Assembly (NCBI RefSeq): GCF_004349065.1
Contig: NZ_SMKZ01000005.1
Span: 1 to 64,000 of the forward strand
Length of the DNA: 64,000 nucleotides
Reading direction: 5' to 3'
DNA from: Jiangella asiatica
GTDB taxonomy: Bacteria > Actinomycetota > Actinomycetes > Jiangellales > Jiangellaceae
How positions within the stretch are numbered: the first letter of the stretch is position 1; each line of letters begins with the position of its first letter. The translations under genes were made by a program, and so were the position numbers. The notes beneath the pieces were generated by a model that saw only the letters and a list, made by a program, of their open reading frames with translations, was not told the origin of the DNA and made no database searches. Positions 1 through 64,000 of the stretch are shown here, piece by piece.

Positions 1-1101
1 GCCGACGCGGGCACCGTCGGCGCCGCCGTCAACGCCTTCGGGTTCGACCTGCTCGGCCAGCTCACCGACGGCGACGACAACACCGTCACCTCCCCGGTCT
101 CCGTCGCCGCACTCCTGGCCATGGTGCTCGCCGGCGCCGGCGGCGACACCGCCACCGCCATGGCCGACGTCCTGCACCTCGACGACGCCCGCGACGTCCG
201 CGTCGGCGCACTGCTGGACCAGCTGGCCGACACCGACGACATCACCCTCTCCACCGCCAACGCCATCTGGGCTCGCGAGGACTTCCAGCTCGAGGACGAC
301 TACCTCTCCTTCGTCCGCGACTCCTTCGGAGCGACGGCCGAGCAGGCCGACCTCGGCGCGCAGGAGACCGCGGACGAGATCGACGCGTGGGTCCGCGAGC
401 ACACCGAGGACCGCATCGACGGCATCGCCGCCGACCTCGGCCTGCCCGACCCGCAGGCCGCCGTCCTCCTGCTCAACGCCGTCTACTTCCTCGGCACCTG
501 GACCACCGAGTTCGATCCCGCCGCCACCCAGGACGAGCCGTTCACGCTGGCCGACGGCAACACCGCGGACGTCCCGCTCATGTACCTGCGCGACCAGGAG
601 CTCGAGCTCGTCCAGCGCGACGGGTACCGCATGCTGCGCCTCCCCTACGGCCAGGACGGCCGCTACGGCATGGAGATCCTGCTCCCCGACGCCGACTCCA
701 GCCTTCCGCAGGTGTTGTCGACGCTCGACGCCGCCGAGTGGGCCGAGGCGGTCGCGGGCCTCGCGCCGGAGGAGCTGGGCACCGTGGTACTGCCCCGCTT
801 CGAGCTGGAGTGGAACGCCGAGCTGACCGAGGCGCTGACCGCGCTCGGCATGGGGCCCGCGTTCGCCGGCGGCGACTTCCGGCCGATGTCGGCACAGGGC
901 CAGACGCTGGACACCGTCGTGCACAAGACCTACATCCGGGTCGACGAATCCGGAACCGAGGCCGCCGCCGTCACCGGCGGCATGACGCGTACGTCGGCCG
1001 GCGAGAGCTTCCGCGCCGACTGGCCGTTCGCCTTCACCATCTCCGACCGCGAGACCGGCACCGTCGTCTTTTTCGGGACGGTGGCCGACCCGCGCGGCTG
1101 A
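1..1101 (+). CDS. Serpin family serine protease inhibitor (5' truncated by window edge)
   Basis: The reading frame is open from base 1, so the N-terminus, probably with a secretion signal, lies outside the window. The 366 visible residues carry the serpin core from the first helices to the C-terminus. Near the end is the inhibitory hinge GTEAAAVT (from base 952), followed by a variable reactive loop and the conserved PFAF strand that leads to the FFGTVADP end. By alignment with alpha-1-antitrypsin spacing, P1 falls at or next to the Ser codon at 994-996. Inhibitory serpins trap serine or cysteine proteases by loop insertion. A second serpin follows after 23 bp, and long stretches of the two genes are identical, so this is a recent tandem duplicate. 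The target protease is unknown. Confidence 0.9.
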   Translation, partial: ADAGTVGAAVNAFGFDLLGQLTDGDDNTVTSPVSVAALLAMVLAGAGGDTATAMADVLHLDDARDVRVGALLDQLADTDDITLSTANAIWAREDFQLEDDYLSFVRDSFGATAEQADLGAQETADEIDAWVREHTEDRIDGIAADLGLPDPQAAVLLLNAVYFLGTWTTEFDPAATQDEPFTLADGNTADVPLMYLRDQELELVQRDGYRMLRLPYGQDGRYGMEILLPDADSSLPQVLSTLDAAEWAEAVAGLAPEELGTVVLPRFELEWNAELTEALTALGMGPAFAGGDFRPMSAQGQTLDTVVHKTYIRVDESGTEAAAVTGGMTRTSAGESFRADWPFAFTISDRETGTVVFFGTVADPRG

Positions 1102-1124
1102 GCCCGACCAACCTGGGGGTACGC

Positions 1125-2375
1125 ATGCCGCTCACGCGCTGGACCGCCGCCGTCGTCGCCGGTGCCTTGCTGGTCGCGGCCTGCGGGACCGCCGACGACG
1201 ACGGCGACCGGTCGCCGGCCGCCTCCGGGCCGCCGGACGCCGCACGAGTCGAGGTGGTAGCCGACCTCGCGCCCGCCGACGCGGGCACCGTCGGCGCCGC
1301 CGTCAACGCCTTCGGGTTCGACCTGCTCGGCCAGCTCACCGACGGCGACGACAACACCGTCACCTCCCCGGTCTCCGTCGCCGCACTCCTGGCCATGGTG
1401 CTCGCCGGCGCCGGCGGCGACACCGCCACCGCCATGGCCGACGTCCTGCACCTCGACGACGCCCGCGACGTCCGCGTCGGCGCACTGCTGGACCAGCTGG
1501 CCGACACCGACGACATCACCCTCTCGGTGGCCAACGCGCTGTGGGCGCAGGAGGACCATCCCTTCGAGGAGGACTACCTGACGTTCGTCCGCGACACGTT
1601 CGGCTCCACGGCCGACGAGGCCGACCTCGGCGCGCAGGAGACCGCGGACGAGATCGACGCGTGGGTCCGCGAGCACACCGAGGACCGCATCGACAGCATC
1701 GCCGCCGACCTCGGCCTGCCCAACCCGAGCGCCGTCCTGGTGCTGCTGAACGCCGTCTACTTCCTCGGCGGCTGGACGACTGAGTTCGACCCGGCCGAGA
1801 CGCGCGACGCCGGCTTCACCCTGCCCGACGGCGAGGTGGTCGCGGTCCCGCTCATGCACCTTCACGACCAGTACGCCGAGCTCAGCGAGCGGGACGGCTA
1901 CACGATGCTGCGGCTGCCCTACGGCGCGGACGGCCGCTACGGCATGGAGATCCTGTTGCCGGCCGATCCCGCCGGCCTGCCCGACCTGCTCGGCCAGCTC
2001 GACGCCGCCGAGTGGGCCGACGCCGTCGCCGGGCTCACCGAACAGAAGGTCTCGACGATCGCGCTCCCGAAGTTCGAGTTGGAGTGGAAGGCGACGCTGA
2101 ACGACGCGCTGACCGAGCTCGGCATGGGCGCGGCGTTCGCCGGCGGCGACTTCCGCCCCATGTCGCCCACCAACCCGTACCTCGACGTCGTCGTCCACAA
2201 GACGTACCTGCGCGTCGACGAGGCCGGCACCGAGGCCGCCGCGGTCACGGGCGGGGTGATGGAGGAGTCCCTCGGCCAGGAGTTCCGAGTGGACCGGCCG
2301 TTCGCGTTCACCATCTCCGACCGCGAGACCGGCACCGTGCTGTTCCTCGGTACGGTCACCGACCCACTCGCATAG
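1125..2375 (+). CDS. Serpin family protease inhibitor, predicted lipoprotein
   Basis: The 416-residue protein starts at the ATG at 1125, which is followed by a short positively charged region, a hydrophobic stretch and a lipobox ending at Cys20 (LVAAC). It is therefore predicted to be a lipid-anchored extracellular serpin. After an acidic, low-complexity linker the serpin domain runs to the C-terminus. The hinge GTEAAAVT (from base 2226) is typical of inhibitory members. The loop reads VMEESLGQE, against MTRTSAGES in the upstream copy, with P1 near the Ser codon at 2268. The preceding serpin lies 23 bp away on the same strand, so the two are probably co-transcribed. Serpins are uncommon in bacteria. 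A role in guarding against own or foreign secreted proteases is inference. Confidence 0.92.
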   Translation: MPLTRWTAAVVAGALLVAACGTADDDGDRSPAASGPPDAARVEVVADLAPADAGTVGAAVNAFGFDLLGQLTDGDDNTVTSPVSVAALLAMVLAGAGGDTATAMADVLHLDDARDVRVGALLDQLADTDDITLSVANALWAQEDHPFEEDYLTFVRDTFGSTADEADLGAQETADEIDAWVREHTEDRIDSIAADLGLPNPSAVLVLLNAVYFLGGWTTEFDPAETRDAGFTLPDGEVVAVPLMHLHDQYAELSERDGYTMLRLPYGADGRYGMEILLPADPAGLPDLLGQLDAAEWADAVAGLTEQKVSTIALPKFELEWKATLNDALTELGMGAAFAGGDFRPMSPTNPYLDVVVHKTYLRVDEAGTEAAAVTGGVMEESLGQEFRVDRPFAFTISDRETGTVLFLGTVTDPLA

Positions 2376-2410
2376 CGCATCTCGGGCGATCCCGCGACTC
2401 GGAGCCAGGG

Positions 2411-2430
2411 CGCTGTCACAGCGGTCACAG
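2411..2430. promoter_or_regulatory. Paired GTCACAG motif upstream of the histidine kinase
   Basis: GTCACAG occurs at 2415-2421 and again at 2424-2430, 9 bp apart, in the 185-bp gap between the serpin and the histidine kinase gene. The reverse complement of its core (GTGAC) recurs in the repeats at 4787-4863, just after the response regulator gene. A binding site for the neighbouring response regulator is possible but unproven. Confidence 0.3.
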
Positions 2431-2560
2431 TGAGTTTTGAGGCTCGTCACTGGCGGTAACGTTTTCATGCCAGCGCCTTGATCAACCCCGCGTCTCGAAG
2501 TGCGGGCACAAGGTCGTCTTCAGAACTCGCCAGAAGACTTTTTACGGCAAACTGCCCCCT

Positions 2561-4132
2561 GTGAGTGTGTGGGCTCCCGATTCCGTCCAGCGTCATTGGC
2601 ATGGAGTGGCCGTTGCGCGGCCCGGCATGCTCGCGCTCGTCATCGCCCTGACCGGGTCGGCCCGCAGCGTCGTCACCGACTGGTGGTGGCTGGGAGCGCT
2701 GGCGCTGGTGGCACTGGCCGCGGCCATCTCCGAGCGCATCCTGCCGCGCACCCGCGTGCGGGTGGCCGCCGAGATGGCCCTGGCGTCCATCATCGTCGGG
2801 CTCGGGCTACCCGAGGCCTACCTCGCCCTCCCCTACCTCCTCGTGCCTGCGTTCGCCGCGGGCCTGGCCGGCAGCATCATGGGTACCGCCATCACCACCC
2901 TGACCGGTGCCGTGGGGTTGGCCATCGGCAACATCCTGGCCGGCGGAAACCTCATCGAGCTGCCCACGTTCGGTAGCGTCTCGGTCTGGGTGGTCATCAT
3001 CTTCGCCACCGGCGCCATCGGGGCGTGGGTGCTGCGCCTGGACACCATCCAGATCGCCGACGGCGGCCGCTACGCCGCCGCGTACCGCCTGCTGTCGGAG
3101 CTGCGCGTCGTCTCGCGACGGCTCTCGGTCGGCCTCGACCCGGGCACCCTCGCCGAAGGCCTGCTCGACCACGTCGCCCGCCCGCTGTCGGTACGCCGGG
3201 CCGCGCTGCTGGTGCGACGCGAGGGCGGCAACCTGTTCCCGCTCGCACACCGCGGCGAGGACGACGGCTGGCTGCTCGGCGCCGAGCGCGACCCCGTCGT
3301 CCTCGAGGCATGGAGCAGCGAGACGCCCGCGTGGACACCCATGGGGCGGCGCGGCTTCCGCGTCGTCCTGCCGCTGCGGGTCGGGTCACGCACCATGGGC
3401 GTCATCGTCGCCGACGTGCCCGACCAGGTCTCCTCCGACGAGCTGCAGACGCTCGTGGGCTCCACCGACGAGGGCGCCCTGCGCCTGGAGACGGCCCTGC
3501 TGTTCGACGAGGTCCGCGAGCTGGCCACGCGCGAGGAGCGGCGGCGGCTGGCCCGCGAAATCCACGACGGCATCGCGCAGGAGCTGACGTCGCTGGGCTA
3601 CCTCGTCGACGACCTCATCGCCCGCACCACCGACGCCGACGCCAAGTCGTTGTCGACGACGCTGCGCCAGGAGCTGACCCGCATCCTGTCCAACCTGCGG
3701 CACTCGATCTTCGACCTGCGCAGCGACCTCGACCACGACGGCGGCCTCGGCTCGTCGCTGTCCGCCTACGCCCGCCAGGTCGGCGCCCAGGCCGGCCTCA
3801 AGGTCCACCTGGTGCACCAGGAGGAGCACGACCGGCTGCGCCCGGAGGTCGAGGCCGAGCTCCTACGCATCGGACAGGAGGCCATCACCAACGTCCGCAA
3901 GCACGCCAAAGCCAAGAACCTGTGGGTGACGGTGTCCGTCAGCCCGCCGAACGCCCAGATTCGGGTGGTCGATGACGGAACGGGCATGCGGGACCAGCCG
4001 CGTGGACGGTACGGTCTGGAGATCATGGCCGAGCGGGCGCGGCGAGTGGGGGCGACACTCGTCATCGAAGACAGACCCGAGAGCGGTACCGTCGTCGACG
4101 TATCCCTCGGCAGCATTGATGGAGAGGGGTAA
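2561..4132 (+). CDS. Sensor histidine kinase, NarX/DesK type (HisKA_3)
   Basis: The protein has 523 residues. Residues ~18-155 hold about five hydrophobic membrane segments. They are followed by a GAF-like region (~165-315), the dimerisation/phosphoacceptor box REIHDGIAQEL with the phosphorylated His at residue 335, and a C-terminal HATPase_c domain with the N-box region (EAITNVRKHAKA) and G boxes (DDGTGM, YGLEIMAERA). It autophosphorylates and passes phosphate to the response regulator encoded 5 bp downstream, so the two form an operon. The start is the GTG at 2561, chosen because the membrane region begins shortly after. The signal sensed cannot be told from sequence. A multi-span N-terminus without a large extracellular loop suggests sensing in or at the membrane. 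Confidence 0.93.
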   Translation: MSVWAPDSVQRHWHGVAVARPGMLALVIALTGSARSVVTDWWWLGALALVALAAAISERILPRTRVRVAAEMALASIIVGLGLPEAYLALPYLLVPAFAAGLAGSIMGTAITTLTGAVGLAIGNILAGGNLIELPTFGSVSVWVVIIFATGAIGAWVLRLDTIQIADGGRYAAAYRLLSELRVVSRRLSVGLDPGTLAEGLLDHVARPLSVRRAALLVRREGGNLFPLAHRGEDDGWLLGAERDPVVLEAWSSETPAWTPMGRRGFRVVLPLRVGSRTMGVIVADVPDQVSSDELQTLVGSTDEGALRLETALLFDEVRELATREERRRLAREIHDGIAQELTSLGYLVDDLIARTTDADAKSLSTTLRQELTRILSNLRHSIFDLRSDLDHDGGLGSSLSAYARQVGAQAGLKVHLVHQEEHDRLRPEVEAELLRIGQEAITNVRKHAKAKNLWVTVSVSPPNAQIRVVDDGTGMRDQPRGRYGLEIMAERARRVGATLVIEDRPESGTVVDVSLGSIDGEG

Positions 4133-4137
4133 CAACC

Positions 4138-4785
4138 GTGCCCATGTCGGTCATGCTCGTAGACGACCACGAGCTCATCCGCCAAGGCCTTCGCCGAGCA
4201 TTCGAGCGCGACGCGGATTTCACCGTGGTCGGGGAGGCGGCGACAGTCGCCGAGGCGCAGAAGCTCGCCGAGGCCAGCCAGCCCGCGGTGGCGGTCATCG
4301 ACATCCGGCTGCCCGACGGCAGCGGGCTGGAGCTGGCCCACCGGCTGCGCCAGGCCCGCGCCGACATCGGCTTGGTCATCCTCACCATGTACGCCGGTGA
4401 CGACCATCTGTTCGGCGCGCTCGACGCCGGGGCCTCGGCGTTCGTCCCCAAGAGCTCCCCGAGCGACGAGGTCGTGGCCGCCGCCCGGCACGCCGCGGCC
4501 ACCCCGTCCGCGTTCATCGCCGACGGCCTGGCCGAAGCCATGCAGCGCCGCCTGCACCCCACCGGCCCGCAACTCACCCGGCGCGAGCGCGAGGTGCTCG
4601 ACCTGCTGGCCGACGGCTTGGGCGTCTCGAGCATCGCGCGCAAGCTGTACATCAGCGAATCGACGACGAAGACCCACGTGTCGAAGCTCTACGACAAGCT
4701 CAACGCGTCCAACCGGGCGCAGGCCATCATGGCCGCGGTCCGAGCCGGCCTGTTGAGCCGTGGCGAGGACGCCCAACCGGGGTAA
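4138..4785 (+). CDS. Response regulator, NarL/FixJ family
   Basis: The protein has 215 residues. The receiver domain has the acidic pair D9-D10, the phosphoacceptor D55 (in VIDIRLPDG), a conserved Thr in VILTM and the Lys of FVPKSSP. The C-terminal LuxR-type helix-turn-helix (about residues 143-205) begins LTRREREVLDLLADG. The start is taken as the GTG at 4138, with a GGAGAGGGG ribosome binding site ending 9 bp before it; an ATG two codons later (4144) is the alternative. It is the partner of the upstream kinase. The repeats just after the stop codon could be a target of this protein, but that is inference. Confidence 0.95.
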   Translation: MPMSVMLVDDHELIRQGLRRAFERDADFTVVGEAATVAEAQKLAEASQPAVAVIDIRLPDGSGLELAHRLRQARADIGLVILTMYAGDDHLFGALDAGASAFVPKSSPSDEVVAAARHAAATPSAFIADGLAEAMQRRLHPTGPQLTRREREVLDLLADGLGVSSIARKLYISESTTKTHVSKLYDKLNASNRAQAIMAAVRAGLLSRGEDAQPG

Positions 4786-4786
4786 T

Positions 4787-4863
4787 GTGACACCGGCACC
4801 GGTGCCGGTGACATCGGGCCGGCAGTTGTGACACTGGGTGTCGCACCGTTACACAGTGTGACA
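4787..4863 (+). promoter_or_regulatory. Four GTGACA repeats with helical spacing and a 20-bp palindrome
   Basis: GTGACA occurs at 4787, 4808, 4828 and 4858. The spacings of 21, 20 and 30 bp are close to two, two and three turns of DNA, so all copies face the same side of the helix. Between the first two lies a perfect 20-bp palindrome (4791-4810). The third copy is half of a near-perfect inverted repeat TGTGACAC/GTGTCGCA (4827-4845). The block sits between the response regulator and a 44-codon membrane peptide gene. It looks like an operator array. The palindrome could also end the two-component operon. Confidence 0.45.
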
Positions 4864-4991
4864 GTCCTCCCCCGTTCAGACGATACGTAAGTAACCGCTC
4901 GCTCCATCGACCCTGAAGTGATCTGACCTCATCCTTGAGGTAGCTGGTACTGACCTGCCGGCAGACACGAAGGGTCCGGGGGTGATCGCCC

Positions 4992-5126
4992 ATGCGTGAG
5001 GTTCTGCGACAGCGGAACTCTGTGCGCGTCGAGAGTGCGCTGATGCGGTTGGCCGTCGTCGCCATCATCTTGGCCGGCACGTGCTTCATCAGTTGGCAGT
5101 TGAGCCACGCCATCAGCGTCGGCTGA
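4992..5126 (+). CDS. Small single-pass membrane protein (44 aa), unrecognised
   Basis: A 44-codon frame starts at the ATG at 4992, after a GGGGGTGA stretch that can act as a ribosome binding site. The product has a basic N-terminus (MREVLRQRNSVRVE) followed by one hydrophobic segment (about residues 17-36, LMRLAVVAIILAGTCFISW), so it is predicted to be a one-pass inner-membrane peptide with its N-terminus in the cytoplasm. It lies 206 bp after the response regulator and directly behind the GTGACA repeat block, so control by that two-component system is plausible. I do not recognise a family. Short membrane peptides often act on a kinase or transporter. The coding call rests on composition, the ribosome binding site and the hydrophobic pattern only. 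Confidence 0.5.
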   Translation: MREVLRQRNSVRVESALMRLAVVAIILAGTCFISWQLSHAISVG

Positions 5127-5537
5127 GTTCGCTCAGCTGGCGTCCACCAGTCCGGACGGTGATGGAACGGCGTCTGCGATCGTCTCGGTCGGCTCCGCGA
5201 GTGCCGATCGGTGCGGAACGTCACAGCGGCCGTCCAGGCCGGTGGAGCTTCAGCGCAACCTGCTTGACCTGTATGTTCACCCGTCGTGCCGGTCGCCGCA
5301 CCCGTCGCGGCCGACACGCGGCCCCGTCGTTCCCGGCCGAGCTGTGACACGCTCGCCGGCCCTGACCTCACGGGTCATCTCCGCAGCAGGGCGGCATTGA
5401 CCTGCGGTTCTACGTGTCCGATGCCGGCCATCGCCGCATGAGTCCAGACGTCACGACGGCCGGCTGCGCCGCTCATCGGCCCGATGTCACGGGCGTCACG
5501 GTGACGTCACGTGTCAGCCTTCGGGCTCAGGGTTCGG
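5127..5537. other. Gene-free stretch with further GTCAC motifs
   Basis: About 410 bp without a convincing gene on either strand. Near its end are TGTCAC at 5485-5490 and the short inverted repeat CGTCACGGTGACG at 5494-5506, which may serve as the terminator or operator region at the 3' side of the NlpC/P60 gene. Nothing else was recognised. Confidence 0.4.
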
Positions 5538-6590
5538 TCAGCCCGGCCGGGTGGCGCCGGAGAACGGCATCAGGTCGACGTCGTCGACGCTGACCACGTC
5601 ACCCGGGTGGGTGGCGTGCACGATCTGGCCGTCGCCGATGTAGATGCCGACATGGCTGATGGGGCTGTAGTAGAAGACGAGGTCGCCGGGCTGCAGCTGG
5701 CTCTTGGAGACGCGGGAGCCAGCATTGATCTGTGAGCCGGACGAGCGCGGCAGGCTCACCCCGGCCTCGGCCCACGCCGCGGAGGTCAGGCCGGAGCAGT
5801 CCCAGCAGTCCGGGCCGTTGCCGCCCCAGCAGTACGGGTCGCCCACCTGCGACAGCGCGAACTCGACGACGGCGCCGGCGCGGCCGGAGACGGGCACGTC
5901 GGGCGGCGTGTCCTCGTCCTCCTCGTCGTCCTCACCCCGGCTGGGCTGCTCGGCCTCTTCCCGCTCTTCCTCCAGGCGGGCGAGCTCCTCCGCCTCGAGC
6001 TGGTCGAGGATGGCCTGCGCCTCGTCGAGGAGTTTCTCTACGTTCTCGCGCTCGGTGTCCAGCGTGGCCTCGACGGCATGCTGGCGGGCCAGCTCCTCGT
6101 CGGCCAGCATGCGCGCCTGCTCCAGGCTGCGGCTGACCTCGGCGGCGCTCGCGAGGCTGTCGGCCTGCTGGCCGGCGTAGGCATTGACGACGGAGGCCTG
6201 CGCGAGGAAGTCCTCAGGGCTCTCGGCGAGCAGCGCCTGCAGCGTCGGGTCGAACCCGCCGCCGGAGCGGTAGCTGGCCGCGGCGAACCCGGCGACCTGC
6301 GCCCGGACCGCCTCGACCGCGGCCTCCTGGCGGGTCAGCGAGGCCTGCGCACGCTCGATGCGCCGCTGCACCTCGGCGAGCTCGTCCGTGGCGGCGTTGT
6401 AGCGCTCGGTGGCCTGTTCGGCCTGGTGGTAGAGCGCATCCACCTGCTCCCGGACCTCGTCGATGGTCGGCTCCGGATCGGCATGTCCGGACGTCGTCAG
6501 CATCAGCATTCCGGTGACGCTGACCGCGGCCGTGCACAGCGCTACGAGCACTCGGCGAGGGCTACGCGACTGACCACCTGGCACAGGCAC
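5538..6590 (-). CDS. Secreted NlpC/P60 peptidoglycan hydrolase with N-terminal coiled coil
   Basis: The protein has 350 residues. A signal peptide runs to about residue 37 (ends SGHA). It is followed by a long alpha-helical coiled-coil region (~40-215) rich in Glu, Arg and Gln, an acidic low-complexity linker (~205-228) and an NlpC/P60 domain. The catalytic Cys is C265 in DCSGL and the His lies in SHVGIYIGDG. This domain order is that of RipA/DIP1281-type D,L-endopeptidases, which cut peptide stems during cell separation, with the coiled coil often acting as an inhibitory or docking arm. The GTG at 6590 has an AGGAAGGA ribosome binding site 7 bp before it. A small CxxC protein gene lies 45 bp upstream on the same strand. 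Confidence 0.92.
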   Translation of the reverse strand: MPVPGGQSRSPRRVLVALCTAAVSVTGMLMLTTSGHADPEPTIDEVREQVDALYHQAEQATERYNAATDELAEVQRRIERAQASLTRQEAAVEAVRAQVAGFAAASYRSGGGFDPTLQALLAESPEDFLAQASVVNAYAGQQADSLASAAEVSRSLEQARMLADEELARQHAVEATLDTERENVEKLLDEAQAILDQLEAEELARLEEEREEAEQPSRGEDDEEDEDTPPDVPVSGRAGAVVEFALSQVGDPYCWGGNGPDCWDCSGLTSAAWAEAGVSLPRSSGSQINAGSRVSKSQLQPGDLVFYYSPISHVGIYIGDGQIVHATHPGDVVSVDDVDLMPFSGATRPG

Positions 6591-6635
6591 TCTGGTCCTT
6601 CCTTCGGGCGGGAATCAGGCACCTGGGCCGGGAGC

Positions 6636-6887
6636 CTAGCCAGCCGAGCGCGCCTGCCGCAAATCCCTGGGCGGAGTTTCTGGCGACTTTTTCCGGTCGG
6701 CACGCTCGTTGTCACCATCGGTCACGACCAAACGCAGCGGTGGCACCAGTCCTGCCTCGGCGAGCACGCCGATGGCGTCCCGCTCCTCGCCACCCAGCTC
6801 GGTGTCGAGCGGTCCCAGCAGCACAGACACTACGCAGTCGGTGCACGCGAGGCCGCGCATCTCGCAGCGGTCACAGTCGATATGCAT
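6636..6887 (-). CDS. Small conserved actinobacterial protein with N-terminal Cys pairs
   Basis: The protein has 83 residues and starts MHIDCDRCEMRGLACTDC, giving two cysteine pairs (C5/C8 and C15/C18) that could bind a metal. The middle (residues 33-58) reads like the actinobacterial small proteins found next to NlpC/P60 genes, ending in a GLVPPLRLV motif; the tail is basic. It is encoded 45 bp upstream of the NlpC/P60 hydrolase on the same strand, so the two are probably co-transcribed. Function is unknown. A redox or zinc-binding role is only suggested by the cysteines. Confidence 0.7.
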   Translation of the reverse strand: MHIDCDRCEMRGLACTDCVVSVLLGPLDTELGGEERDAIGVLAEAGLVPPLRLVVTDGDNERADRKKSPETPPRDLRQARSAG

Positions 6888-6983
6888 GATCCCCAGTCCC
6901 TCACGCTCGCAAGGGCGAGCCCTTGCCCGCCGACAACGACGCTAGGTCCAGGGTCCGACAAGGTCCCTCCCTCGCCGGCCTCC

Positions 6984-7061
6984 GAATGATCACGTTCAGC
7001 ACGAAATCTCGTGTCGCACCATGCCTGCGAGCATGGTGACGCGCGAGGCATCCTGGTGATG
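6984..7061 (+). repeat. Dispersed intergenic repeat, copy 1
   Basis: The copy begins GAATGATCACGTTCAGCA, continues with the near-palindrome CACGAAATCTCGTG and an inverted repeat CACCATGC/GCATGGTG with a 6-nt loop (7018-7039), and ends GGTGATG. It matches the copies at 10653, 11194 (inverted) and 35539. The gap around it (6888-7138) holds no gene; downstream lies a short (GACGAA)3 run at 7073-7091. Confidence 0.85.
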
Positions 7062-7138
7062 TTGGCCTGAGGACGAAGACGAAGACGAAGACGAGGCCGA
7101 GGCCGACACGGCAGGGCGGCCGACCCGGCAGCCGTGCC

Positions 7139-8434
7139 TCAGCGGGCCAGCAGGCCCACCAGCGCGACCGCCTCGACGCTGCGCACGCCCGGCCGCCGGA
7201 CGCCCTCGGCGACCTCGCGGTCCGAGGACGCGACGACCACCGGCCGGCCCTCCGGCTCGGCCAGGACCATGCGCCGGATCAGCTCGTCCGCGGTCTGTCC
7301 GGTCGGGCTGAACCGGACCCGGACGCCCTGGGCGGAGGCCACCGGCGGCGGCACCGTCACGTCCGCCCCGTCGAACACGCAGGTCACCTCGGCACCGGTC
7401 CGCGCGGTCACCGCGGCGAGTCCCTGCACGAGCCGGGAGCGCTGCGCGTCCAGCGGCATCGTCGACCAGGCTGTCTTCGTGACGTTGTAGCCGTCGACGA
7501 TCAGGTGCACCCGCGGCAGCGCCAGCAGCTCGTCGAGGTACCCCGGCTCGTCGGCGCGCCGAGCCCGTCCGGAACCGGCCCCGGCCAGCGGGTCACCGGG
7601 CACGACCGCGTCGACGGTGTCGGCGGGCTGCAGCGAGGACGCCGGCAGTGCCAGCTCGCGCCGGAGTCCGGAAGCTGCCTCGGCGAGCGTGTCGAGCAGC
7701 AGCGCCAGTCGCGCCGTCTCGAGGCTGCGCTCGGCCCGGCCGCTGCGCCGCACCGCCTCCAGCGCGCCTTCCGCGTCGGCCAGCCGGCCACGCAGCCGCC
7801 GCGACTCCGCCTCGGCCGCCCGCAGCGCCGCGCGGGTCTCGGCCAGGTCGCGGGCCGTCTCCTCCTGCTCCTCGCGATCCTGCTGGCGCACGGCGCCGAG
7901 CTTCTCCCGCGTCTCCTGGATGCGCCGGCGCAGCGTCGTGTTCTCGGCCTTGAGCCGGTCGATCTCGGCCCGCATCGTCGCGCGCATCTCCCGGGCCGAG
8001 GCGCGGGCGGCGTCGAGCTGCTCGCGGATGCGCTCCGTCGCCGCCGCCTCGCGGGCCCGCCGTGCCTCGTCGTCGTCACGGCGCAGCGACATGGTGGCCG
8101 CCTCGATCAGCTCTTCCCACCCCTCCGGGCGCAGCAGGTAAGCCATGACGGCGACGTCGACGGGGTCCGCAGCGGCCGGCGTCGTCCCCTCGTCCAGAGC
8201 CTTGGCCAACGCAGGATCGTGAGCGGCCGCGGCGTCGAGCACGCGGCGGCGGAAGCCGGCGTCGGTGTCGAGTGCGGTGGCGATCGCGTTGCCGCCCAGC
8301 CGCGCCCGCTTGGCCGCGGCGAACCGCGCGATGGGACGCAGGACCCCGGGCGCGTCGTCGGTCGGCAGCCCGCCCAGCACGTCCGAGGCGAGGGCCACGA
8401 CCCGGGCCCGGACGGCGTCGGGCAGGGCGTTCAC
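7139..8434 (-). CDS. NYN/YacP-like RNase domain protein with central coiled coil
   Basis: The protein has 431 residues from the GTG at 8434. The first ~140 residues are Ala/Arg-rich and helical, a long coiled coil spans ~150-270, and the C-terminal ~165 residues form a NYN (PIN-like) nuclease domain with the motifs VHLIVDGYNVTK, TCVFDGADV and VVVASSDREVAEG, which carry the conserved acidic residues. Members of the YacP/Rae1 group cut RNA in ribosome or translation quality control. The start codon overlaps the stop of the upstream zinc-ribbon gene (GTGA), pointing to translational coupling. Earlier in-frame codons lie inside that upstream gene and were not used as starts. The long N-terminal extension is what sets it apart from short YacP proteins. 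Confidence 0.85.
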   Translation of the reverse strand: MNALPDAVRARVVALASDVLGGLPTDDAPGVLRPIARFAAAKRARLGGNAIATALDTDAGFRRRVLDAAAAHDPALAKALDEGTTPAAADPVDVAVMAYLLRPEGWEELIEAATMSLRRDDDEARRAREAAATERIREQLDAARASAREMRATMRAEIDRLKAENTTLRRRIQETREKLGAVRQQDREEQEETARDLAETRAALRAAEAESRRLRGRLADAEGALEAVRRSGRAERSLETARLALLLDTLAEAASGLRRELALPASSLQPADTVDAVVPGDPLAGAGSGRARRADEPGYLDELLALPRVHLIVDGYNVTKTAWSTMPLDAQRSRLVQGLAAVTARTGAEVTCVFDGADVTVPPPVASAQGVRVRFSPTGQTADELIRRMVLAEPEGRPVVVASSDREVAEGVRRPGVRSVEAVALVGLLAR

Positions 8435-8667
8435 GCCGAGTCTGGGCGCGCGACGAGCTCCACCGTGCCGTCCCCGCCACACCACCGGCAGATGACCCGC
8501 TCGACCGACTCGGCCAGCACGTCGGTCTCCTCGACCTTCGGCGCGCCGGCGAGGTCGACGTGGACGTACTCGCGCACCCGGCTGGAGCGAACCACGTCGA
8601 ACCGCGTCAGGTTGCCGCACTGCGCGCAGCGCCACCGAGTCGTCTCGGACGGCTGGGGGACGGGCAT
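8431..8667 (-). CDS. Small zinc-ribbon-like protein
   Basis: The protein has 78 residues with two separated knuckles, CAQC (about residue 14) and CRWC (about residue 60), the spacing of a zinc ribbon. The ATG at 8667 is preceded by GAGGAGG, a strong ribosome binding site. A TACGCT hexamer (8714-8709 on the minus strand) may be its -10 box. The stop overlaps the start of the NYN-nuclease gene by 4 bp, so the two products are made together and may act together, for instance with RNA as a shared substrate. No function is known to me. Confidence 0.8.
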   Translation of the reverse strand: MPVPQPSETTRWRCAQCGNLTRFDVVRSSRVREYVHVDLAGAPKVEETDVLAESVERVICRWCGGDGTVELVARPDSA

Positions 8668-8851
8668 GTGCTCCTCCTCTGCCTCGCGCATGGGTCGTGA
8701 CGTGCCCAGCGTAGGCGCTCGGCGATCGGTTGCCGGCGACGCCGCGAGTTCTCGCTGATCAGTGCCAGCGTCGGCGGGTCGTGCCCGGAGGTTGTCGGTG
8801 GGCGTGCCTACTGTGCGGATCAGGGGTGCGGACCGAGCGGAGGAGGTGGGC

Positions 8852-10594
8852 ATGACGGCCGTGGCGATCCAGGGCACGCTGGACGAGATCGGCATGCCCC
8901 TGGTGTCCACGACGTTCGTCGTCGTCGACCTCGAGACCACCGGCGGCGCGCCCAGCGGGTCGGAGATCACCGAGATCGGCGCGGTCAAGGTCCGCGGTGG
9001 CGAGGTGGTCGGCGAGTTCTCCACGCTGGTCCGGCCCGGCTCCTCCATTCCGCCGTTCATCGCGGTGCTCACCGGCATCACCGACCTCATGGTCGCCGGC
9101 GCGCCGCGCATCACCTCGGCGCTGCCGTCGTTCCTGGAGTTCGCGCACGGCAGCGTGCTGGTGGCACACAACGCACCGTTCGACGTCGGCTTCCTCAAGG
9201 CCGCGTGCGAGCTCACCGGCGCCCGCTGGCCGCCGTTCCACGTGCTCGACACCGCGCGGCTGGCCCGCCGGGTGCTCTCGCGCGACGAGGCCCGCGACTG
9301 CAAGCTGTCCACGCTGGCCCGGCTGTTCCGGTCCGGCACCACGCCCAACCACCGGGCGCTGGCCGACGCGCGCGCCACCGTCGACGTCCTGCATGGCCTG
9401 CTCGAACGGCTCGGCAACGTCGGCGTCCACACCGTCGAAGAGCTGGCGTTGTGGCAGAGCAAGGTCACCGTGGCTCAGCGGCAGAAACGGCACCTGTCCG
9501 AGCAGCTGCCGCATGCCCCGGGCGTCTACCTGTTCACCGCGCCCGACGGCGAGGTCCTCTACGTCGGCAAGAGCAAGGATCTGCGCACCCGCGTCCGCAC
9601 GTACTTCACCGCGTCCGAGACCCGCCCGCGGATGACCGAGATGGTCTCCATCGCCACCGGCGTCACCGGCATCGAGTGCGCCACGCCGCTGGAGGCGGAG
9701 GTGCGCGAGCTCCGGCTGATCGCCGAGCGCAAGCCCCGCTACAACCGCCGCTCGCGCTTCCCCGAGCGCGGCAGCTGGCTCAAGCTGACCGTCGAGGCGT
9801 TCCCGCGGCTGTCACTGGTCCGGCAGGTGCGCGACGACGACGCCACCTACCTCGGGCCGTTCGGGTCACGGCGGCTGGCCGAGGCGGCCATGACCGCCGT
9901 GCACGAGGCCGTGCCGATCCGCCAGTGCACTCAGCGCCTGTCGATGAAGCCCGCGTCGTCTGCCTGCATCCTGGCCGACATGGGACGCTGCGGCGCGCCC
10001 TGCACCGGTGCGGAGTCGCCGGCCGACTACGCGGTGCACGTCGACGCCGTCCGGCAGGCCTTCACCGGCGACCCCGGTCCGCTGGTCCGCCGCCTCCTGG
10101 AGCGCATCTCGCTGCTGGCCGAGCAGCAGCGGTACGAGGAGGCAGCGGTCCGGCGCGACCGGCTGTCCACGCTGGTCCGCTCCGCCGCCCGGGGCCAGCG
10201 GATGGCCGCGCTGGCCGCTGTCCCGCAGCTCGTCGCGGCCCGGCGGCGCGAGCTCGGCGGCTGGGAGCTGCACGTGATCCGGTACGGCCGGCTCGCCGCC
10301 GCCGAGGTCTCACCGCCCGGCGCCGACCCCCGTCCGTATGTCGACGCCCTCGTCGCCACGGCCGAGACGGTGCGCCCGGCGCCCGAGCCCTTGCCGGCCG
10401 CCACCGCCGAGGAGGCCGAGTGCGTGCTGCGCTGGCTCGAGACTCCCGGCACGCGTCTGGTCCGCGTCGACGGCGTCTGGGCGCTGCCGTGGCCCAGCGC
10501 GGCCGGCTACGCCGCCGTCGTCGAGGCCCGCGACGAGGACCACTACGCCGCCCAGCCATTCGCCGACCGCCGTCCCCTTCGCCCCCTCCGCTGA
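8852..10594 (+). CDS. DEDDh 3'-5' exonuclease fused to a UvrC-type GIY-YIG module
   Basis: The protein has 580 residues. The N-terminal third is a DnaQ-like exonuclease: VVVDLETTGG (Exo I), HNAPFDVGFL (Exo II) and NHRALADARAT (Exo III, DEDDh). Next comes a GIY-YIG nuclease domain (PGVYLFTAPDGEVLYVGKS) and then UvrC-like regions, including CILADMGRCGAPCTG and a UVR-like helix (EEAAVRRDRL). The C-terminal helix-hairpin-helix and RNase H-like parts of true UvrC are missing. Such fusions are common in actinobacteria and are thought to incise or trim damaged DNA, similar to Cho. The start was set at the ATG at 8852, which has AGGAGGT 5 bp before it. The gene is divergent from the zinc-ribbon/NYN pair. 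A possible -10 (TACTGT) lies at 8810. Confidence 0.92.
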   Translation: MTAVAIQGTLDEIGMPLVSTTFVVVDLETTGGAPSGSEITEIGAVKVRGGEVVGEFSTLVRPGSSIPPFIAVLTGITDLMVAGAPRITSALPSFLEFAHGSVLVAHNAPFDVGFLKAACELTGARWPPFHVLDTARLARRVLSRDEARDCKLSTLARLFRSGTTPNHRALADARATVDVLHGLLERLGNVGVHTVEELALWQSKVTVAQRQKRHLSEQLPHAPGVYLFTAPDGEVLYVGKSKDLRTRVRTYFTASETRPRMTEMVSIATGVTGIECATPLEAEVRELRLIAERKPRYNRRSRFPERGSWLKLTVEAFPRLSLVRQVRDDDATYLGPFGSRRLAEAAMTAVHEAVPIRQCTQRLSMKPASSACILADMGRCGAPCTGAESPADYAVHVDAVRQAFTGDPGPLVRRLLERISLLAEQQRYEEAAVRRDRLSTLVRSAARGQRMAALAAVPQLVAARRRELGGWELHVIRYGRLAAAEVSPPGADPRPYVDALVATAETVRPAPEPLPAATAEEAECVLRWLETPGTRLVRVDGVWALPWPSAAGYAAVVEARDEDHYAAQPFADRRPLRPLR

Positions 10595-10652
10595 CCTCAG
10601 CCGCACTCCCTTGCGCACGCCCAGCCTTTGCGCGCTCCTGTCCGCCCCGCTC

Positions 10653-10731
10653 CAAATGATCACGTTCAGCACGTGATCTCGTGTCGCACCATGCTCGTAG
10701 GCCTGGTGACGCGCGAGGAATCCTCGTGATG
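10653..10731 (+). repeat. Dispersed intergenic repeat, copy 2 (left flank of Lrp/AsnC-domain gene)
   Basis: Same family as copy 1: CAAATGATCACGTTCAGCA, CACGTGATCTCGTG, CACCATGCTCGTAGGCCTGG. Bases 10653-10713 match the inverted copy at 11134-11194 with only two differences in 61 positions, so the gene between them is framed by a 61-bp inverted repeat. Confidence 0.88.
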
Positions 10732-10813
10732 CAGCCCCGGAGCCGACGCGCGGACGCCCCGGGACCCCCGGTAGTCTCGGCGCCGAAGCGGTTCCACCCC
10801 GAGGAGACATCAC

Positions 10814-11095
10814 ATGATCACTGCGATCGTGTTCATCCAGGCCGACGTCGCGCGCATCCCCGAGGTCGCCGAGGAGATCGCGGCGCTCGACGGCGTGAGC
10901 GAGGTCTACTCGGTCACCGGCGAGATCGATCTCGTCGCCCTGGTGCGGGTCCGCACCCACGAAGCGATCGCGGAGGTCGTCGCCGATCGGCTCAACAAGG
11001 TCGACGGCGTCCTCAACACCGAGACGCACATCGCGTTCCGCACGTTCTCCAAGCACGACCTCGAGGCAGCGTTCGCGCTCGGCGCCGAGGACTGA
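10814..11095 (+). CDS. Stand-alone Lrp/AsnC ligand-binding (RAM) domain protein
   Basis: The protein has 93 residues that form one alpha/beta RAM domain (VEEIAALDGVSEVYSVTGEID pattern, residues 14-43; IAFRTFSKHD, 73-82). The DNA-binding helix-turn-helix of full Lrp/AsnC regulators is absent. Such single-domain proteins bind amino acids and assemble into rings. They may modulate full-length Lrp proteins or sense metabolites. The start has GAGGAGA 6 bp before the ATG. A 61-bp inverted repeat from the dispersed repeat family surrounds the gene, separating it from the exonuclease gene and from trpD. Confidence 0.9.
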   Translation: MITAIVFIQADVARIPEVAEEIAALDGVSEVYSVTGEIDLVALVRVRTHEAIAEVVADRLNKVDGVLNTETHIAFRTFSKHDLEAAFALGAED

Positions 11096-11114
11096 CGGCG
11101 TCGGGCAGGGCTGG

Positions 11115-11194
11115 CCATCACCAGGACTATCCACGCATCACCAGGCCTACGAGCATGGTGCGACACGAGATCTCGTGCTGAACGTGATCATTTG
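11115..11194 (-). repeat. Dispersed intergenic repeat, copy 3 (inverted, right flank)
   Basis: Read on the minus strand it begins CAAATGATCACGTTCAGCA at 11194 and continues with the perfect 14-bp palindrome CACGAGATCTCGTG and CACCATGCTCGTAGGCCTGG. It faces copy 2. It lies between the RAM-domain gene and the 3' end of trpD, which are convergent, so its hairpins could also stop transcription from both sides. Confidence 0.88.
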
Positions 11195-11232
11195 GGCCCG
11201 TGGGGCGCGGCCGGTGGGCGGGAGTGGGGCGG

Positions 11233-12270
11233 TCAGGCGGAGGCGGCGGTGACCCAGCGGGACAGCAGGTCCGCGGCGGCGCCGGAATCGACCGCGTCGG
11301 CGGCCTGCGCCAGCCCGGCGGACAGCCGGTCGTCCAGCGGCGCGTCCGAGGCGTCGTAGGCGGCCAGTCCGGCGGCGGCGTTGAGCAGGACGGCGTCGCG
11401 CACCGGACCCTTCTCGCCGCCCAGGTACCGATGTACCGCGTCGCAGTTGTAGGCGACGTCGCCGCCGCGCAGGGCCTCCGGCGACACCGGCGCGATGCCC
11501 AGCGTCGACGGGTCGAACCGCTCCTCGACGACCTCGCCGCCGCGCACGACCCAGACGCGCGACGTCGTCGTGGTGGTCAGCTCGTCGAGGCCGTCGTCGC
11601 CTCGGAACACCAGGGCGGACACTCCTCGCCCGGCCAGCACCCCGGCGATCAGGCCGGCGACGCGGGCGTCGGCGACCCCCACTGCCTGCGCGGTGGGCCG
11701 CGCCGGGTTGGCCATCGGGCCGAGCATGTTGAACGTCGTTTGGATGCCCAGCTCGCTGCGCGCGGTGGACGCGTAGCGAAGCGACGGGTGGAAGGCGGGC
11801 GCGAAGCAGAACGTGATGCCGACCTCGTTGACGATCTCGACGACTCGCTGTGCCGGGAGATCGAGCCGGATGCCCAGCCCCTCCAGAACATCGGCGGAAC
11901 CGCACACCGACGACGCCGCCCGGTTGCCGTGCTTCACCACGCGCGCACCGGCGCCGGCGGCCGTGATGGCGGCCATCGTGGAGATGTTGACGGTGTGCGC
12001 GCGGTCGCCGCCGGTGCCGACGATGTCGAGCGACGGGCCGTCGTCGGGGAACGGGGTGGCGTGGTCGTACATCGCCGCGACCAGACCCTCGAGCTCGGTG
12101 ACGGTCTCGCCCTTGGCTCGCAGCGCGACCGCGAACCCGGCGATCTGCACCGGGGTTGCCTCGCCGCTCATGATCTCGCCCATCGCCCAGGCGGCCGCCT
12201 CCGTGGGCAGGTCCTCGCCGCCGACCAGCGAGGTCAGCACGGCCGGCCAGGTCTGGCTGACCTCACTCAT
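11233..12270 (-). CDS. trpD: Anthranilate phosphoribosyltransferase
   Basis: The protein has 345 residues, the usual length. It transfers phosphoribosyl from PRPP to anthranilate in tryptophan synthesis. The PRPP loop is seen as [17 protein letters not shown], and [15 protein letters not shown] marks the anthranilate side. The ATG at 12270 overlaps the stop of the upstream receiver-like gene (ATGA), so translation is coupled. No other trp gene is in the window, so this is a lone trpD, as seen in many actinobacteria where it sits next to ctaE. Confidence 0.95.
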
Positions 12271-12686
12271 GACGCCGCCGGCACGCCGGCGGCCCGCCCG
12301 CGCATCAGCTCGGCCACCGCGGACGCCACCTCGATGGGGTCCAGCGGATGGGACACGACGGCCTCCGCCCGCGACCAGGTGGCCAGCCACGCGTCCTGCG
12401 GGCGGCCGATCAGCACGAGTACGGGCGGAGACTGGAAGATCTCCTCCTTGATGGTGCGTGCGATGCCCATGCCGCCGGCCGGCACGGCTTCGCCGTCCAG
12501 GATCGCGATGTCGATGCCGCCGGCGTCGAGGGTTCTGATGACGGCGGCATGCGTGGCGACCTCGACGAACTCGACCTTCGGGAGGTCTGCGGCGGGCCGG
12601 CGGCCGATGGCGAGGCGCACCTTGTCGCGGGTGGTGCGGTCGTCGCTGTAGACGAGGATCGTCATCGTCGGCTCGGTGCTGCTCAT
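12267..12686 (-). CDS. Receiver-domain-only protein, atypical
   Basis: The protein has 139 residues with a CheY-like fold: [15 protein letters not shown] (acidic pair D15-D16), a candidate phosphoacceptor D64 in [13 protein letters not shown], a VLVLIGRP strand, and VVSHPLDP where the invariant Lys of receivers would be expected. Lys seems to be replaced by His, and there is no output domain. It may be a phosphate-independent regulator or a scaffold. The start could be the ATG at 12686 or 12665; neither has a well-placed ribosome binding site. Its stop overlaps the trpD start, so it is the first gene of a two-gene unit. Confidence 0.75.
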
Positions 12687-12822
12687 CCTTGCGGTCCTCG
12701 CTGGCGTGGGTCGGCTGGTGGATGGTCGACTCGATGGTACCGGTGAGCCGCCACCGTCGCCGTCGTGCACCCACCGGCCTGTTGCCCGCCGGGCCGCGCG
12801 ATCTCCACAAGCTCCGTATTTC

Positions 12823-12841
12823 ATAGGTAAGGCTTGCTTTA
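12823..12841. promoter_or_regulatory. IdeR/DtxR-like iron box candidate upstream of ctaE
   Basis: ATAGGTAAGGCTTGCTTTA matches the IdeR consensus TTAGGTTAGGCTAACCTAA at 13 of 19 positions, including the central AGGCT core. It sits in an AT-richer island about 100 bp before the ctaE start, within the 251-bp gap between ctaE and the divergent trpD unit. Iron control of a haem- and copper-dependent oxidase is plausible; the match is imperfect. Confidence 0.45.
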
Positions 12842-12937
12842 ATTGGCGACCCTGGCGCACCATATCGGTGACACGCCCGACGCCCGCTACCCCGGGGTCC
12901 TGTCGTACCCGTCGGAGCGGACCGACATAATGACAAC

Positions 12938-13576
12938 GTGGCTTCCGCAACTGCCGTCGACGCTGCCCACACGCGGCAACCCGAGCGACCCAATCTCGTC
13001 GCCGTCGGGGTGATCGTGTGGCTGTCCAGCGAGCTGATGTTCTTCGCGGCCCTGTTCGCGATGTACTTCACGCTCCGCTCCAACGCCCCGGACCTCTGGG
13101 ACGAACAGTCCAGCCTGCTGAACGTGCCGTTCTCGCTGCTCAACACGACCGTTCTGGTGCTGTCGTCCGTCACGTGCCAGCTCGGCGTGCTGCGGGCCGA
13201 GCGCGGCCAGGTCGGCCGGCTGGGCAACCTGTTGCAGGTCGGCAAGTGGGGCATGCGCGAGTGGTTCGTGCTGACGTTCCTGATGGGCGCGTTCTTCATC
13301 GGCGGCCAGGTGTTCGAGTACGCCGAGCTGGCGATGCACGAGGGCCTGACGCTGTCCAGTGACCCGTACGGCTCCATCTTCTATCTGGCCACGGGCTTCC
13401 ACGGCCTGCACGTCACGCTCGGCCTCATCGCCTTCCTGTTCCTGCTGGGGCGGACGTTCATGACGCGGCGGTTCACCCACGAGCAGGCCACCAGCACGAT
13501 CGTCGTCTCCTACTACTGGCACTTCGTCGACGTCGTCTGGATCGCCCTGTTCCTCACCATCTACGTGGTCAAGTGA
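12938..13576 (+). CDS. ctaE: Cytochrome c oxidase subunit III
   Basis: The protein has 212 residues with five membrane segments, matching the short actinobacterial CtaE. Seen motifs include the subunit III core [17 protein letters not shown], the segment [17 protein letters not shown] and the C-terminal [15 protein letters not shown]. It is part of the aa3 oxidase that forms a supercomplex with the bcc complex in actinobacteria. The start is the GTG at 12938. The next gene, qcrC, begins 11 bp after the stop, and the four genes ctaE-qcrC-qcrA-qcrB read as one operon ending at the terminator near 17240. Confidence 0.95.
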
Positions 13577-13587
13577 CGAGGAGAGAC

Positions 13588-14439
13588 GTGCCCAGATCGT
13601 TGCCCGGCCGGCCCCGCGGCTCGTGGATCGGGCGGTTGCTGTCCACCCGGCGGCGGCACCCGCTGGCCGCCATCGCCGTGCTGGTCGCCCTCATGTTCAC
13701 CTGTGGGGGCGCGTACGCCGCGCTGGCGCCGTCGACGTCACAGAACGTGCAGGCCGCGTCGAGCACGCAGATCGACGAGGGCCGGCAGCTGTTCGCCGTC
13801 GGCTGCGCCTCCTGCCACGGCCTGAACGGTGAGGGCCAGATCAACGACGACGGCGAAGTGCTCGGCCCGTCACTCATCGGGGTCGGAGCGGCCTCGGTCG
13901 ACTTCCAGGTCGGCACCGGGCGCATGCCCCTGGCCGCGCCGTCGGCGCAGGCCGAGCGGAAGCCCCCGGCCTACGACCAGGACCAGATCGACGCGCTGGC
14001 CGCCTTCGTCGCCTCCCTCGCGCCCGGACCGGACATCCCGGACGCGGAGTACCTCGACACGTCCGCCGGTGACGTCGCCCGAGGCGGCGAGCTTTTCCGC
14101 ACCAACTGCTCGCAGTGCCACAACACCACCGGTCAGGGCGGCGCCCTGACCAATGGCCAGTTCGCCCCGGCGCTGACCGGGGTCGAGCCGAGGCACATCT
14201 ACGAAGCGATGCTCACCGGCCCGCAGGCCATGCCGGTGTTCACCGACGAGACCATCACGCCGGAGGAGAAGCGCGACATCATCGCGTTCCTCGAGTCCGT
14301 GCAGGACGAGCCCGACCCCGGTGGCCTGGGCATCGGCCGCGCGGGCCCGGTGGCCGAGGGCTTGTGGGCCTGGCTGGTGGGTATCGGCCTGCTGATCGGT
14401 ATGGCCACCTGGATCGTGACGAGGTCGTCGAAGGCATGA
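13588..14439 (+). CDS. qcrC: Cytochrome bc1 complex dihaem cytochrome c subunit
   Basis: The protein has 283 residues: an N-terminal membrane segment (HPLAAIAVLVALMFTCGGAYA), two c-type haem sites (CASCHGLNGEG and CSQCHNTTGQG) and a C-terminal membrane anchor (LWAWLVGIGLLIGMATWIV). The two haems replace the separate soluble cytochrome c in the actinobacterial bcc-aa3 supercomplex. The GTG at 13588 was preferred for the GAGGAG ribosome binding site just before it. The GTG at 13573, which overlaps the ctaE stop, is possible. The stop overlaps the qcrA ATG. Confidence 0.95.
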   Translation: MPRSLPGRPRGSWIGRLLSTRRRHPLAAIAVLVALMFTCGGAYAALAPSTSQNVQAASSTQIDEGRQLFAVGCASCHGLNGEGQINDDGEVLGPSLIGVGAASVDFQVGTGRMPLAAPSAQAERKPPAYDQDQIDALAAFVASLAPGPDIPDAEYLDTSAGDVARGGELFRTNCSQCHNTTGQGGALTNGQFAPALTGVEPRHIYEAMLTGPQAMPVFTDETITPEEKRDIIAFLESVQDEPDPGGLGIGRAGPVAEGLWAWLVGIGLLIGMATWIVTRSSKA

Positions 14440-15530
14440 GCGCGAACAACGAGCACAACAGCGGCCACGGTGAGTCCGAGGAGATCGCCCGGCGCGAGCC
14501 GGACGAGGTGGCCGCCGTCGGCGACCCCATCGCCGACCCGGGACTCCATCACAACGACGAGCGCCTCACCGACGTCGACCCGAAGGCGGGCCGGCGCGCG
14601 GAGCGGCAGGTCGCCGGCATGTTCACGCTGGCGTCGCTGCTGATGGTGGGGTTCATCGTCGCGTATGTGGCGATCGGCATCCACCCCGACGACCCCGAGA
14701 ACGGCGTCGACATCGGCAACGTCCAGGTGTCGAACCTGGCGCTCGGCCTGACGCTCGGCCTCGCGTTGCTCCTCGTCGGCGCCGGTGCCGTGCAGTGGGC
14801 CCGGAGCCTCATGACGTCGCCGGAGGTCGTCCACGAGCGCCACGAGCTGCGCAGTGACGACGAGACCCGGCAGGCCACGCTGGACGACTGGAACACCGGG
14901 GTCGAGGAGACCGGCTTCGGCCGCCGCAAGATGATCCGCAACTCGCTGCTCGGCGCGCTGGCGCTGCTGCCGCTGCCGGCGGTCCTCCTGTTGCGCGACA
15001 TGGGGCCGAACACCGGCGGCACCCCGGCCGAGCGCAAGGAGCACACCATCTGGGCCGAAGGCGTGCGCATCCTCACCGATGTGACCTTCATGCCCATTCG
15101 CGCCGCCGACCTGGAGGTCGGCTCGCTGGTCAACGCTATGCCGGCGACGTTCGAGGAGCTGCCCGAGCACGGCCCGGAGCGCATCAACGAGCGCGCGAAG
15201 TCGCCGGTCATGCTGGTCCGGATGCTGCCCGACGAGATCCACGTCGCCGAGGGCCGTGAGAACTGGCACGTCGACGGCATCCTCGCGTACTCGAAGATCT
15301 GTACCCACGTCGGTTGCCCGATCAGCCTGTACGAGCAGACGACGCACCACATGCTCTGCCCATGCCACCAGTCGACATTCGACCTGGCCGACAACGGCAA
15401 GGTCATCTTCGGCCCGGCGACGCGATCCCTGCCCCAACTACCGATTGCCGTCGACGACGAGGGATACTTGATCGCACAGAGCGACTTCACCGAGCCCGTC
15501 GGGCCGAGCTACTGGGAGCGGACGCGATGA
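14436..15530 (+). CDS. qcrA: Rieske iron-sulfur subunit of cytochrome bc1 complex
   Basis: The protein has 364 residues. It has a long hydrophilic N-terminus, membrane segments at ~64-86, ~102-122 and ~164-186 (three, as in actinobacterial QcrA), and a C-terminal Rieske domain whose 2Fe-2S ligands are in CTHVGCPI and CPCHQSTF. The ATG at 14436 overlaps the qcrC stop, and its stop overlaps the qcrB start, so the three qcr genes are translationally coupled. It carries electrons from menaquinol to the dihaem subunit. Confidence 0.96.
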   Translation: MSANNEHNSGHGESEEIARREPDEVAAVGDPIADPGLHHNDERLTDVDPKAGRRAERQVAGMFTLASLLMVGFIVAYVAIGIHPDDPENGVDIGNVQVSNLALGLTLGLALLLVGAGAVQWARSLMTSPEVVHERHELRSDDETRQATLDDWNTGVEETGFGRRKMIRNSLLGALALLPLPAVLLLRDMGPNTGGTPAERKEHTIWAEGVRILTDVTFMPIRAADLEVGSLVNAMPATFEELPEHGPERINERAKSPVMLVRMLPDEIHVAEGRENWHVDGILAYSKICTHVGCPISLYEQTTHHMLCPCHQSTFDLADNGKVIFGPATRSLPQLPIAVDDEGYLIAQSDFTEPVGPSYWERTR

Positions 15531-17176
15531 GTACCATCGTCAACGGTGCCGGCAAGGTAGTCGATTTCGTCGACCAACGGATCACAGCCTCCAACTGGCT
15601 GAAGCGGAACATCCGCAAGGTCTTCCCGGACCACTGGTCGTTCCTGCTCGGTGAGATCGCGCTGTTCAGCTTCATCCTCATCCTGCTGTCCGGCGTGTTC
15701 CTGACGTTCTGGTTCAAGCCGTCGATGGCGCACATCGCCTACGAGGGCGCCTACGTCCCCATGCGGGGCGTCGGCATGTCCGAGGCTTACGCGTCGACGC
15801 TGGAGCTCTCCTTCGAGGTCCGCGGCGGCCTGCTGATGCGCCAGGTGCACCACTGGGGCGCGCTGGTCTTCCTGGCCGCGATGTCCGCACACATGCTGCG
15901 CATCTTCTTCACCGGCGCGTTCCGCAAGCCGCGTGAGATCAACTGGCTGATCGGCGTGACCCTGCTGGTGCTCGGCGTCGCTGCCGGCTTCACGGGCTAC
16001 TCGCTCCCCGACGACCTGCTGTCCGGCACCGGCCTGCGCATCATCGAGGGTGGCATGCTGGCGATCCCGATCGTCGGCACGTACCTTTCGTCGTTCCTGT
16101 TCGGCGGCGAGTATCCGGGCGACGACATCGTCGCGCGGCTCTATCCATTGCACATCCTGCTGATCCCGGGGCTCATCATCGCGCTGGTCACCGCGCACCT
16201 GATGATCCTCTGGTACCAGAAGCACACCCACTGGGGCGGCCCGGGCAAGACGAACCACAACGTCGCCGGCGCTCCGTTCTTCCCGATCTACGTTGCCAAG
16301 GCCGGTGGCTTCCAGTTCATCGTCATGGGCGTCATCGTCCTGCTCGCGGCCACCATCCAGATCAACCCGGTCTGGCTGTGGGGTCCATACGATCCATCAG
16401 TGGTCAGCGCGGGCACCCAACCGGACTGGTACGTCGGCTTCCTCGACGGCGCCCTACGTGTGATGCCGCCATGGGAGTTCTATATCTTCGACCGCCCGAT
16501 CACGATGAGCGTGCTCATCCCGGCGGTCATCCTGCCCGGGCTGATTCTGACGCCACTGGCGCTCTACCCCTGGCTGGAGCAGAAGGCCACCGGCGACACC
16601 CGCGAGCACCACGTCCTGGACCGGCCCCGCAACGTGCCGGTGCGTACGGGCATCGGTGTGGCCTTCATCGTCTTCTACATCCTGCTGTGGATCGCGGGCG
16701 GCAACGACTTCTTCGCCACGATCCTGGAGATCCCGGTCAACTGGATCACCTGGTCGATCCGGATCGGCATCTTCGCGCTGCCGCCGCTGGCGTTCTGGCT
16801 CACCAAGCGCATCTGCCTCGGCCTGGAGCGCCGCGACCGCGACAAGGTCATGCACGGCCGCGAGACCGGCATCGTCATGGTCAGCCCGGACGGCGAGTTC
16901 TCCGAGCTGCACGCGCCGCTCTCGCAGGCCGATGCCTACCAGCTCACCTGGCACGAGCGGCAGCTGCCCTCCGACCCGGGCCCGGCGACGGACGCCAACG
17001 GCATCCCGAACCCGAACTACCGCGCCAAGCGAGTCCAGGCCAAGCTGTCGCGCTTCTACTTCGGCGACGTCGTCCAGAAGCCGACGCGCGAAGAGGTCGA
17101 GGCCGCGCACCACAACGGCCACCACGATGCGGTCGAGGCCGGCCACCGCGACGAGATCACCAGCGGTCAGCAGTAG
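15527..17176 (+). CDS. qcrB: Cytochrome b subunit of the bc1 complex
   Basis: The protein has 549 residues with about nine membrane segments and the haem-ligand histidines in helices II and IV (HHWGALVFLAAMSAHMLR, PLHILLIPGLIIALVTAHLMIL). It oxidises menaquinol and pumps charge together with qcrA and qcrC. A hydrophilic C-terminal tail of ~120 residues, longer than in mitochondrial cytochrome b, is usual for actinobacteria; it ends in a His-rich stretch. This subunit is the target of Q203-type inhibitors in mycobacteria. It is the last gene of the ctaE-qcrCAB operon, and a rho-independent terminator follows 20 bp after its stop. Confidence 0.96.
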   Translation: MSTIVNGAGKVVDFVDQRITASNWLKRNIRKVFPDHWSFLLGEIALFSFILILLSGVFLTFWFKPSMAHIAYEGAYVPMRGVGMSEAYASTLELSFEVRGGLLMRQVHHWGALVFLAAMSAHMLRIFFTGAFRKPREINWLIGVTLLVLGVAAGFTGYSLPDDLLSGTGLRIIEGGMLAIPIVGTYLSSFLFGGEYPGDDIVARLYPLHILLIPGLIIALVTAHLMILWYQKHTHWGGPGKTNHNVAGAPFFPIYVAKAGGFQFIVMGVIVLLAATIQINPVWLWGPYDPSVVSAGTQPDWYVGFLDGALRVMPPWEFYIFDRPITMSVLIPAVILPGLILTPLALYPWLEQKATGDTREHHVLDRPRNVPVRTGIGVAFIVFYILLWIAGGNDFFATILEIPVNWITWSIRIGIFALPPLAFWLTKRICLGLERRDRDKVMHGRETGIVMVSPDGEFSELHAPLSQADAYQLTWHERQLPSDPGPATDANGIPNPNYRAKRVQAKLSRFYFGDVVQKPTREEVEAAHHNGHHDAVEAGHRDEITSGQQ

Positions 17177-17196
17177 CAGACCGAGTCCGGCAGCAG

Positions 17197-17240
17197 ACCG
17201 GCCCCGCCGTGCCCACACGTGGCGCGGCGGGGCCGGTTTT
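17197..17240 (+). terminator. Rho-independent terminator of the ctaE-qcrCAB operon
   Basis: A perfect 13-bp stem, ACCGGCCCCGCCG (17197-17209) with CGGCGGGGCCGGT (17225-17237), is followed by TTTT. It starts 20 bp after the qcrB stop. This is the clearest classic terminator in the window. Confidence 0.92.
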
Positions 17241-17766
17241 CGTCGTGCGCACCACTGGGTCGGCTCGCTCCCGTGCCCGACGCCGCGCGCAAGAAGCTAC
17301 AAGACCGCCCACTCCCTTGCTGCCTAGCATCGATGACGTCCTCGCAACGCCGGCTGCAAGTGAAGGAGACGGGTGCGTGTCGGCAGCTCGACAAGGCCAG
17401 GCCGCTGGCCTCCAGGTTCGGCTCATGGACGATGAGCTCCGACGACGACCGCCTCTCCCCGGCGACGAGCATGCCCAGGTTGGTCCGCGCCGCGCCGAGG
17501 AGCCGCTGTGCCTCTTGCCGCGGCACGCTGGTGAGTGGCATGTCCGCGACGGCGTCGCCGTCCCGGTCCCGCTCGTCGGCGCCTGTACGACGAAGGAGCT
17601 GACGGGCTCCCTGAGCGCACGAGGCACTGTCCGGCGTCCTGTGTCCCTCTCAGCGGGTGTGTGGACGCGAGTTCTCGGCCGTCGTCGACCGGGTCGGCGT
17701 CGGCCCGATGGCCGGCGCGGCGAGCCCGGACCGGCCCGGCGAAGACCTCTGACGGGACGACACGCG
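17241..17766. other. Stretch without a confident gene
   Basis: About 525 bp between the qcr terminator and the epimerase gene. A frame from the ATG at 17425 stays open into the next gene and gives MDDELRRRPPLPGDEH followed by ~50 residues of mixed composition, but I recognise no family and see no ribosome binding site. It may be a decayed gene or simply non-coding. Confidence 0.3.
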
Positions 17767-18687
17767 ATGCACATCTTCCTCACCGGAGGCACCGGATTCG
17801 TCGGCGCCGGTATCGCTCGTGCGCTGCTGGCACGGGGTCACGACGTGACCGCGTTGGCCCGCAGCGAGGCGAGCGCGGGGGCGCTGCGGTCGACGGGCGT
17901 CCGGCCCTGCCACGGATCGCTCGACGACGTCGATGCCGTGCGGCGCCACGCCGAGCGCGCTGACGCCGTCGTGCATGCCGCGTTCTCCCGTCACTATCTC
18001 GACGACGTAGGCAGCGCGGTCACCACGGACCGAGCGGCAACCCATGCGATCCTCGATGCCCTCCGCGGAAGCAGGAAGCCGTTCGCCTACACCAGCGGCC
18101 TCGGCGTCGTCGGCGACACCGGCGACCGAATCATCGACGAGGACACGCCGCTCCAACCGCCGAGCCACATGCGGTGGCGGCGAGCGCTGGAGCTCAGCGT
18201 CCTCGACGGCGAGCACGGCATCGTGATCCGACCGCCGCTCGTATACGGCCGGGGCGGTGGCCACGTGCTCCAGATCATGATCCGGACCGCCCTCCGCCGA
18301 GGTGCGGCCTCCTATCCGGAACCGGGCACGAACGCCTGGCCCAACGTCCACGTGGATGACCTGGGCCGCGCGTTCGCGCAGGCTCTGGAGGAGGCGCCGC
18401 CGTCGACCGTGCTCAACGTCGTCGGTGGTGAGTCGACCCCGAAGGCGGTGAGCGAGGCTATCGGTCGGCTCGTCGGCCGTCCCGAGGCCACTTTCGCCCT
18501 GCCCCTCGACCGGGCGCGCCGCGAACTCCCGATCGTCGACTGGCTGACCGTCACCCAGCGCATCGACGCACGCCGGGTACGGGCGCTGCTCGGTTGGCGC
18601 CCGGCCGAGGCGGCGATCGAGGACGACATCGCCGTCGGCTCGTACCGGCGGTTCGTGCGACCCGTGCCGGAGGCGCCTGCGACCTGA
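17767..18687 (+). CDS. NAD-dependent epimerase/dehydratase family protein (extended SDR)
   Basis: The protein has 306 residues. The Rossmann dinucleotide motif GGTGFVGAGIARAL is at the N-terminus; PFAYTSGLGVVGDTG corresponds to the Ser/Tyr active-site region, and VIRPPLVYGRGGGH to the extended-SDR substrate loop. The catalytic Tyr-x3-Lys motif is not clear, so the enzyme may be atypical. Substrate is unknown. It has no operon partners, with a gene-free stretch before it and a possible gene remnant after it. Confidence 0.82.
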   Translation: MHIFLTGGTGFVGAGIARALLARGHDVTALARSEASAGALRSTGVRPCHGSLDDVDAVRRHAERADAVVHAAFSRHYLDDVGSAVTTDRAATHAILDALRGSRKPFAYTSGLGVVGDTGDRIIDEDTPLQPPSHMRWRRALELSVLDGEHGIVIRPPLVYGRGGGHVLQIMIRTALRRGAASYPEPGTNAWPNVHVDDLGRAFAQALEEAPPSTVLNVVGGESTPKAVSEAIGRLVGRPEATFALPLDRARRELPIVDWLTVTQRIDARRVRALLGWRPAEAAIEDDIAVGSYRRFVRPVPEAPAT

Positions 18688-18698
18688 ATCCAAGCCGA

Positions 18699-18911
18699 CC
18701 GCCCCGGCCGACCTACGCCGGCATCACGGACGAGGTCCGCTACGACGGCCAGCACATCTTCAGCGACGACGCCGAGCTCCTGCACCAATACGCGTCCTCG
18801 GCCATGGGCGCCGGGGTTCGGCTGGGCCGGCGATCCCGATCCGGGTGCCCGCGGGCGCGCGGTCGACGCCGAGGCAACGCCGCCCTCGACGCAGCTCTGA
18901 GCGAGCCCTGA
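18699..18911 (+). pseudogene. Possible frameshifted remnant of a small protein gene
   Basis: The forward frame reads YAGITDEVRYDGQHIFSDDA and ELLHQYASSAMG, which resembles the start of DUF4031-like proteins (a His-Leu, Asp, ELHxFA pattern). Shortly after, coding-like sequence continues in another frame (GFGWAGDPDPGARGRAVDAE) up to a stop near 18901. There is no start codon with a ribosome binding site. I read it as a decayed gene with one frameshift, but chance similarity cannot be excluded. Confidence 0.3.
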
Positions 18912-18920
18912 TGCCCGCGG

Positions 18921-19415
18921 CTACGGCGCGAGCCCACCGGGCGTGGGCTCGTCCAGACCGGGGGCGAGCACCCGGCTGAGGCCACGCTCACCGCGGCGCA
19001 TGACGACGCGGTGGCCGAAGCGGAACAGCGGATGCAGCACTACGCCGGCGACGTTCATCCAGGCCCGGGTGGTCCGCACGCGCAGGTCGATGTCCAGGCG
19101 GCTGCCGTCGCCGTCGTGGGTGAACCGGACCGCGCTTTGGCCCAGCAGGTCACCGTCGACGTCGAGCACGACCAGCCTGCCCGGGTCGACCTCCGCGAGC
19201 ACCAGGGTGAACGTCAACGCATACCCGCCCGGGCTACGCCACCGGCAGGCCGCGACGCTCCCGACGAGGTCGGTTGTGCGCCGCACGTCGATGGACTCCA
19301 GGTTCGGCCACCAATCGTCCCATCGCTGGCCGGGATCGGTCAGAAAGGCCCACGTCCGGTCGAGCGGCGCCGCCACCCGCCAGGTGGACGCGAGCTCGTA
19401 GCGGCGTCCCCTCAC
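18921..19415 (-). CDS. SRPBCC (START-like) family protein
   Basis: The protein has 164 residues: MRGRRYELASTWRVAAPLDRTWAFLTDPGQRWDDWWPN is the usual start of polyketide cyclase/dehydrase-like SRPBCC domains, with the beta-sheet (ALTFTLVLAEVDPGRLVVL) and a C-terminal long helix (VVLHPLFRFGHRVVMRRGERG) that closes the ligand cavity. Such proteins bind hydrophobic ligands; the ligand here is unknown. It is separated by 59 bp from the DUF4192 gene upstream on the same strand, so the two may be co-transcribed. Confidence 0.8.
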   Translation of the reverse strand: MRGRRYELASTWRVAAPLDRTWAFLTDPGQRWDDWWPNLESIDVRRTTDLVGSVAACRWRSPGGYALTFTLVLAEVDPGRLVVLDVDGDLLGQSAVRFTHDGDGSRLDIDLRVRTTRAWMNVAGVVLHPLFRFGHRVVMRRGERGLSRVLAPGLDEPTPGGLAP

Positions 19416-19474
19416 GCTCCGACTCTAGAACCGCCGCGCGGAGGCCACGGAGATCGATCGCGGTGTCCGGGCAG

Positions 19475-20542
19475 TCACGGCGGAACACCGCTACCCGCCT
19501 GGTGCGCCACCGCTCTGAGCTGCGCAGCGCTCACCTGGCGGTCCAGGCCGCACCGAAGCAGCCGGGCGAGCCGGTGCGCCGGGTCGGCGGCCAGCGCCCG
19601 GTCCAGCGCGACGTTCGCCAGGGCTCCCTCGCCGCTCTGGACGGCAACCCAGGCCAGCGTGGCGCAGACCGGCGCCGCGTGGGCGTCGGGCGTGCGGCGG
19701 GCCAACTCGGTCAGCAGCACCAGCCAGGTGCGGGCGTCGTCCACCTGGCGGCGGAGGATCGCGTCGCGTGCTGTCTCGTCGGCCAGGCCGAGGCAGATGC
19801 GTGCCACCTCGTCATCGTCGAGTTCGTGGCGCCCGGTGAGGAACCGCTCGAAGGTGGCCTCCAGGGCGGCCACCGTGGCGTCGTGGGGGGTGCAAGCGTC
19901 TTTCGACGCGCCGACACGGGCGAACGCCCCTAGTGTCCGGGTGAGGTCGAGTTCTGCCGGACCTGCGATGCTGGCGGCGAGCTCTTCGCGGGAGCCCAGG
20001 ATGCGGCGACCACGAAGGACTTCTTCGGCGGCCAGTCGACCGACCAGGGGGTCATCGGGTGCGAGAATGGTCGTGCCCTCCGATGGGCAGCAGGCCGAGT
20101 CGGTGCACAGGAACGACCACCATCGGCCATCCCGTACCAGGAGGGCGTCGACGACCGCCACCGGTCCGTTGCCCAGCTCGGCCACGATGGGGTCGACGAG
20201 CTCCCGTCTGGGCAGGCCGTCGTCCGCATGCTCGATCGCTTCTCGCGGCCGGGCACCCACGGCACCGCGCGGTGGAGGGGAGTCGTCGTAGCAGACCAGG
20301 ACGACGGCCTCGGGCCGGAGATGCTCGAGGCGCTGGACCACTCCCGCCACGAACGTCGGCTGTCGCCGCCGCGGCGGCAGGTCGAACCGGAACACCTGGC
20401 CGCACCGCGCGGGCGTCCCGGCTAGGCAGAGCACGACCAGGCTCCGCCGCGGATGGAACCCGATCAGGTGCGGCACGACCGGCAGCAGCTCCGACGGCCG
20501 GGGCGCTCTGATCGTGCTGACGGGTCGTTCGCGTAGATTCAT
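19475..20542 (-). CDS. DUF4192 family protein
   Basis: The protein has 355 residues. The N-terminal signature of the family is clear: RAPRPSELLPVVPHLIGFHP followed by RRSLVVLCL. The remainder is an alpha-helical, Ala/Arg-rich region ending near TLAWVAVQSGEGALANVAL with repeated helical hairpins. The start was set at the ATG at 20542; an earlier ATG would add 12 residues. Function is unknown in all actinobacteria. It is divergent from the EamA transporter gene. Confidence 0.88.
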   Translation of the reverse strand: MNLRERPVSTIRAPRPSELLPVVPHLIGFHPRRSLVVLCLAGTPARCGQVFRFDLPPRRRQPTFVAGVVQRLEHLRPEAVVLVCYDDSPPPRGAVGARPREAIEHADDGLPRRELVDPIVAELGNGPVAVVDALLVRDGRWWSFLCTDSACCPSEGTTILAPDDPLVGRLAAEEVLRGRRILGSREELAASIAGPAELDLTRTLGAFARVGASKDACTPHDATVAALEATFERFLTGRHELDDDEVARICLGLADETARDAILRRQVDDARTWLVLLTELARRTPDAHAAPVCATLAWVAVQSGEGALANVALDRALAADPAHRLARLLRCGLDRQVSAAQLRAVAHQAGSGVPP

Positions 20543-20672
20543 GGAGGCGACGCTCCCTGTCTCGCGGCCGCGCTTCAACCGCGAATCGCCGAAATGTGGA
20601 TAACGTCAGCCGTCAGCAGGAGCTGTGAACAACGCGCCGGCAGCGGCGCGCATGACTTGTCGAGGAGGCGCA

Positions 20673-21617
20673 TTGTCGCGTCGAGGATGGACCCTCTTCC
20701 TGGCCATGGGGGTCATCTGGGGCATTCCGTACATGCTGATCAAGGTCGCGGTCGAGGAGATGTCACCGTCGACCATCGTGCTGGCACGAACCGCCATCGG
20801 CGCCGCCCTGCTGCTGCCGCTGGCCGCCCGCCGCGGCTACCTGCGCCCGCTGCTCCCCCACTGGAAGCCCCTGCTGGTCTTCACCCTGATCGAGGTGTGC
20901 ATTCCCTGGCTGCTGCTCGGATACGCCGAGCAGGAGCTGTCCAGCTCGCTCACCGGGCTACTGATCGCGGCGGTCCCGCTGGTCGGCGCGGTAGTCGTCT
21001 GGGGCATGGGAACCGAACGGCCAGGTCCCCGTCGGCTGGTCGGGCTGCTCGTCGGGTTCGCCGGCGTCGCCGCGCTGGTCGGCTTCGACGTCCAGGCCAG
21101 CAGCCCAGCGCCGGTGCTGGCGGTCGCCGGTGTGGCCGTCTGCTACGCGGTTGGCCCGGTCATGCTGTCCCGCTGGCTGTCGCACCTGCCGGGACTCGGC
21201 GTCATGGCCGCGTCGCTGACCGTCGCCGCCATCCTGTACGCGCCGGTCGGCCTCGTGCAGTGGCCGGACGCGACGCCATCGACCGAGGCGCTGCTCAGCC
21301 TGCTCGGCCTCGGCGTCATCTGCACGGCCACGGCGTTCCTGGTCTTCTTCGCGCTGATCGCGGAGGTCGGCCCGAGCCGCGCCACCGTCATCACCTATGT
21401 CAACCCCGCGGTCGCGCTGCTGCTCGGCGTCCTCGTCCTGGACGAGCGGGTGAGCGCCGCCACCGCCGTGGGGTTCGGACTGATCCTCCTGGGCTCGGTG
21501 CTCGCGACCTCGCGTGACCGCGATCGCGGCGAGGCCGGGCGCCCTCCTCAGTCGGCCAAGCCCGAAGCGCTGGACGTCAGGTGCGACGACATCGCCCGCC
21601 CGGTCGCCGAGCCCTGA
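20673..21617 (+). CDS. EamA/DMT family membrane transporter
   Basis: The protein has 314 residues from the TTG at 20673, which has GAGGAGG 4 bp before it; GTG 20625 or ATG 20652 would add an untypical hydrophilic leader. Ten hydrophobic segments in two EamA halves are visible, beginning WTLFLAMGVIWGIPYMLIKV, with the family motif in the second half (PSRATVITYVNPAVALLLGV). Members export amino acids, nucleosides or other small metabolites. Substrate is not predictable. The C-terminus is a short hydrophilic tail. Confidence 0.88.
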   Translation: MSRRGWTLFLAMGVIWGIPYMLIKVAVEEMSPSTIVLARTAIGAALLLPLAARRGYLRPLLPHWKPLLVFTLIEVCIPWLLLGYAEQELSSSLTGLLIAAVPLVGAVVVWGMGTERPGPRRLVGLLVGFAGVAALVGFDVQASSPAPVLAVAGVAVCYAVGPVMLSRWLSHLPGLGVMAASLTVAAILYAPVGLVQWPDATPSTEALLSLLGLGVICTATAFLVFFALIAEVGPSRATVITYVNPAVALLLGVLVLDERVSAATAVGFGLILLGSVLATSRDRDRGEAGRPPQSAKPEALDVRCDDIARPVAEP

Positions 21618-21682
21618 CTCGCCGACGACGAGGTGAGCTTGAGCTCACCCGGCTGCCCCTGCCGGCCCGCCGCACGAGGCGC

Positions 21683-21895
21683 TCAGCCTGAGGCCCGGCC
21701 GCTCGTCGCCAGCTGACGGTCGTCGCGGTTGCGCATGAGAACGAGACGCTCGTCCAGCCAGCGGTCGATCGACTCGGTCGCGCGAAGGATCTCGGTCGGG
21801 TCCTCGCAGCGGCCACGCCGCTCGACGAGCCGGCGCAGCGTGTCGTCCACGCGGCGGATCCTGGCTTTCACCGGCGCTTTCAACGACTGGGTCAT
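21683..21895 (-). CDS. Small helical protein (70 aa), unknown
   Basis: The ATG at 21895 is preceded by AAGGAGGT, a near-perfect ribosome binding site, which makes this a convincing gene in spite of its size. The product is charged, Arg-rich and probably all helical (RIRRVDDTLRRLVERRG, ATESIDRWLDERLVLMRNRD). I do not recognise a family. It lies downstream of the cta genes' 3' end region and is convergent with the EamA transporter. Confidence 0.65.
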   Translation of the reverse strand: MTQSLKAPVKARIRRVDDTLRRLVERRGRCEDPTEILRATESIDRWLDERLVLMRNRDDRQLATSGRASG

Positions 21896-22001
21896 GGCGC
21901 GACCTCCTTACGAGGATGGTGTGCACCCGACACCACTACGATTCCCGCTTCAGGGCAGCCATAACCAGATCGACCACCGCGGATCACACCGCCTCTGCGG
22001 T

Positions 22002-22397
22002 TCAGTGCGCGAACTGCCCCCGGTAGTACTCGAAGACCCAGCCGACCGCGGCGATAGCCGCCAGAGCCACACCGATGATGAAGATGAACCACGCGAACAC
22101 CAGGCCAAGGAACACCACGGAGACCGCACTCGCGGCGGCCAGCGGCCACCACGAGTGCGGGCTGTAGAACCCGTACTCGCCGGCCAGTTCCTCGACCTCG
22201 CCGTCCGCACGGTCCTCCGGCCGCGGCTGGATGCGGCGGGACACCAGGTTGAAGTAGAAGGCGATCATGGCGCCGAGGCCGAATGTCAGCACCAGCGCCG
22301 TGGTGCCCGTCGGGTCCTCGGACATGAACCAATAGACCGGGGTCACCAGGGCGAAGAAGACCGTGATGATGCCGAAGATGAAGGCCTCGATCTTCAC
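22002..22397 (-). CDS. ctaF: Cytochrome c oxidase subunit IV, actinobacterial type
   Basis: The protein has 131 residues with four membrane segments ([76 protein letters not shown]) and the short Tyr-Gly-Phe-Tyr-Ser-Pro motif between them, typical of the actinobacteria-specific subunit. The GTG at 22397 overlaps the ctaD stop by 4 bp (GTGA), with GGGGGAG upstream. It is the third gene of the ctaC-ctaD-ctaF operon. Confidence 0.93.
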
Positions 22398-24118
22398 TTC
22401 TGCTCCCCCTCGACGTCGGCCGGGCCCAGCGTCTGCATCAGTGGTCCGGCGTCCGCGGGTTTGACCTGCGCTGTCGCCGCCGTCTCCGGGTACTTGAGGT
22501 CGAACGCCGGGCGCTCGCTGCGTACCCGCGGCAGTGAGGTGAAGTTGTGCCGAGGTGGCGGGCACGACGTCGCCCACTCCAGCGAGTTCCCGAAGCCCCA
22601 GGGGTCGTCCACCTCGACCTTGGGCGCGAGCCGGGTCTGCCACACGTTCCACAGGAACGGCAGGGTCGAGGCGGCGAGGATGAAGGCGAACACCGACGAG
22701 AACTGGTTCAGCGTGGTGAAGCCGTCCTCGGGGAAGTAGTCGGAGTAGCGGCGCGGGAAGCCCTCGACGCCCAGCCAGTGCTGCACCATGAACGTGCCGT
22801 GGAAGCCGATGAACAACAGCCAGAAGTGGATCTTGCCCAAGCGTTCGTTCAGCATCCGCCCGGTGAACTTCGGCCACCAGAAATAGAAGCCGGCGAACAT
22901 CGCGAACACGACGGTGCCGAACACGACGTAGTGGAAGTGCGCCACCACGAAATACGTATCGGACACGTGGAAGTCCAGCGGCGGCGAGGCCAGGATGATG
23001 CCGGTCAGACCGCCGAACAGGAACGTCACCAGGAAGCCGATGGAGAACAGCATCGGTGTCTCGAACGTCAGCGAGCCGCGCCACATGGTGCCGATCCAGG
23101 CGAAGAACTTCAGCCCGGTCGGGATGGCGATCAACATGGTCATGGCCGCGAAGAACGGCAGGTTCACCGCACCGGTGACGAACATGTGGTGCGCCCACAC
23201 CGCCACCGACAGGCCGGCGATGGACAGGGTAGCGAAGACCAGGCCCTTGTAGCCGAAGATCGGCTTGCGGCTGAACACCGGTATGACCTCGGTGATGATG
23301 CCGAAGAAGGGCAAGGCGATGATGTACACCTCGGGATGGCCGAAGAACCAGAACAGGTGTTGCCAGAGGACGGCGCCACCCGCGCTGGGGTCGTAGATGT
23401 GCGTGTCGAGGTTGCGGTCGGCGAGCATCGCGAACAGCGCCGCGGCCAGCAGCGGGAACGCGATCAGCACCAGGATGCTGGTGACCAGGATGTTCCAGGT
23501 GAAGATCGGCATCCGGAACATGGTGATGCCCGGAGCGCGCATGCACACGGTGGTGGTGACGAAGTTGACCGCGCCGAAGATGGTGCCGAAACCACTCATC
23601 GCCAGCCCGGCTACCCACAGGTCGCCACCGACGCTGGGACTGTAGATGGTGTTGTGCAACGGCGCGTAGGCGAACCAGCCGAAGTCCGCGGCGCCGCCCG
23701 GGGTGATGAAGCCGGCGCACACGATCAGGCCGCCGAACAGGAACAGGTAGAAGCTGAACATGTTCAGCCGCGGGAACGCCACATCCGGCGCGCCGATCTG
23801 CAACGGCACGATGATGTTGCCGAAGCCGATGAACAGCGGCGTGGCGAACAACAGCAGCATGATCGTGCCGTGCATGGTGAACAGCTGGTTGTACATCTGG
23901 TCGCCGACCACCTGCCGGCCGGGCGAGAACAGCTCGGCGCGGATGAACAGCGCCAGCACGCCGCCGAACAGGAAGAACCCGAACGACGCGATCAGGTACA
24001 TGTACCCGATGATCTTGTGGTCGGTGGAGGTGAGCCACCGCACGACGATGTTGCCCTTGCGCTTGGGCCGTGCGATCACCCGGGTGGCCGCCGCGGTCCG
24101 CTCGAGGTACGTGGTCAC
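22394..24118 (-). CDS. ctaD: Cytochrome c oxidase subunit I (aa3)
   Basis: The protein has 574 residues and 12 membrane segments. The haem a3/CuB ligands are visible: [15 protein letters not shown] and the HFHYVVFG helix. [20 protein letters not shown] is the typical N-terminal region. The GTG at 24118 overlaps the ctaC stop (GTGA). It reduces oxygen to water with electrons from the bcc complex encoded 5 kb away on the other strand. Confidence 0.97.
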
Positions 24119-24960
24119 TGCTCGCCTCCCTCGTCCTCGTTGAGGGGAACGTCGCTGTACGCGCCGCGGATCGGCGGATCGATCAAGCCGGTCTGTCCGG
24201 CTTCGCGCAGGCCGTCCATCTGGTCCTGGTACTCCTGCTCGGACACCACCTCGACGGTGAACAGCATCGACTGGTGGTATGCACCGCACAGCTCGGCGCA
24301 CCGGCCGGTGTAGGTACCCTCCCGGTCAGGCGTGACCTGGAAGGAGTTCGGGTGGCCCGGGATGACGTCCTGCTTCATGTAGAAGGAGGGAATCCAGAAC
24401 GAGTGGATGACGTCCGGCGACTCCAGGTCGAACCGCACGGTCTGACCGATCGGCAGGTAGAGCGTCGGACGGTCGTTGATGGTGCCGACCTCGTGGACGT
24501 CCTCGTCGACGTAGTTGAACGTCCACGACCACTGCTGGCCGATCACGTTGACGACGATGTCGGGCTCGGCCGACGTGTCGGTGATCTGGTCCTGGTGGTC
24601 CGCGGTGAAGTAGAAGAGCGGGGCGATGATGAACAGCGGCGCGACCGTGTAGAGGAACTCGATCGGGATGTTGAAGCGGGTCTGCTTCGGCAGCTGGTCG
24701 TTGCGCCGGCGGTAGGCGATGACCGCCCAGAGGATCAGGCCCCACACCAGGAAGCCGACGGCGAACGCCGCGATCCACGCGCCGATCCACAGGTCACCGA
24801 CAAGCGGTGTCTCCTCGGTCGCCGGCTCCGGCAGCGCCAAGCGCGACCACTCGTCGCGCTGCTCGGCCGAGCAACCACTCAGCACGACCAACGTGCCGAG
24901 AAGAACGGCGGCAGCCGTGGCCCAGCGACGCGCCGGACGGACCCTGCCAGACTGACTCAC
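24115..24960 (-). CDS. ctaC: Cytochrome c oxidase subunit II
   Basis: The protein has 281 residues. The N-terminus has a lipobox (VLSGC, Cys30), followed by two membrane segments (~57-78 and ~100-122) and the C-terminal cupredoxin domain. The CuA ligands are seen in [14 protein letters not shown] plus the upstream [10 protein letters not shown] His. [13 protein letters not shown] is the aromatic electron-entry region. It is the first gene of the operon with ctaD and ctaF. A TAGGGT hexamer at 25057-25052 on the minus strand may be the -10 box. Confidence 0.96.
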
Positions 24961-25093
24961 GAGGCGCCCTTCTCCCTAGGCCGCTCACCGAGCCGTCCGT
25001 GCCATTGGCAACCGGCACGGCGTCGGGAGCAAACTTCTCCTGTCGCGCCCAACCCTAGCGGTTGCCCTCCGCCGTCATTCCGGGAGGTACTCG

Positions 25094-26305
25094 ATGAACA
25101 CACACGGCGTGTCGGCGCCGTCGAACCCGCCGTCCGACCAGGCGTCGAACCCGACGTCGGGCGGCTATTTCGACGCCGCGTCGACCGAGCCGTTGCACCC
25201 GGCCGCGCGCGAGGTGATCCTCACGGCGGTAGACGAAGGATGGGCCGATCCGGCGCGGTTGTACGGCTCGGCGCGGCGGTCGCGGATGCTACTCGACAAC
25301 GCCCGCGAGATCGTCGCCGCGGTCATCGGGTGCCGACCCGACGAGGTTGCGTTCACCGCGAGCGGGACGCAGGCCGTCCACCTGGGCGTCCTCGGGACCG
25401 CCCTGGCCGCCGGCACGGACCGGCCGACCGCGGACCGTGACCCGGTCGCCGTCGTCGTCTCCGCCGTCGAGCACTCCTCGGTACTGCAGGCCGCTGTCCA
25501 CCTGGAGCGCCTGGGCACGACGACGGCGACCCGCCAGGTCGGCGTCGACCGGCACGGCCGGGTCGACGCGGGCGAGTTCGGCAAGGCCGTCGACGACGGC
25601 ACCGTGCTGGCGTGCCTGCAGGCGGCCAACCACGAGGTGGGCACGCTGCAGCCGGTCGACGAGGTCGACGTGCGCGGCGTTCCGCTGCTGGTCGACGCCG
25701 CGCAGGCGGTGGGGCGCGTCCCCCTGCCGCGTCAGTGGTCGCTGCTGACCGCCAGCGCGCACAAGTGGGGCGGCCCGGCCGGCGTCGGGGTCCTCGCGGT
25801 CCGCAAGGGCCTGCGGTGGCGCTCGCCGCTCCCCGATGACGAGCGCGAGGTCGGCCGGGTACCGGGGTTCGAGAACGTCCCCGGCGCGCTCGCCGCCGCG
25901 GCGGCGCTGCGGGCCCGGTGGGAGGAGTCGACGACACTCGCGGCGCGGCAGCGCGAGCTGATCGACCACATCCGGGCGCGGGTCCCGCGGCTGCTCGACG
26001 ACGTCGACGTGGTGGGGCACCCGACACTGCGGCTGCCGCACCTAGTGACGTTCTCGTGCCTCTACGTCGAGGGCCAGGCGCTTGTCACCGAGCTGGACCG
26101 GGCCGGGTTCGCGATCTCCAGCGGCTCCTCGTGCACGGCGAGCACGCTGCGGCCCAGCCACGTGCTGGCTGCGATGGGGGCGCTCACCCACGGCAATGTG
26201 CGGGTCTCGCTGACCCGGGAGGCCACCCGCGACGACGTCGACCGGTTCCTGACCGCGGTCGTCGACGTCGTCACCAGGCTGCGCACAGAACTGGCCGGCC
26301 TGTGA
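25094..26305 (+). CDS. Cysteine desulfurase (NifS/IscS-like, PLP-dependent)
   Basis: The protein has 403 residues of aminotransferase class V fold. The PLP Lys is in SAHKWGGPAGVG, the cofactor-binding region in FTASGTQAVHLGVLGTA and VVSAVEHSSV, and the active-site Cys in SGSSCTAS near the C-terminus. It takes sulfur from cysteine as a persulfide. The stop overlaps the start of a TusA-like sulfur carrier gene, the likely acceptor. The ribosome binding site GGGAGGT lies before the ATG. A separate suf operon probably exists elsewhere, so this copy may serve tRNA thiolation or sulfur relay; that is inference. Confidence 0.92.
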   Translation: MNTHGVSAPSNPPSDQASNPTSGGYFDAASTEPLHPAAREVILTAVDEGWADPARLYGSARRSRMLLDNAREIVAAVIGCRPDEVAFTASGTQAVHLGVLGTALAAGTDRPTADRDPVAVVVSAVEHSSVLQAAVHLERLGTTTATRQVGVDRHGRVDAGEFGKAVDDGTVLACLQAANHEVGTLQPVDEVDVRGVPLLVDAAQAVGRVPLPRQWSLLTASAHKWGGPAGVGVLAVRKGLRWRSPLPDDEREVGRVPGFENVPGALAAAAALRARWEESTTLAARQRELIDHIRARVPRLLDDVDVVGHPTLRLPHLVTFSCLYVEGQALVTELDRAGFAISSGSSCTASTLRPSHVLAAMGALTHGNVRVSLTREATRDDVDRFLTAVVDVVTRLRTELAGL

Positions 26306-26544
26306 CCGGGGACGCGCCGGCGCTGGTGCTGGACTGCCGCGGGATGCGATGCCCGCTGCCGATCATCGAGCTGGCCCGGCGCATCGACGACGTCGAGGTC
26401 GGCGCGCTGGTCACCGTGGTGGCCGACGACCCCGCCGCCGCCTCGGACGTCCCGGCCTGGTGCCGGATGCGCGGGCACGGCTACACCGGCCCCGGCGACG
26501 ACGTCGAGGGCGCCCCGTCGTACGTCGTGCGCCGCCGCCACTGA
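26302..26544 (+). CDS. TusA/SirA-like sulfur carrier protein
   Basis: The protein has 80 residues with the CPxP motif in CRGMRCPLPIIEL (Cys17 is the persulfide carrier) and the two-strand, two-helix pattern of the family. The GTG at 26302 overlaps the stop of the cysteine desulfurase gene by 4 bp, indicating tight coupling. It probably receives the sulfane sulfur from that enzyme and hands it to a downstream thiolase. A second Cys-containing stretch (VPAWCRMRGHGY) is usual for the family. Confidence 0.9.
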   Translation: MTGDAPALVLDCRGMRCPLPIIELARRIDDVEVGALVTVVADDPAAASDVPAWCRMRGHGYTGPGDDVEGAPSYVVRRRH

Positions 26545-26569
26545 TGACCGAGTCCGGCGCTCAGCCCTC

Positions 26570-26630
26570 GTTGATCATGGACTAGGTCATGATCCTTTCG
26601 CGATTGATCATGGCCTACTCCTTGATCAAC
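26570..26630. terminator. GATCA-rich imperfect hairpin between convergent genes
   Basis: A 25-bp arm (26570-26594) pairs with 26606-26630 with three mismatches; the arms start GTTGATCA and the loop is 11 nt. It lies between the TusA-like gene and the HesB-type gene, which converge, so a bidirectional terminator role is likely. It shares the GTTGATCA core with hairpins at 46149, 53341 and 62881. Confidence 0.65.
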
Positions 26631-26663
26631 CGGGCTGGGGGCGCCGTGGCTCCGTGAACGCGA

Positions 26664-26700
26664 CGACGGGGTGCCGGCGAGCTTGGCCGGCACCCCGTCG
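26664..26700 (-). terminator. Strong hairpin after the HesB-type gene
   Basis: A perfect 15-bp stem with a 7-nt loop, CGACGGGGTGCCGGC (26664-26678) and its complement (26686-26700), begins 12 bp after the stop of the HesB/ErpA-type gene on the minus strand. The stem is very GC-rich; there is no clear T run after it. Confidence 0.75.
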
Positions 26701-26712
26701 GAGGCGCTCAGA

Positions 26713-27060
26713 TCAGTGGAAGGAGTCGCCGCAGGCGCACGAGCCGCTGGCGTTCGGGTTGTCGATGGTGAAGCCCTGCTTCTCGATGGAGTCGACGAAG
26801 TCGATGGTGGCGCCGCCCAGGTACGGAGCGCTCATCCGGTCGACTACGACGTTCACGCCGCCGAAGTCCTTGACGACGTCGCCGTCGAGCGACCGCTCGT
26901 CGAAGAAGAGCTGGTAGCGAAGGCCCGAACAGCCACCCGGCTGAACGGCGATGCGCAGCTGCAGGTCGTCGCGGCCCTCCTGGTCGAGCAGCGCCTTCAC
27001 CTTCGACGCCGCGCCTTCCGTCAGCACGACACCGTCGGTGACCTGTTCCTGAACCGTCAT
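26713..27060 (-). CDS. erpA: A-type Fe-S carrier (HesB/IscA/ErpA family)
   Basis: The protein has 115 residues with the three conserved cysteines: GGCSGLRYQL and the C-terminal SCACGDSF. A-type proteins carry 2Fe-2S or 4Fe-4S clusters to targets. The radical-SAM LipA, NadA and the Rieske protein encoded in this window are possible clients. The ATG at 27060 was chosen because it gives the usual ErpA length; earlier in-frame codons extend into the gap. It is monocistronic, followed by a strong hairpin. erpA is used as the closest name. Confidence 0.9.
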   Translation of the reverse strand: MTVQEQVTDGVVLTEGAASKVKALLDQEGRDDLQLRIAVQPGGCSGLRYQLFFDERSLDGDVVKDFGGVNVVVDRMSAPYLGGATIDFVDSIEKQGFTIDNPNASGSCACGDSFH

Positions 27061-27154
27061 CTCGTTCTCCTGCTCCGAGGTCGGACTACGTCTCAACGCT
27101 ACAACGCACCCGTCGTGCGCGGCATTCCTCACTCTTCATCCATGGTCGCACATC

Positions 27155-28276
27155 TCAGCGGCTCCACGTACGAGCCACTCGCTCGGCGACGGCGGCCAGG
27201 CTCTCCCGCGGCCGGCCGAAGGACTCCTCGGTGCCGACGATGTCGACCATCGCGTAGGCGGCCTCGATGCCGTTGGCGCGCAGCTCACGGTTGCCCACCT
27301 GCACGGCACCGGCCATGGCGATGCACGGGCACAGGGCGGGCCCGGCCAGGCCGGCCAGCCCGGACACCACCTTGCCGCTCATGGACTGCCAGTCCAGCTT
27401 GCCCTCCCCGGTGATGACGAGATCGGCGCCGGCCACCAGGGCGGGCAGCCCCACGGCGTCGGCGACGGTGCTGAACCCCAGCTCGCGCCGCCCGCCGAGC
27501 AGCAGCAACCCGTAGCCGAGGCCACCGGCGGCCCCGGCGCCCTTGTGGTCGGCGAGCCGGCGGTCGGCCAGGTCGGCGAGCCGGGTGAGCGCGGCGTCGG
27601 CGGCGAGACGGTCGCCGTCGTCGACGATGCCCTTCTGCGGGCCGAACACGTTGGTGGCACCGCGCAGGCCGAGCAGCGGGTTGTCCACGTCGGTCGCGGC
27701 GACCAGCTCGACGCCTGCGGTCCGCTTCCGGGCCGCCTCGAGATCCAGCTCGGTCAGCTCGGCCAGCGCCTGGGGCCCGCCGGTCAGTGCGCCGTCGGGC
27801 GCTGAGACCGCGCCGAGCGCGGCGACCAGGCCGGCTCCCCCGTCGTTGGTGCCCGATCCGCCCAGCCCGACGACCACCCTCGTGGCGCCGGCGTCGACGG
27901 CGTGCGCGACGAGCTCGCCGACGCCGTACGTGCTGGCCCGCTGAGCGGCGCCGGGTTCGGGCAGCCGCCCGTCCGGGCCGGGAGGCAGCAGCGCCAACCC
28001 GCACGCCTGCGCGGACTCGACGTACGCGGTCTTCCCCACCAGCAGGAACGTGGCCGGTGCCGGCTCACCGAGCGGCCCGCGGACCGTGGCCGCGAGGAGC
28101 TCACCGCCCAGGCACGAGTGCAGGACGTCGACGAAGCCGGGTCCGCCGTCAGCCATCGGGACGGTGACAACGTCGTCGTCCGGGGCGGTCCGGCGCCACC
28201 CTTCGGCGATGGCGTCGGCGGCTTCGACCGCGGTGAGCGTTCCGGCGAACTTGTCGGGGGCAACCAGGATCCGCAT
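27155..28276 (-). CDS. glxK: Glycerate kinase (GlxK/GarK family)
   Basis: The protein has 373 residues. The N-terminus MRILVAPDKFAGTLTAVEAADA matches the family, and the central glycine-rich GLGGSGTNDGGAGLVAALG is the diagnostic nucleotide-binding segment. LVITGEGKLDWQSMSGKV marks the C-terminal lobe. It phosphorylates D-glycerate (to 2-phosphoglycerate in most characterised members), feeding photorespiration-like or glyoxylate pathways. The start was set at the ATG at 28276; longer frames run into the divergent acetyltransferase promoter region. The 73-bp gap to that gene is the shared promoter zone. Confidence 0.95.
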   Translation of the reverse strand: MRILVAPDKFAGTLTAVEAADAIAEGWRRTAPDDDVVTVPMADGGPGFVDVLHSCLGGELLAATVRGPLGEPAPATFLLVGKTAYVESAQACGLALLPPGPDGRLPEPGAAQRASTYGVGELVAHAVDAGATRVVVGLGGSGTNDGGAGLVAALGAVSAPDGALTGGPQALAELTELDLEAARKRTAGVELVAATDVDNPLLGLRGATNVFGPQKGIVDDGDRLAADAALTRLADLADRRLADHKGAGAAGGLGYGLLLLGGRRELGFSTVADAVGLPALVAGADLVITGEGKLDWQSMSGKVVSGLAGLAGPALCPCIAMAGAVQVGNRELRANGIEAAYAMVDIVGTEESFGRPRESLAAVAERVARTWSR

Positions 28277-28349
28277 GGCCCGAGTGTGCCGCATTCGCGG
28301 CGCGCGCAAATGTCTGGCATCGCGCCGGGAATGCTGGTGCAGTAGCCCT

Positions 28350-29189
28350 ATGCGGATCCGCCCGATGCGCCCGGACGACGTAGAAGCCGCCGAGCGGCTC
28401 ACCGCGCTCGCGTTCGAGATCGAGCGGTCCGAGGAGCACGGTGCCCGCTGGTGCCGGCAGATCGCGCACGTCATCGACACCGATCCGGGCGGATGTTGGG
28501 TCGCCGACGCCGACGGCGAGACGCGGATCGTCGGCGTGGCCGTCTCGATGCGCCGCGACCTGCTCTGGCTGCTCACCACCTACGCCGTCCGCCCCGACCA
28601 GCAGGGCCGCGGCATCGGCCAGGCGCTGCTGGACGCCGCGATCGGCTACGGGGCCGGCTGCCTGCGCGGCATGCTGACCTCGCGGCCGCACCACGGTGCG
28701 TTGCGTCGCTACCGCCGGGCCGGATTCTCCCTGCACCCCACCATGCGGCTCACCGGCACCGTCGACAGGTCCACGCTGCCGGTCGTCGACGGCGTCCGCG
28801 TCGGCACCGCCGCCGACCTCGACCTGGTCGACTCCGTGGACCGGCGGGTGCGTGGCGCTACGCACCGCCTCGACAACGCGCTGCTGATGGAGCTCGGCAC
28901 GCTACTCGTGTGCGACCTGCTGACCGGCAGTGGCTACGCCTACCTGACGTCGTGGGGTGTCGCGCCGCTGGCGGCCACGAACCGTGCGGTGGCGCAACGG
29001 TTGCTGTGGGAGGCGCTGGCCCGCGTTGAGCCGGGTCGGGCGATCGACGTGCGCAATCTCACATCCGACCAGGAGTGGGCGGTCGATGTGGGTCTCGCCG
29101 CAGGTCTCCGCCTCGACCACGACGCCTACCTGGCGCTACGCCACATGCGGCCGCCCGAACCGTACATTCCGTCCGTCGCGTTCGGCTGA
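28350..29189 (+). CDS. GNAT family N-acetyltransferase, possibly two-domain
   Basis: The protein has 279 residues. The N-terminal ~135 residues form a complete GNAT fold: MRIRPMRPDDVEAAERL start, then YAVRPDQQGRGIGQALLDAA with the acetyl-CoA signature QQGRGIGQALL. The second half (~145-279, starting at VRVGTAADLDLVDSVDRRVRG) has a similar length and could be a degenerate second GNAT domain, as in tandem GNATs. The substrate is unknown. It is divergent from glxK. Confidence 0.85.
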   Translation: MRIRPMRPDDVEAAERLTALAFEIERSEEHGARWCRQIAHVIDTDPGGCWVADADGETRIVGVAVSMRRDLLWLLTTYAVRPDQQGRGIGQALLDAAIGYGAGCLRGMLTSRPHHGALRRYRRAGFSLHPTMRLTGTVDRSTLPVVDGVRVGTAADLDLVDSVDRRVRGATHRLDNALLMELGTLLVCDLLTGSGYAYLTSWGVAPLAATNRAVAQRLLWEALARVEPGRAIDVRNLTSDQEWAVDVGLAAGLRLDHDAYLALRHMRPPEPYIPSVAFG

Positions 29190-29304
29190 CGGCGTGGGAC
29201 GATTGTGAACGCGGCGTGTGTTGCAGACGACGCCGAGGTGACGCGACCGTTCGCCCACGACATGGTTGGGCGTGCCGGCCGCCGAAGGAAAGGGCTGACC
29301 AGCC

Positions 29305-30501
29305 GTGACCGTGACCGACAACCCGTCGACGCCCGTGCCGCTCCTGCTGCTCGGCCGCGGCGCCGACCCCACCAGTGAGCGCGGAGTCGAGTGTCCGGGC
29401 GACCTCCCGGCCGCCAGCGATCCCGACCTTGTCGAGCGCGCCAGGGCCGCGCGCGCCGCCCTGGGCGAGCGCGTGTTCGTCCTGGGTCACCACTACCAGC
29501 GCGACGAGGTCATCCAGTTCGCCGACGTCACCGGCGACTCCTTCAAGCTCGCCCGCGACGCCGCGGCCCGACCGACTGCTCCGTACATCGTCTTCTGCGG
29601 CGTGCACTTCATGGCCGAGTCCGCCGACATCCTCACCGGCGACCACCAGCAGGTGGTCCTGCCGGACCTGGCCGCCGGCTGTTCGATGGCCGACATGGCC
29701 CGGCTGCTGCAGGTCGAGGACGCGTGGGCCAGGCTGGCCGCGGCAGGGGTGGCCGACGTCACCGTCCCGATCACGTACATGAACTCCTCCGCCGACATCA
29801 AGGCGTTCTGCGGCCGGGGCGGCGGCGCGGTCTGCACGTCCAGCAACGCCCGGCAGGCGCTGGACTGGGCGTTCTCCCCCGAGGGCGCCGGTGGCCAGAA
29901 GGTGCTGTTCCTGCCCGACCAGCATCTGGGCCGCAACACCGCGGTACTGCAGCTGGGCATGTCGCTGGACGACTGCGTGGTCATCGACCCGCACAAACCC
30001 GACTTCGGCGTCACCGACCAGGAGCTGCGCTCGGCCACGATGCTGCTGTGGAAGGGCCACTGCTCGGTGCACGGCCGCTTCTCCGCCGACTCCGTCGCCG
30101 ACGTGCGCGCCCGCATCCCCGGCGTCAACGTCCTGGTGCACCCGGAGTGCAAGCACGAGGTGGTCACCGCCGCCGACTACGTTGGCTCGACGGAGTACAT
30201 CATCAAGACCGTCGCCGCCGCGCCGGCCGGCTCGGCCTGGGCCGTCGGCACCGAGCTGAACCTGGTGAAGCGGCTGGCCGCGGAGCACCCGGACAAGACC
30301 ATCGTGTTCCTGGACCGGACGGTGTGCTTCTGCGCCACCATGAACCGCATCGACCTGCCCCACCTGGTGTGGGCGCTGGAGAGCCTGGTCGAGGGCCGCG
30401 TGGTCAACCGCATCGTCGTCGACGACGACACCGCGCACTGGGCGCGCGTCGCGCTGGACCGCATGCTGGCCCTACCAGGCGGCGGAGCCGTCAAGAACTG
30501 A
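29305..30501 (+). CDS. nadA: Quinolinate synthase A
   Basis: The protein has 398 residues. It condenses iminoaspartate with dihydroxyacetone phosphate to quinolinate. The 4Fe-4S ligands are seen as VFCGVHFMAE, HPECKHEV and CFCATMN, and LGHHYQRDEV is the N-terminal active-site motif. No nadB or nadC is adjacent, which is unusual because nadA is mostly in a nadABC operon; here it is a single gene. The GTG at 29305 has GAAGGAAAGG upstream. The stop lies 2 bp from the stop of pspAB on the opposite strand. Confidence 0.96.
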   Translation: MTVTDNPSTPVPLLLLGRGADPTSERGVECPGDLPAASDPDLVERARAARAALGERVFVLGHHYQRDEVIQFADVTGDSFKLARDAAARPTAPYIVFCGVHFMAESADILTGDHQQVVLPDLAAGCSMADMARLLQVEDAWARLAAAGVADVTVPITYMNSSADIKAFCGRGGGAVCTSSNARQALDWAFSPEGAGGQKVLFLPDQHLGRNTAVLQLGMSLDDCVVIDPHKPDFGVTDQELRSATMLLWKGHCSVHGRFSADSVADVRARIPGVNVLVHPECKHEVVTAADYVGSTEYIIKTVAAAPAGSAWAVGTELNLVKRLAAEHPDKTIVFLDRTVCFCATMNRIDLPHLVWALESLVEGRVVNRIVVDDDTAHWARVALDRMLALPGGGAVKN

Positions 30502-30503
30502 GG

Positions 30504-31070
30504 TCACACGCCGGGGGCGCCCCAGACGGGGAACCACCGGCTGACATCGGACTCGATGGGCAGGTCGCCGCCGACGATGGCGCGCACCTGCAGCTCCAGG
30601 GCGTTGTCGCGGTCCTGGGTGCGGGCGTTGACCGGCGCGAACGGGTAGAACGTGCCGCGCTTGTACAGGTAGACCAGCGCGAGCCCTTGCCCAGCGTCCG
30701 AGCGCAGCCCGATGGTGGTGCACAGCAGGGACGGCCCGAACCCGGCGGCCTCGAGCGTGGAGTTCACCGCGTGCAGGTCGGTGCACAGCTCCGACATCTG
30801 CGACGGCTCCCGGCGCACCACCAGCCAGGTGTAGCCGAAGTCGTCGTGCACCTCCTCCGGCTCCGAGCCGCCCAGCAACGTGGTGACCTCGGCCTTCAGC
30901 CGGGCGAACGGGCCACCTTCGACCTGCCGGAAGCACACAGCTCCCACCCCGGTGGGGTGCATCTGCGCCGACGCCTCCAGCGTCAGCGCCGCGGTGGGCA
31001 GCGCGAACAGCGCGTCGAGGTTGGGCTGGACCTGCTTGGACCTACCGAAGATGGCGTCGAGGATGCCCAC
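30504..31070 (-). CDS. pspAB: PspA-associated protein PspAB
   Basis: The protein has 188 residues, starting MGILDAIFGRSKQVQPNLDALFALPTAA, the PspAB start. The domain has no predicted membrane segment. PspAB is encoded next to PspA, PspAA and HtpX in actinobacteria and cyanobacteria and is thought to act in the envelope stress response; the molecular role is not known to me. Its start is 3 bp after the htpX stop. Its stop almost touches the nadA stop on the other strand. Confidence 0.88.
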   Translation of the reverse strand: MGILDAIFGRSKQVQPNLDALFALPTAALTLEASAQMHPTGVGAVCFRQVEGGPFARLKAEVTTLLGGSEPEEVHDDFGYTWLVVRREPSQMSELCTDLHAVNSTLEAAGFGPSLLCTTIGLRSDAGQGLALVYLYKRGTFYPFAPVNARTQDRDNALELQVRAIVGGDLPIESDVSRWFPVWGAPGV

Positions 31071-31073
31071 GGA

Positions 31074-31973
31074 TCACTCCCGGCCCAGCTCGACGGAGAT
31101 GCGGCTGAGCTGTTCGAGCCGCTTCTCCAGCGGAGGGTGCGAGGCGAAGAGGGAGGCGATGTCGAGCTTGCCGGTCAACGCGGGGACGAAGAAGAACGCG
31201 TTGTACGGCTCGGCGGCGCGCAGGTCCTTCCTCGGGATACGGCTCATGTCGCCTGAGATCTTGGTCAGCGCGCTGGCCAGCGCGGACGGCTGGCCGGTGA
31301 GGATGGCACCGGCGCGGTCGGCCGCCAGCTCGCGGTAGCGCGAGAGCAGCCGGGTGAGCACGTAGCTCACCGCGTACACGACCGCTGCCACGACCGTGAC
31401 GATCAGGACCATGATGGCGGCGTTGTTGTTGCCGCGGTTGTTGCCCAAACCCGACCACAGCAGCATCCGGGTGAGGAAGCCCGCCAGGACGCCGACCACC
31501 GACGCGACGGTCATCACCAGGACGTCGCGGTGGGCCACATGGGACAGCTCGTGCGACAGCACGGCTTCGAGCTCACGCTCGTCCAGGCGGCGCTGCAGAC
31601 CGCGGGTGACGGCGACGACGGCGCGCTCCGGGCTGCGACCAGCGGCGAAGGCGTTCGGGATGTCGGTGTCGGAGATCGCGACCCGCGGCTTGGGCATGTC
31701 GGCCAGCGCGCAGAGCCGGTCGATCAGCGCATGCAGCTCGGGCTCCTCGGCGGGCGACACCTCGCGGGCGCCCATGCCGGCCAGCGCCAGCCGGTCGGAG
31801 AAGAACCACTGGCCCCAGAGGACACCCAGCCCGATGATGACACCGAGGACCCAGCTGCTCGTGCCGAGCGAGATGGCCCCGATGAGCACCACGTAGAGCA
31901 GGGCCAGGACCACCATCGTCAAGCCCATCCGGAACGAGAGACCTCGGTCCGGGGCGAATCTCGAACTCGCCAA
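31074..31973 (-). CDS. htpX: Membrane zinc metalloprotease HtpX
   Basis: The protein has 299 residues with N-terminal membrane segments (MGLTMVVLALLYVVLIGAI and SWVLGVIIGLGVLWGQWF), the zinc motif LSHELSHVAHRD (HExxH) and two further membrane segments (VLVMTVASVVGVLAGFL, IMVLIVTVVAAVVYAVS). It degrades damaged membrane proteins. The start is the TTG at 31973, with AGGAAG 7 bp before it. It is followed by pspAB after 3 bp; pspA and pspAA lie upstream on the same strand with a 196-bp gap, so either one transcript or two. Confidence 0.94.
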   Translation of the reverse strand: MASSRFAPDRGLSFRMGLTMVVLALLYVVLIGAISLGTSSWVLGVIIGLGVLWGQWFFSDRLALAGMGAREVSPAEEPELHALIDRLCALADMPKPRVAISDTDIPNAFAAGRSPERAVVAVTRGLQRRLDERELEAVLSHELSHVAHRDVLVMTVASVVGVLAGFLTRMLLWSGLGNNRGNNNAAIMVLIVTVVAAVVYAVSYVLTRLLSRYRELAADRAGAILTGQPSALASALTKISGDMSRIPRKDLRAAEPYNAFFFVPALTGKLDIASLFASHPPLEKRLEQLSRISVELGRE

Positions 31974-32169
31974 CGTGCTTCCTTCCTACCCGCAGCGGGC
32001 GATACCGCTCCTACCCTGGCAACGGCGAGGCGATCGCGCCGGTTCCCGTCGGCTCCCAGCAAGCCGACGGGCAGCCACCACCTGCCGGCTCGACCAAGCC
32101 GGCGAAGCGCCGGACCGCCACCGGCGGCACCCCCGCGTCACCACCGCCATGCCCGCGACCGTCCGCGAC
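31974..32169. other. Gap between pspAA and htpX
   Basis: About 196 bp with no gene. It probably carries the htpX-pspAB promoter. I recognise no specific operator in it. Confidence 0.4.
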
Positions 32170-32463
32170 TCACTTGACCGGCGGCTCCGACGGAACCAAG
32201 CCCTCCTCGGTGAGCAGCTCGCGCACCTCGTCGATGTGGGCGTCGTCGTACGGGAGCACCAGGTCGCTGTCGACCAGGACGTCGTCGGCCAGCGCCGTAC
32301 CGACCCGGCGGACCTCGTTCAGCAGTGACGTCAGCGCCGCGCGGAACAAGTCGTCGTCGCCGCTCTCGATGGACTCACCGAGCGCGTCGTCGAGCCGGTT
32401 GAGCTCATCGAGGTGCGAGTCGTCGACCTCGAGCTGCCCCTCACCCATGATCCGGACGATCAC
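32170..32463 (-). CDS. pspAA: PspA-associated protein PspAA
   Basis: The protein has 97 residues, MIVRIMGEGQLEVDDSHLDELNRLDD, which is the compact PspAA domain of actinobacteria. The ATG at 32463 overlaps the pspA stop by 4 bp (ATGA), so the two proteins are made in step. The C-terminal half is acidic. It is thought to work with PspA; the function is not established. Confidence 0.9.
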   Translation of the reverse strand: MIVRIMGEGQLEVDDSHLDELNRLDDALGESIESGDDDLFRAALTSLLNEVRRVGTALADDVLVDSDLVLPYDDAHIDEVRELLTEEGLVPSEPPVK

Positions 32464-33251
32464 AGCTGGCCCTCCTCGCGCTGGCGCTGCGCCTGCGGCT
32501 CCGCCGCCGGCTCCGCACCTTGACCCTCGAGCTGCTTCGGCGGCTCGGTGCCACCGGTGATTCCCTGCTTCATGCGCGACAGCTCCAGCTCGACGTCGCT
32601 GGTGGAGGCGAGACGGTCCAGCTCGAGGGTGATGTCGTCCTTCGAGGTGCCGGTCGGGTCGTCGAGCGCGCCCGAGGCCAGCAGCTCGTCGATGGCTCCG
32701 GCGCGGGCCTGCATGTTGGCCGTCTTGTCCTCGGCGCGTTGGACAGCCATGCCGACGTCGCTCATCTCCTCGGAGATGCCGCTGAAAGCCTCGCCGATGC
32801 GCGTCTGCGCCTCGGCGGCGGTGTAGCTGGCCTTGATGGTCTCCTTCTTGGTGCGGAAGGACTCGACCTTGGCCTGCAGCCGCTGCGCGGCGAGGGTGAG
32901 CTTCTCCTCCTCACCCTGCAGCGAGGAGTGCTGCGTCTCCAGGTCGGTGATCTGGTTCTGCAGGCCCGAGCGGCGGGTCAGCGCCTCGCGGGCCAGATCC
33001 TCCCGCCCGAGGGACAGCGCCTTCTGCGCCTGCTCCTGCAGCTTGCCCGACTGCGACTGCAGCTGGGTCATCTGGACCTCGATGCGCTTGCGGCTGGTGG
33101 CGACGTCGGCCACGCCACGGCGCACCTTCTGAAGCAGCTCCAGCTGCTTCTTGTAGGAGTAGTCGAGCGTCTCCCGGGGGTCCTCGGCGCGGTCGAGCGC
33201 CTTGTCGGCCTTGGCCCGGAAGATCATGGACATTCGCTGGAGGATCCCCAT
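32460..33251 (-). CDS. pspA: Phage shock protein A (PspA/IM30/Vipp1 family)
   Basis: The protein has 263 residues, almost entirely alpha-helical and coiled-coil, with the family start MGILQRMSMIFRAKADKALDRAEDP. It forms ESCRT-III-like oligomers that bind stressed membranes. It is the first gene of the pspA-pspAA unit, overlapping pspAA, and is followed downstream by htpX and pspAB. The ATG at 33251 was chosen because it gives the conserved N-terminus. No PspB/PspC/PspF homologue is present, as usual in actinobacteria. Confidence 0.96.
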   Translation of the reverse strand: MGILQRMSMIFRAKADKALDRAEDPRETLDYSYKKQLELLQKVRRGVADVATSRKRIEVQMTQLQSQSGKLQEQAQKALSLGREDLAREALTRRSGLQNQITDLETQHSSLQGEEEKLTLAAQRLQAKVESFRTKKETIKASYTAAEAQTRIGEAFSGISEEMSDVGMAVQRAEDKTANMQARAGAIDELLASGALDDPTGTSKDDITLELDRLASTSDVELELSRMKQGITGGTEPPKQLEGQGAEPAAEPQAQRQREEGQL

Positions 33252-33369
33252 CTGGCCAGGTATCCCTTTCTCGAGCTGGTGCAGTGTCGTGCACACTGTT
33301 TCCACCAACCCTACGGTGTAGTGCCGCACGGTGGCAGGGTCGGTTGCATACTGGCCTACCCTGGTAGGC

Positions 33370-33957
33370 GTGTTCCGTCGCCGAACTTCTCCCGAGACCG
33401 CCGAGGTCCCCGCCGCCGAGACGGCGGACGACGCTGCCCCCCAGGCCGGCAAGGGCCGGCCAACACCGAAGCGCAGCGAGGCCGAGAAGGCGCGCAAGCA
33501 GCGCGTCCGTCCAGCTCTCAACCGGCGCGAGGCCATGCGCCGCGACCGCGAGCGGATGCGTGCCGAGCGGGCCAAGACCCGGCAGGCGATGAACACCGGC
33601 GACGAGCGCCACTTCCTCAAGCGCGACCAGGGCGACGTGCGCCGCTTCCTGCGCGACTACGTCGACTCGCGCCGCACGGTGGCGGAGTTCTTCCTGCCCA
33701 TCATCCTGGTCATCCTGCTGACCAGCCTGATCGGCATCGCGCAGGTGCAGCTCATCTCCACCGTCATCTGGCTCGGCGCCATGATTCTGCTGGTCGTGGA
33801 CTTGACGTTGCTCGGGTTCCGGGTGAAGCGTGAGGTACGCAAGCGCTTCCCCGACGAGACCGGAAAGGGACACGTCTTGTACGCCGTCACCCGCGCCACC
33901 CAGCTTCGCCGGCTCCGGCTGCCCAAGCCACAGGTCAAGCCCGGGACGCTGGTGTGA
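33370..33957 (+). CDS. DUF3043 membrane protein
   Basis: The protein has 195 residues from the GTG at 33370 (FRRRTSPETAEVP start). The N-terminal ~95 residues are highly charged and low complexity, then two membrane segments follow (TVAEFFLPIILVILLTSLIGI and IWLGAMILLVVDLTLLGF) with a basic C-terminus. The family is actinobacterial and of unknown function. The stop overlaps the next gene's start by 4 bp. It is divergent from pspA. Confidence 0.88.
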   Translation: MFRRRTSPETAEVPAAETADDAAPQAGKGRPTPKRSEAEKARKQRVRPALNRREAMRRDRERMRAERAKTRQAMNTGDERHFLKRDQGDVRRFLRDYVDSRRTVAEFFLPIILVILLTSLIGIAQVQLISTVIWLGAMILLVVDLTLLGFRVKREVRKRFPDETGKGHVLYAVTRATQLRRLRLPKPQVKPGTLV

Positions 33958-34463
33958 GCACCGCACCCACCGCCGACCGCGACCAGACCGGGCTGTTCAT
34001 CCGGGCGCTGCGCTACTCCGACCCCGTCGTGCGCGCGTTGGAGACCGAGCTGCAGCAGGAGTACGTCGAGCGCTACGGCGACCATGACGAGACCCCGGTC
34101 GAGCCGGACGAGTTCACCCCGCCGCACGGCCAGTTCCTCGTCGGCTTCGTCGGCAACGAGCCGGTCGCCACCGGCGGATTCCGCCGCCACGACGACGGCG
34201 TCGCGGAGATCAAGCGCATGTACGTCGCGCACGAGCACCGCGGCGGCGGCCACGCCCGGCGGTTGCTCGCCGAGCTGGAGGCCCAGGCCATCCGGGCCGG
34301 CTACCGCCGGGTGGTCCTGGAGACCGGGGTGCGCCAGCCGGAGGCCATGTCCCTGTACAGCTCCAGCGGCTACGTGCCCGCCGAGCCGTTCGGCCACTAC
34401 GTCGACGCCGAACTGAGCCGCTTCTTCACCAAGGACCTCGACGTTCGGCTCGACGACGCCTGA
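33954..34463 (+). CDS. GNAT family N-acetyltransferase
   Basis: The protein has 169 residues. The acetyl-CoA binding segment is MYVAHEHRGGGHARRLLAELE. Motifs before and after (VGNEPVATGGFRRHDDGVAEIKR and TGVRQPEAMSLYSSSGYVP) fit the fold. The GTG at 33954 overlaps the stop of the DUF3043 gene, so it is translationally coupled to it. Substrate unknown. Confidence 0.92.
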   Translation: MSTAPTADRDQTGLFIRALRYSDPVVRALETELQQEYVERYGDHDETPVEPDEFTPPHGQFLVGFVGNEPVATGGFRRHDDGVAEIKRMYVAHEHRGGGHARRLLAELEAQAIRAGYRRVVLETGVRQPEAMSLYSSSGYVPAEPFGHYVDAELSRFFTKDLDVRLDDA

Positions 34464-34488
34464 GCACCGGGCGGCGACGGCGTGCCGG

Positions 34489-34494
34489 TAGCGT
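34489..34494 (+). promoter_or_regulatory. -10 hexamer of leaderless promoter for the aldo/keto reductase gene
   Basis: TAGCGT ends 7 nt before the ATG at 34502, so transcription is predicted to begin at or next to the start codon. Confidence 0.6.
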
Positions 34495-34501
34495 CGCCGG
34501 C

Positions 34502-35506
34502 ATGGATTTCCGCCACCTCGGCCGCTCCGGTCTCAAGATCAGCGAGATCGCCTACGGCAACTGGATCACCCACGGCTCCCAGGTCGCCGACGACACCGCG
34601 ACCGCCTGTGTGCGCGCCGCCCTCGACGCGGGCATCACCACCTTCGACACCGCCGACGTGTACGCGGCCGGCCGCGCGGAGGCAGTGCTCGGGCGTGCCC
34701 TGGTCGGCGAACGCCGCGAGTCGCTGGAGATCTTCACCAAGCTGTTCTGGCCGGCCGGGCACAACGGCCCCAACGACCGCGGGCTGTCGCGCAAGCACGT
34801 CCGCGAGGCCATCGACGCCTCTCTGCGGCGGCTCGGCACCGACTACGTCGATCTCTACCAGGCGCACCGGTACGATCACGGCACGCCGCTGGAGGAGACC
34901 ATGGAGGCCTTCGCCGACCTCGTCCGGTCCGGCAAGGTGCTCTACATCGGTGTCTCGGAGTGGACCGCAGACCAGATCCGCGCCGGGCACGCCCTGGCTC
35001 GCGAGCTGAAGATCCCGTTCGTCTCCAACCAGCCCGAGTACTCCATGCTGTGGCGCGTGATCGAGTCCGAGGTCGTGCCGGCCTCGGAGGACGTCGGCGT
35101 GTCCCAGGTGGTCTTCTCGCCCATCGCGCAGGGCGTGCTGACCGGCAAGTACCAACCCGGCCAGCCGATCCCGGAAGGCTCCCGCGCCGCCCTGACCAGC
35201 GGTGGCAGCGACATCACCGGCCGCTGGCTCACCGACGACGTGCTCACCCGCGTACAGCGGCTGGCACCGCTCGCCGACCAGGCCGGGCTGTCGCTCGCGC
35301 AGTTCGCCGTCGCCTGGGTGCTGCAGAACCCCAACGTGGCGACGGCGATCATCGGTGCCTCGCGTCCGGAGCAGGTGGCCGAGAACGTCAAGGCCGCCGG
35401 CGTCCGGCTCGACGAGGAGCTCATGACCGCGATCGACGACGTGCTGGGCGACGCCGTCGTGCGTGACCCGGCGCTGACGGCGACCCGCTCCCCGTCCTCC
35501 CGCTGA
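34502..35506 (+). CDS. Aldo/keto reductase, potassium-channel beta-subunit type
   Basis: The protein has 334 residues of the AKR TIM-barrel. The catalytic tetrad is visible: Asp and Tyr in FDTADVYAAGRAE, Lys in IFTKLFW, His in YQAHRYDHG. MDFRHLGRSGLKISEIAYGNW is the family N-terminus. It reduces aldehydes with NADPH; substrate unknown. The start has no ribosome binding site but a -10 hexamer 7 nt before it, so the mRNA is leaderless. A dispersed repeat copy lies 33 bp after its stop. Confidence 0.93.
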   Translation: MDFRHLGRSGLKISEIAYGNWITHGSQVADDTATACVRAALDAGITTFDTADVYAAGRAEAVLGRALVGERRESLEIFTKLFWPAGHNGPNDRGLSRKHVREAIDASLRRLGTDYVDLYQAHRYDHGTPLEETMEAFADLVRSGKVLYIGVSEWTADQIRAGHALARELKIPFVSNQPEYSMLWRVIESEVVPASEDVGVSQVVFSPIAQGVLTGKYQPGQPIPEGSRAALTSGGSDITGRWLTDDVLTRVQRLAPLADQAGLSLAQFAVAWVLQNPNVATAIIGASRPEQVAENVKAAGVRLDEELMTAIDDVLGDAVVRDPALTATRSPSSR

Positions 35507-35538
35507 CACCAGGCACCACCGGGCATTCGGGCGGCTTT

Positions 35539-35628
35539 GAAATGATCACGTTCAGCACGAGATCTCGTGTCACACCGTGCTCGCAATCATGGTGAGGCTC
35601 GGGGGATCCTGCTGAACGTGATCATTTC
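35539..35628 (+). repeat. Dispersed intergenic repeat, copy 4, with perfect 19-bp terminal inverted repeats
   Basis: This 90-bp copy begins GAAATGATCACGTTCAGCA (35539-35557) and ends with its exact reverse complement (35610-35628). Inside are the palindrome CACGAGATCTCGTG and a CACCGTGCTCGCAATCATGG stretch, as in the other three copies. It is the only copy here with both terminal repeats. It looks like a small non-autonomous mobile element or a hairpin-forming intergenic repeat; it sits between the aldo/keto reductase gene and a convergent small gene. Confidence 0.9.
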
Positions 35629-35658
35629 GACGACCAGGCTGTGAGACTGCTGCGGGGG

Positions 35659-35883
35659 TCAGTCCGGTGGTTTGAGGCTCATCGGGCCGTAGACCTCGCG
35701 GCCGTCCTCGACCAGCATCACCGAGTCGACGCCGGCCTCGACCAGCGCGCGCCAGTGCTCCCCCAGCCAGCTCTCGGCGTCGGACTGCGTGGGGAATCCG
35801 GCGTCCGCGCGCCCAGCACCGTCGTCCACGTTCGGCGCCGGACCGCCGTCCGGCCCCAGGAACCGCCACGTCCAGCTCATCAT
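35659..35883 (-). CDS. Small conserved actinobacterial protein (74 aa)
   Basis: The protein reads MMSWTWRFLGPDGG, then an acidic stretch, FPTQSDAESWLGEHWRALVE and VYGPMSL. This W-R-F start and the (F)P(S/T)Q.DAESW(L/I)GE.WR core recur in a conserved small actinobacterial family of unknown function. The ribosome binding site GGGAGG lies right before the two start ATGs. It is convergent with the aldo/keto reductase gene and separated from it by repeat copy 4. Confidence 0.78.
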   Translation of the reverse strand: MMSWTWRFLGPDGGPAPNVDDGAGRADAGFPTQSDAESWLGEHWRALVEAGVDSVMLVEDGREVYGPMSLKPPD

Positions 35884-36031
35884 CGCCTCCCGATCGACGC
35901 CCACACCTCGCCATGACAGTACGGTCCGGCCCGCGTCGGCCGTCACCGGGTCCGCTGTTGTTCACGTCACACCGAAGTTTCTCGGCCGGCCGCGTCATGA
36001 GCGGCTCCCGATCCTGTCTTGACGGGTGTAG

Positions 36032-36072
36032 GGGCGCGTCGTTGCCGCGCAGGGGACGGCAACGACGCGCCC
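36032..36072. other. Perfect 16-bp inverted repeat in a gene-free stretch
   Basis: GGGCGCGTCGTTGCCG (36032-36047) pairs with 36057-36072, loop 9 nt. It lies in the 330-bp gap (35884-36213) between two divergent genes, where a terminator is not expected. The gap also has TTGACA at 36143-36148, a possible -35 box of the MFS gene. Otherwise nothing was recognised there. The hairpin could belong to a small RNA or be an operator. Confidence 0.5.
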
Positions 36073-36213
36073 GTTACCACCGGGCGGCATTCCCGGCCAA
36101 ACCGGTCCGCGGAACGCGGCGTGTCAGCATCGTCATGGCGCCTTGACAAGACACCCGTCATGCTGTTGCCTTCCGCGTAAAGTTCAGTTCGCGGGGGGCG
36201 GGAGTTCATCGAC

Positions 36214-37467
36214 GTGGGTAGTTCAGCGCCCGCACGGCGCCAGCGTCTCCTCAGTGACCCGGACATCTTCCGGTACGTGGCGGCGCGCATCGTCTCGTTG
36301 GCCGGCTCGGCGGTCACGTTCATCGCCATGCCGGTGCTCATCTACGGCATCACCGGGTCGGCCACGTGGACGTCGCTCGTTATCGTCGCCGAGGCGGTGC
36401 CTTACCTGCTGTTCGGGCTGTGGGCCGGCGCACTGGCCGACCACGTCGACCGGCGCCGGGTCATGGTGGTGGCCGACGTGCTGGCGGCGCTGACCCTCGC
36501 CACCGTCCCCATCGCCTGGTGGCTGGACGCGCTGACCGCCGGTCACGTCCTCGCCGCGGCGTTCGCCGCCCGCATCATCTACGTGTTCTTCGACGCCGCC
36601 AACCAGGGCGCGCTGCCCAGCCTCGTCTCCCGCGACCGTCTCCCGGCCGCGAACGCGCTGGTATTCGGCGGCAGCACGGTGGCGGAGACCGTCGTACCCA
36701 TGGTGGCCGGCGCGCTCATCGTCGTCATCTCCCCGGCCTCGATCATCGCCATCGACGTGCTGACGTTCGTGGCGTCGGCGCTGCTGATCCGCAGCATCGC
36801 GCGGCCCCTGAGCGGGACGCGTGACCGGGAGGCGTCGACCGGGTTCCCGGCGATCGCCGACGGCACCCGCTTCATCGTGCGCCACCGGGTGGTCCGGGTC
36901 ATGATCGTCATCGGTGCGCTGGTGGCTTTCAGTGCCGGGTCGCTGATGGCGATCCTCGTCGTGTGGGCCGACCGCACGCTCGACGTGCGGGAGGGCGACT
37001 GGCGCCTCGGCGTTCTGTTCGGCGCCTGGGGCGTCGGCGCGGTCATCGGCAGCTTCCTGGTGCCGCGGCTGATGCTGCGCTACGGCGGGGTGCGCGCGGC
37101 GCTGCTCGTGCTGCCGGTCGCCGCCGCGGCCGGGATCGCCCTCTCACTGGCGCGCAGCTGGCTGCCCGGCGTCCTGACGGTCGCGGCGTGGTCGCTGTTC
37201 TACATCATGATCGCCACCATCTCGGTGACGCTGCGCCAGCAGGTGACGCCAGAACCTCTGATGAGCCGGGTGATGACCGCGGGCCGGATGGCCACGTTCG
37301 GCATCGGCTACCCACTCGGCGCGTTCCTGGCCGGCGTGCTCGCCAGCGCCGTCGACACCACCACCGCCATCCTGGTGTGCCAGCTGTCGCTGGTGATCGC
37401 GGCCTTGATCGCCTGGCTGTCCTCGCTGCGCAACGCACCGCGCGTCCTCGACGTCCCCGACGACTAA
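36214..37467 (+). CDS. MFS family transporter
   Basis: The protein has 417 residues with 11-12 membrane segments. It begins with a short basic segment, then RYVAARIVSLAGSAVTFIAMPVLIYG, and contains the ALADHVDRRRVMVVADVLAA loop, a variant of the MFS loop 2-3 motif (here ADHVDRRR). Members of this subgroup (enterobactin-exporter-like/MFS_3) export drugs or siderophores; substrate unknown. The stop codon overlaps by a few bases the end of a possible small gene on the other strand. Confidence 0.9.
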   Translation: MGSSAPARRQRLLSDPDIFRYVAARIVSLAGSAVTFIAMPVLIYGITGSATWTSLVIVAEAVPYLLFGLWAGALADHVDRRRVMVVADVLAALTLATVPIAWWLDALTAGHVLAAAFAARIIYVFFDAANQGALPSLVSRDRLPAANALVFGGSTVAETVVPMVAGALIVVISPASIIAIDVLTFVASALLIRSIARPLSGTRDREASTGFPAIADGTRFIVRHRVVRVMIVIGALVAFSAGSLMAILVVWADRTLDVREGDWRLGVLFGAWGVGAVIGSFLVPRLMLRYGGVRAALLVLPVAAAAGIALSLARSWLPGVLTVAAWSLFYIMIATISVTLRQQVTPEPLMSRVMTAGRMATFGIGYPLGAFLAGVLASAVDTTTAILVCQLSLVIAALIAWLSSLRNAPRVLDVPDD

Positions 37468-37598
37468 CCGCTCGCCCCGACGACGGCGATCAGTGCGGAC
37501 ACCGCGAAACGCGGCCGCGCCGAGCACAGCCGGTACACCGGCCGCGGCCCGTCGCCCACCAGCAGCATCCGGCAGGGGTCGCCGGGGTGATGACGCAC
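37464..37598 (-). CDS. Possible small protein gene downstream of gcvT
   Basis: A 44-codon frame from the GTG at 37598 (VRHHPGDPCRMLLVGDGPRP and a short C-terminus). Third codon positions are almost all G or C, as in real genes of this window. It follows gcvT on the same strand, 34 bp after the stop. AGGAGA at the end of gcvT is too far upstream to support this start, so the true start is uncertain. No family recognised. Confidence 0.35.
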   Translation of the reverse strand: MRHHPGDPCRMLLVGDGPRPVYRLCSARPRFAVSALIAVVGASG

Positions 37599-37632
37599 GC
37601 AAACCGCGTCGCCGACGACCGCCCGGCGGCGC

Positions 37633-38739
37633 CTAGCTCTCCTTGGCGCTCGGCTGGACGAACGGCGGGCGGACCACCTCGAAGGTCTCGGCCCGGCCGC
37701 GCACGTCGACCTGGACCTCGCTGCCCTCCGCGACGGACGGCGGCAGCAGCGCGAGCCCGATGCCCTGGCGCAGGGTCGGCGAGAAGGTCCCCGACGTCAC
37801 CCGCCCCACCGGCTCGCCGTCGACCGTCACCGTCATTCCGGGACGGGGGATGCCACGGCCCCGCGCCCGGATGCCCTGCAGACGCCGCACCGGACCGGCG
37901 GCCTTCTCCGCGAGCAGCGCGTCGCGACCCCAGAACGACGGCTTGGACCAGCCGACCGCCCAGCCGGCCCGCGCCTGCACCGGCGTGATGTCGAGCGCGA
38001 GGTCCTGGCCGTGCAGCGGGTAGCCCATCTCGGTGCGCAGCGTGTCGCGCGCGCCCAGGCCGCACGGCACGATGCCGTGGTCCTCCCCGGCGGCCAGCAG
38101 CGCGTCCCACATCGTCGCGGCCTCGTCCCACGGCACCAGCAGCTCGTAGCCGCGTTCGCCGGTGTAGCCGGTGCGGCATACGACGAGCGCGACGCCGTCG
38201 TGCACGGCCTCGGCGAACGACATGTACGGATGCCCCGTCGGCAGGCTGAGCGCGGCGAGCACCTCGTCGCTGCGCGGCCCCTGCACGGCGAGGACGGCGA
38301 GGTCGCGGTGGCGGTCGCGGACCTGCACGCCGGCCGGCGCGGCCGCGGTCAGGCGTCGCACCACCTCGGCGTTGTTGGCCGCGTTGGGCACCAGCAGCAG
38401 GTCGTCGTCGGCGTGCAGGTAGACGATGAGGTCGTCCACCACTCCCCCGGACTCGTCGCAGCACAGCGTGTACTGCGCCTGGCCCGGGCCGATCTTCTCC
38501 AGCGCGTTGGTCAGGCACGCGTCGGCGAACGCCCGGGCGCCCGGCCCGGTGACCGACGCCTTGCCGAGGTGGCTGACGTCGAACAGCCCGACCCGCTCGC
38601 GCACCGCCGTGTGCTCGTCGACGACGCCGGAGTACTGCAGCGGCATCGACCAGCCGCCGAACTCGGCGAACTTGGCGCCCAGCGCGACCTGGCGCTCGTA
38701 AAGGGAGGTTCTGGCGAGGTCTTCGGCGGTCACGGCCAC
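37633..38739 (-). CDS. gcvT: Aminomethyltransferase (glycine cleavage T protein)
   Basis: The protein has 368 residues. It begins [20 protein letters not shown], with [18 protein letters not shown] and the folate-binding region. It moves the methylene group from the lipoylated H protein to tetrahydrofolate. Other gcv genes are not in the window. The ATG/GTG region at 38739 gives the normal length. It depends on lipoyl groups made by LipA and LipB encoded downstream in this window. Confidence 0.95.
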
Positions 38740-38779
38740 ACCCTACGACCCTCCATTGATCATCAAGGGGCGGAGGTGG

Positions 38780-39547
38780 ATGATCGCCCGTATGGTCGCA
38801 TCCGTCGCCGTCCTGTCCGACGTCCACGGCGCGCTGCCAGCGCTCGAGGCGGTGCTCGCAGAGCCCGACGTCGCCGCGGCCGAACGCATCGTCTTGACCG
38901 GCGACATCGCCGCGGGGCCGCTGCCTGTCCAGACATTGGACCTGCTCACCTCGTTGGGCGAACGGGTGGTGTGGGTGCGCGGCAACGCCGAGCGCGAGCT
39001 GGTCCACGTCGCCCGGGGTGGCACGTCGGAGCACCAGGTGTCGACGTGGGCCGGCCGGCAGCTGCGCCCGGACCAGGTGGAGCTGCTCGACGGCCTGCCG
39101 CATCCGGTGACGCTCGACGTCGACGACTTCGGGCCGGTGCTGTTCTGCCATGGAACGCCTCGCGACGACGACGAGGTGGTCCTGGTCGACAGCTCGCTCG
39201 CCCGGTGGGCCGACGTGCTCTCGAGCGTGCCGGACGAGGTGCGCACCGTCGTGTGCGGCCACACCCACATGCCGTTCCAGCGCCTCGTCGACCGGCGGCT
39301 GGTGGTCAACCCGGGCAGCGTCGGCATGTCGTACGGACGGCCGGGCCCGCACTGGGCGTTGCTGCGCGACGCCGTGGTGTCGCTGCGGGTCACATCGGTC
39401 GACCTGGACGCGCTGGCCGACGCCGTCGTCGCCGCCAGCACGTTCCCCGGCGCGGCCGAGTGGGCCGACGAGTACACCCGCACCGCGTACTCCGACGCCG
39501 AGGCGCTCACCGCCTTCGCGCCACGAGACGGCCGGACGGTGACCTGA
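38780..39547 (+). CDS. Metallophosphoesterase (YfcE/MJ0936-like)
   Basis: The protein has 255 residues. Metal-binding motifs of the calcineurin-like fold are clear: AVLSDVHGALPAL (Asp, His), LTGDIAAGP (Asp), VRGNAERE (Asn), VVCGHTHMPFQ (His-x-His). Family members are phosphodiesterases or nucleotidases of unknown substrate. The ATG at 38780 follows GGAGGTGG very closely (3 nt); the ATG at 38792 is the alternative with that motif 14 nt away. It is divergent from gcvT. Confidence 0.88.
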   Translation: MIARMVASVAVLSDVHGALPALEAVLAEPDVAAAERIVLTGDIAAGPLPVQTLDLLTSLGERVVWVRGNAERELVHVARGGTSEHQVSTWAGRQLRPDQVELLDGLPHPVTLDVDDFGPVLFCHGTPRDDDEVVLVDSSLARWADVLSSVPDEVRTVVCGHTHMPFQRLVDRRLVVNPGSVGMSYGRPGPHWALLRDAVVSLRVTSVDLDALADAVVAASTFPGAAEWADEYTRTAYSDAEALTAFAPRDGRTVT

Positions 39548-39610
39548 CAGCGACCGGCCCAGCGGTAGCATCGGGCGGAATCGACTGGATCGCACGACGT
39601 CAGGAGAACC

Positions 39611-41107
39611 GTGACCAGCATTGCCCTGTCCTCCGCTGCACCGACGGGACTCAAGGTCGACGCCGTGGTGATCGGCGTCGCACCGGGCGACGACGAGGTG
39701 GCCCCGCTCCCCGGCAGCGAGTCGGTCAGCAAGGCGTTCAAGGGCGCGTTGCCGGAGGTACTCGGCCAGCTCGGTGCCACTGGCAAGCCCGACGAGGTCA
39801 CGAAGCTCCCCGCGCAGGGCTCCATCAAGGCGCCACTGGTGGTCGCCATCGGGACCGGCCCGCTGCCCCCGTCCGGACCGGACCGCCACGAGACCTTGCG
39901 CCGCGCGGCCGGAGCCGCCGCCCGGGCACTGGCCGGCAAGCAGTCCGCGGCCGTCGCGCTGCCCGTCCAGGACGAGGCCGACGCCGCCGCCGTCGTCGAA
40001 GGCCTGCTCCTCGGCGCTTACAGGTTCGACCGCTACAAGAGCAATGGGCCGACCAAGCCGCTGGGCTCGGTCACTGTGCTCGGGCCGGGCGTGAAGGCCA
40101 AGGGCGTCAAGGACGCCGTCACCCGCGCCGAGATCGTCACCACCGCGGTCAACCGGGCCCGCGACTGGGTCAACGTGCCGCCGCGCGACCTCACCCCCGA
40201 GGTGTTCGCCGACGCCGCCAGCAAGCTCGCCAGGAGCGCCAAGCTCGACGTCGAGATCCTCGACGAGAAGCTGTTGGCCCGGCGCGGCTACGGCGGGCTC
40301 ATCGGGGTCGGCCAGGGCTCGGCCAACCCGCCCCGGCTGGTCCGGGTCGCCTACCGGCCGTCGCGCGCCAAGCGGCACGTCGCGTTCGTCGGCAAGGGCA
40401 TCACCTTCGACTCCGGCGGCCTGTCGCTGAAGCCGTCGGACAGCATGGCGGACATGAAGAGCGACATGAGCGGCGCCGCCGCCGTGATCGCCGCCGTCCA
40501 CGCCATCGCCTCACTGGGCACCAAGGTCGCCGTCACCGCCTACGCCGCCATGGCCGAGAACATGCCGTCGGGCAGCGCGCAGCGGCCGTCGGACGTCATC
40601 AGCATCTACGGCGGCAAGACCGTCGAGGTCCTCAACACCGACGCCGAAGGCCGCCTCGTGCTCGCCGACGGCATCGTCCGCGCCGCCGAGGACGAGCCCG
40701 ACCTCATCGTCGACGTGGCCACGCTGACCGGCGCGGCCGTCGTCGCTCTCGGCAAGCGGCTCTCCGGCATCATGGCCAACGACGACGACCTGCGCGACCG
40801 CGTCCACGACGCCTCCCGGCGCGCCGGCGAACAGATGTGGCCGCTGCCGCTCCCCACCGACCTGCGAGACAAGCTCGACTCCCCCGTCGCCGACATCGCC
40901 AACATCGGCGACCGCTGGGGCGGCGCGCTTCAGGCGGGCCTGTTCCTCCAGGAGTTCGTCGCCGACGGTATCGACTGGGCGCACCTGGACATCGCCGGCC
41001 CCGCGCTGAGCGACACGGCCTTCGGTTACACCCCCAAGGGCGGCACCGGCGCGGGCGTGCGGACGCTGGTGCGCCTCGTCGAGGACGTCGCCGACGGCGT
41101 GCTCTGA
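39611..41107 (+). CDS. pepA: Leucyl aminopeptidase (M17)
   Basis: The protein has 498 residues. The C-terminal catalytic domain shows the metal and active-site motifs KGITFDSGGLSLKPS, NTDAEGRLVLAD and MAENMPSG. It removes N-terminal amino acids in the cytoplasm as a hexamer. The start is the GTG at 39611 after AGGAGA. It is convergent with a small gene on the minus strand (10-bp gap). Confidence 0.97.
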   Translation: MTSIALSSAAPTGLKVDAVVIGVAPGDDEVAPLPGSESVSKAFKGALPEVLGQLGATGKPDEVTKLPAQGSIKAPLVVAIGTGPLPPSGPDRHETLRRAAGAAARALAGKQSAAVALPVQDEADAAAVVEGLLLGAYRFDRYKSNGPTKPLGSVTVLGPGVKAKGVKDAVTRAEIVTTAVNRARDWVNVPPRDLTPEVFADAASKLARSAKLDVEILDEKLLARRGYGGLIGVGQGSANPPRLVRVAYRPSRAKRHVAFVGKGITFDSGGLSLKPSDSMADMKSDMSGAAAVIAAVHAIASLGTKVAVTAYAAMAENMPSGSAQRPSDVISIYGGKTVEVLNTDAEGRLVLADGIVRAAEDEPDLIVDVATLTGAAVVALGKRLSGIMANDDDLRDRVHDASRRAGEQMWPLPLPTDLRDKLDSPVADIANIGDRWGGALQAGLFLQEFVADGIDWAHLDIAGPALSDTAFGYTPKGGTGAGVRTLVRLVEDVADGVL

Positions 41108-41117
41108 CGACGGGCGG

Positions 41118-41441
41118 TCAGACCCCGCGGTTGCCGTTCTTGCGGTTCCACTCGCGCATGCGCTGCGGGTAGCCGACCACCTGGGCGTCGTAGGCCGGGA
41201 TGGCCAACTTGCGGGCCAGCGCGTGCGCCGCGGCCGCGTCTCGCACCCGGCGCCGGGTCCATTCACCGTCGTGGGCGACGAAGACGACCGTGGTGGCCGT
41301 CATGGTGGTGGGCGGCTCGACGAACGCCTCGACCCCGCGACGGGACCGGGCGAACTCCTCCAGGTGCTTGACGTCGGCGTTGTCGGCGGCACGGTCCAGG
41401 CTGCCCTCGGCGCTCTTTCGCCGTCGCCGGAACAACGCCAT
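41118..41441 (-). CDS. Small conserved protein next to lpd (107 aa)
   Basis: The protein starts MALFRRRRKSAEGSLDRAADNADVKHLEEFARSRRG and continues with VEAFVEPPTTMTATTVVFVAHDGEWTRRRV, a compact alpha/beta domain often found next to lpd in actinobacteria. Function unknown. It is divergent from lpd, with a 219-bp gap between them that holds no other gene; TCGAGACGTGTCTCGA (41617-41632) is a short inverted repeat in that gap. Confidence 0.75.
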   Translation of the reverse strand: MALFRRRRKSAEGSLDRAADNADVKHLEEFARSRRGVEAFVEPPTTMTATTVVFVAHDGEWTRRRVRDAAAAHALARKLAIPAYDAQVVGYPQRMREWNRKNGNRGV

Positions 41442-41660
41442 CGTCTACCTCCGCTTCTTCGCCGACCCGGGTCGGGCCGAGACGATACCGCGACAGTATC
41501 TCGTCACAGTGCAACGATCCGGTCCGGTTGAAGGTGTCGGAACACCGGATGGAAGGATGAGGTTGACGCTTGTGGAGCCCACTGCGGACCGATCCCCGGC
41601 CGGGCGACACAGCGTTCGAGACGTGTCTCGACGACAACGACGACATCGAGGAGCACCACC

Positions 41661-43043
41661 GTGGCCGACAACGCCGGTTTCGACGTCCTCATCCTCGGCG
41701 GCGGCAGCGGTGGATACGCCGCCGCGTTCCGGGCCAGCGAGCTCGGACTGTCCGTCGGGCTGATCGAGAAGGACAAAGTCGGCGGCACCTGCCTGCACTA
41801 CGGCTGCATTCCCACCAAGGCGCTGCTGCACGCCGCCGAGGTCGCCGACAACTCCCGCGACAGCGAGCAGTTCGGCGTCAAGACCTCCTTCGAGGGCATC
41901 GACATGGCTGGCGTCAACGCGTACAAGGACGGCATCGTGGCCCGCCTGTACAAAGGGCTGCAGGGCCTGGTCAAGGCCAACAAGGTCACCCTCATCGAGG
42001 GCGACGGCAAGCTCGTCGCGCCGAACGCCGTCGAGGTCAGCGGCACCCGCTACGAGGGCCGCAACGTCGTCCTGGCGACGGGGTCCCGCTCGCGCAGCCT
42101 GCCCGGCCTCGAGATCGACGGCACGCAGGTCATCAGCAGCTACGAGGCGCTGGGCCTGGACCGGGTGCCGGCGTCGGCCGTGGTGCTCGGCGGCGGCGTC
42201 ATCGGCGTGGAGTTCGCCAGCGTCTGGCGGTCCTTCGGCGCCGACGTCACCATCGTCGAGGCGCTGCCCCGGCTGGTACCGGCCGAGGACGAGGCCGCGT
42301 CCAAGGTGGTCGAGCGGACGTTCCGCAAGCGCGGCATCGGCTTCAAGACCGGGGTTCGCTTCGCCGGGGTCGAGCGGCGTGACGGCGGCGTCACGGTGTC
42401 GCTGGAGAACGGCGAGACGATCGACGCCGAGGTGCTGCTGGTCGCGGTCGGACGCGGCCCGGTCACCGAGGGCCTCGGGTACGAGGAGGCCGGCATCACC
42501 ATCGACCGCGGGTTCGTCGTCACCGACGAGCGGCTGCGCACCAGCGTGCCCGGCGTCTACGCCGTCGGCGACATCGTGCCGGGCCTGCAGCTGGCACACC
42601 GCGGCTTCGCACACGGCATCTTCGTCGCCGAGGACATCGCCGGCCGGGGCCCGGTGCCCGTCGACGACCTCGGCATTCCGAAGGTCACCTACTGCGACCC
42701 CGAGGTCGCCTCCGTCGGGCTCACCGAGGCGCAGGCCAAGGAGCGGCTCGGCGACGACAAGGTCGAGACGCTGGAGTACAACCTCGCCGGCAACGGCAAG
42801 AGCCAGATCCTCAGGACGCAGGGCTTCGCGAAGCTCGTACGCGAGAAGGACGGCCCGGTGATCGGCGTGCACCTGGTCGGCGCCCGGGTCGGTGAGCTGA
42901 TCGCCGAGGCACAGCTCATCTACAACTGGGAGGCACTCCCGCACGAGGTCGCCCAGCTGATCCACCCGCATCCGACGCAGAGCGAAGCGCTGGGCGAGGC
43001 ACACCTCGCACTGGCCGGGAAGCCGTTGCACGTCCACGGCTGA
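41661..43043 (+). CDS. lpd: Dihydrolipoyl dehydrogenase
   Basis: The protein has 460 residues. FAD-binding GGGSGGYAAAFRASELG, the redox pair in GGTCLHYGCIPTK, NAD-binding VVLGGGVIGVEFASVW, TSVPGVYAVGDI, and the C-terminal HPHPTQSEAL with the catalytic His-Glu. It reoxidises the lipoyl groups of the pyruvate, 2-oxoglutarate and branched-chain dehydrogenases and of the glycine cleavage system. The next gene, 68 bp on, encodes the E2 component. The GTG at 41661 has GAGGAG upstream. Confidence 0.97.
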   Translation: MADNAGFDVLILGGGSGGYAAAFRASELGLSVGLIEKDKVGGTCLHYGCIPTKALLHAAEVADNSRDSEQFGVKTSFEGIDMAGVNAYKDGIVARLYKGLQGLVKANKVTLIEGDGKLVAPNAVEVSGTRYEGRNVVLATGSRSRSLPGLEIDGTQVISSYEALGLDRVPASAVVLGGGVIGVEFASVWRSFGADVTIVEALPRLVPAEDEAASKVVERTFRKRGIGFKTGVRFAGVERRDGGVTVSLENGETIDAEVLLVAVGRGPVTEGLGYEEAGITIDRGFVVTDERLRTSVPGVYAVGDIVPGLQLAHRGFAHGIFVAEDIAGRGPVPVDDLGIPKVTYCDPEVASVGLTEAQAKERLGDDKVETLEYNLAGNGKSQILRTQGFAKLVREKDGPVIGVHLVGARVGELIAEAQLIYNWEALPHEVAQLIHPHPTQSEALGEAHLALAGKPLHVHG

Positions 43044-43111
43044 CCCGCCGGGCATAAGCTTGCGTTCGGCCCCAACCGCTGATGGTCCGTGAGAACTCGA
43101 GAGGACTGACG

Positions 43112-45058
43112 ATGGCAACCTCCGTCACCTTGCCCGCACTCGGCGAGAGCGTCACCGAGGGCACAGTGACCCGCTGGCTCAAGCAGCCCGGCGACCAGGT
43201 GGCCGTCGACGAGCCACTGCTGGAGATCTCCACGGACAAGGTCGACACCGAGATCCCCTCCCCCGTCGCCGGCACACTGCTGGAGATCAAGGTCTCCGAG
43301 GACGAGACCGTCGAGGTCGGCGCCGAGCTGGCGCTGATCGGCGAGGCCGGCGAGTCCACCGGCGACGGCGCATCGGGCGGCCAGGCCGGTGGCGAGGCGG
43401 CCGCGGCGGAGCAGGCCGAGGCCGAGCAGGAGCAGGAGGCGCAGCCAGAGCAGCAGGCCGAGCAGGAGACGCAGCCGGAGCAGGCCGTCGAGGCGCCTGC
43501 CCAGGAGGTCCCGGCCGCCGCCCCCGCTCAGGAGGCGCCGTCCGGCAACGGCGGTGGTGAGGGCACCCCGGTTACGCTGCCCGCGCTGGGCGAGAGCGTC
43601 ACCGAGGGCACCGTGACCCGCTGGCTCAAGCAGCCCGGCGACCAGGTGGCCGTCGACGAGCCACTTCTGGAGATCTCCACGGACAAGGTCGACACCGAGA
43701 TCCCCTCCCCCGTCGCCGGCACGCTGCTGGAGATCAAGGTCTCCGAGGACGAGACCGTCGAGGTCGGCGCCGTGCTCGCGCTGGTCGGCACCGGTGCGCC
43801 GGCCGACGGCGGCCAGGCCGGTGGCGAGGCGGCCGCTCCGGCCCAGGAACAGGAGGCTCCGGCCCAGCAGGAGGCTCCCGCCCAGCAGGAGGCTCCCGCC
43901 CAGCAGGAGGCCCCGGCCCAGCAGGAGGCTCCGGCCCAGGAGCCGGCGGCGTCCCAGGCCCAGCCAGAACCGCAGGCCCAGCCGGCGCCTCAGGCCGTCG
44001 CCACCGCGCCGCAGACGCCCGGGCCGCAGGCCGGCGGGCCGTCGGAGGAGGTGCAGCTGGCGCAGCCGCCGTCGACGTCCACCCCCACCGTCCAGCCAAG
44101 CCGCGAGCCGTCGGGCAACGGCACCACGTATGTCACGCCGCTGGTGCGCAAGCTGGCCGCCGAGCACGGCATCGACCTCACCAGTGTCAGCGGCACCGGC
44201 ATCGGCGGCCGGGTCCGCAAGCAGGACGTCCTGGCCGCGGCCGAGGCCGCCAAGGCTGCCGCCGCACAGCCGGCGCCCACCGCCGCGGCGCCCGCCGCGC
44301 CGGCACCAGCCGCGGAGACGGTCGAGCCGTCGCCGCTGCGCGGCACTACCGAGAAGCTGACCCGGATGCGCAAGGTCATCGCCAAGCGCGTCCACGAGTC
44401 GCTGCAGGAGACCGCGCAGCTCACGAGCGTCGTCGAGATCGACATCACCACGCTGGCGCGCCTGCGCGACCGTGTGAAGGTTGACTTCGCGCAGCGTGAA
44501 GGCGTGAAGCTGTCGTTCCTTCCGTTCTTCGCGAAGGCCGCGGTCGAGGCGCTCAAGCAGCACCCGAAGATCAACGCATCCATCGACGTCGAGAAGGGCG
44601 AGGTCACCTACCACGACCGCGAGAACCTCGTCATCGCCGTCGACACCGAGCAGGGCCTGCTGGTGCCCGTGGTCAAGGATGCCGGCGACCTCAACATCGC
44701 CGGCCTGGCCCGCAAGATCGCCGAGGTCGCGGAGAAGGCCCGTACCGGCAAGCTCACGCCCGACGAGATCACCGGCGGCACGTTCACGCTGACCAACACC
44801 GGCAGCCGTGGCGCCCTTTTCGACACGCCGATCTTCTTCCAGCCGCAGGTCGCCATCCTGGGCACCGGTGCCGTGGTCAAGCGTCCGATGGTCATCGACG
44901 ACCCCAACCTCGGCGAGACCATCGCCGTGCGCCACATGGTCTACTTCGCGCTCAGCTACGACCATCGGCTCGTCGACGGCGCCGACGCCGCCCGGTTCCT
45001 GACCACGGTCAAGAAGCGCCTCGAGGGCGGGCGGTTCGAAGCCGACCTCGGCCTCTGA
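43112..45058 (+). CDS. sucB: 2-oxo acid dehydrogenase E2 component with two lipoyl domains
   Basis: The protein has 648 residues. Two lipoyl domains, almost identical (each with the [17 protein letters not shown] lysine site), are joined and followed by Ala/Pro/Gln/Glu linkers. A peripheral subunit-binding domain (~residues 345-380, [20 protein letters not shown]) and a C-terminal acyltransferase domain with the active-site segment [15 protein letters not shown] complete it. In actinobacteria this E2 serves pyruvate or 2-oxoglutarate dehydrogenase; the name sucB is the conventional one. The ATG at 43112 follows GAGAGGACTGACG. A TAAGCT hexamer at 43054 may be its own -10. Confidence 0.93.
43850..43945 (+). 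repeat. Tandem repeat in the E2 linker
   Basis: The 18-bp unit GAGGCTCCCGCCCAGCAG repeats about five times with small variations, encoding (QEAPAQ)n. Such linkers give the swinging-arm domains reach. Repeat number probably varies between strains. Confidence 0.8.
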
Positions 45059-45098
45059 GGCGTGCCACGACCGACTCCTCCGTGGACGGCGGCCTGAC

Positions 45099-45995
45099 GT
45101 GCGCGTCGCCGTCTCCGGCTCCACCGGATTCCTCGGCACGGCCCTGTGCGCCTCGCTGGCCGCCGACGGGCACGAGCTCGTGCGCCTGGTCCGCCGTCCC
45201 GCGGCCGCACCGGACGAAGCGGAGTGGGACCCCGAAAAGGGCATCGTGCCGCTGGCCCGGCTCGCCGACGTCGAGGCTGTCGTCCACCTGGGCGGCGCCA
45301 ACGTCGGTGCCCGGCGATGGACGCGCCGGTACAAACAGCTGCTGCACCACAGCCGGGTCCGATCGACGGCGGTGCTGGCCGCCGCGCTGACGGGGCTGGC
45401 GACTCGTCCGCGGGTGTTCGTGTCCGGGTCGGCGTCGGGCTTCTACGGACCTGACCGCGGCCACGACTTCCTTGACGAGGACGACCTGCCCGGCGACGGC
45501 TTCCTGGCCCGGCTGAGCCAGGACTGGGAGCAGGCGGCGGCGCCGGCGCGGGCGGCGGACATCGCCGTGTGCCACCCGCGGTTCGGCACCGTCATGGGGC
45601 CGGGTGGCGGCGCCCTGGGCCCGATGCTCCCGCTGTTCCGGCTCGGGCTCGGCGGCGCGTTCGGCGACGGCGAGCAGTTCTGGAGCCCGGTCTCCCTGCA
45701 CGATGCCGTCCGGGCGCTACGCTTCATGATCGAGGAGCACGGCTGCGTCGGACCTTACAACGTCACCGCGCCCGAGCCCGTGAGCAACGGCGAGTTCACC
45801 CGTCTGCTCGCCGCCGAGCTCCGCCGGCCGCGGCTGCTGCCGGTCCCGGGGTTCGCCCTGCGCATCGCGGTCGGCGAGGCCGCCGGAGAGCTGCTGGGCA
45901 GCCTGCGCATCCTGCCGACCCGGCTGACCGAGGCCGGGTTCACCTTCGACCACCCCGACGCCCGGTCGATCATCGCTGCCGCCGTGCGCGGCTGA
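45099..45995 (+). CDS. TIGR01777 family epimerase (SDR)
   Basis: The protein has 298 residues. RVAVSGSTGFLGTALCASLAADGHELVRLVRRP is the Rossmann motif; VVHLGGANVGARRWT and VFVSGSASGFYGP (Ser/Tyr region) are signature segments of TIGR01777, known as SulA/YfcH-like. Substrate unknown. It is often next to sucB and lipoate genes in actinobacteria, as here. GTG start at 45099. Confidence 0.9.
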   Translation: MRVAVSGSTGFLGTALCASLAADGHELVRLVRRPAAAPDEAEWDPEKGIVPLARLADVEAVVHLGGANVGARRWTRRYKQLLHHSRVRSTAVLAAALTGLATRPRVFVSGSASGFYGPDRGHDFLDEDDLPGDGFLARLSQDWEQAAAPARAADIAVCHPRFGTVMGPGGGALGPMLPLFRLGLGGAFGDGEQFWSPVSLHDAVRALRFMIEEHGCVGPYNVTAPEPVSNGEFTRLLAAELRRPRLLPVPGFALRIAVGEAAGELLGSLRILPTRLTEAGFTFDHPDARSIIAAAVRG

Positions 45996-46148
45996 CGCAG
46001 CACCGCCGACGCCACCGCCTTGGTGGCCGACCCCGGGACGCCGTCCCCCGGCTGCCCTATCGTCCGGCCGTCACCGGACGGAGTCGACCTATGGCGGCAT
46101 CGTCAGGGCGACGGCCGGGAGTCTGGGACGGTTCCCGGCCCTTGCTGT

Positions 46149-46192
46149 GCCTCGTGATCATCGATGTCGTGGATCGTTGATGATCACGAGGC
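46149..46192. terminator. GATCATC-type hairpin between convergent genes
   Basis: GCCTCGTGATCATC (46149-46162) pairs perfectly with 46179-46192, loop 16 nt. It sits between the epimerase gene and the pseudokinase gene, which converge. Likely a bidirectional terminator and one of the GATCA hairpin set. Confidence 0.7.
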
Positions 46193-46272
46193 GTACCGGT
46201 GGTGCCGGTGAGCGCGTGTTGGGCGTGAGTCACGTCCTGGGGTGAGTCGCGCCGAGCCTCGATGGGCGCGGA

Positions 46273-48222
46273 TCAGCCGAAACGCCAGGACGAGGTGCCG
46301 TCCTCGTTGGCGACGGCGACCAGCTCGGCCTCCCAGGGCTCGTCGCCGGTGCCGTCGATGTCCTGCACGACCTCGCCGTCGTCGTCGACGAGCTGATAGT
46401 CGGGGATGCGCTGAGTGATCTGTACCGTCGCGCGACCGCCGTCTAGGCTGACCAGCTCGGCGTTGACCACCTCGAACGCGAGCCCTTCGGTGTGGACGCC
46501 GGCGTCGGCGTACTCCTGCAGGAGCTCGGCGTCCTCGGCCAGGACCGGGTTGCTCGGCGCGTGCACCTGACACAGCAGCTCGGCGTCGCCCTCCTCGAAC
46601 GCCTGGGCGCGCAGCGAGTACAGGCGCTGCACCTCCTGCGTCCAGTCGGCGACGGTGGGCGGCGGCGTGGTCGGCGCCGGCTGCGGCCCGCCGCACAGAT
46701 CGGTGGAGGCGTTGGCGTCCGTGGGGCTGGAGCCGGTGCCCGGCCCCGTCGTCAGGTCGTCCTCACCGAAGACGCGCATGCCCACCAGGACCGCCCCGGC
46801 CGCCAGCAGCAGCACCACCAGGGCACTCGCGATCCAGATGCCGTCGATGCGGCGGCGCTTGCCCTCGCGCTGCTCGGGCCCGTCGTCGCCGTGGCGGCGG
46901 CCGCGGCGCGCCTCGCGAGCGACCGGCACGGCCTCGCCGCCACCGGCATCGCGGCCGCCGCCAGCGTCACCACGGCCAGTGTCAGCGCCACCTGCACCAG
47001 CACCGGCCACACCCGCACCGCTGGGACGGCGGCCGCGGCGGCGCTCGGACGGCGGGACCGGCGCTTCGGCATCGCGAGCGCCGGCGGGCGCCGCCTCCGG
47101 CTGCGGCTCGCCGCCGCGGGCACGCCGTCCGCGCCGAGACGTCGGGATCGGGCCGGTCGGGGCGGTCGGGCTCACTCCCCCGCCGGCACCGCCGGCCGCG
47201 GCCCCCATGGCGCCACCGGTCATCGGGCCACCAGCCGCCGCCGGATCGGCACCCGGCCCCACGCCCGGTCCAGCAGCCGGGCCCGCGCCCGGCGCCGCGC
47301 CCGCGGCACCTGGGCCACCCGGGCCACCGGGCTCCTGGTCGCCGGCGTCCTCCGCGCGGCGGCGCGCTCGCCGGCCGGCCGACGTGGACCGGCGCATGTA
47401 GGCGGCGATGTCGTCGTCGGCCGGTGCGTCGAGGACCGGCCGCAGGGACCCCGTCGTCGTCGCGTGCCCTTCCTCCAGGACCAGCTCGACCGGCACGGGG
47501 TCGGCGACGGCGAAAAACGCGTTGCCGACCGCGGAAGCGGTCGGCCGCCGGTGCGGCAGCGGGTCCAGCGCACTGGCCAGCAGGGCCTGCGCGGCCGGTG
47601 CGACGCCAGGCAGCGACAGCCGGGACGCGGGCAGGTAGCCGGTGAGTGCGACGACGGCCGCGGTGACCAGGCCGTGCACGTCGGCCGGCGGACCCGGCGG
47701 CTGGCCGGCCTGCACCTCGGGCGGGACCGGCCGGGCATGCTGGCCGGTGCGCAGGGGCACGCCGGCCTGGATGAGGCCCACACCGGCCACCATGGGCCGG
47801 CCGTCGAGGCTGAAGACGATGTCGTCCAGCGTGAGGTCGCCGTGGATCAGCCCGCGGCGGTGCAGCTCGGTCAGGCCCTCGGCGACCGGGGCGCACGCCG
47901 TCACGACCTCGCCGGCCGGCAGCACGCCGCGCGCGCCGATGATGCCGGCCAGGCTGCCGCCCTCGGCCGCACCCAGCACGACGACGACTCCGGCCGGGCC
48001 GTCGACGACGTCATGGAACGTGATCACGTGCGGGTGGTCGACGGCACGCAGCGAGTGGGCTGCCATCCGCAGCCGGTCGCGTACCTGAGGACCGACCTGG
48101 CCCACGAGACGAAGGGTCACCTGCCGGCCCGTCGCGTCCTCTCGAGCGAGGACCATGCTCGACGCGTCGGAGCCGAGCCGGCGGGTGACGGTATAGCCCG
48201 CGGGCGCCTCGTGACCCTGCAT
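46273..48222 (-). CDS. Membrane-anchored pseudokinase with extracellular domain
   Basis: The protein has 649 residues. The N-terminal ~270 residues have a serine/threonine kinase fold but lack key residues: the glycine loop is GSDASS, Arg38 stands where the ATP-binding Lys would be (VTLRLV), the HRD motif is H127-G128-D129 followed by LTLDD instead of LKPxN, and DFG is replaced by AGVG (146-149). An Ala/Gly/Pro-rich linker (~270-455) follows, then one membrane segment (~462-486) and an extracellular ~160-residue domain with two or three Cys. It may bind a regulatory protein instead of phosphorylating, as the MviN pseudokinase domain does in mycobacteria. Partner unknown. Confidence 0.85.
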   Translation of the reverse strand: MQGHEAPAGYTVTRRLGSDASSMVLAREDATGRQVTLRLVGQVGPQVRDRLRMAAHSLRAVDHPHVITFHDVVDGPAGVVVVLGAAEGGSLAGIIGARGVLPAGEVVTACAPVAEGLTELHRRGLIHGDLTLDDIVFSLDGRPMVAGVGLIQAGVPLRTGQHARPVPPEVQAGQPPGPPADVHGLVTAAVVALTGYLPASRLSLPGVAPAAQALLASALDPLPHRRPTASAVGNAFFAVADPVPVELVLEEGHATTTGSLRPVLDAPADDDIAAYMRRSTSAGRRARRRAEDAGDQEPGGPGGPGAAGAAPGAGPAAGPGVGPGADPAAAGGPMTGGAMGAAAGGAGGGVSPTAPTGPIPTSRRGRRARGGEPQPEAAPAGARDAEAPVPPSERRRGRRPSGAGVAGAGAGGADTGRGDAGGGRDAGGGEAVPVAREARRGRRHGDDGPEQREGKRRRIDGIWIASALVVLLLAAGAVLVGMRVFGEDDLTTGPGTGSSPTDANASTDLCGGPQPAPTTPPPTVADWTQEVQRLYSLRAQAFEEGDAELLCQVHAPSNPVLAEDAELLQEYADAGVHTEGLAFEVVNAELVSLDGGRATVQITQRIPDYQLVDDDGEVVQDIDGTGDEPWEAELVAVANEDGTSSWRFG

Positions 48223-48315
48223 CGGGCCATGGTGTCAAACCTCGGGCCGGGATGCCTCATCGGCCGCCCTACAAGTTCTCTCCACGACGCGTGCCGGTCG
48301 CAGGCCGCCGGTGAC

Positions 48316-48321
48316 TACGAT
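48316..48321 (+). promoter_or_regulatory. -10 hexamer of leaderless promoter for the VTT gene
   Basis: TACGAT lies 7 nt before the ATG at 48329, with no ribosome binding site in between. Confidence 0.6.
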
Positions 48322-48328
48322 GCCGGCC

Positions 48329-48850
48329 ATGGACGGGGTCACGCCATTCGCCGCCCCCGAGAGCCCGTTCGGCCTGCCTCTGTGGCTCGGCATCGCCGTC
48401 ATGTTCGGCATCGTGGTCGCCCGGGCGCAGGCCACGTACTGGGTCGGCCGCGCCGCTGGGGCCGGCATCACGCGGTCGCGCTGGGGCGAGCGCATCGGCC
48501 GCGCGCGCCTGGAGCGGGCCGAGCGGTTCGTCGCCCGGTACGGTCCGGCGGCGGTCACGCTCTCGTTCCTGACCGTCGGCGTCCAGACCGCCGTCAACGC
48601 CGTCGCCGGCGGCACCCGGATGCCGTTCGGCCGTTACCTCGTGGCCATGCTGCTGGGCTCGGCCATGTGGGCGGTCATCTGGACGGTCGGCGGCCTCGGC
48701 GTCATCTGGGGCGGTATCCGGCTCGCGTCGGCGTCACCGTGGGCCGCGGCCGCGGTCGTCGCGGCGGCGCTGGTGGCGGCCGGGCTCGTGGTCGCCGTCG
48801 TGCGTCGGCGTCGTCAGAGCAAGCTCATCCACGACGAGGAGGTCCGATGA
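48329..48850 (+). CDS. VTT/DedA-like membrane protein
   Basis: The protein has 173 residues with several hydrophobic stretches (LWLGIAVMFGIVVARAQ; YGPAAVTLSFLTVGVQTAVN; MPFGRYLVAMLLGSAMW; WAAAAVVAAALVAAGLVV) and an arrangement like the SNARE-associated/VTT fold, with YWVGRAAG in the first loop. DedA proteins flip or carry lipid carriers across the membrane. The ATG at 48329 is preferred because a -10 hexamer stands 7 nt before it. The stop overlaps the next gene by 4 bp. Confidence 0.8.
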   Translation: MDGVTPFAAPESPFGLPLWLGIAVMFGIVVARAQATYWVGRAAGAGITRSRWGERIGRARLERAERFVARYGPAAVTLSFLTVGVQTAVNAVAGGTRMPFGRYLVAMLLGSAMWAVIWTVGGLGVIWGGIRLASASPWAAAAVVAAALVAAGLVVAVVRRRRQSKLIHDEEVR

Positions 48851-49566
48851 CCCCGACGACGCCGACGATCCTCGCGACCAGCGGCGGCTTCACGCAGAAC
48901 GCGCACGGAGTCACCGTCCCCGACGGGCTGGCCCGGCTTGCGCTGCGGCTGACCGGGGCGGACCGGCCGAAGCTGTGCTTCGTCGCGACGGCCTCCGGCG
49001 ACTCGGTCATCTACATCCAGGCCATCTACGCCGCGTTCGCCGGCTGGCCCGTCGACGTGTCGCACCTGGCGCTGTTCTCCATGCCCAACGTCGACGACCT
49101 GCGCAAGCACGTGCTGGGCCAGGACGTGCTGTGGGTGGGCGGCGGCTCGGTCGCCGGGCTGCTGGCGATGTGGCGCCTGCACGGCCTGGACGAGGTGATG
49201 CGCGAGGCCTGGGAGGCCGGGGTCGTGCTGGCCGGGGTGTCGGCCGGCTCCATCTGCTGGCACGTCGGCGGCACCACGGACTCCTTCGGCCCGCGGCTGC
49301 GGCCGGTCACCGACGGGCTCGGGCTGCTGCCGTTCGGCAACGGCGTGCACTACGACGCCGAGGAGGAGCGCCGACCGCTGCTGCACGAGCTGGTCGCGGC
49401 CGGCACGCTGCCCGCGTCGTACGCCACCGACGACGGCGCCGGCCTGCTGTACCGCGGCACCGAACTGGCCGGGGTGTACGCCGAGACCGAGGGCGCGCGG
49501 GCCTATCTGGTCGAGGCGGCCGGCGGGCAGGTCGTGGAGACGGCGCTGTCCGCCGAGCGCCTCTGA
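48847..49566 (+). CDS. Peptidase E-like serine hydrolase (S51)
   Basis: The protein has 239 residues. The nucleophile elbow is GVSAGSICWHVGG, with LWVGGGSVAGLLAMW and the C-terminal helical part. Characterised members cleave Asp-dipeptides or cyanophycin fragments. The ATG at 48847 overlaps the stop of the VTT gene (ATGA), so the two are translationally coupled. Confidence 0.9.
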   Translation: MTPTTPTILATSGGFTQNAHGVTVPDGLARLALRLTGADRPKLCFVATASGDSVIYIQAIYAAFAGWPVDVSHLALFSMPNVDDLRKHVLGQDVLWVGGGSVAGLLAMWRLHGLDEVMREAWEAGVVLAGVSAGSICWHVGGTTDSFGPRLRPVTDGLGLLPFGNGVHYDAEEERRPLLHELVAAGTLPASYATDDGAGLLYRGTELAGVYAETEGARAYLVEAAGGQVVETALSAERL

Positions 49567-49596
49567 ACCGTCAGCGTCCGGCGGGCAGCGGCCGGC

Positions 49597-51462
49597 TCAG
49601 CGTTCGTGCGGCGGGTTCTCGTAGCGCGGCCGGCCGGCGGCGTCGACGTCGTCGGCATGGCGGTGCCGGCCGCCCGGGCCGCCGCGAGCGTGCCGCGCGC
49701 CGTCGTCGTCGGGGCGTCCGTCGCCGTCGGGTGGCCGGTCGCCGTTGCCGGCAGGGCTGGCACCCGACACCCGCAGGTGGAAGTCGCCGTCGTAGCGCTC
49801 AATGCCGTAGCTGACCGCCTGCTCGACCGCCTCGACGCCGCGGTCCTCCCGCAGCATCATCGGGTCGGTCCGCAGGTCCTTGGCGAGCGCGACACAGATG
49901 CCGACCATCACCAGCATGAACGGCGCACCGGCCAGGATGGTGATGTTCTCCAGCCCTTCCAGCGCCGTGGCGCCGCCCTCGCCGATCATCAGCATGATCG
50001 CCGCGACGGCGCCCATGAGCATGCCCCAGAAGATCACCACCCGTTTGGACGGCGCGATCGAGCCGCGCTGCGAGAGCGAGCCGGTGACGATGGACGCCGC
50101 GTCGGCGCCGGAGACGAAGAAGATCGCGACCAGCACCATGACCAGGACGCTGGCGATGGTCGTCAGCGGCAGCTGTTGCAGCACCGAGAACAGCTGTTCC
50201 TCCTGGCCCGTCGGATTCTCTGCGGTACCCACCAGGTCGACGCCGCCGCGCTGCAGGTCGATGGCGGTGCCGCCGAAGATGCAGAACCACACCACGCTGA
50301 CCGCGCTGGGCACCAGCAGGACCCCGACGGCGAACTGCCGGATGGTGCGGCCGCGGCTGATGCGGGCGATGAACATGCCGACGAACGGCGTCCACGACAT
50401 CCACCAGGCCCAGTAGAAGATGGTCCAGCCCGAGACCCATGCCTGCATGGCCTCGCCGCCGGCGGCCTCGGTCCGCGCGGCCATCTCGGCCAGGTCGGCG
50501 AAGTAGTTGCCGATGGCGGTCGGCAGCAGGTTGAGCACGAAGACGGTGGGCCCGGCGACGAACACGAAGAACGCCAGCACCGCCGCCAGCACCATGTTCG
50601 TGTTCGACAGCCACTGGATGCCGCGCTCGATGCCGGACACGGCCGAGGCCACGAACGCGAACGTCAGGACCGCGATGATGGCCACCAGCAGTCCGGTGCT
50701 GACGTCGTTCAGCCAGCCGACCTCCTGCAGGCCGCTGCCGATCTGCAGCGCGCCGAGACCCAGCGACGCGGCCGTACCGAAGACCGTTGCGAAGATCGCG
50801 AAGATGTTGATCGCCTTGCCGAAGCCGCCCTCGATCCGCCGCCGGCCCAGCAGGGGCGTGAACACCGAGCTGATGAGCTGGCTGCGGCCACGCCGGAAGG
50901 TGCCGTAGGCGATGGCCAGGCCGACCACCGAGTAGATGGCCCACGGGTGCAGAGTCCAGTGGAACAGGGTGGTCGCCATGGCGGTGTTCATCGCCTCGAC
51001 GCTGCCCGGGTCGCCGGTGCCCGGCGGCGGGTCGGTGGCGAAGAACGTCAACGGCTCGTTGACGCCGAAGAACATCAGGCCGATTCCCATCCCGGCGCTG
51101 AACATCATGGCGACCCACGACGACGTGCGGAACTCCGGCAGCTCCTCGTCGGCACCCAGGGGGATTCGGCCATACCGGCTGAACGCGGCCCAAAGGATGA
51201 ACACGACGAAACCGCTCGCCGTCAACGCGAAGGCCCACCCGACGTTGTGGGTGACCCACTCCAGGGCATCCGACGCGGCGCTCGCGAGCGAGTCGGTGTT
51301 GACGAAACCCCAGGTCACGAACGCCAGGACGAGAGCACCGGCGACCCCGAACACGACCTTGTCGGTGGGGCGTCTCTCCTCCGCGGCGACCGTCACACCG
51401 CCGCGATCATCCGAGTCACCGGACGAGTCAGATTCGTTGATCACATTTCGTTCGACTGTCAC
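49597..51462 (-). CDS. BCCT family transporter (glycine betaine/choline type)
   Basis: The protein has 621 residues and 12 membrane segments. AGMGIGLMFFGVNEPLTFF holds the sodium- and substrate-site helix of BetP-like proteins, and YWAWWMSWTPFVGMFIARISRGRTIRQF is the BCCT signature. The C-terminal ~60 residues are hydrophilic and charged; in BetP this tail senses K+ and osmotic stress. The start is uncertain: GTG 51462, 51444 or 51504 are in frame; a palindrome at 51471-51489 argues against the longest. Confidence 0.9.
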   Translation of the reverse strand: MTVERNVINESDSSGDSDDRGGVTVAAEERRPTDKVVFGVAGALVLAFVTWGFVNTDSLASAASDALEWVTHNVGWAFALTASGFVVFILWAAFSRYGRIPLGADEELPEFRTSSWVAMMFSAGMGIGLMFFGVNEPLTFFATDPPPGTGDPGSVEAMNTAMATTLFHWTLHPWAIYSVVGLAIAYGTFRRGRSQLISSVFTPLLGRRRIEGGFGKAINIFAIFATVFGTAASLGLGALQIGSGLQEVGWLNDVSTGLLVAIIAVLTFAFVASAVSGIERGIQWLSNTNMVLAAVLAFFVFVAGPTVFVLNLLPTAIGNYFADLAEMAARTEAAGGEAMQAWVSGWTIFYWAWWMSWTPFVGMFIARISRGRTIRQFAVGVLLVPSAVSVVWFCIFGGTAIDLQRGGVDLVGTAENPTGQEEQLFSVLQQLPLTTIASVLVMVLVAIFFVSGADAASIVTGSLSQRGSIAPSKRVVIFWGMLMGAVAAIMLMIGEGGATALEGLENITILAGAPFMLVMVGICVALAKDLRTDPMMLREDRGVEAVEQAVSYGIERYDGDFHLRVSGASPAGNGDRPPDGDGRPDDDGARHARGGPGGRHRHADDVDAAGRPRYENPPHER

Positions 51463-51470
51463 ATGGAATC

Positions 51471-51489
51471 GGCGCCCGAATCGGGCGCC
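51471..51489. promoter_or_regulatory. 19-bp palindrome at the BCCT transporter 5' end
   Basis: GGCGCCCGA and TCGGGCGCC separated by one base. It lies between an AGGAGG stretch and the first plausible start codon of the transporter, in the divergent gap to lipB. It could be an operator or an mRNA hairpin that hides the ribosome binding site. Confidence 0.45.
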
Positions 51490-51621
51490 CCCTCCTCTCG
51501 TCACCCACAGAATGTCCCGTTCAACGTAGCGGTCGGCGCCTTCCCGGATGCGTCGTACCCTGAAGTCCGGCGCCTCACCGGTGCGCCCGCCCAGGTGACA
51601 CGGGGGTCTTGCGCCGTGGGC

Positions 51622-51627
51622 GTAGGC
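51622..51627 (+). promoter_or_regulatory. -10 hexamer of leaderless promoter for lipB
   Basis: TAGGCT lies 8 nt before the GTG at 51636. Confidence 0.6.
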
Positions 51628-51635
51628 TGGTGCCC

Positions 51636-52334
51636 GTGATCGGCGCAGATACGAGCAATCGGCAGTTCACCCGGACATCCGGCGGCCTGCGCGTCGTCCG
51701 GTACGAGGGCCTGGTTCCCTACCAGGAGGCCTGGGCGGAGCAGCGGCGGCTGCACGCCGCGCGGCTGGCAGGCGACGAGCCCGACACCGTCATGCTGCTC
51801 GAGCACGAACCGGTGTACACCGCGGGCAAACGCACCGCCCCGGAGGACCGGCCCCTGCTCGACGCCGGCGCGCCGGTCATCGACGTCGACCGCGGCGGCA
51901 AGATCACCTGGCACGGTCCCGGCCAGATCGTTGGCTACCCGATCGTGGCGCTGCCCGAGCCCTACGACGTCGTCGCCTACGTCCGCCGCGTCGAGCAGAT
52001 CATGATCGACGTGTGCCGCGAGTTCGGTGTCGACGGCGTCCGCGTCGAGACCGCCGGCCGCAGCGGCGTGTGGGTCCAGCCCGGCGACGGCAGCTCCGAC
52101 CGCAAGATCGGCGCCGTCGGCCTGCGAGTCGCCCGCGGCGTCACCATGCACGGCTTCTCGCTCAACTGCGACAACGACCTCGGCTGGTACGACCGCATCG
52201 TCCCGTGCGGCATCACCGACGCCGCCACCACCACGCTGTCGAAGGAGACCGGCCGCCGCATCACCGTCGGCGAGGTGCTGCCGTATGTCGAACGTCACCT
52301 CGACGTCGTGCTCGCGCCGGATTCGCGCGCGTAG
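51636..52334 (+). CDS. lipB: Lipoyl(octanoyl) transferase
   Basis: The protein has 232 residues. [12 protein letters not shown] is the N-terminal motif; [11 protein letters not shown] and [11 protein letters not shown] are conserved; the catalytic Lys is in [11 protein letters not shown] and the Cys in [13 protein letters not shown]. It moves octanoate from acyl carrier protein to the lipoyl domains of E2 and the H protein. The GTG at 51636 is chosen because a TAGGCT -10 hexamer precedes it by 8 nt. lipA follows after 9 bp. Confidence 0.96.
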
Positions 52335-52337
52335 GCT
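52332..52337 (+). promoter_or_regulatory. -10 hexamer of leaderless promoter for lipA
   Basis: TAGGCT overlaps the lipB stop and ends 6 nt before the GTG at 52344, so lipA can have its own leaderless transcript in addition to read-through. Confidence 0.55.
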
Positions 52338-52343
52338 GACAGG

Positions 52344-53273
52344 GTGACTGTCGCGCCGGAGGGACGTCGGCTGTTGCGCCTCGAGGTGCGCAACGCCGAG
52401 ACGCCCATCGAGAAGAAGCCGTCCTGGATCAAGACGAAGGCCTCGATGGGGCCTGAGTACCGGGAGCTGCAGTCGCTGGTCAAACGCGAGGGTCTGCACA
52501 CGGTCTGCCAAGAGGCCGGTTGTCCCAACATCTTCGAGTGCTGGGAGGACCGCGAGGCGACGTTCCTCATCGGCGGCGACCACTGCACGCGACGGTGCGA
52601 CTTCTGCCTCATCGACACCGGTAAGCCCGATGACCTCGATCGCGACGAGCCGCGCCGGGTCGCCGAGTCCGTACAGGCGATGGGGCTGCGCTACGCCACC
52701 GTCACCGGCGTCACCCGCGACGACCTCCCCGACGAGGGTGCCTGGCTCTACGCCGAGACCATCCGCGAGATCCACCGCATCAACCCCAACACCGGGGTCG
52801 AGATCCTGACGCCGGACTTCTCCGGCAAGGCCGACCTGCTGCGCCAGGTGTTCGACGCCCGGCCCGAGGTGTTCGCGCACAATGTCGAGACGGTGCCGCG
52901 CATCTTCAAGCGCATCCGCCCGGCGTTCCGGTACGAACGCTCCCTCGACGTCATCACCATGGCCCGCGACGCCGGCATGATCACCAAGTCCAACCTGATC
53001 CTCGGCATGGGCGAGACCCGCGAGGAGATCTCGCAGGCCCTCACCGACCTGCACGAGGCCGGCTGCGACCTGATCACGATCACCCAATATCTCAGGCCCT
53101 CGGTCCGCCACCACCCCATCGAGCGGTGGGTCAAGCCCGAGGAGTTCGTGGAGCTGCGCGACGAGGCCGAAGTCATCGGGTTCGCCGGGGTCATGTCCGG
53201 GCCGCTGGTGCGTTCGTCGTACCGGGCCGGCCGGCTGTACCGGCAGGCCATGGAAGCCCGCGCCACCCGCTGA
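52344..53273 (+). CDS. lipA: Lipoyl synthase
   Basis: The protein has 309 residues. Auxiliary 4Fe-4S cluster motif [12 protein letters not shown], radical-SAM motif CTRRCDFC, and the C-terminal RSSY (VRSSYRAG) that ligates the auxiliary cluster. It inserts two sulfur atoms into octanoyl groups placed by LipB. Products are needed for the E2 and GcvT systems encoded in this window. Confidence 0.97.
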
Positions 53274-53340
53274 CGGCCCCACGGTCCGTCACGCGCGCCA
53301 TCACGCCACCACCCGTTCCGCTTGCCGCTAGCACCCACTC

Positions 53341-53414
53341 CCGTTGATCTTGGAGTGAGGGGAAATCGCGGTCTGAAACGCCTGAGAGATTCCCCCTCAC
53401 TCCAAGATCAACGG
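53341..53414. repeat. Long hairpin with GTTGATC ends
   Basis: Left arm 53341-53364 (CCGTTGATCTTGGAGTGAGG then GGAA) pairs with 53390-53414, with one extra G. The 74-bp element lies after lipA and before the DUF4191 gene. It may end lipA transcription. It shares the GTTGATC core with the other hairpins. Confidence 0.75.
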
Positions 53415-53462
53415 GGACGGAGCGGGCGGGGCACCCGTTCGGATCAGCGGGGCGCCAGGCAG

Positions 53463-53468
53463 TACCCT
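53463..53468 (+). promoter_or_regulatory. -10 hexamer of leaderless promoter for the DUF4191 gene
   Basis: TACCCT lies 7 nt before the ATG at 53476. Confidence 0.6.
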
Positions 53469-53475
53469 TCTCTGC

Positions 53476-54180
53476 ATGGCACGCAACGACGAGCAGCAAG
53501 GGTCTGACGAGAAGACCGGGCGCATCGCCCAGATCAAGCAGACCTACCGGATGGCGCGGCGCTCCGACCGGTGGATCGGCTGGATCACCCTCGGCATCCT
53601 GCTCGGCGTCATCGCGCTCGCCGTCGTGGTGGGCATGCTGCTCGGGCCGTTGTGGCTGTGGATCATCGTCGGCCTGCCGATCGCGCTGCTGGCCTCGGCC
53701 ATCGTGTTCGGGCGACGGGCCGAGCGCGCTGCCTACTCACAGATCGAGGGGCAGCCCGGCGCGGCCGCGGCCGCCCTCGGCACGCTGCGCCGCGGCTGGG
53801 ACGTCACCCCGATGGTCGGCGCCAACCGCTACCAGGACGTCGTCCACCGCGCGGTCGGCCGGCCCGGCATCGTGCTCATCGGCGAGGGCAGCGCGGCCGG
53901 CCGCGTCGCGAACCTGCTGGCGCAGGAGAAGAAGCGGCACAACCGCGTCGCGCCGGAGATGCCGGTCATCGAGATCATCGTGGGCCGCGAGGACGACCAG
54001 GTTCCTCTCCCCCAGCTCACCCGCAAGTTGGGCAAGCTGCCCAAGAACATCCGGCCGGCCGAGGTCACCGAGCTGCGTCAGCGCCTGCGCGCGTTGAGCA
54101 TCTCGCCCATCGGCATCCCGAAGGGCCCGCTGCCCAAGGGCGCCCGGCTGCCCAAGGGGACACAGCTTCCCGGCCGCTGA
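53476..54180 (+). CDS. DUF4191 membrane protein
   Basis: The protein has 234 residues with two membrane segments near the N-terminus (WITLGILLGVIALAVVVGMLL and LWLWIIVGLPIALLASAIVFG), a conserved cytoplasmic part and a C-terminal (P/L)KGxx-rich tail. The family is actinobacterial and usually found next to lipA, as here. Function unknown. Confidence 0.9.
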   Translation: MARNDEQQGSDEKTGRIAQIKQTYRMARRSDRWIGWITLGILLGVIALAVVVGMLLGPLWLWIIVGLPIALLASAIVFGRRAERAAYSQIEGQPGAAAAALGTLRRGWDVTPMVGANRYQDVVHRAVGRPGIVLIGEGSAAGRVANLLAQEKKRHNRVAPEMPVIEIIVGREDDQVPLPQLTRKLGKLPKNIRPAEVTELRQRLRALSISPIGIPKGPLPKGARLPKGTQLPGR

Positions 54181-54210
54181 GCCAGCCTCGACCGCCCTGG
54201 CCGCCGAGCG

Positions 54211-54630
54211 TCAGGCGGCGTTGACGACGACGGTGTTCGACGCCAGATCATGGAGGCCGCGGCCGTCGCGGGTGAACACCAGCGGCGGGATGATCAGCGC
54301 GATCATCAGCGTGCGCACCGCGGCGATCAGCAGGTTGATCCGGCGGCCGCCGAGGTGGGCCACCCGCAGCCCCACCAGGAGCTGCCCGAGACTGCCGCCG
54401 GCCAGCACCGTCGTCACCACCACCTGCACGTACCAGCAGATGAGCGGCACCCACACCAGCCCGCTGCTGGCATCCCAGACCTCGCCGCCCCCTGTGACGA
54501 CGAACGCGATGAGGTTGGCGGCCAGCCAGTCCAGGAACAGCGCGGCGATACGGCGGGGCCAGCTGCCGGGCGACCCGGGACCGTGCGCGGGCAGCGTCAC
54601 CTCGGTGGAAGGCGGTTGGTCGGAGCTCAC
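54211..54630 (-). CDS. RDD family membrane protein
   Basis: The protein has 139 residues with three hydrophobic segments and the RDD signature residues in PRRIAALFLDWLAANLIAF and the later LGQLLVGLRV stretch. Function of the family is unknown; some members are Na+/H+ antiporters. It lies convergent with the DUF4191 gene and divergent from glnA. Confidence 0.88.
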   Translation of the reverse strand: MSSDQPPSTEVTLPAHGPGSPGSWPRRIAALFLDWLAANLIAFVVTGGGEVWDASSGLVWVPLICWYVQVVVTTVLAGGSLGQLLVGLRVAHLGGRRINLLIAAVRTLMIALIIPPLVFTRDGRGLHDLASNTVVVNAA

Positions 54631-54713
54631 GTGCCGAGCCTAGAGCGTGCGGCCCGCCGCGCCTGCGCCGCACCCGGGTCGCCGTCGCCTACATTCGGGG
54701 TCTGAGCACGGAC

Positions 54714-54767
54714 GTAACACTGGTGAAACACGTGGGACACCGCAGGGAAATTGCGACACCCTAGCGT
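54714..54767 (+). promoter_or_regulatory. GlnR operator and -10 box of glnA
   Basis: GTAAC (54714), GAAAC (54725), GACAC (54736) and GAAAT (54747) are each separated by exactly 6 nt, the a-b-a-b box layout of GlnR sites at glnA in Streptomyces and Mycobacterium. TAGCGT at 54762-54767 is a good -10 hexamer, so the boxes end just upstream of or across the -35 position, fitting an activator. The transcript would have a leader of about 75 nt before the glnA start. Confidence 0.85.
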
Positions 54768-54849
54768 CCGGGCCACGAGGGCAATACGGTCAACGCCGAC
54801 CGTCGACGATTCCGGACTGCGCCGCGCCAGGTGCGAAATGGAGATGCGG

Positions 54850-56274
54850 ATGTTCACCAACCCGGACGAGCTACTCAAGTTCGTCAAGGATGAGGGCGTC
54901 GAGTTCGTCGACGTCCGGTTCTGCGACCTGCCAGGGGTCATGCAGCACTTCAACGTGCCGGTGACCGCGTTCGACGCCGACGCGATCGCCGAGGGCCTCA
55001 TGTTCGACGGCTCCTCGATCCGCGGCTTCCAGGCCATCCACGAGTCCGACATGAAGCTGATCGCCGACCCGGCGACGGCGTTCGTCGACCCGTTCCGCAA
55101 GGCCAAGACCCTCGCGCTGAACTTCTCGATCGTCGACCCGTTCACCGGCGAGCCCTACAGTCGCGACCCTCGTAACATCGCCGCGAAGGCCGAGGCGTAC
55201 CTGGCCAGCTCCGGCATCGCCGACACCGTCTACTTCGGCCCGGAGGCCGAGTTCTACGTCTTCGACGACGTCCGGTTCGAGACGAAGCAGAACGCCGGCT
55301 ACTACTACATCGACTCCATCGAGGGCGCCTGGAACACCGGGCGCGTCGAGGAGGGCGGCAACCGCGGCTACAAGACGCGCTACAAGGGCGGCTACTTCCC
55401 CGTCCCGCCGGTCGACCACTACGCCGACCTGCGCGACGAGATCGTCCAGTCGCTGACCACCGTCGGCATCCCGGTCGAGCGGGCCCACCACGAGGTCGGC
55501 ACCGCCGGCCAGGCCGAGATCAACTACAAGTTCGACACTCTGAAGCACGCCGGCGACCGGCTGATGCTGTTCAAGTACATCGTCAAGAACGTCGCCTGGG
55601 CGGCCGGCAAGACCGCCACCTTCATGCCGAAGCCGCTGTTCGGCGACAACGGCTCGGGCATGCACTGCCACCAGTCGCTGTGGAAGAACGGCGACCCGCT
55701 GTTCTACGACGAGCTGGGCTACGGCGGTCTGTCCGACCTGGCCCGCTGGTACATCGGCGGCCTCATCAAGCACGCCTCGTCGCTGCTGGCCCTCACCAAC
55801 CCGACGGTGAACTCCTACCACCGCCTGGTGCCGGGCTTCGAGGCCCCCGTCAACCTGGTCTACTCGCAGCGCAACCGGTCCGCCGCGGTCCGCATCCCGG
55901 TCACCGGCACCTCACCTGCGGCCAAGCGCATCGAGTTCCGGGTGCCCGACCCGTCGAGCAACCCGTACCTGGCCTTCTCCGCCATGCTGATGGCCGGCGT
56001 CGACGGCATCCGCAACAAGATCGAGCCGCCGGAGCCGGTCGACAAGGACCTGTACGAGCTGCCCCCGGAGGAGCACGCCAACATCGGCACCGTGCCGGCG
56101 TCGCTGACCGAGGCGCTGGACGCGCTCGAAACTGACCACGACTACCTGCTCGAGGGCGGCGTCTTCACCGAGGACCTGGTCGAGACCTGGATCGACTGGA
56201 AGCGCACCAACGAGGTCGACCCGATCCGGCTGCGCCCGCACCCGCACGAGTTCGAGCTCTACTTCGACATCTGA
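54850..56274 (+). CDS. glnA: Glutamine synthetase, type I (adenylylatable)
   Basis: The protein has 474 residues, the normal length. [10 protein letters not shown], the ATP-binding [16 protein letters not shown] and metal sites ([11 protein letters not shown]) are seen. The adenylylation Tyr is in [11 protein letters not shown]. This is the main ammonia-assimilating enzyme. The ATG at 54850 has GGAG 6 bp before it; ATGs at 54838 and 54844 lie upstream. A GlnR site controls the promoter, and glnE, which adenylylates GlnA, is encoded just downstream on the other strand. Confidence 0.97.
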
Positions 56275-56294
56275 GCCCGCCGGGGCCCTCGGAC

Positions 56295-56336
56295 GGAGCC
56301 GTTGACCGCTTGCCTCGAGGCGCGGTCAACGGCTCC
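56295..56336 (+). terminator. Terminator of glnA
   Basis: A perfect 15-bp stem (GGAGCCGTTGACCGC, 56295-56309, with 56322-56336), loop 12 nt, lies 20 bp after the glnA stop. A second small inverted repeat, CCTGTGAT/ATCACAGG, follows at 56350-56366, at the very end of the convergent glnE. Confidence 0.85.
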
Positions 56337-56360
56337 TCGGCGTTCGGCGGCCTGTGATCA

Positions 56361-59300
56361 TCACAGGCGGGAGTCGTCGTAGAAGATGCGTTCGACGACG
56401 GCGCGGGCCTGGCGGGCCGCACGGTGGTAGTCGTCGACGAAGACGGTGCTCTGGCCGGCGGCGTACCCGAGCACTTGCGACACCGCCGCGAGCGTCCGCG
56501 GGTCCTTGGGGAGCATGTCCGACGGCCGGCCGGTGACCAGCACCGTCGTGTTGCGGATGGCCGAGGCCTGTCGCCAGGCCGCGAGCAGCACAGTCCGGTC
56601 CGACGGCGCCAACAGCCCGGCCGCGGTGGCCGCCTCGAGTGCGCCCGGCGTCGACGTGGTGCGCAGCTCCGGCACCTTCCAGGCGTGACGCAGCTGCAGC
56701 AGCTGAGCGCACCACTCGACGTCGGCCAGCCCGCCGGGCCCCAGCTTGAGGTGCATGGACGGGTCGGCACCGCGGGGCAGTCGCTCCGACTCCACCCGCG
56801 CCTTGACCCGGCGCACCTCGCGGACCTGGGCATCGGTCAGCCCGCCGCTGGGCCAGCGCAGCGGATCGATGAGCGCCTGGAACCGGCGCAGGAGCTCGGC
56901 GTCGCCGCAGCACGGAGCTGCCCGAAGCAGCGCCTGTCGCTCCCAGACCTCGCCCCAGCGGTCGTAGTACGCGGCGTAGGACGCGAGCGTGCGCACCAGC
57001 GGGCCCTGCCGGCCCTCCGGGCGCAGCGCGGCGTCGATGGTCAGGCTGGGCTCCGGTGAAGGCAGCGACAGCAGCCGCGTCATCTCGTTGGCGACCGCCA
57101 GCGCGGCGTTGGCGGCCTCGGACTCGTCCTCGTCCGGGTACGGCGTGTGCACGTAGAGCACGTCGGCGTCGGAGGCGTAGCCCATCTCACGGCCACCGAG
57201 CCGGCCCATCGCGACGACGCCGACGCGGGTGGGCAACGGTGCGCCGCGGGTGGCTTCGACGGCGCGGACCGCGGCGGCCAGCGCGCCGGACAGCGTCACC
57301 TCCGCGATCACCGTCAGCGCCTCACCCACCTCCTCGATCGGCGCGTCGGCGGCGAGGTCAGCGACGGTGACGCGGAACAGCTCGCGTCGGCGCATCGCCC
57401 GGACCACGCCGATGGCCGCGACCGGGTCGTCGTGGCGCTGGACCCCCGAGAGCACCTCCTTCTCCAGCGGCTTCCGCTCACGTGGGCGCAGCTCGGCGTC
57501 GTCGCCCAGCATCGCCACCGCCTCCGGTGCCCGCAGCAACAGCTCGGTGGCGTACCGGCCGGACGCGAGCACCCGCGCCATCCGCTCGGCCGCGGCGCCG
57601 TCGTCGCGCAGCAGCCGTAGATACCAGGGCGTGGTGCCGAGCGCGTCGCTGACCTTGCGGAACCCGGCCAGGCCGGTGTCGGGCTCGGGCGCGTCGGCGA
57701 ACCAGCCCAGCAGGACCGGCAGCAGCGTGCGCTGGATGGCCGCCCGCCGCGACACCCCGGTGGTCAGCGCCTCGATGTGACGCAGCGCGCCGGCCGGGTC
57801 GGCGTAGCCCAGCGCCTCGAGGCGGGTGAGCGCCGCCTCCGGGCTGAGCCGGGCCTCGTCGCCGGGAAGCCGGGCGACGGCGGACAGTAGCGGCCGGTAG
57901 AACAGCTTCTCGTGCAGCCGGCGGACCTCGCGGGCCTGCTGGTGCCAGATCTCGTCCAGCTCCGCGGGCTGCTTCTTGCCCAGCGATCGGGCCAGGATGC
58001 GCAATTGCTCGTCGGAGTCTGGTACGACGTGCGTGCGGCGCAACCCGCGCAGCTGGATGCGATGCTCGAACGTGCGCAGGAACCGGTAGGCCGCGTCGAG
58101 GACGGCGCCGTCCTCGCGCCCGACGTAACCGCCCTTGGTGAGCATCGCGAGCGCGGCCAGAGTGTTGGCGTCGCGGAGCGTCGGGTCGGCGCGCCCGTGC
58201 ACGAGCTGGAGCAGCTGGACGGCGAACTCGACATCGCGCAGCCCACCCGGGCCGAGCTTGAGCTGGCGGTCCGCCTCGGCCGGCCGGATGTGGTCCTCGA
58301 CCCGCCGCCGCATCGCGTGGACGTCGTCGACGAAGCCGTCGCGGCTGGCGGCGTCCCAGACCATGGGCATGACGGCGTCGACGTAGGCCGCGCCCAGCTC
58401 GGCGTCACCGGCCACCGGACGGGCCTTGAGCAGCGCCTGGAACTCCCAGGTCTTGGCCCAGTCGTGGTAGTACGCGACGTGGCTGGCGACGGTGCGTACC
58501 AGCGGCCCGGCCTTGCCCTCCGGCCGCAGCGCGGCGTCGACCGGCCAGACGGTGCCCTCGGCGGTGTAGACCGAGCAGTTGCGCATGACGGCGGTGGCCA
58601 GAGTCGTGGCGGTGGTGAGCCAGCCGGTGTCGTCGGTGTCGCCGTCGTCACCGGACCCGGCGGGCGGCCTGACCGGCGGCTCGGCGACGAACACGACGTC
58701 GACGTCGGAGGCGTAGTTGAGCTCGCGGCCGCCCGCCTTGCCCATCGCGATGACGGCGAGCCGGCACAACGGCGCCGACGGCGGGAGCTCGGCCCGGGCG
58801 ACGGCGAGCGCGGCCTCCAGCGTGGCGCCGGCCAGGTCGGCCAGTTCGGCGGCGACGGCGGCCACGTCCAGGCCGTCGCCGAGGTCGAGCGCCGCCAGCG
58901 AGGCGACGTGCCTGCGGTAGGCGGTGCGCAGCGCGTCCAGGAGATCCTGGTGGTCGCCGACGGCCAGCGGCACGCGGGCCGCGGGGTCCGCGCCCACCGC
59001 CTCGAGCATGGTGCGCCGCAGCGCCGCCGCGTCGGGACGGACGGCGGGGTCGAGGTGAGCGAGGTCGAGCCAGTGCGCGGGGTGCCGGCACAGGTGGTCG
59101 GCCAGCGCCGAGCTGAAGCCGAGCACGGCCAGCAGCCGGCGTCGATGCGGAGTGTCGGCGGCGAGCTCGGCCACCAGGCGATCGCGGTCGGAGCCGGGTG
59201 CCAGCGCCTCGAGCAGCCGGCTCAGCCCGCGCAGCCCGAGATCGGGGTCCGCGGTTGCGCCCAGCGCCGCGACCAGGCCGGACTCGGTGGCGATGCCGCT

Positions 59301-59399
59301 GAGCAGCGGGCCGTCCAGCTCGCGCTCGGCTGCCGCGGTGTCGGCGAACCCCGCCTTGGCCAACCACGCAGCGCGGCCTTCGGTCCGGTTCACCGACAT
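56361..59399 (-). CDS. glnE: Bifunctional glutamine synthetase adenylyltransferase/deadenylase
   Basis: The protein has 1012 residues with two nucleotidyltransferase domains, each with an NTase motif: GGRELNYASDVDVVFV in the N-terminal half and GGREMGYASDADVLYVHT in the C-terminal half. It attaches AMP to and removes it from the GlnA tyrosine. The ATG at 59399 has a TAGATT hexamer 7 nt before it, so the mRNA is leaderless. It is convergent with glnA. Confidence 0.97.
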   Translation of the reverse strand: MSVNRTEGRAAWLAKAGFADTAAAERELDGPLLSGIATESGLVAALGATADPDLGLRGLSRLLEALAPGSDRDRLVAELAADTPHRRRLLAVLGFSSALADHLCRHPAHWLDLAHLDPAVRPDAAALRRTMLEAVGADPAARVPLAVGDHQDLLDALRTAYRRHVASLAALDLGDGLDVAAVAAELADLAGATLEAALAVARAELPPSAPLCRLAVIAMGKAGGRELNYASDVDVVFVAEPPVRPPAGSGDDGDTDDTGWLTTATTLATAVMRNCSVYTAEGTVWPVDAALRPEGKAGPLVRTVASHVAYYHDWAKTWEFQALLKARPVAGDAELGAAYVDAVMPMVWDAASRDGFVDDVHAMRRRVEDHIRPAEADRQLKLGPGGLRDVEFAVQLLQLVHGRADPTLRDANTLAALAMLTKGGYVGREDGAVLDAAYRFLRTFEHRIQLRGLRRTHVVPDSDEQLRILARSLGKKQPAELDEIWHQQAREVRRLHEKLFYRPLLSAVARLPGDEARLSPEAALTRLEALGYADPAGALRHIEALTTGVSRRAAIQRTLLPVLLGWFADAPEPDTGLAGFRKVSDALGTTPWYLRLLRDDGAAAERMARVLASGRYATELLLRAPEAVAMLGDDAELRPRERKPLEKEVLSGVQRHDDPVAAIGVVRAMRRRELFRVTVADLAADAPIEEVGEALTVIAEVTLSGALAAAVRAVEATRGAPLPTRVGVVAMGRLGGREMGYASDADVLYVHTPYPDEDESEAANAALAVANEMTRLLSLPSPEPSLTIDAALRPEGRQGPLVRTLASYAAYYDRWGEVWERQALLRAAPCCGDAELLRRFQALIDPLRWPSGGLTDAQVREVRRVKARVESERLPRGADPSMHLKLGPGGLADVEWCAQLLQLRHAWKVPELRTTSTPGALEAATAAGLLAPSDRTVLLAAWRQASAIRNTTVLVTGRPSDMLPKDPRTLAAVSQVLGYAAGQSTVFVDDYHRAARQARAVVERIFYDDSRL

Positions 59400-59406
59400 G
59401 CAACTG

Positions 59407-59412
59407 AATCTA
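59407..59412 (-). promoter_or_regulatory. -10 hexamer of leaderless promoter for glnE
   Basis: TAGATT on the minus strand lies 7 nt before the ATG at 59399. Confidence 0.6.
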
Positions 59413-59549
59413 CCTGCCCCGCTCACCCGCCCCGCCCGACCTCTCCGTCCTGACAGCGCCCCGCCCATCACCGCAGGTCAACATCGTGTGGGGCGCCGTT
59501 TGCACTGGTCGCAGGAACCCAGCGGCGCCACCAAGGTTGGCTGGATGAA

Positions 59550-59900
59550 TCAGGAGGCCAGGTTCCAGCCGAAAGCGGCTGCGGCCAGGCCGGCAGCGAC
59601 GCTCAACGCGACATTGCCGACGGCGTGCCGCCAAGCGCCGTCCTCGGCCAGCCGCAGGGTCTCGTAGCTGAACGTGCTGTACGTGGTCAGCGCACCGCAG
59701 AAGCCCACGCCGACGAGCGACACGACGCCGTCGTCGGCGGCCGAGCCCATGACCAGGCCGAGCACGAACGAGCCGACGACGTTGACCAGCAGGGTGCCCC
59801 ACGGGAACGCGCCGCCCAGCCGCTCGTGCACGAGCCGGTCGACGACGTAGCGCAGTGGTGCGCCGACGGCCGCACCGGCCGCCACCAGCAGCATCGTCAC
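59550..59900 (-). CDS. crcB: Fluoride channel CrcB/Fluc (second copy)
   Basis: The protein has 116 residues with four membrane segments. [18 protein letters not shown] carries the conserved Asn, and [13 protein letters not shown] is the pore Phe/Thr-Ser signature. It forms a dual-topology dimer that exports F-; paired copies often make heterodimers. GTG 59900 overlaps the DUF190 stop (GTGA); the ATG at 59894 is an alternative start. Confidence 0.93.
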
Positions 59901-60241
59901 CGGTCACCGCTCCGCCCGGTGTGCCGGACCACGTCGACGTCGGCCAGGGTGATCAGGCCATCCGCCACCAGCGATTCGATCTCGGCCACGAACGGCCCGA
60001 GCTTCGCCGCGACGTCCACGATCACCACCGCGACCGGCAGGTCCGCGGAGAGGCTGAGGAATCTCGTGGTGTGGACGTGGTCGGAGGCGCCGAACCCCTC
60101 GATGCCTCGGAACACGCTTGCCCCGGCCAGTCCGGCCGCGTGCGCACGGTGGACGATCTCGGCGTACAGCGGCCGGCCGTGCCAGGTGTCGCTCTCGCCG
60201 ACGACGACGGTGAGCTGGCGGGCCGCGCCCCGCAGCGTCAT
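59897..60241 (-). CDS. DUF190 family protein
   Basis: The protein has 114 residues; a PII-like ferredoxin fold is implied by [21 protein letters not shown] and the following pattern. The family is often encoded with crcB. The start ATG at 60241 overlaps the upstream crcB stop, and its own stop overlaps the next crcB start, so it sits between the two channel genes. It may regulate them; evidence is contextual. Confidence 0.88.
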
Positions 60242-60666
60242 GCGCGCACCTCCTCCGCCGACGAGCCACGGCCCATCAGCACCGTACGGGTGATCGCCGT
60301 CCCGAGCCACAACGCGACCAGCGCCGCCACGGGGGTCACCGCCAGGTAGAGCAACGCCCCGCCGTAGCGCTCGTGGACCAGCATGACCTGGACGTCGACG
60401 GCGAAGGTGGAGAACGTCGTGTACCCGCCGAGCACCCCTACCCCCAGGAACGGCCGCAGCAGCCGGTGTGGTGCGGTGAGCTCCAGCAGCACGACCATCA
60501 ACGCACCGATCACGAGGCACCCGGTGACGTTGACCAGGAGCGTCGCCCACGGCCAGGACGGCGGGCCGTGCTGGAGCGAGCCGAGGGCGTGCCGCACGAG
60601 CGACCCGAGGACGCCGCCGGCGGCGATGACCGCCAGCACGGGGACGTTGCGCCTCACCCTGGGCAT
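60238..60666 (-). CDS. crcB: Fluoride channel CrcB/Fluc (first copy)
   Basis: The protein has 142 residues with four membrane segments. [29 protein letters not shown] and [12 protein letters not shown] match Fluc. The ATG at 60666 has GGGAGAG 6 bp before it; that ribosome binding site can pair with the end of a probable fluoride riboswitch just upstream. First gene of crcB-DUF190-crcB. Confidence 0.94.
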
Positions 60667-60673
60667 AGAACTC

Positions 60674-60756
60674 TCCCTACCGTCGACGAAACCCGAGGTA
60701 GGGACTGTTGGCCGGGCCACGGGGGGCCGCGGCGGTTGTCGGCGAGCCCCACCGCC
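60674..60756 (-). promoter_or_regulatory. Probable fluoride (crcB) riboswitch with ribosome-binding-site switch
   Basis: Read on the minus strand, 60756-60741 forms stem GGCG/CGCC with loop GTGGGGCT, followed by AACCGCC and a GC-rich hairpin. AGTCCCTAC then pairs (6 bp: GGGGCU with AGUCCC) with that loop. This is the pseudoknot plan of the crcB motif and ends in the conserved CTAC. Deviations: loop starts G instead of A, and the usual GATG before the 3' strand is CAAC. TCCCTACC (60704-60697) is exactly complementary to GGTAGGGA (60681-60674) at the ribosome binding site. A translational off-switch without fluoride is inferred. Confidence 0.7.
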
Positions 60757-60769
60757 ATCGGGCCCGAGT

Positions 60770-61501
60770 CTACCGGCTGGAGCCGACGGCTACCTGCGCG
60801 AAGCTCTGGGCCACCTGGGCGAACCGCTCGGCCAATGCCCGCCCGGCCGCGGCCACCTCCGGGTCGCGGGCCTCCAGCTCGGCCGTCACCGCGGCGACGT
60901 CGACGTCCGGCAGCTCGCGCGCCCAGCCCGTGAACGTCGGCAGCGACACCTCCGGGTGGAACTGCACGCCCCACGCGGCCGCGCCCACCCGGAACGCCTG
61001 GTGGGGATACATCGGCGACGACCCCAGCCAGACCGCGTCCGGCGGCAGCCCCGTGACCGCGTCGGCGTGCATGCTCGGCCCGGGGAACGGCGCGGGCAGC
61101 CCGCTGACCAGCGGGTCTGTCGTCGCCGGTGGCAGCCATGACACGGTGACGACGCCGGACTCGCGGCCCGCCGCGGCGGCGACGTCCACCGTCCCGCCAC
61201 ACGCGACCGCCAGCAGCTGGGCGCCCAGGCAGATGCCGAGCGTCGGTGTTCCCGCGTCTACGGCCGCGGCCAGCAGCGAGCGCACCGCGGGCAGCCACGG
61301 CGCGACGCCGTCGTCGTAGGCCGACATCTGCCCGCCGAGCACGATCAGCCCGGCACCGCCCGGCGACGGCGGCAGCGGCTCGCCCGCGTACGGCCGGTGC
61401 ATCCGGAGCTCGACGCCCGCGCCGGCCAGCCACGGACCGAACCGGTCCAGCGGGCAGCCCGGCTCGTGCTCGACGACGTCGACGACCGCGGCGGTGCTCA
61501 C
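60770..61501 (-). CDS. Class I glutamine amidotransferase (GATase1)
   Basis: The protein has 243 residues. The triad is seen as Cys in GICLGAQLLAVACGG and His-Glu in QFHPEVS. The GTG at 61501 overlaps the glnA2 stop (GTGA), so translation is coupled. The enzyme probably hydrolyses glutamine or a gamma-glutamyl compound. A link to gamma-glutamyl polyamine breakdown (as PuuD) next to a second GlnA is possible but not shown. Confidence 0.9.
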   Translation of the reverse strand: MSTAAVVDVVEHEPGCPLDRFGPWLAGAGVELRMHRPYAGEPLPPSPGGAGLIVLGGQMSAYDDGVAPWLPAVRSLLAAAVDAGTPTLGICLGAQLLAVACGGTVDVAAAAGRESGVVTVSWLPPATTDPLVSGLPAPFPGPSMHADAVTGLPPDAVWLGSSPMYPHQAFRVGAAAWGVQFHPEVSLPTFTGWARELPDVDVAAVTAELEARDPEVAAAGRALAERFAQVAQSFAQVAVGSSR

Positions 61502-62835
61502 ATCACCGGCAGCATCTTGGCCCGCTCGAACGCGGTGACCTGCAGACTGTACTCGTTCCACTCCGCGCGCTTGTTGCGCAGGAAGAACTCGAAGACGTGC
61601 TCGCCGAGGGTCTCGGCGACCAGCTCGGAGTTCTCCATGGCCTCGATGGCCTCGTCCAGCGACGCCGGCAGCGGGTCGATGCCCATGGCGCGACGCTCGC
61701 GGTCGGTGAGCGCCCAGACGTCGTCCTCCGCGCCCGCCGGCAACTCGTAGCCCTCCTCGATGCCCTTGAGCCCGGCGGCGAGGATGACGGCGTAGGCGAG
61801 GTACGGGTTGCAGGCGGAGTCCAGCGACCGGATCTCCACCCGCGCCGACTGCCCCTTGTCCGGCTTGTACATGGGCACCCGGACCAGGGCGGAGCGGTTG
61901 TTGTGACCCCAGCAGACGTAGGCCGGCGCCTCTCCACCGCCGCGCAGCCGCTTGTAGGAGTTGACCCACTGGTTGGTGACGGCGGTGATCTCCGGCGCGT
62001 GCCGCAGCAGCCCGGCGATGAACGACCGCGCCACCTTGGACAGCTGGTACTCCGCGCCCGGCTCGTGGAAGACGTTGCGGTCGCCCTCGAACAGCGACAC
62101 GTGGGTGTGCATGCCCGAGCCCGGCCACTCGGTGAACGGCTTGGGCATGAACGACGCGTAGAGGTCCTGGCTGAGCGCCACCTCGCGGACCACCGCGCGG
62201 AAGGTCATGAGGTTGTCCGCCGTGGCCAGCGCGTCGGCGTAGCGCAGGTCGATCTCCTGCTGGCCGGGCGCGCCCTCGTGGTGGCTGAACTCGACGGAGA
62301 TGCCCATGTCCTCGAGCATCGTGATGGTGTCGCGGCGGAAGTCCTGGGCGATGCCGTGCGCGGTGTGGTCGAAGAACCCGCTGGCGTCGACGGGGATGGG
62401 CGCCTCGCCGCCGGTGGGCTGGTTCTTGAAGACGAAGAACTCGACCTCGGGGTGGGTGTAGAACGTGAACCCCTGCTCCGCCGCACGGCCGAGCGCGCGC
62501 TTGAGCACGTGCCGCGGGTCCGCGTACGACGGCGACCCGTCGGGCATGAGGATGTCGCAGAACATGCGTGCCGTCCCGTTGGCGCCACCGCGCCACGGCA
62601 GCACCTGGAACGTCGACGGGTCGGGCTTGGCGAGCATGTCGGCCTCGTAGACGCGGGCGAACCCCTCGATGGACGAGCCGTCGAAGCCGATGCCCTCGGA
62701 GAACGCGTTCTCCAGCTCCGCCGGCGCCACCGCCACGGACTTGAGGAACCCGAGCACGTCGGTGAACCAGAGACGGACGAACCGAATGTCGCGCTCTTCC
62801 AGCGATCTGAGGACGAACTGCTGCTGCTTCTCCAC
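61498..62835 (-). CDS. glnA2: Glutamine synthetase family protein (GlnA2 type)
   Basis: The protein has 445 residues. VRLWFTDVLGFLKSVAVAPAEL and IGFDGSSIEGFARVYEAD mark the GlnA2 branch. The adenylylation motif LYxLPPEE of GlnA is not present (GYELPAGAEDDVW instead). GlnA2 proteins may use ammonia or amines. The GTG at 62835 (VEKQQQF) gives the conserved start; a GTG at 62853 would add six residues. It is followed by a class I amidotransferase gene that overlaps it. Confidence 0.92.
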   Translation of the reverse strand: MEKQQQFVLRSLEERDIRFVRLWFTDVLGFLKSVAVAPAELENAFSEGIGFDGSSIEGFARVYEADMLAKPDPSTFQVLPWRGGANGTARMFCDILMPDGSPSYADPRHVLKRALGRAAEQGFTFYTHPEVEFFVFKNQPTGGEAPIPVDASGFFDHTAHGIAQDFRRDTITMLEDMGISVEFSHHEGAPGQQEIDLRYADALATADNLMTFRAVVREVALSQDLYASFMPKPFTEWPGSGMHTHVSLFEGDRNVFHEPGAEYQLSKVARSFIAGLLRHAPEITAVTNQWVNSYKRLRGGGEAPAYVCWGHNNRSALVRVPMYKPDKGQSARVEIRSLDSACNPYLAYAVILAAGLKGIEEGYELPAGAEDDVWALTDRERRAMGIDPLPASLDEAIEAMENSELVAETLGEHVFEFFLRNKRAEWNEYSLQVTAFERAKMLPVM

Positions 62836-62846
62836 GGCGCCAGTGT

Positions 62847-62862
62847 GCCTCACCAGTGTGAC
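62847..62862 (-). promoter_or_regulatory. GlnR-like half-site before glnA2 (candidate)
   Basis: On the minus strand, GTCACACTGGTGAGGC resembles the first two boxes of the glnA operator (GTAACACTGGTGAAAC) at 13 of 16 positions, with the same 6-nt spacer. It is only 11 bp before the chosen glnA2 start, so repression would be more likely than activation. Confidence 0.35.
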
Positions 62863-62880
62863 AAACAGGTAGCCGACCGC

Positions 62881-62948
62881 CCCGGCCCATGATCATCAAC
62901 GGTCGGCGACGCGATGACGTCGCCAACCGTTGATGATCATGGGCCGGG
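62881..62948. repeat. 68-bp near-perfect hairpin between glnA2 and nadE
   Basis: A 31-bp arm (62881-62911) pairs with 62918-62948 with one mismatch; the loop is 6 nt. The arms include CATGATCATCAACGG. It lies between two divergent genes, thus in a promoter zone where a terminator is not expected; the right arm overlaps the -35 region of nadE. Confidence 0.85.
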
Positions 62949-62954
62949 AAGGCT

Positions 62955-62960
62955 TAGGCT
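62955..62960 (+). promoter_or_regulatory. -10 hexamer of leaderless promoter for nadE
   Basis: TAGGCT lies 7 nt before the GTG at 62968; TTGATG at 62930-62935 inside the hairpin could be the -35. Confidence 0.6.
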
Positions 62961-62967
62961 CGGAGGC

Positions 62968-64000
62968 GTGCCGCAGATCAGAATCGCGCTCGCTCAAGTG
63001 AACCCCACGGTCGGTGCCCTGGAGGCGAACTCCGACGTGGTGGTCCGGATGACGGCGCACGCCGCGAGCCAGCACGCCCACCTCGTCGCGTTCCCGGAGA
63101 TGATGCTCACCGGCTACCCCGTCGAGGACCTCGCCCTGCGCGCGTCGTTCGTCGACGCCTCCCGCACCGCGCTGGAGAAGCTCGCCGTGCGGCTGGACTC
63201 CGAGGGCCTGGGCGCCACCGCCGTCGTCGTCGGATACCTGGGGCGCGACGACGCCACCGCCGGCGTGCGGCAGCTCGGCCGCCCCAAGGGGTCGCCGCAG
63301 AACGCCGTCGCCGTCCTCTACGGCGGCCGCGTCCTGGCCCGGCAGGCCAAGCACCACCTGCCCAACTACGGCGTGTTCGACGAGTTCCGGTACTTCGTGC
63401 CGGGCGACCACCTCGGCGTGTTCCGCCTGCACGGGGTCGACATCGCGCTAGCGGTCTGCGAGGACATCTGGCAGGACGGCGGGCCGGTCTCCGTCGCCCG
63501 CGAGGCCAGAGCCGGGCTGCTGCTCGTGGTCAACGGCTCGCCGTACGAACGCAACAAGGACGACACCCGGCTCGAGCTGGCCCGCCGCCGCGCCGCGGAC
63601 GCTCAGGCCACGCTCGCCTACGTCAACATGGTCGGCGGCCAGGACGAGCTGGTCTTCGACGGCGACTCCCTCATCGTCGCGCCCGACGGCGAACTGCTGG
63701 CCCGCGCGCCCCAGTTCGACGAGGGCTGCCTCGTCGTCGACCTGCGGCTGCCCGACGCGGTAGCGCCGGCGCCCCCGCCGTGGGGGGTGACACAGGAGCG
63801 CATCGCCGGGTTCGCCGTTCACCGCACCACGCTGACGACGGCGCCGCTGCCGGCGTACACCCCCGAGCCGGGTGCCGTCGCGCCGCGGCTCTCCGACCTG
63901 GCCGAGGTCTACGCGGCCATCGTCACCGGGCTGCGCGACTACGTCCGCAAGAACGGGTTCTCCTCGGTGGTGCTCGGGCTCTCCGGCGGCATCGACTCCG
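62968..64000 (+). CDS. nadE: Glutamine-dependent NAD+ synthetase (3' end outside window)
   Basis: The visible 344 residues hold the N-terminal amidase (nitrilase) domain with catalytic Glu in FPEMMLTGYP, Lys in ARQAKHHLPNYGVFDE and Cys in AVCEDIWQDG, and the start of the synthetase domain with the PP-loop SGGIDS at the window end. It converts deamido-NAD to NAD with glutamine. The GTG at 62968 is used; GGAGG immediately before it is too close to serve as a ribosome binding site, and a -10 hexamer stands 7 nt upstream. Confidence 0.95.
   Translation, partial: MPQIRIALAQVNPTVGALEANSDVVVRMTAHAASQHAHLVAFPEMMLTGYPVEDLALRASFVDASRTALEKLAVRLDSEGLGATAVVVGYLGRDDATAGVRQLGRPKGSPQNAVAVLYGGRVLARQAKHHLPNYGVFDEFRYFVPGDHLGVFRLHGVDIALAVCEDIWQDGGPVSVAREARAGLLLVVNGSPYERNKDDTRLELARRRAADAQATLAYVNMVGGQDELVFDGDSLIVAPDGELLARAPQFDEGCLVVDLRLPDAVAPAPPPWGVTQERIAGFAVHRTTLTTAPLPAYTPEPGAVAPRLSDLAEVYAAIVTGLRDYVRKNGFSSVVLGLSGGIDS

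Follow-up and report, generated by a model that had tools for sequence, protein, structure and literature searches.

A probable variant of the fluoride riboswitch aptamer before crcB in Jiangella asiatica, predicted to act on translation and recurring among Actinomycetes

Fluoride riboswitches of the crcB motif (Rfam RF01734) are made up of a stem P1, an 8-nt loop, a pseudoknot and a hairpin P3, and stand before crcB, enolase and other fluoride genes. In published structures, A6 and U38 form a long-range reversed Watson-Crick pair and A40 and U48 a reversed Hoogsteen pair (PMC11586693; PMC8004769; PMC10687018, which numbers the first base of the A6-U38 pair as 10); the linchpin role of A40-U48 comes from Bacillus cereus (PMC8752731). 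In the switches of Thermotoga petrophila and B. cereus, which work via terminators, the 3' strand of the pseudoknot is shared with the expression platform; those of Pseudomonas syringae and Burkholderia are translational (PMC13273304). The locus described here has the architecture, the A40-U48 letters and the gene company of RF01734, and it agrees with the T. petrophila and B. cereus switches in fold, in the positions of the long-range pairs and in sharing the pseudoknot 3' strand with the platform. It differs from RF01734 by G6-C38 in place of A6-U38, by A39 and C41 in place of G39 and U41 and by a wobble at 11-44, and from the two terminator-based switches in that the shared strand is predicted to cover a ribosome site; the level of control is likely that of the P. 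syringae and Burkholderia switches.

The window (the whole 64,000-nt stretch of J. asiatica DNA that was analysed) holds this crcB-motif fold on its minus strand from 60756 to 60674, where P1, the 8-nt loop, a 6-bp pseudoknot and P3 can be read directly from the sequence (Table 1). The first loop base (60752), equivalent to position 6, is G where the consensus has A in the RF01734 alignment; the pseudoknot GGGGCT/AGTCCC consists of five Watson-Crick pairs and one G-U; and both linchpin letters, A40 and U48, are in place. The pseudoknot strand and U48 together have five bases in common with TCCCTACC, which is complementary at eight of eight positions to GGTAGGGA, and the latter ends 7 nt from the crcB ATG (60666). 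The stem, the loop of eight, its six-pair contact and the exact complement of the crcB ribosome site had all been announced in the original prediction and are present; the letters that follow AGTCCC, given there as CTACC, are TACC. Downstream come fluoride-response genes identified by Pfam, namely crcB, then a DUF190 gene and then another crcB, each overlapping the next, and on the 5' side a glutamine-amidotransferase-like gene (frame end 60770; named by sequence reading) with a glutamine synthetase gene farther upstream. We consider it very likely that this leader acts on translation as a fluoride riboswitch whose aptamer is of a variant type, because the alignment yields the fold, positions 6 and 38 are linked, the gene company is that of fluoride response and the complement of the ribosome site is conserved. 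Judged from sequence comparison, the ligand of the variant aptamer would be fluoride and the direction of switching ON.

Table 1. Elements of the crcB leader and following genes in the window, with loci of head-to-head aptamers in other genomes
Feature	Position	Strand	Basis
P1, 5' strand GGCG	60753-60756	-	Sequence; RF01734 and R2 alignments
8-nt loop GTGGGGCT	60745-60752	-	Sequence; RF01734 alignment
Pseudoknot, 5' strand GGGGCT	60745-60750	-	Sequence
P1, 3' strand CGCC	60741-60744	-	Sequence
P3 hairpin GCCG...CGGC, extended by GGCC/GGCC, one bulged base	60711-60733	-	Sequence
CAAC, positions 38-41 (consensus UGAU)	60707-60710	-	RF01734 alignment; linkage with position 6
C38, partner of G6; A40, partner of U48	within 60707-60710	-	
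Pseudoknot, 3' strand AGTCCC	60701-60706	-	6/6 pairs with 60750-60745
U48, linchpin partner of A40 (60708)	60700	-	Alignment
TCCCTACC, candidate strand for covering the ribosome site	60697-60704	-	Exact complement of 60681-60674
GGTAGGGA, contains the crcB ribosome site	60674-60681	-	Sequence; pairing probability about 1.0 without the pseudoknot modelled
crcB (Fluc fluoride channel subunit), first gene 3' of the leader	60238-60666	-	Pfam PF02537, E 5.3e-26
DUF190 gene, overlaps crcB stop	59897-60241	-	Pfam PF02641, E 1.3e-33
Second crcB	59550-59900	-	Pfam PF02537, E 5.9e-30
Head-to-head canonical and variant aptamers	L281:400-612; L280:10658-10936; L055:847-1133		

The stability of the leader fold is not unusual overall (z = -0.95); the case rests on comparison and not on folding energy. 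The minimum-energy fold computed without the pseudoknot forms an alternative GGCGGU/ACCGCC stem instead of P1, which counts against the aptamer reading. A motif grammar, composed after the motif had been seen, picks out a single place in the whole window, the crcB leader, and has no match in any of 20 windows simulated with a first-order Markov model; on these counts and the presence of the motif in relatives, a chance fold was rejected.

At the gathering threshold the whole window gives no Rfam match. In a permissive search of a 161-nt stretch, RF01734 aligns to 60692-60765 with a score of 17.1 bits (E 0.01), and the leader is the best RF01734 match of the 7.03-Mb genome (E 0.106). Since the gathering cut-off is 34 bits, the leader is not a member of the family by the Rfam rule; the Infernal check put forward with the original prediction thus points to the right place and strand, with half the score required. 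P1, the 8-nt loop, the six-pair pseudoknot and P3 are those of RF01734, and in its alignment the consensus letters A6, U38, G39 and U41 are replaced by G6, C38, A39 and C41. The low score is due to the G at position 6 and to CAAC for UGAU at 38-41. The loop change from A to G had been foreseen correctly; the other difference, first read as GATG to CAAC, is in fact UGAU to CAAC (U38C, G39A and U41C, with A40 kept). When RF01734 was run on 20 variant loci, 14 of the variants scored between 16.8 and 32.5 bits, six were not among the matches at E <= 10 and none reached 34; the sole match above 34 in these loci, on the minus strand of L042, is a canonical neighbour.

Within the genus, three of 12 genomes (that of the window, G003 and G006) carry the variant before the matching crcB; read by eye, it is absent from the 260 nt upstream of crcB in the other nine, so the leader is not essential there. 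For the class we used R1, a covariance model from four sequences with P1 only, and a second model, R2, with P1 and P3. R1 matched 177 of 393 genomes at E <= 0.01, and taking all 177 as carriers was rejected, many matches being due to chance. Of the listed R1 places, 69 (L039-L107) were read and 58 of these accepted, plus L147; those rejected are L083, L084, L095, L096, L097, L099, L100, L102, L103, L105 and L107. Eleven of the places taken in by eye do not pass the automatic filter (L044, L052, L056, L066, L069, L071, L073, L087, L089, L098 and L104). The hand list thereby places the variant in at least 55 of the 393 genomes, a lower bound as the weaker R1 places were left out, and the automatic criteria alone in 46. 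RF01734 matches 79 of the same 393 genomes at E <= 0.05 and 11 above its cut-off, and the best match read in each of these 11 is canonical, with A6 and UGAU or UAAU (L109-L119). Across the phylum, R2 gave matches at E <= 1e-4 in 19 of 396 genomes; all 11 matches in the ten genomes outside the class (L148-L158) are canonical A6/U38.

A pattern scan of named genomes (at least 120 stretches, with G6 and C38 required by the pattern) extended the picture: among the matches listed, variants passing the stem-and-pseudoknot test occur in Streptomyces, Kitasatospora, Nocardioides, Mycobacterium helveticum, Brevibacterium, Micromonospora, Actinomadura, Kribbella, Nocardia and other Actinomycetota. In 32 of the 120 listed loci the test found no match; these include records named Pseudomonas, Oscillospiraceae, Loktanella, Dormiibacterota and Sphingomonas, and also some Streptomyces. 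A variant outside Actinomycetota is unsupported among these 120 loci, and L214 (Chloroflexi) and L160, with five of six pseudoknot pairs and no CrcB, were not counted. Odd variants are L101 (G6-U38), L052 (G40 for A40) and L069 (a 7-nt loop). The suggestion of a crcB-type aptamer of a variant type is borne out by this comparison, as many actinobacteria share the variant letters, in most cases ahead of crcB. Apparently, the leader belongs to a common actinobacterial form of the fluoride riboswitch that has been overlooked so far, and this form is a real and widespread variant that probably acts on translation.

The letters at positions 6 and 38 change together. In the 63 sequences found by the models, which favour the letters of the sequences they were built from, all 14 that have A6 also have U38, and 48 of the 49 with G6 have C38, the exception being the G6/U38 of L101. 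This count is given for the model-found loci alone because the scan pattern fixed G6 and C38, which makes the scan uninformative on the linkage. Among 135 distinct grammar-passing sequences, the listed pattern-scan matches included, the figures are 16/16 for A6/U38 and 118/119 for G6/C38; 70 of these G6 sequences come from pattern-scan loci, where both letters were required. Entry to this set demanded 4/4 P1 pairs, 6/6 pseudoknot pairs, A40, U48, C47, G8, T/A at 7, A/G at 49, C50 and at least the three P3 pairs of the grammar, so the constancy of required letters is by construction and that of A40 and U48 is no test there; outside the pattern-scan loci, nothing was demanded of positions 6, 38, 39 and 41, and the motifs of L279-L282 lie outside the set. 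In a combined alignment of 58 sequences chosen for diversity (A4; 38 variants and 20 canonical), the pair is GC in 37, AU in 20 and GU in one, that is, standard-pair letters in 58 of 58. The tRNA Levitt pair 15-48, a reversed Watson-Crick pair, is naturally G-C or A-U. The analogy is one of pair type alone and implies no homology. At 6-38, G-C for A-U is a swap that a reversed Watson-Crick pair would allow, and G6-C38 may well keep the reversed geometry. Because the structures show 6-38 as such a pair, the linkage has the appearance of a tertiary contact whose two bases covary. It rests on few evolutionary events, since a CrcB tree of 73 proteins from few columns (11 A6 rows and, after removal of close likenesses, 62 of 90 G6 rows) needs three changes of form, at least two of them by well supported branches.

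Taken over all its members, the proposed aptamer would depart from the canonical one at 6-38 (G-C for A-U), at 39 (mostly A), at 41 (mostly C) and in the location of the wobble. Position 41 is looser than 6-38: the 38 variants of A4 have C41 in 32 and U41 in six, and C41 stands in 113 of 119 distinct variants when the listed pattern-scan matches are included. In B. cereus the switch no longer responds once U41 is changed to A (PMC11077080), and the change of U41 to C in the window leader counts against the fluoride-switch reading. Three pattern-scan loci, L179 (a Trebonia MAG) and L186 and L196 (3332-3402, minus strand; both Streptosporangiaceae MAGs), combine G6 with C38-G39-A40-U41 and have a C-G or U-G pair at 11-44. 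They are possible intermediates or of independent origin, and as they keep G39 and U41, the 6-38 change can stand without those at 39 and 41. Within the pseudoknot, canonical sequences of A4 have U-G at 13-42 in 11 of 20 and G-C at 11-44 in 15 of 20, and variants have G-U at 11-44 in 32 of 38 and C-G or U-A at 13-42 in 32 of 38. A single wobble pair is critical in two model riboswitches (PMC11077080), and the variant seems to have moved it to 11-44 from its often used canonical place at 13-42. The pairs of P3 show two-sided changes among relatives, in five of six pairs of an alignment of 36 rows (A3) for which P1 and pseudoknot pairs were required and P3 pairs were not. Of the 119 variants, again with the listed pattern-scan matches, 36 have G at position 49.

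A CrcB domain, detected by domain profile over three frames, lies within 1.6 kb downstream of 44 of the 51 distinct variants of the class loci, and at least two of the seven others run into the end of the available stretch. Over all loci, the listed pattern-scan matches included, CrcB with a start codon within 700 nt follows 93 of 119 distinct variants; a count of 88 in 111 motifs was set aside, as it mixes canonical motifs, repeated loci and a misread motif (L254). Enolase, often found in operons of fluoride riboswitches (PMC11139923), comes first after four variants (L147 and L210 by Pfam, L199 and L238 by reading of the translation). Other first genes encode histidine phosphatase/PGM-like (L195), Usp (L201), dynamin (L252), PPE (L080), MFS (L146), CBS (L179) and PAP2 (L196) proteins. 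The MFS transporter gene after L146:1501-1556 (minus strand; Pfam) has a counterpart after L208:2086-2141 (plus strand; translation similarity) in M. helveticum. PPE-family genes (Pfam PF00823) directly follow both the variant L080:320-377 (plus strand) and the canonical L109:1506-1553 (minus strand), in probably mycobacterial genomes, a hint that PPE proteins have some part in dealing with fluoride.

In the same class, canonical aptamers are followed by MutS-like, NUDIX-enolase, Usp-dynamin and PPE genes. In an island of the same genus (L279; G005:C201:48000-67900) two variant and three canonical aptamers are found, one of the latter with five of six pseudoknot pairs; the canonical ones stand before MutS-like, DUF190 and NUDIX-then-enolase genes and the two variants before crcB genes. 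At two places in G032 and one in G030, a canonical and a variant aptamer lie head to head, about 110-180 bp apart (Table 1). The scan of L280 also lists an A6-U38 motif with C41 (12195-12243) and a motif with five of six pseudoknot pairs (1995-2044). The occurrence of both forms in the same gene islands argues for one shared ligand. It is conceivable, if rather unlikely, that the G6-C38/C41 form makes up a second kind of fluoride aptamer, set apart in function by another affinity or ion preference: it would be kept beside canonical aptamers so that exporters and repair or metabolic genes switch at different fluoride levels, and the canonical U41 pocket contact would be replaced by another at C41. 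That the changes at 6, 38, 39 and 41 altered the specificity towards a ligand other than fluoride, the crcB company being historical, seems improbable to us; positions 6, 38 and 41 do join long-range contacts by the pocket (PMC11586693; PMC8004769) and some downstream genes (MFS transporter, CBS, PAP2) are not obvious fluoride genes, but CrcB is the main partner, enolase is a known fluoride target and canonical aptamers share the islands.

For a translational fluoride riboswitch, the reading we prefer, the expression platform would work by exchange of strands: without fluoride, TCCCTACC would pair with GGTAGGGA and hide the crcB ribosome site. Predicted without the pseudoknot, the covering helix TCCCTACC/GGTAGGGA has a probability of about 1.0 in the window. 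The pseudoknot/CTAC strand was compared with the 30 nt that end at the start codon in 82 non-redundant crcB-linked variants. The longest Watson-Crick stem has a mean length of 5.93, and of 5.27 +/- 0.10 when the partners are shuffled; none of 10,000 shuffles reaches the observed mean, and the stem is at least six long in 50 of 82. With one sequence per strand type (n = 16) the means are 5.63 against 4.79, reached by 21 of 10,000 shuffles, or by none of 10,000 when G-U is allowed; these shuffle controls leave the relatedness of the sequences in, and the start-codon rule favours likeness to a ribosome site. Pairing is kept with differing letters in CCTACTCG/CGAGTAGG, TCCCTGCGTG/CACGCAGGGA and CCTACCAG/CTGGTAGG. 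Stems with the ribosome-site region are short in 16 of 93 variants with crcB, when a longer region is considered (seven of length 3 and nine of length 4). The idea that the pseudoknot strand doubles as a cover of the ribosome site is strengthened, its complementarity being conserved beyond shuffled partners; an aptamer strand complementary to the ribosome site and conserved by compensating change, a feature of translational riboswitches, is present here. A genus member without the aptamer (L011) retains GGTAGGGAG at the crcB ribosome site, where it overlaps what seems to be the stop codon of the gene upstream; this looks as though a deletion had removed the leader and left crcB coupled to this upstream gene.

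Control of transcription by intrinsic or Rho-dependent termination, with the complement of the ribosome site as a by-product, would suit the many crcB motifs overlapped by predicted terminators (PMC2864571). We regard it as highly improbable here, given that no terminator-like hairpin with a T run was found in 60550-60900, that an assay with E. coli polymerase detected hardly any transcriptional members in Actinomycetota (PMC13273304) and that the complement exceeds its shuffles. Hardly credible is a decaying, functionless remnant of a canonical riboswitch, in spite of the weak Rfam score and the absence of the leader from nine of 12 genus members, for many families of the class have kept the same letters, while P1 and P3 show paired changes.

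No description of the G6-C38 form was found in the mainly open-access literature on the fluoride riboswitch and crcB within our reach, among it PMC2864571, PMC7266159, PMC6429828, PMC9495176, PMC7657543 and PMC13273304; an earlier description may exist elsewhere. If the variant fluoride riboswitch proposed here is real, surveys at the Rfam cut-off would miss most fluoride riboswitches of Actinomycetes (11 against at least 55 of 393 genomes). Only about 15% of Fluc channels are put under riboswitch control (PMC11139923), a figure that may then be an underestimate for Actinomycetes. The linkage would also provide natural covariation for the tertiary pair 6-38, which in the accessible literature we found described from structures and probing only, and the variants would offer natural changes around the fluoride pocket, U41 included, with which the requirements of the pocket could be tested.
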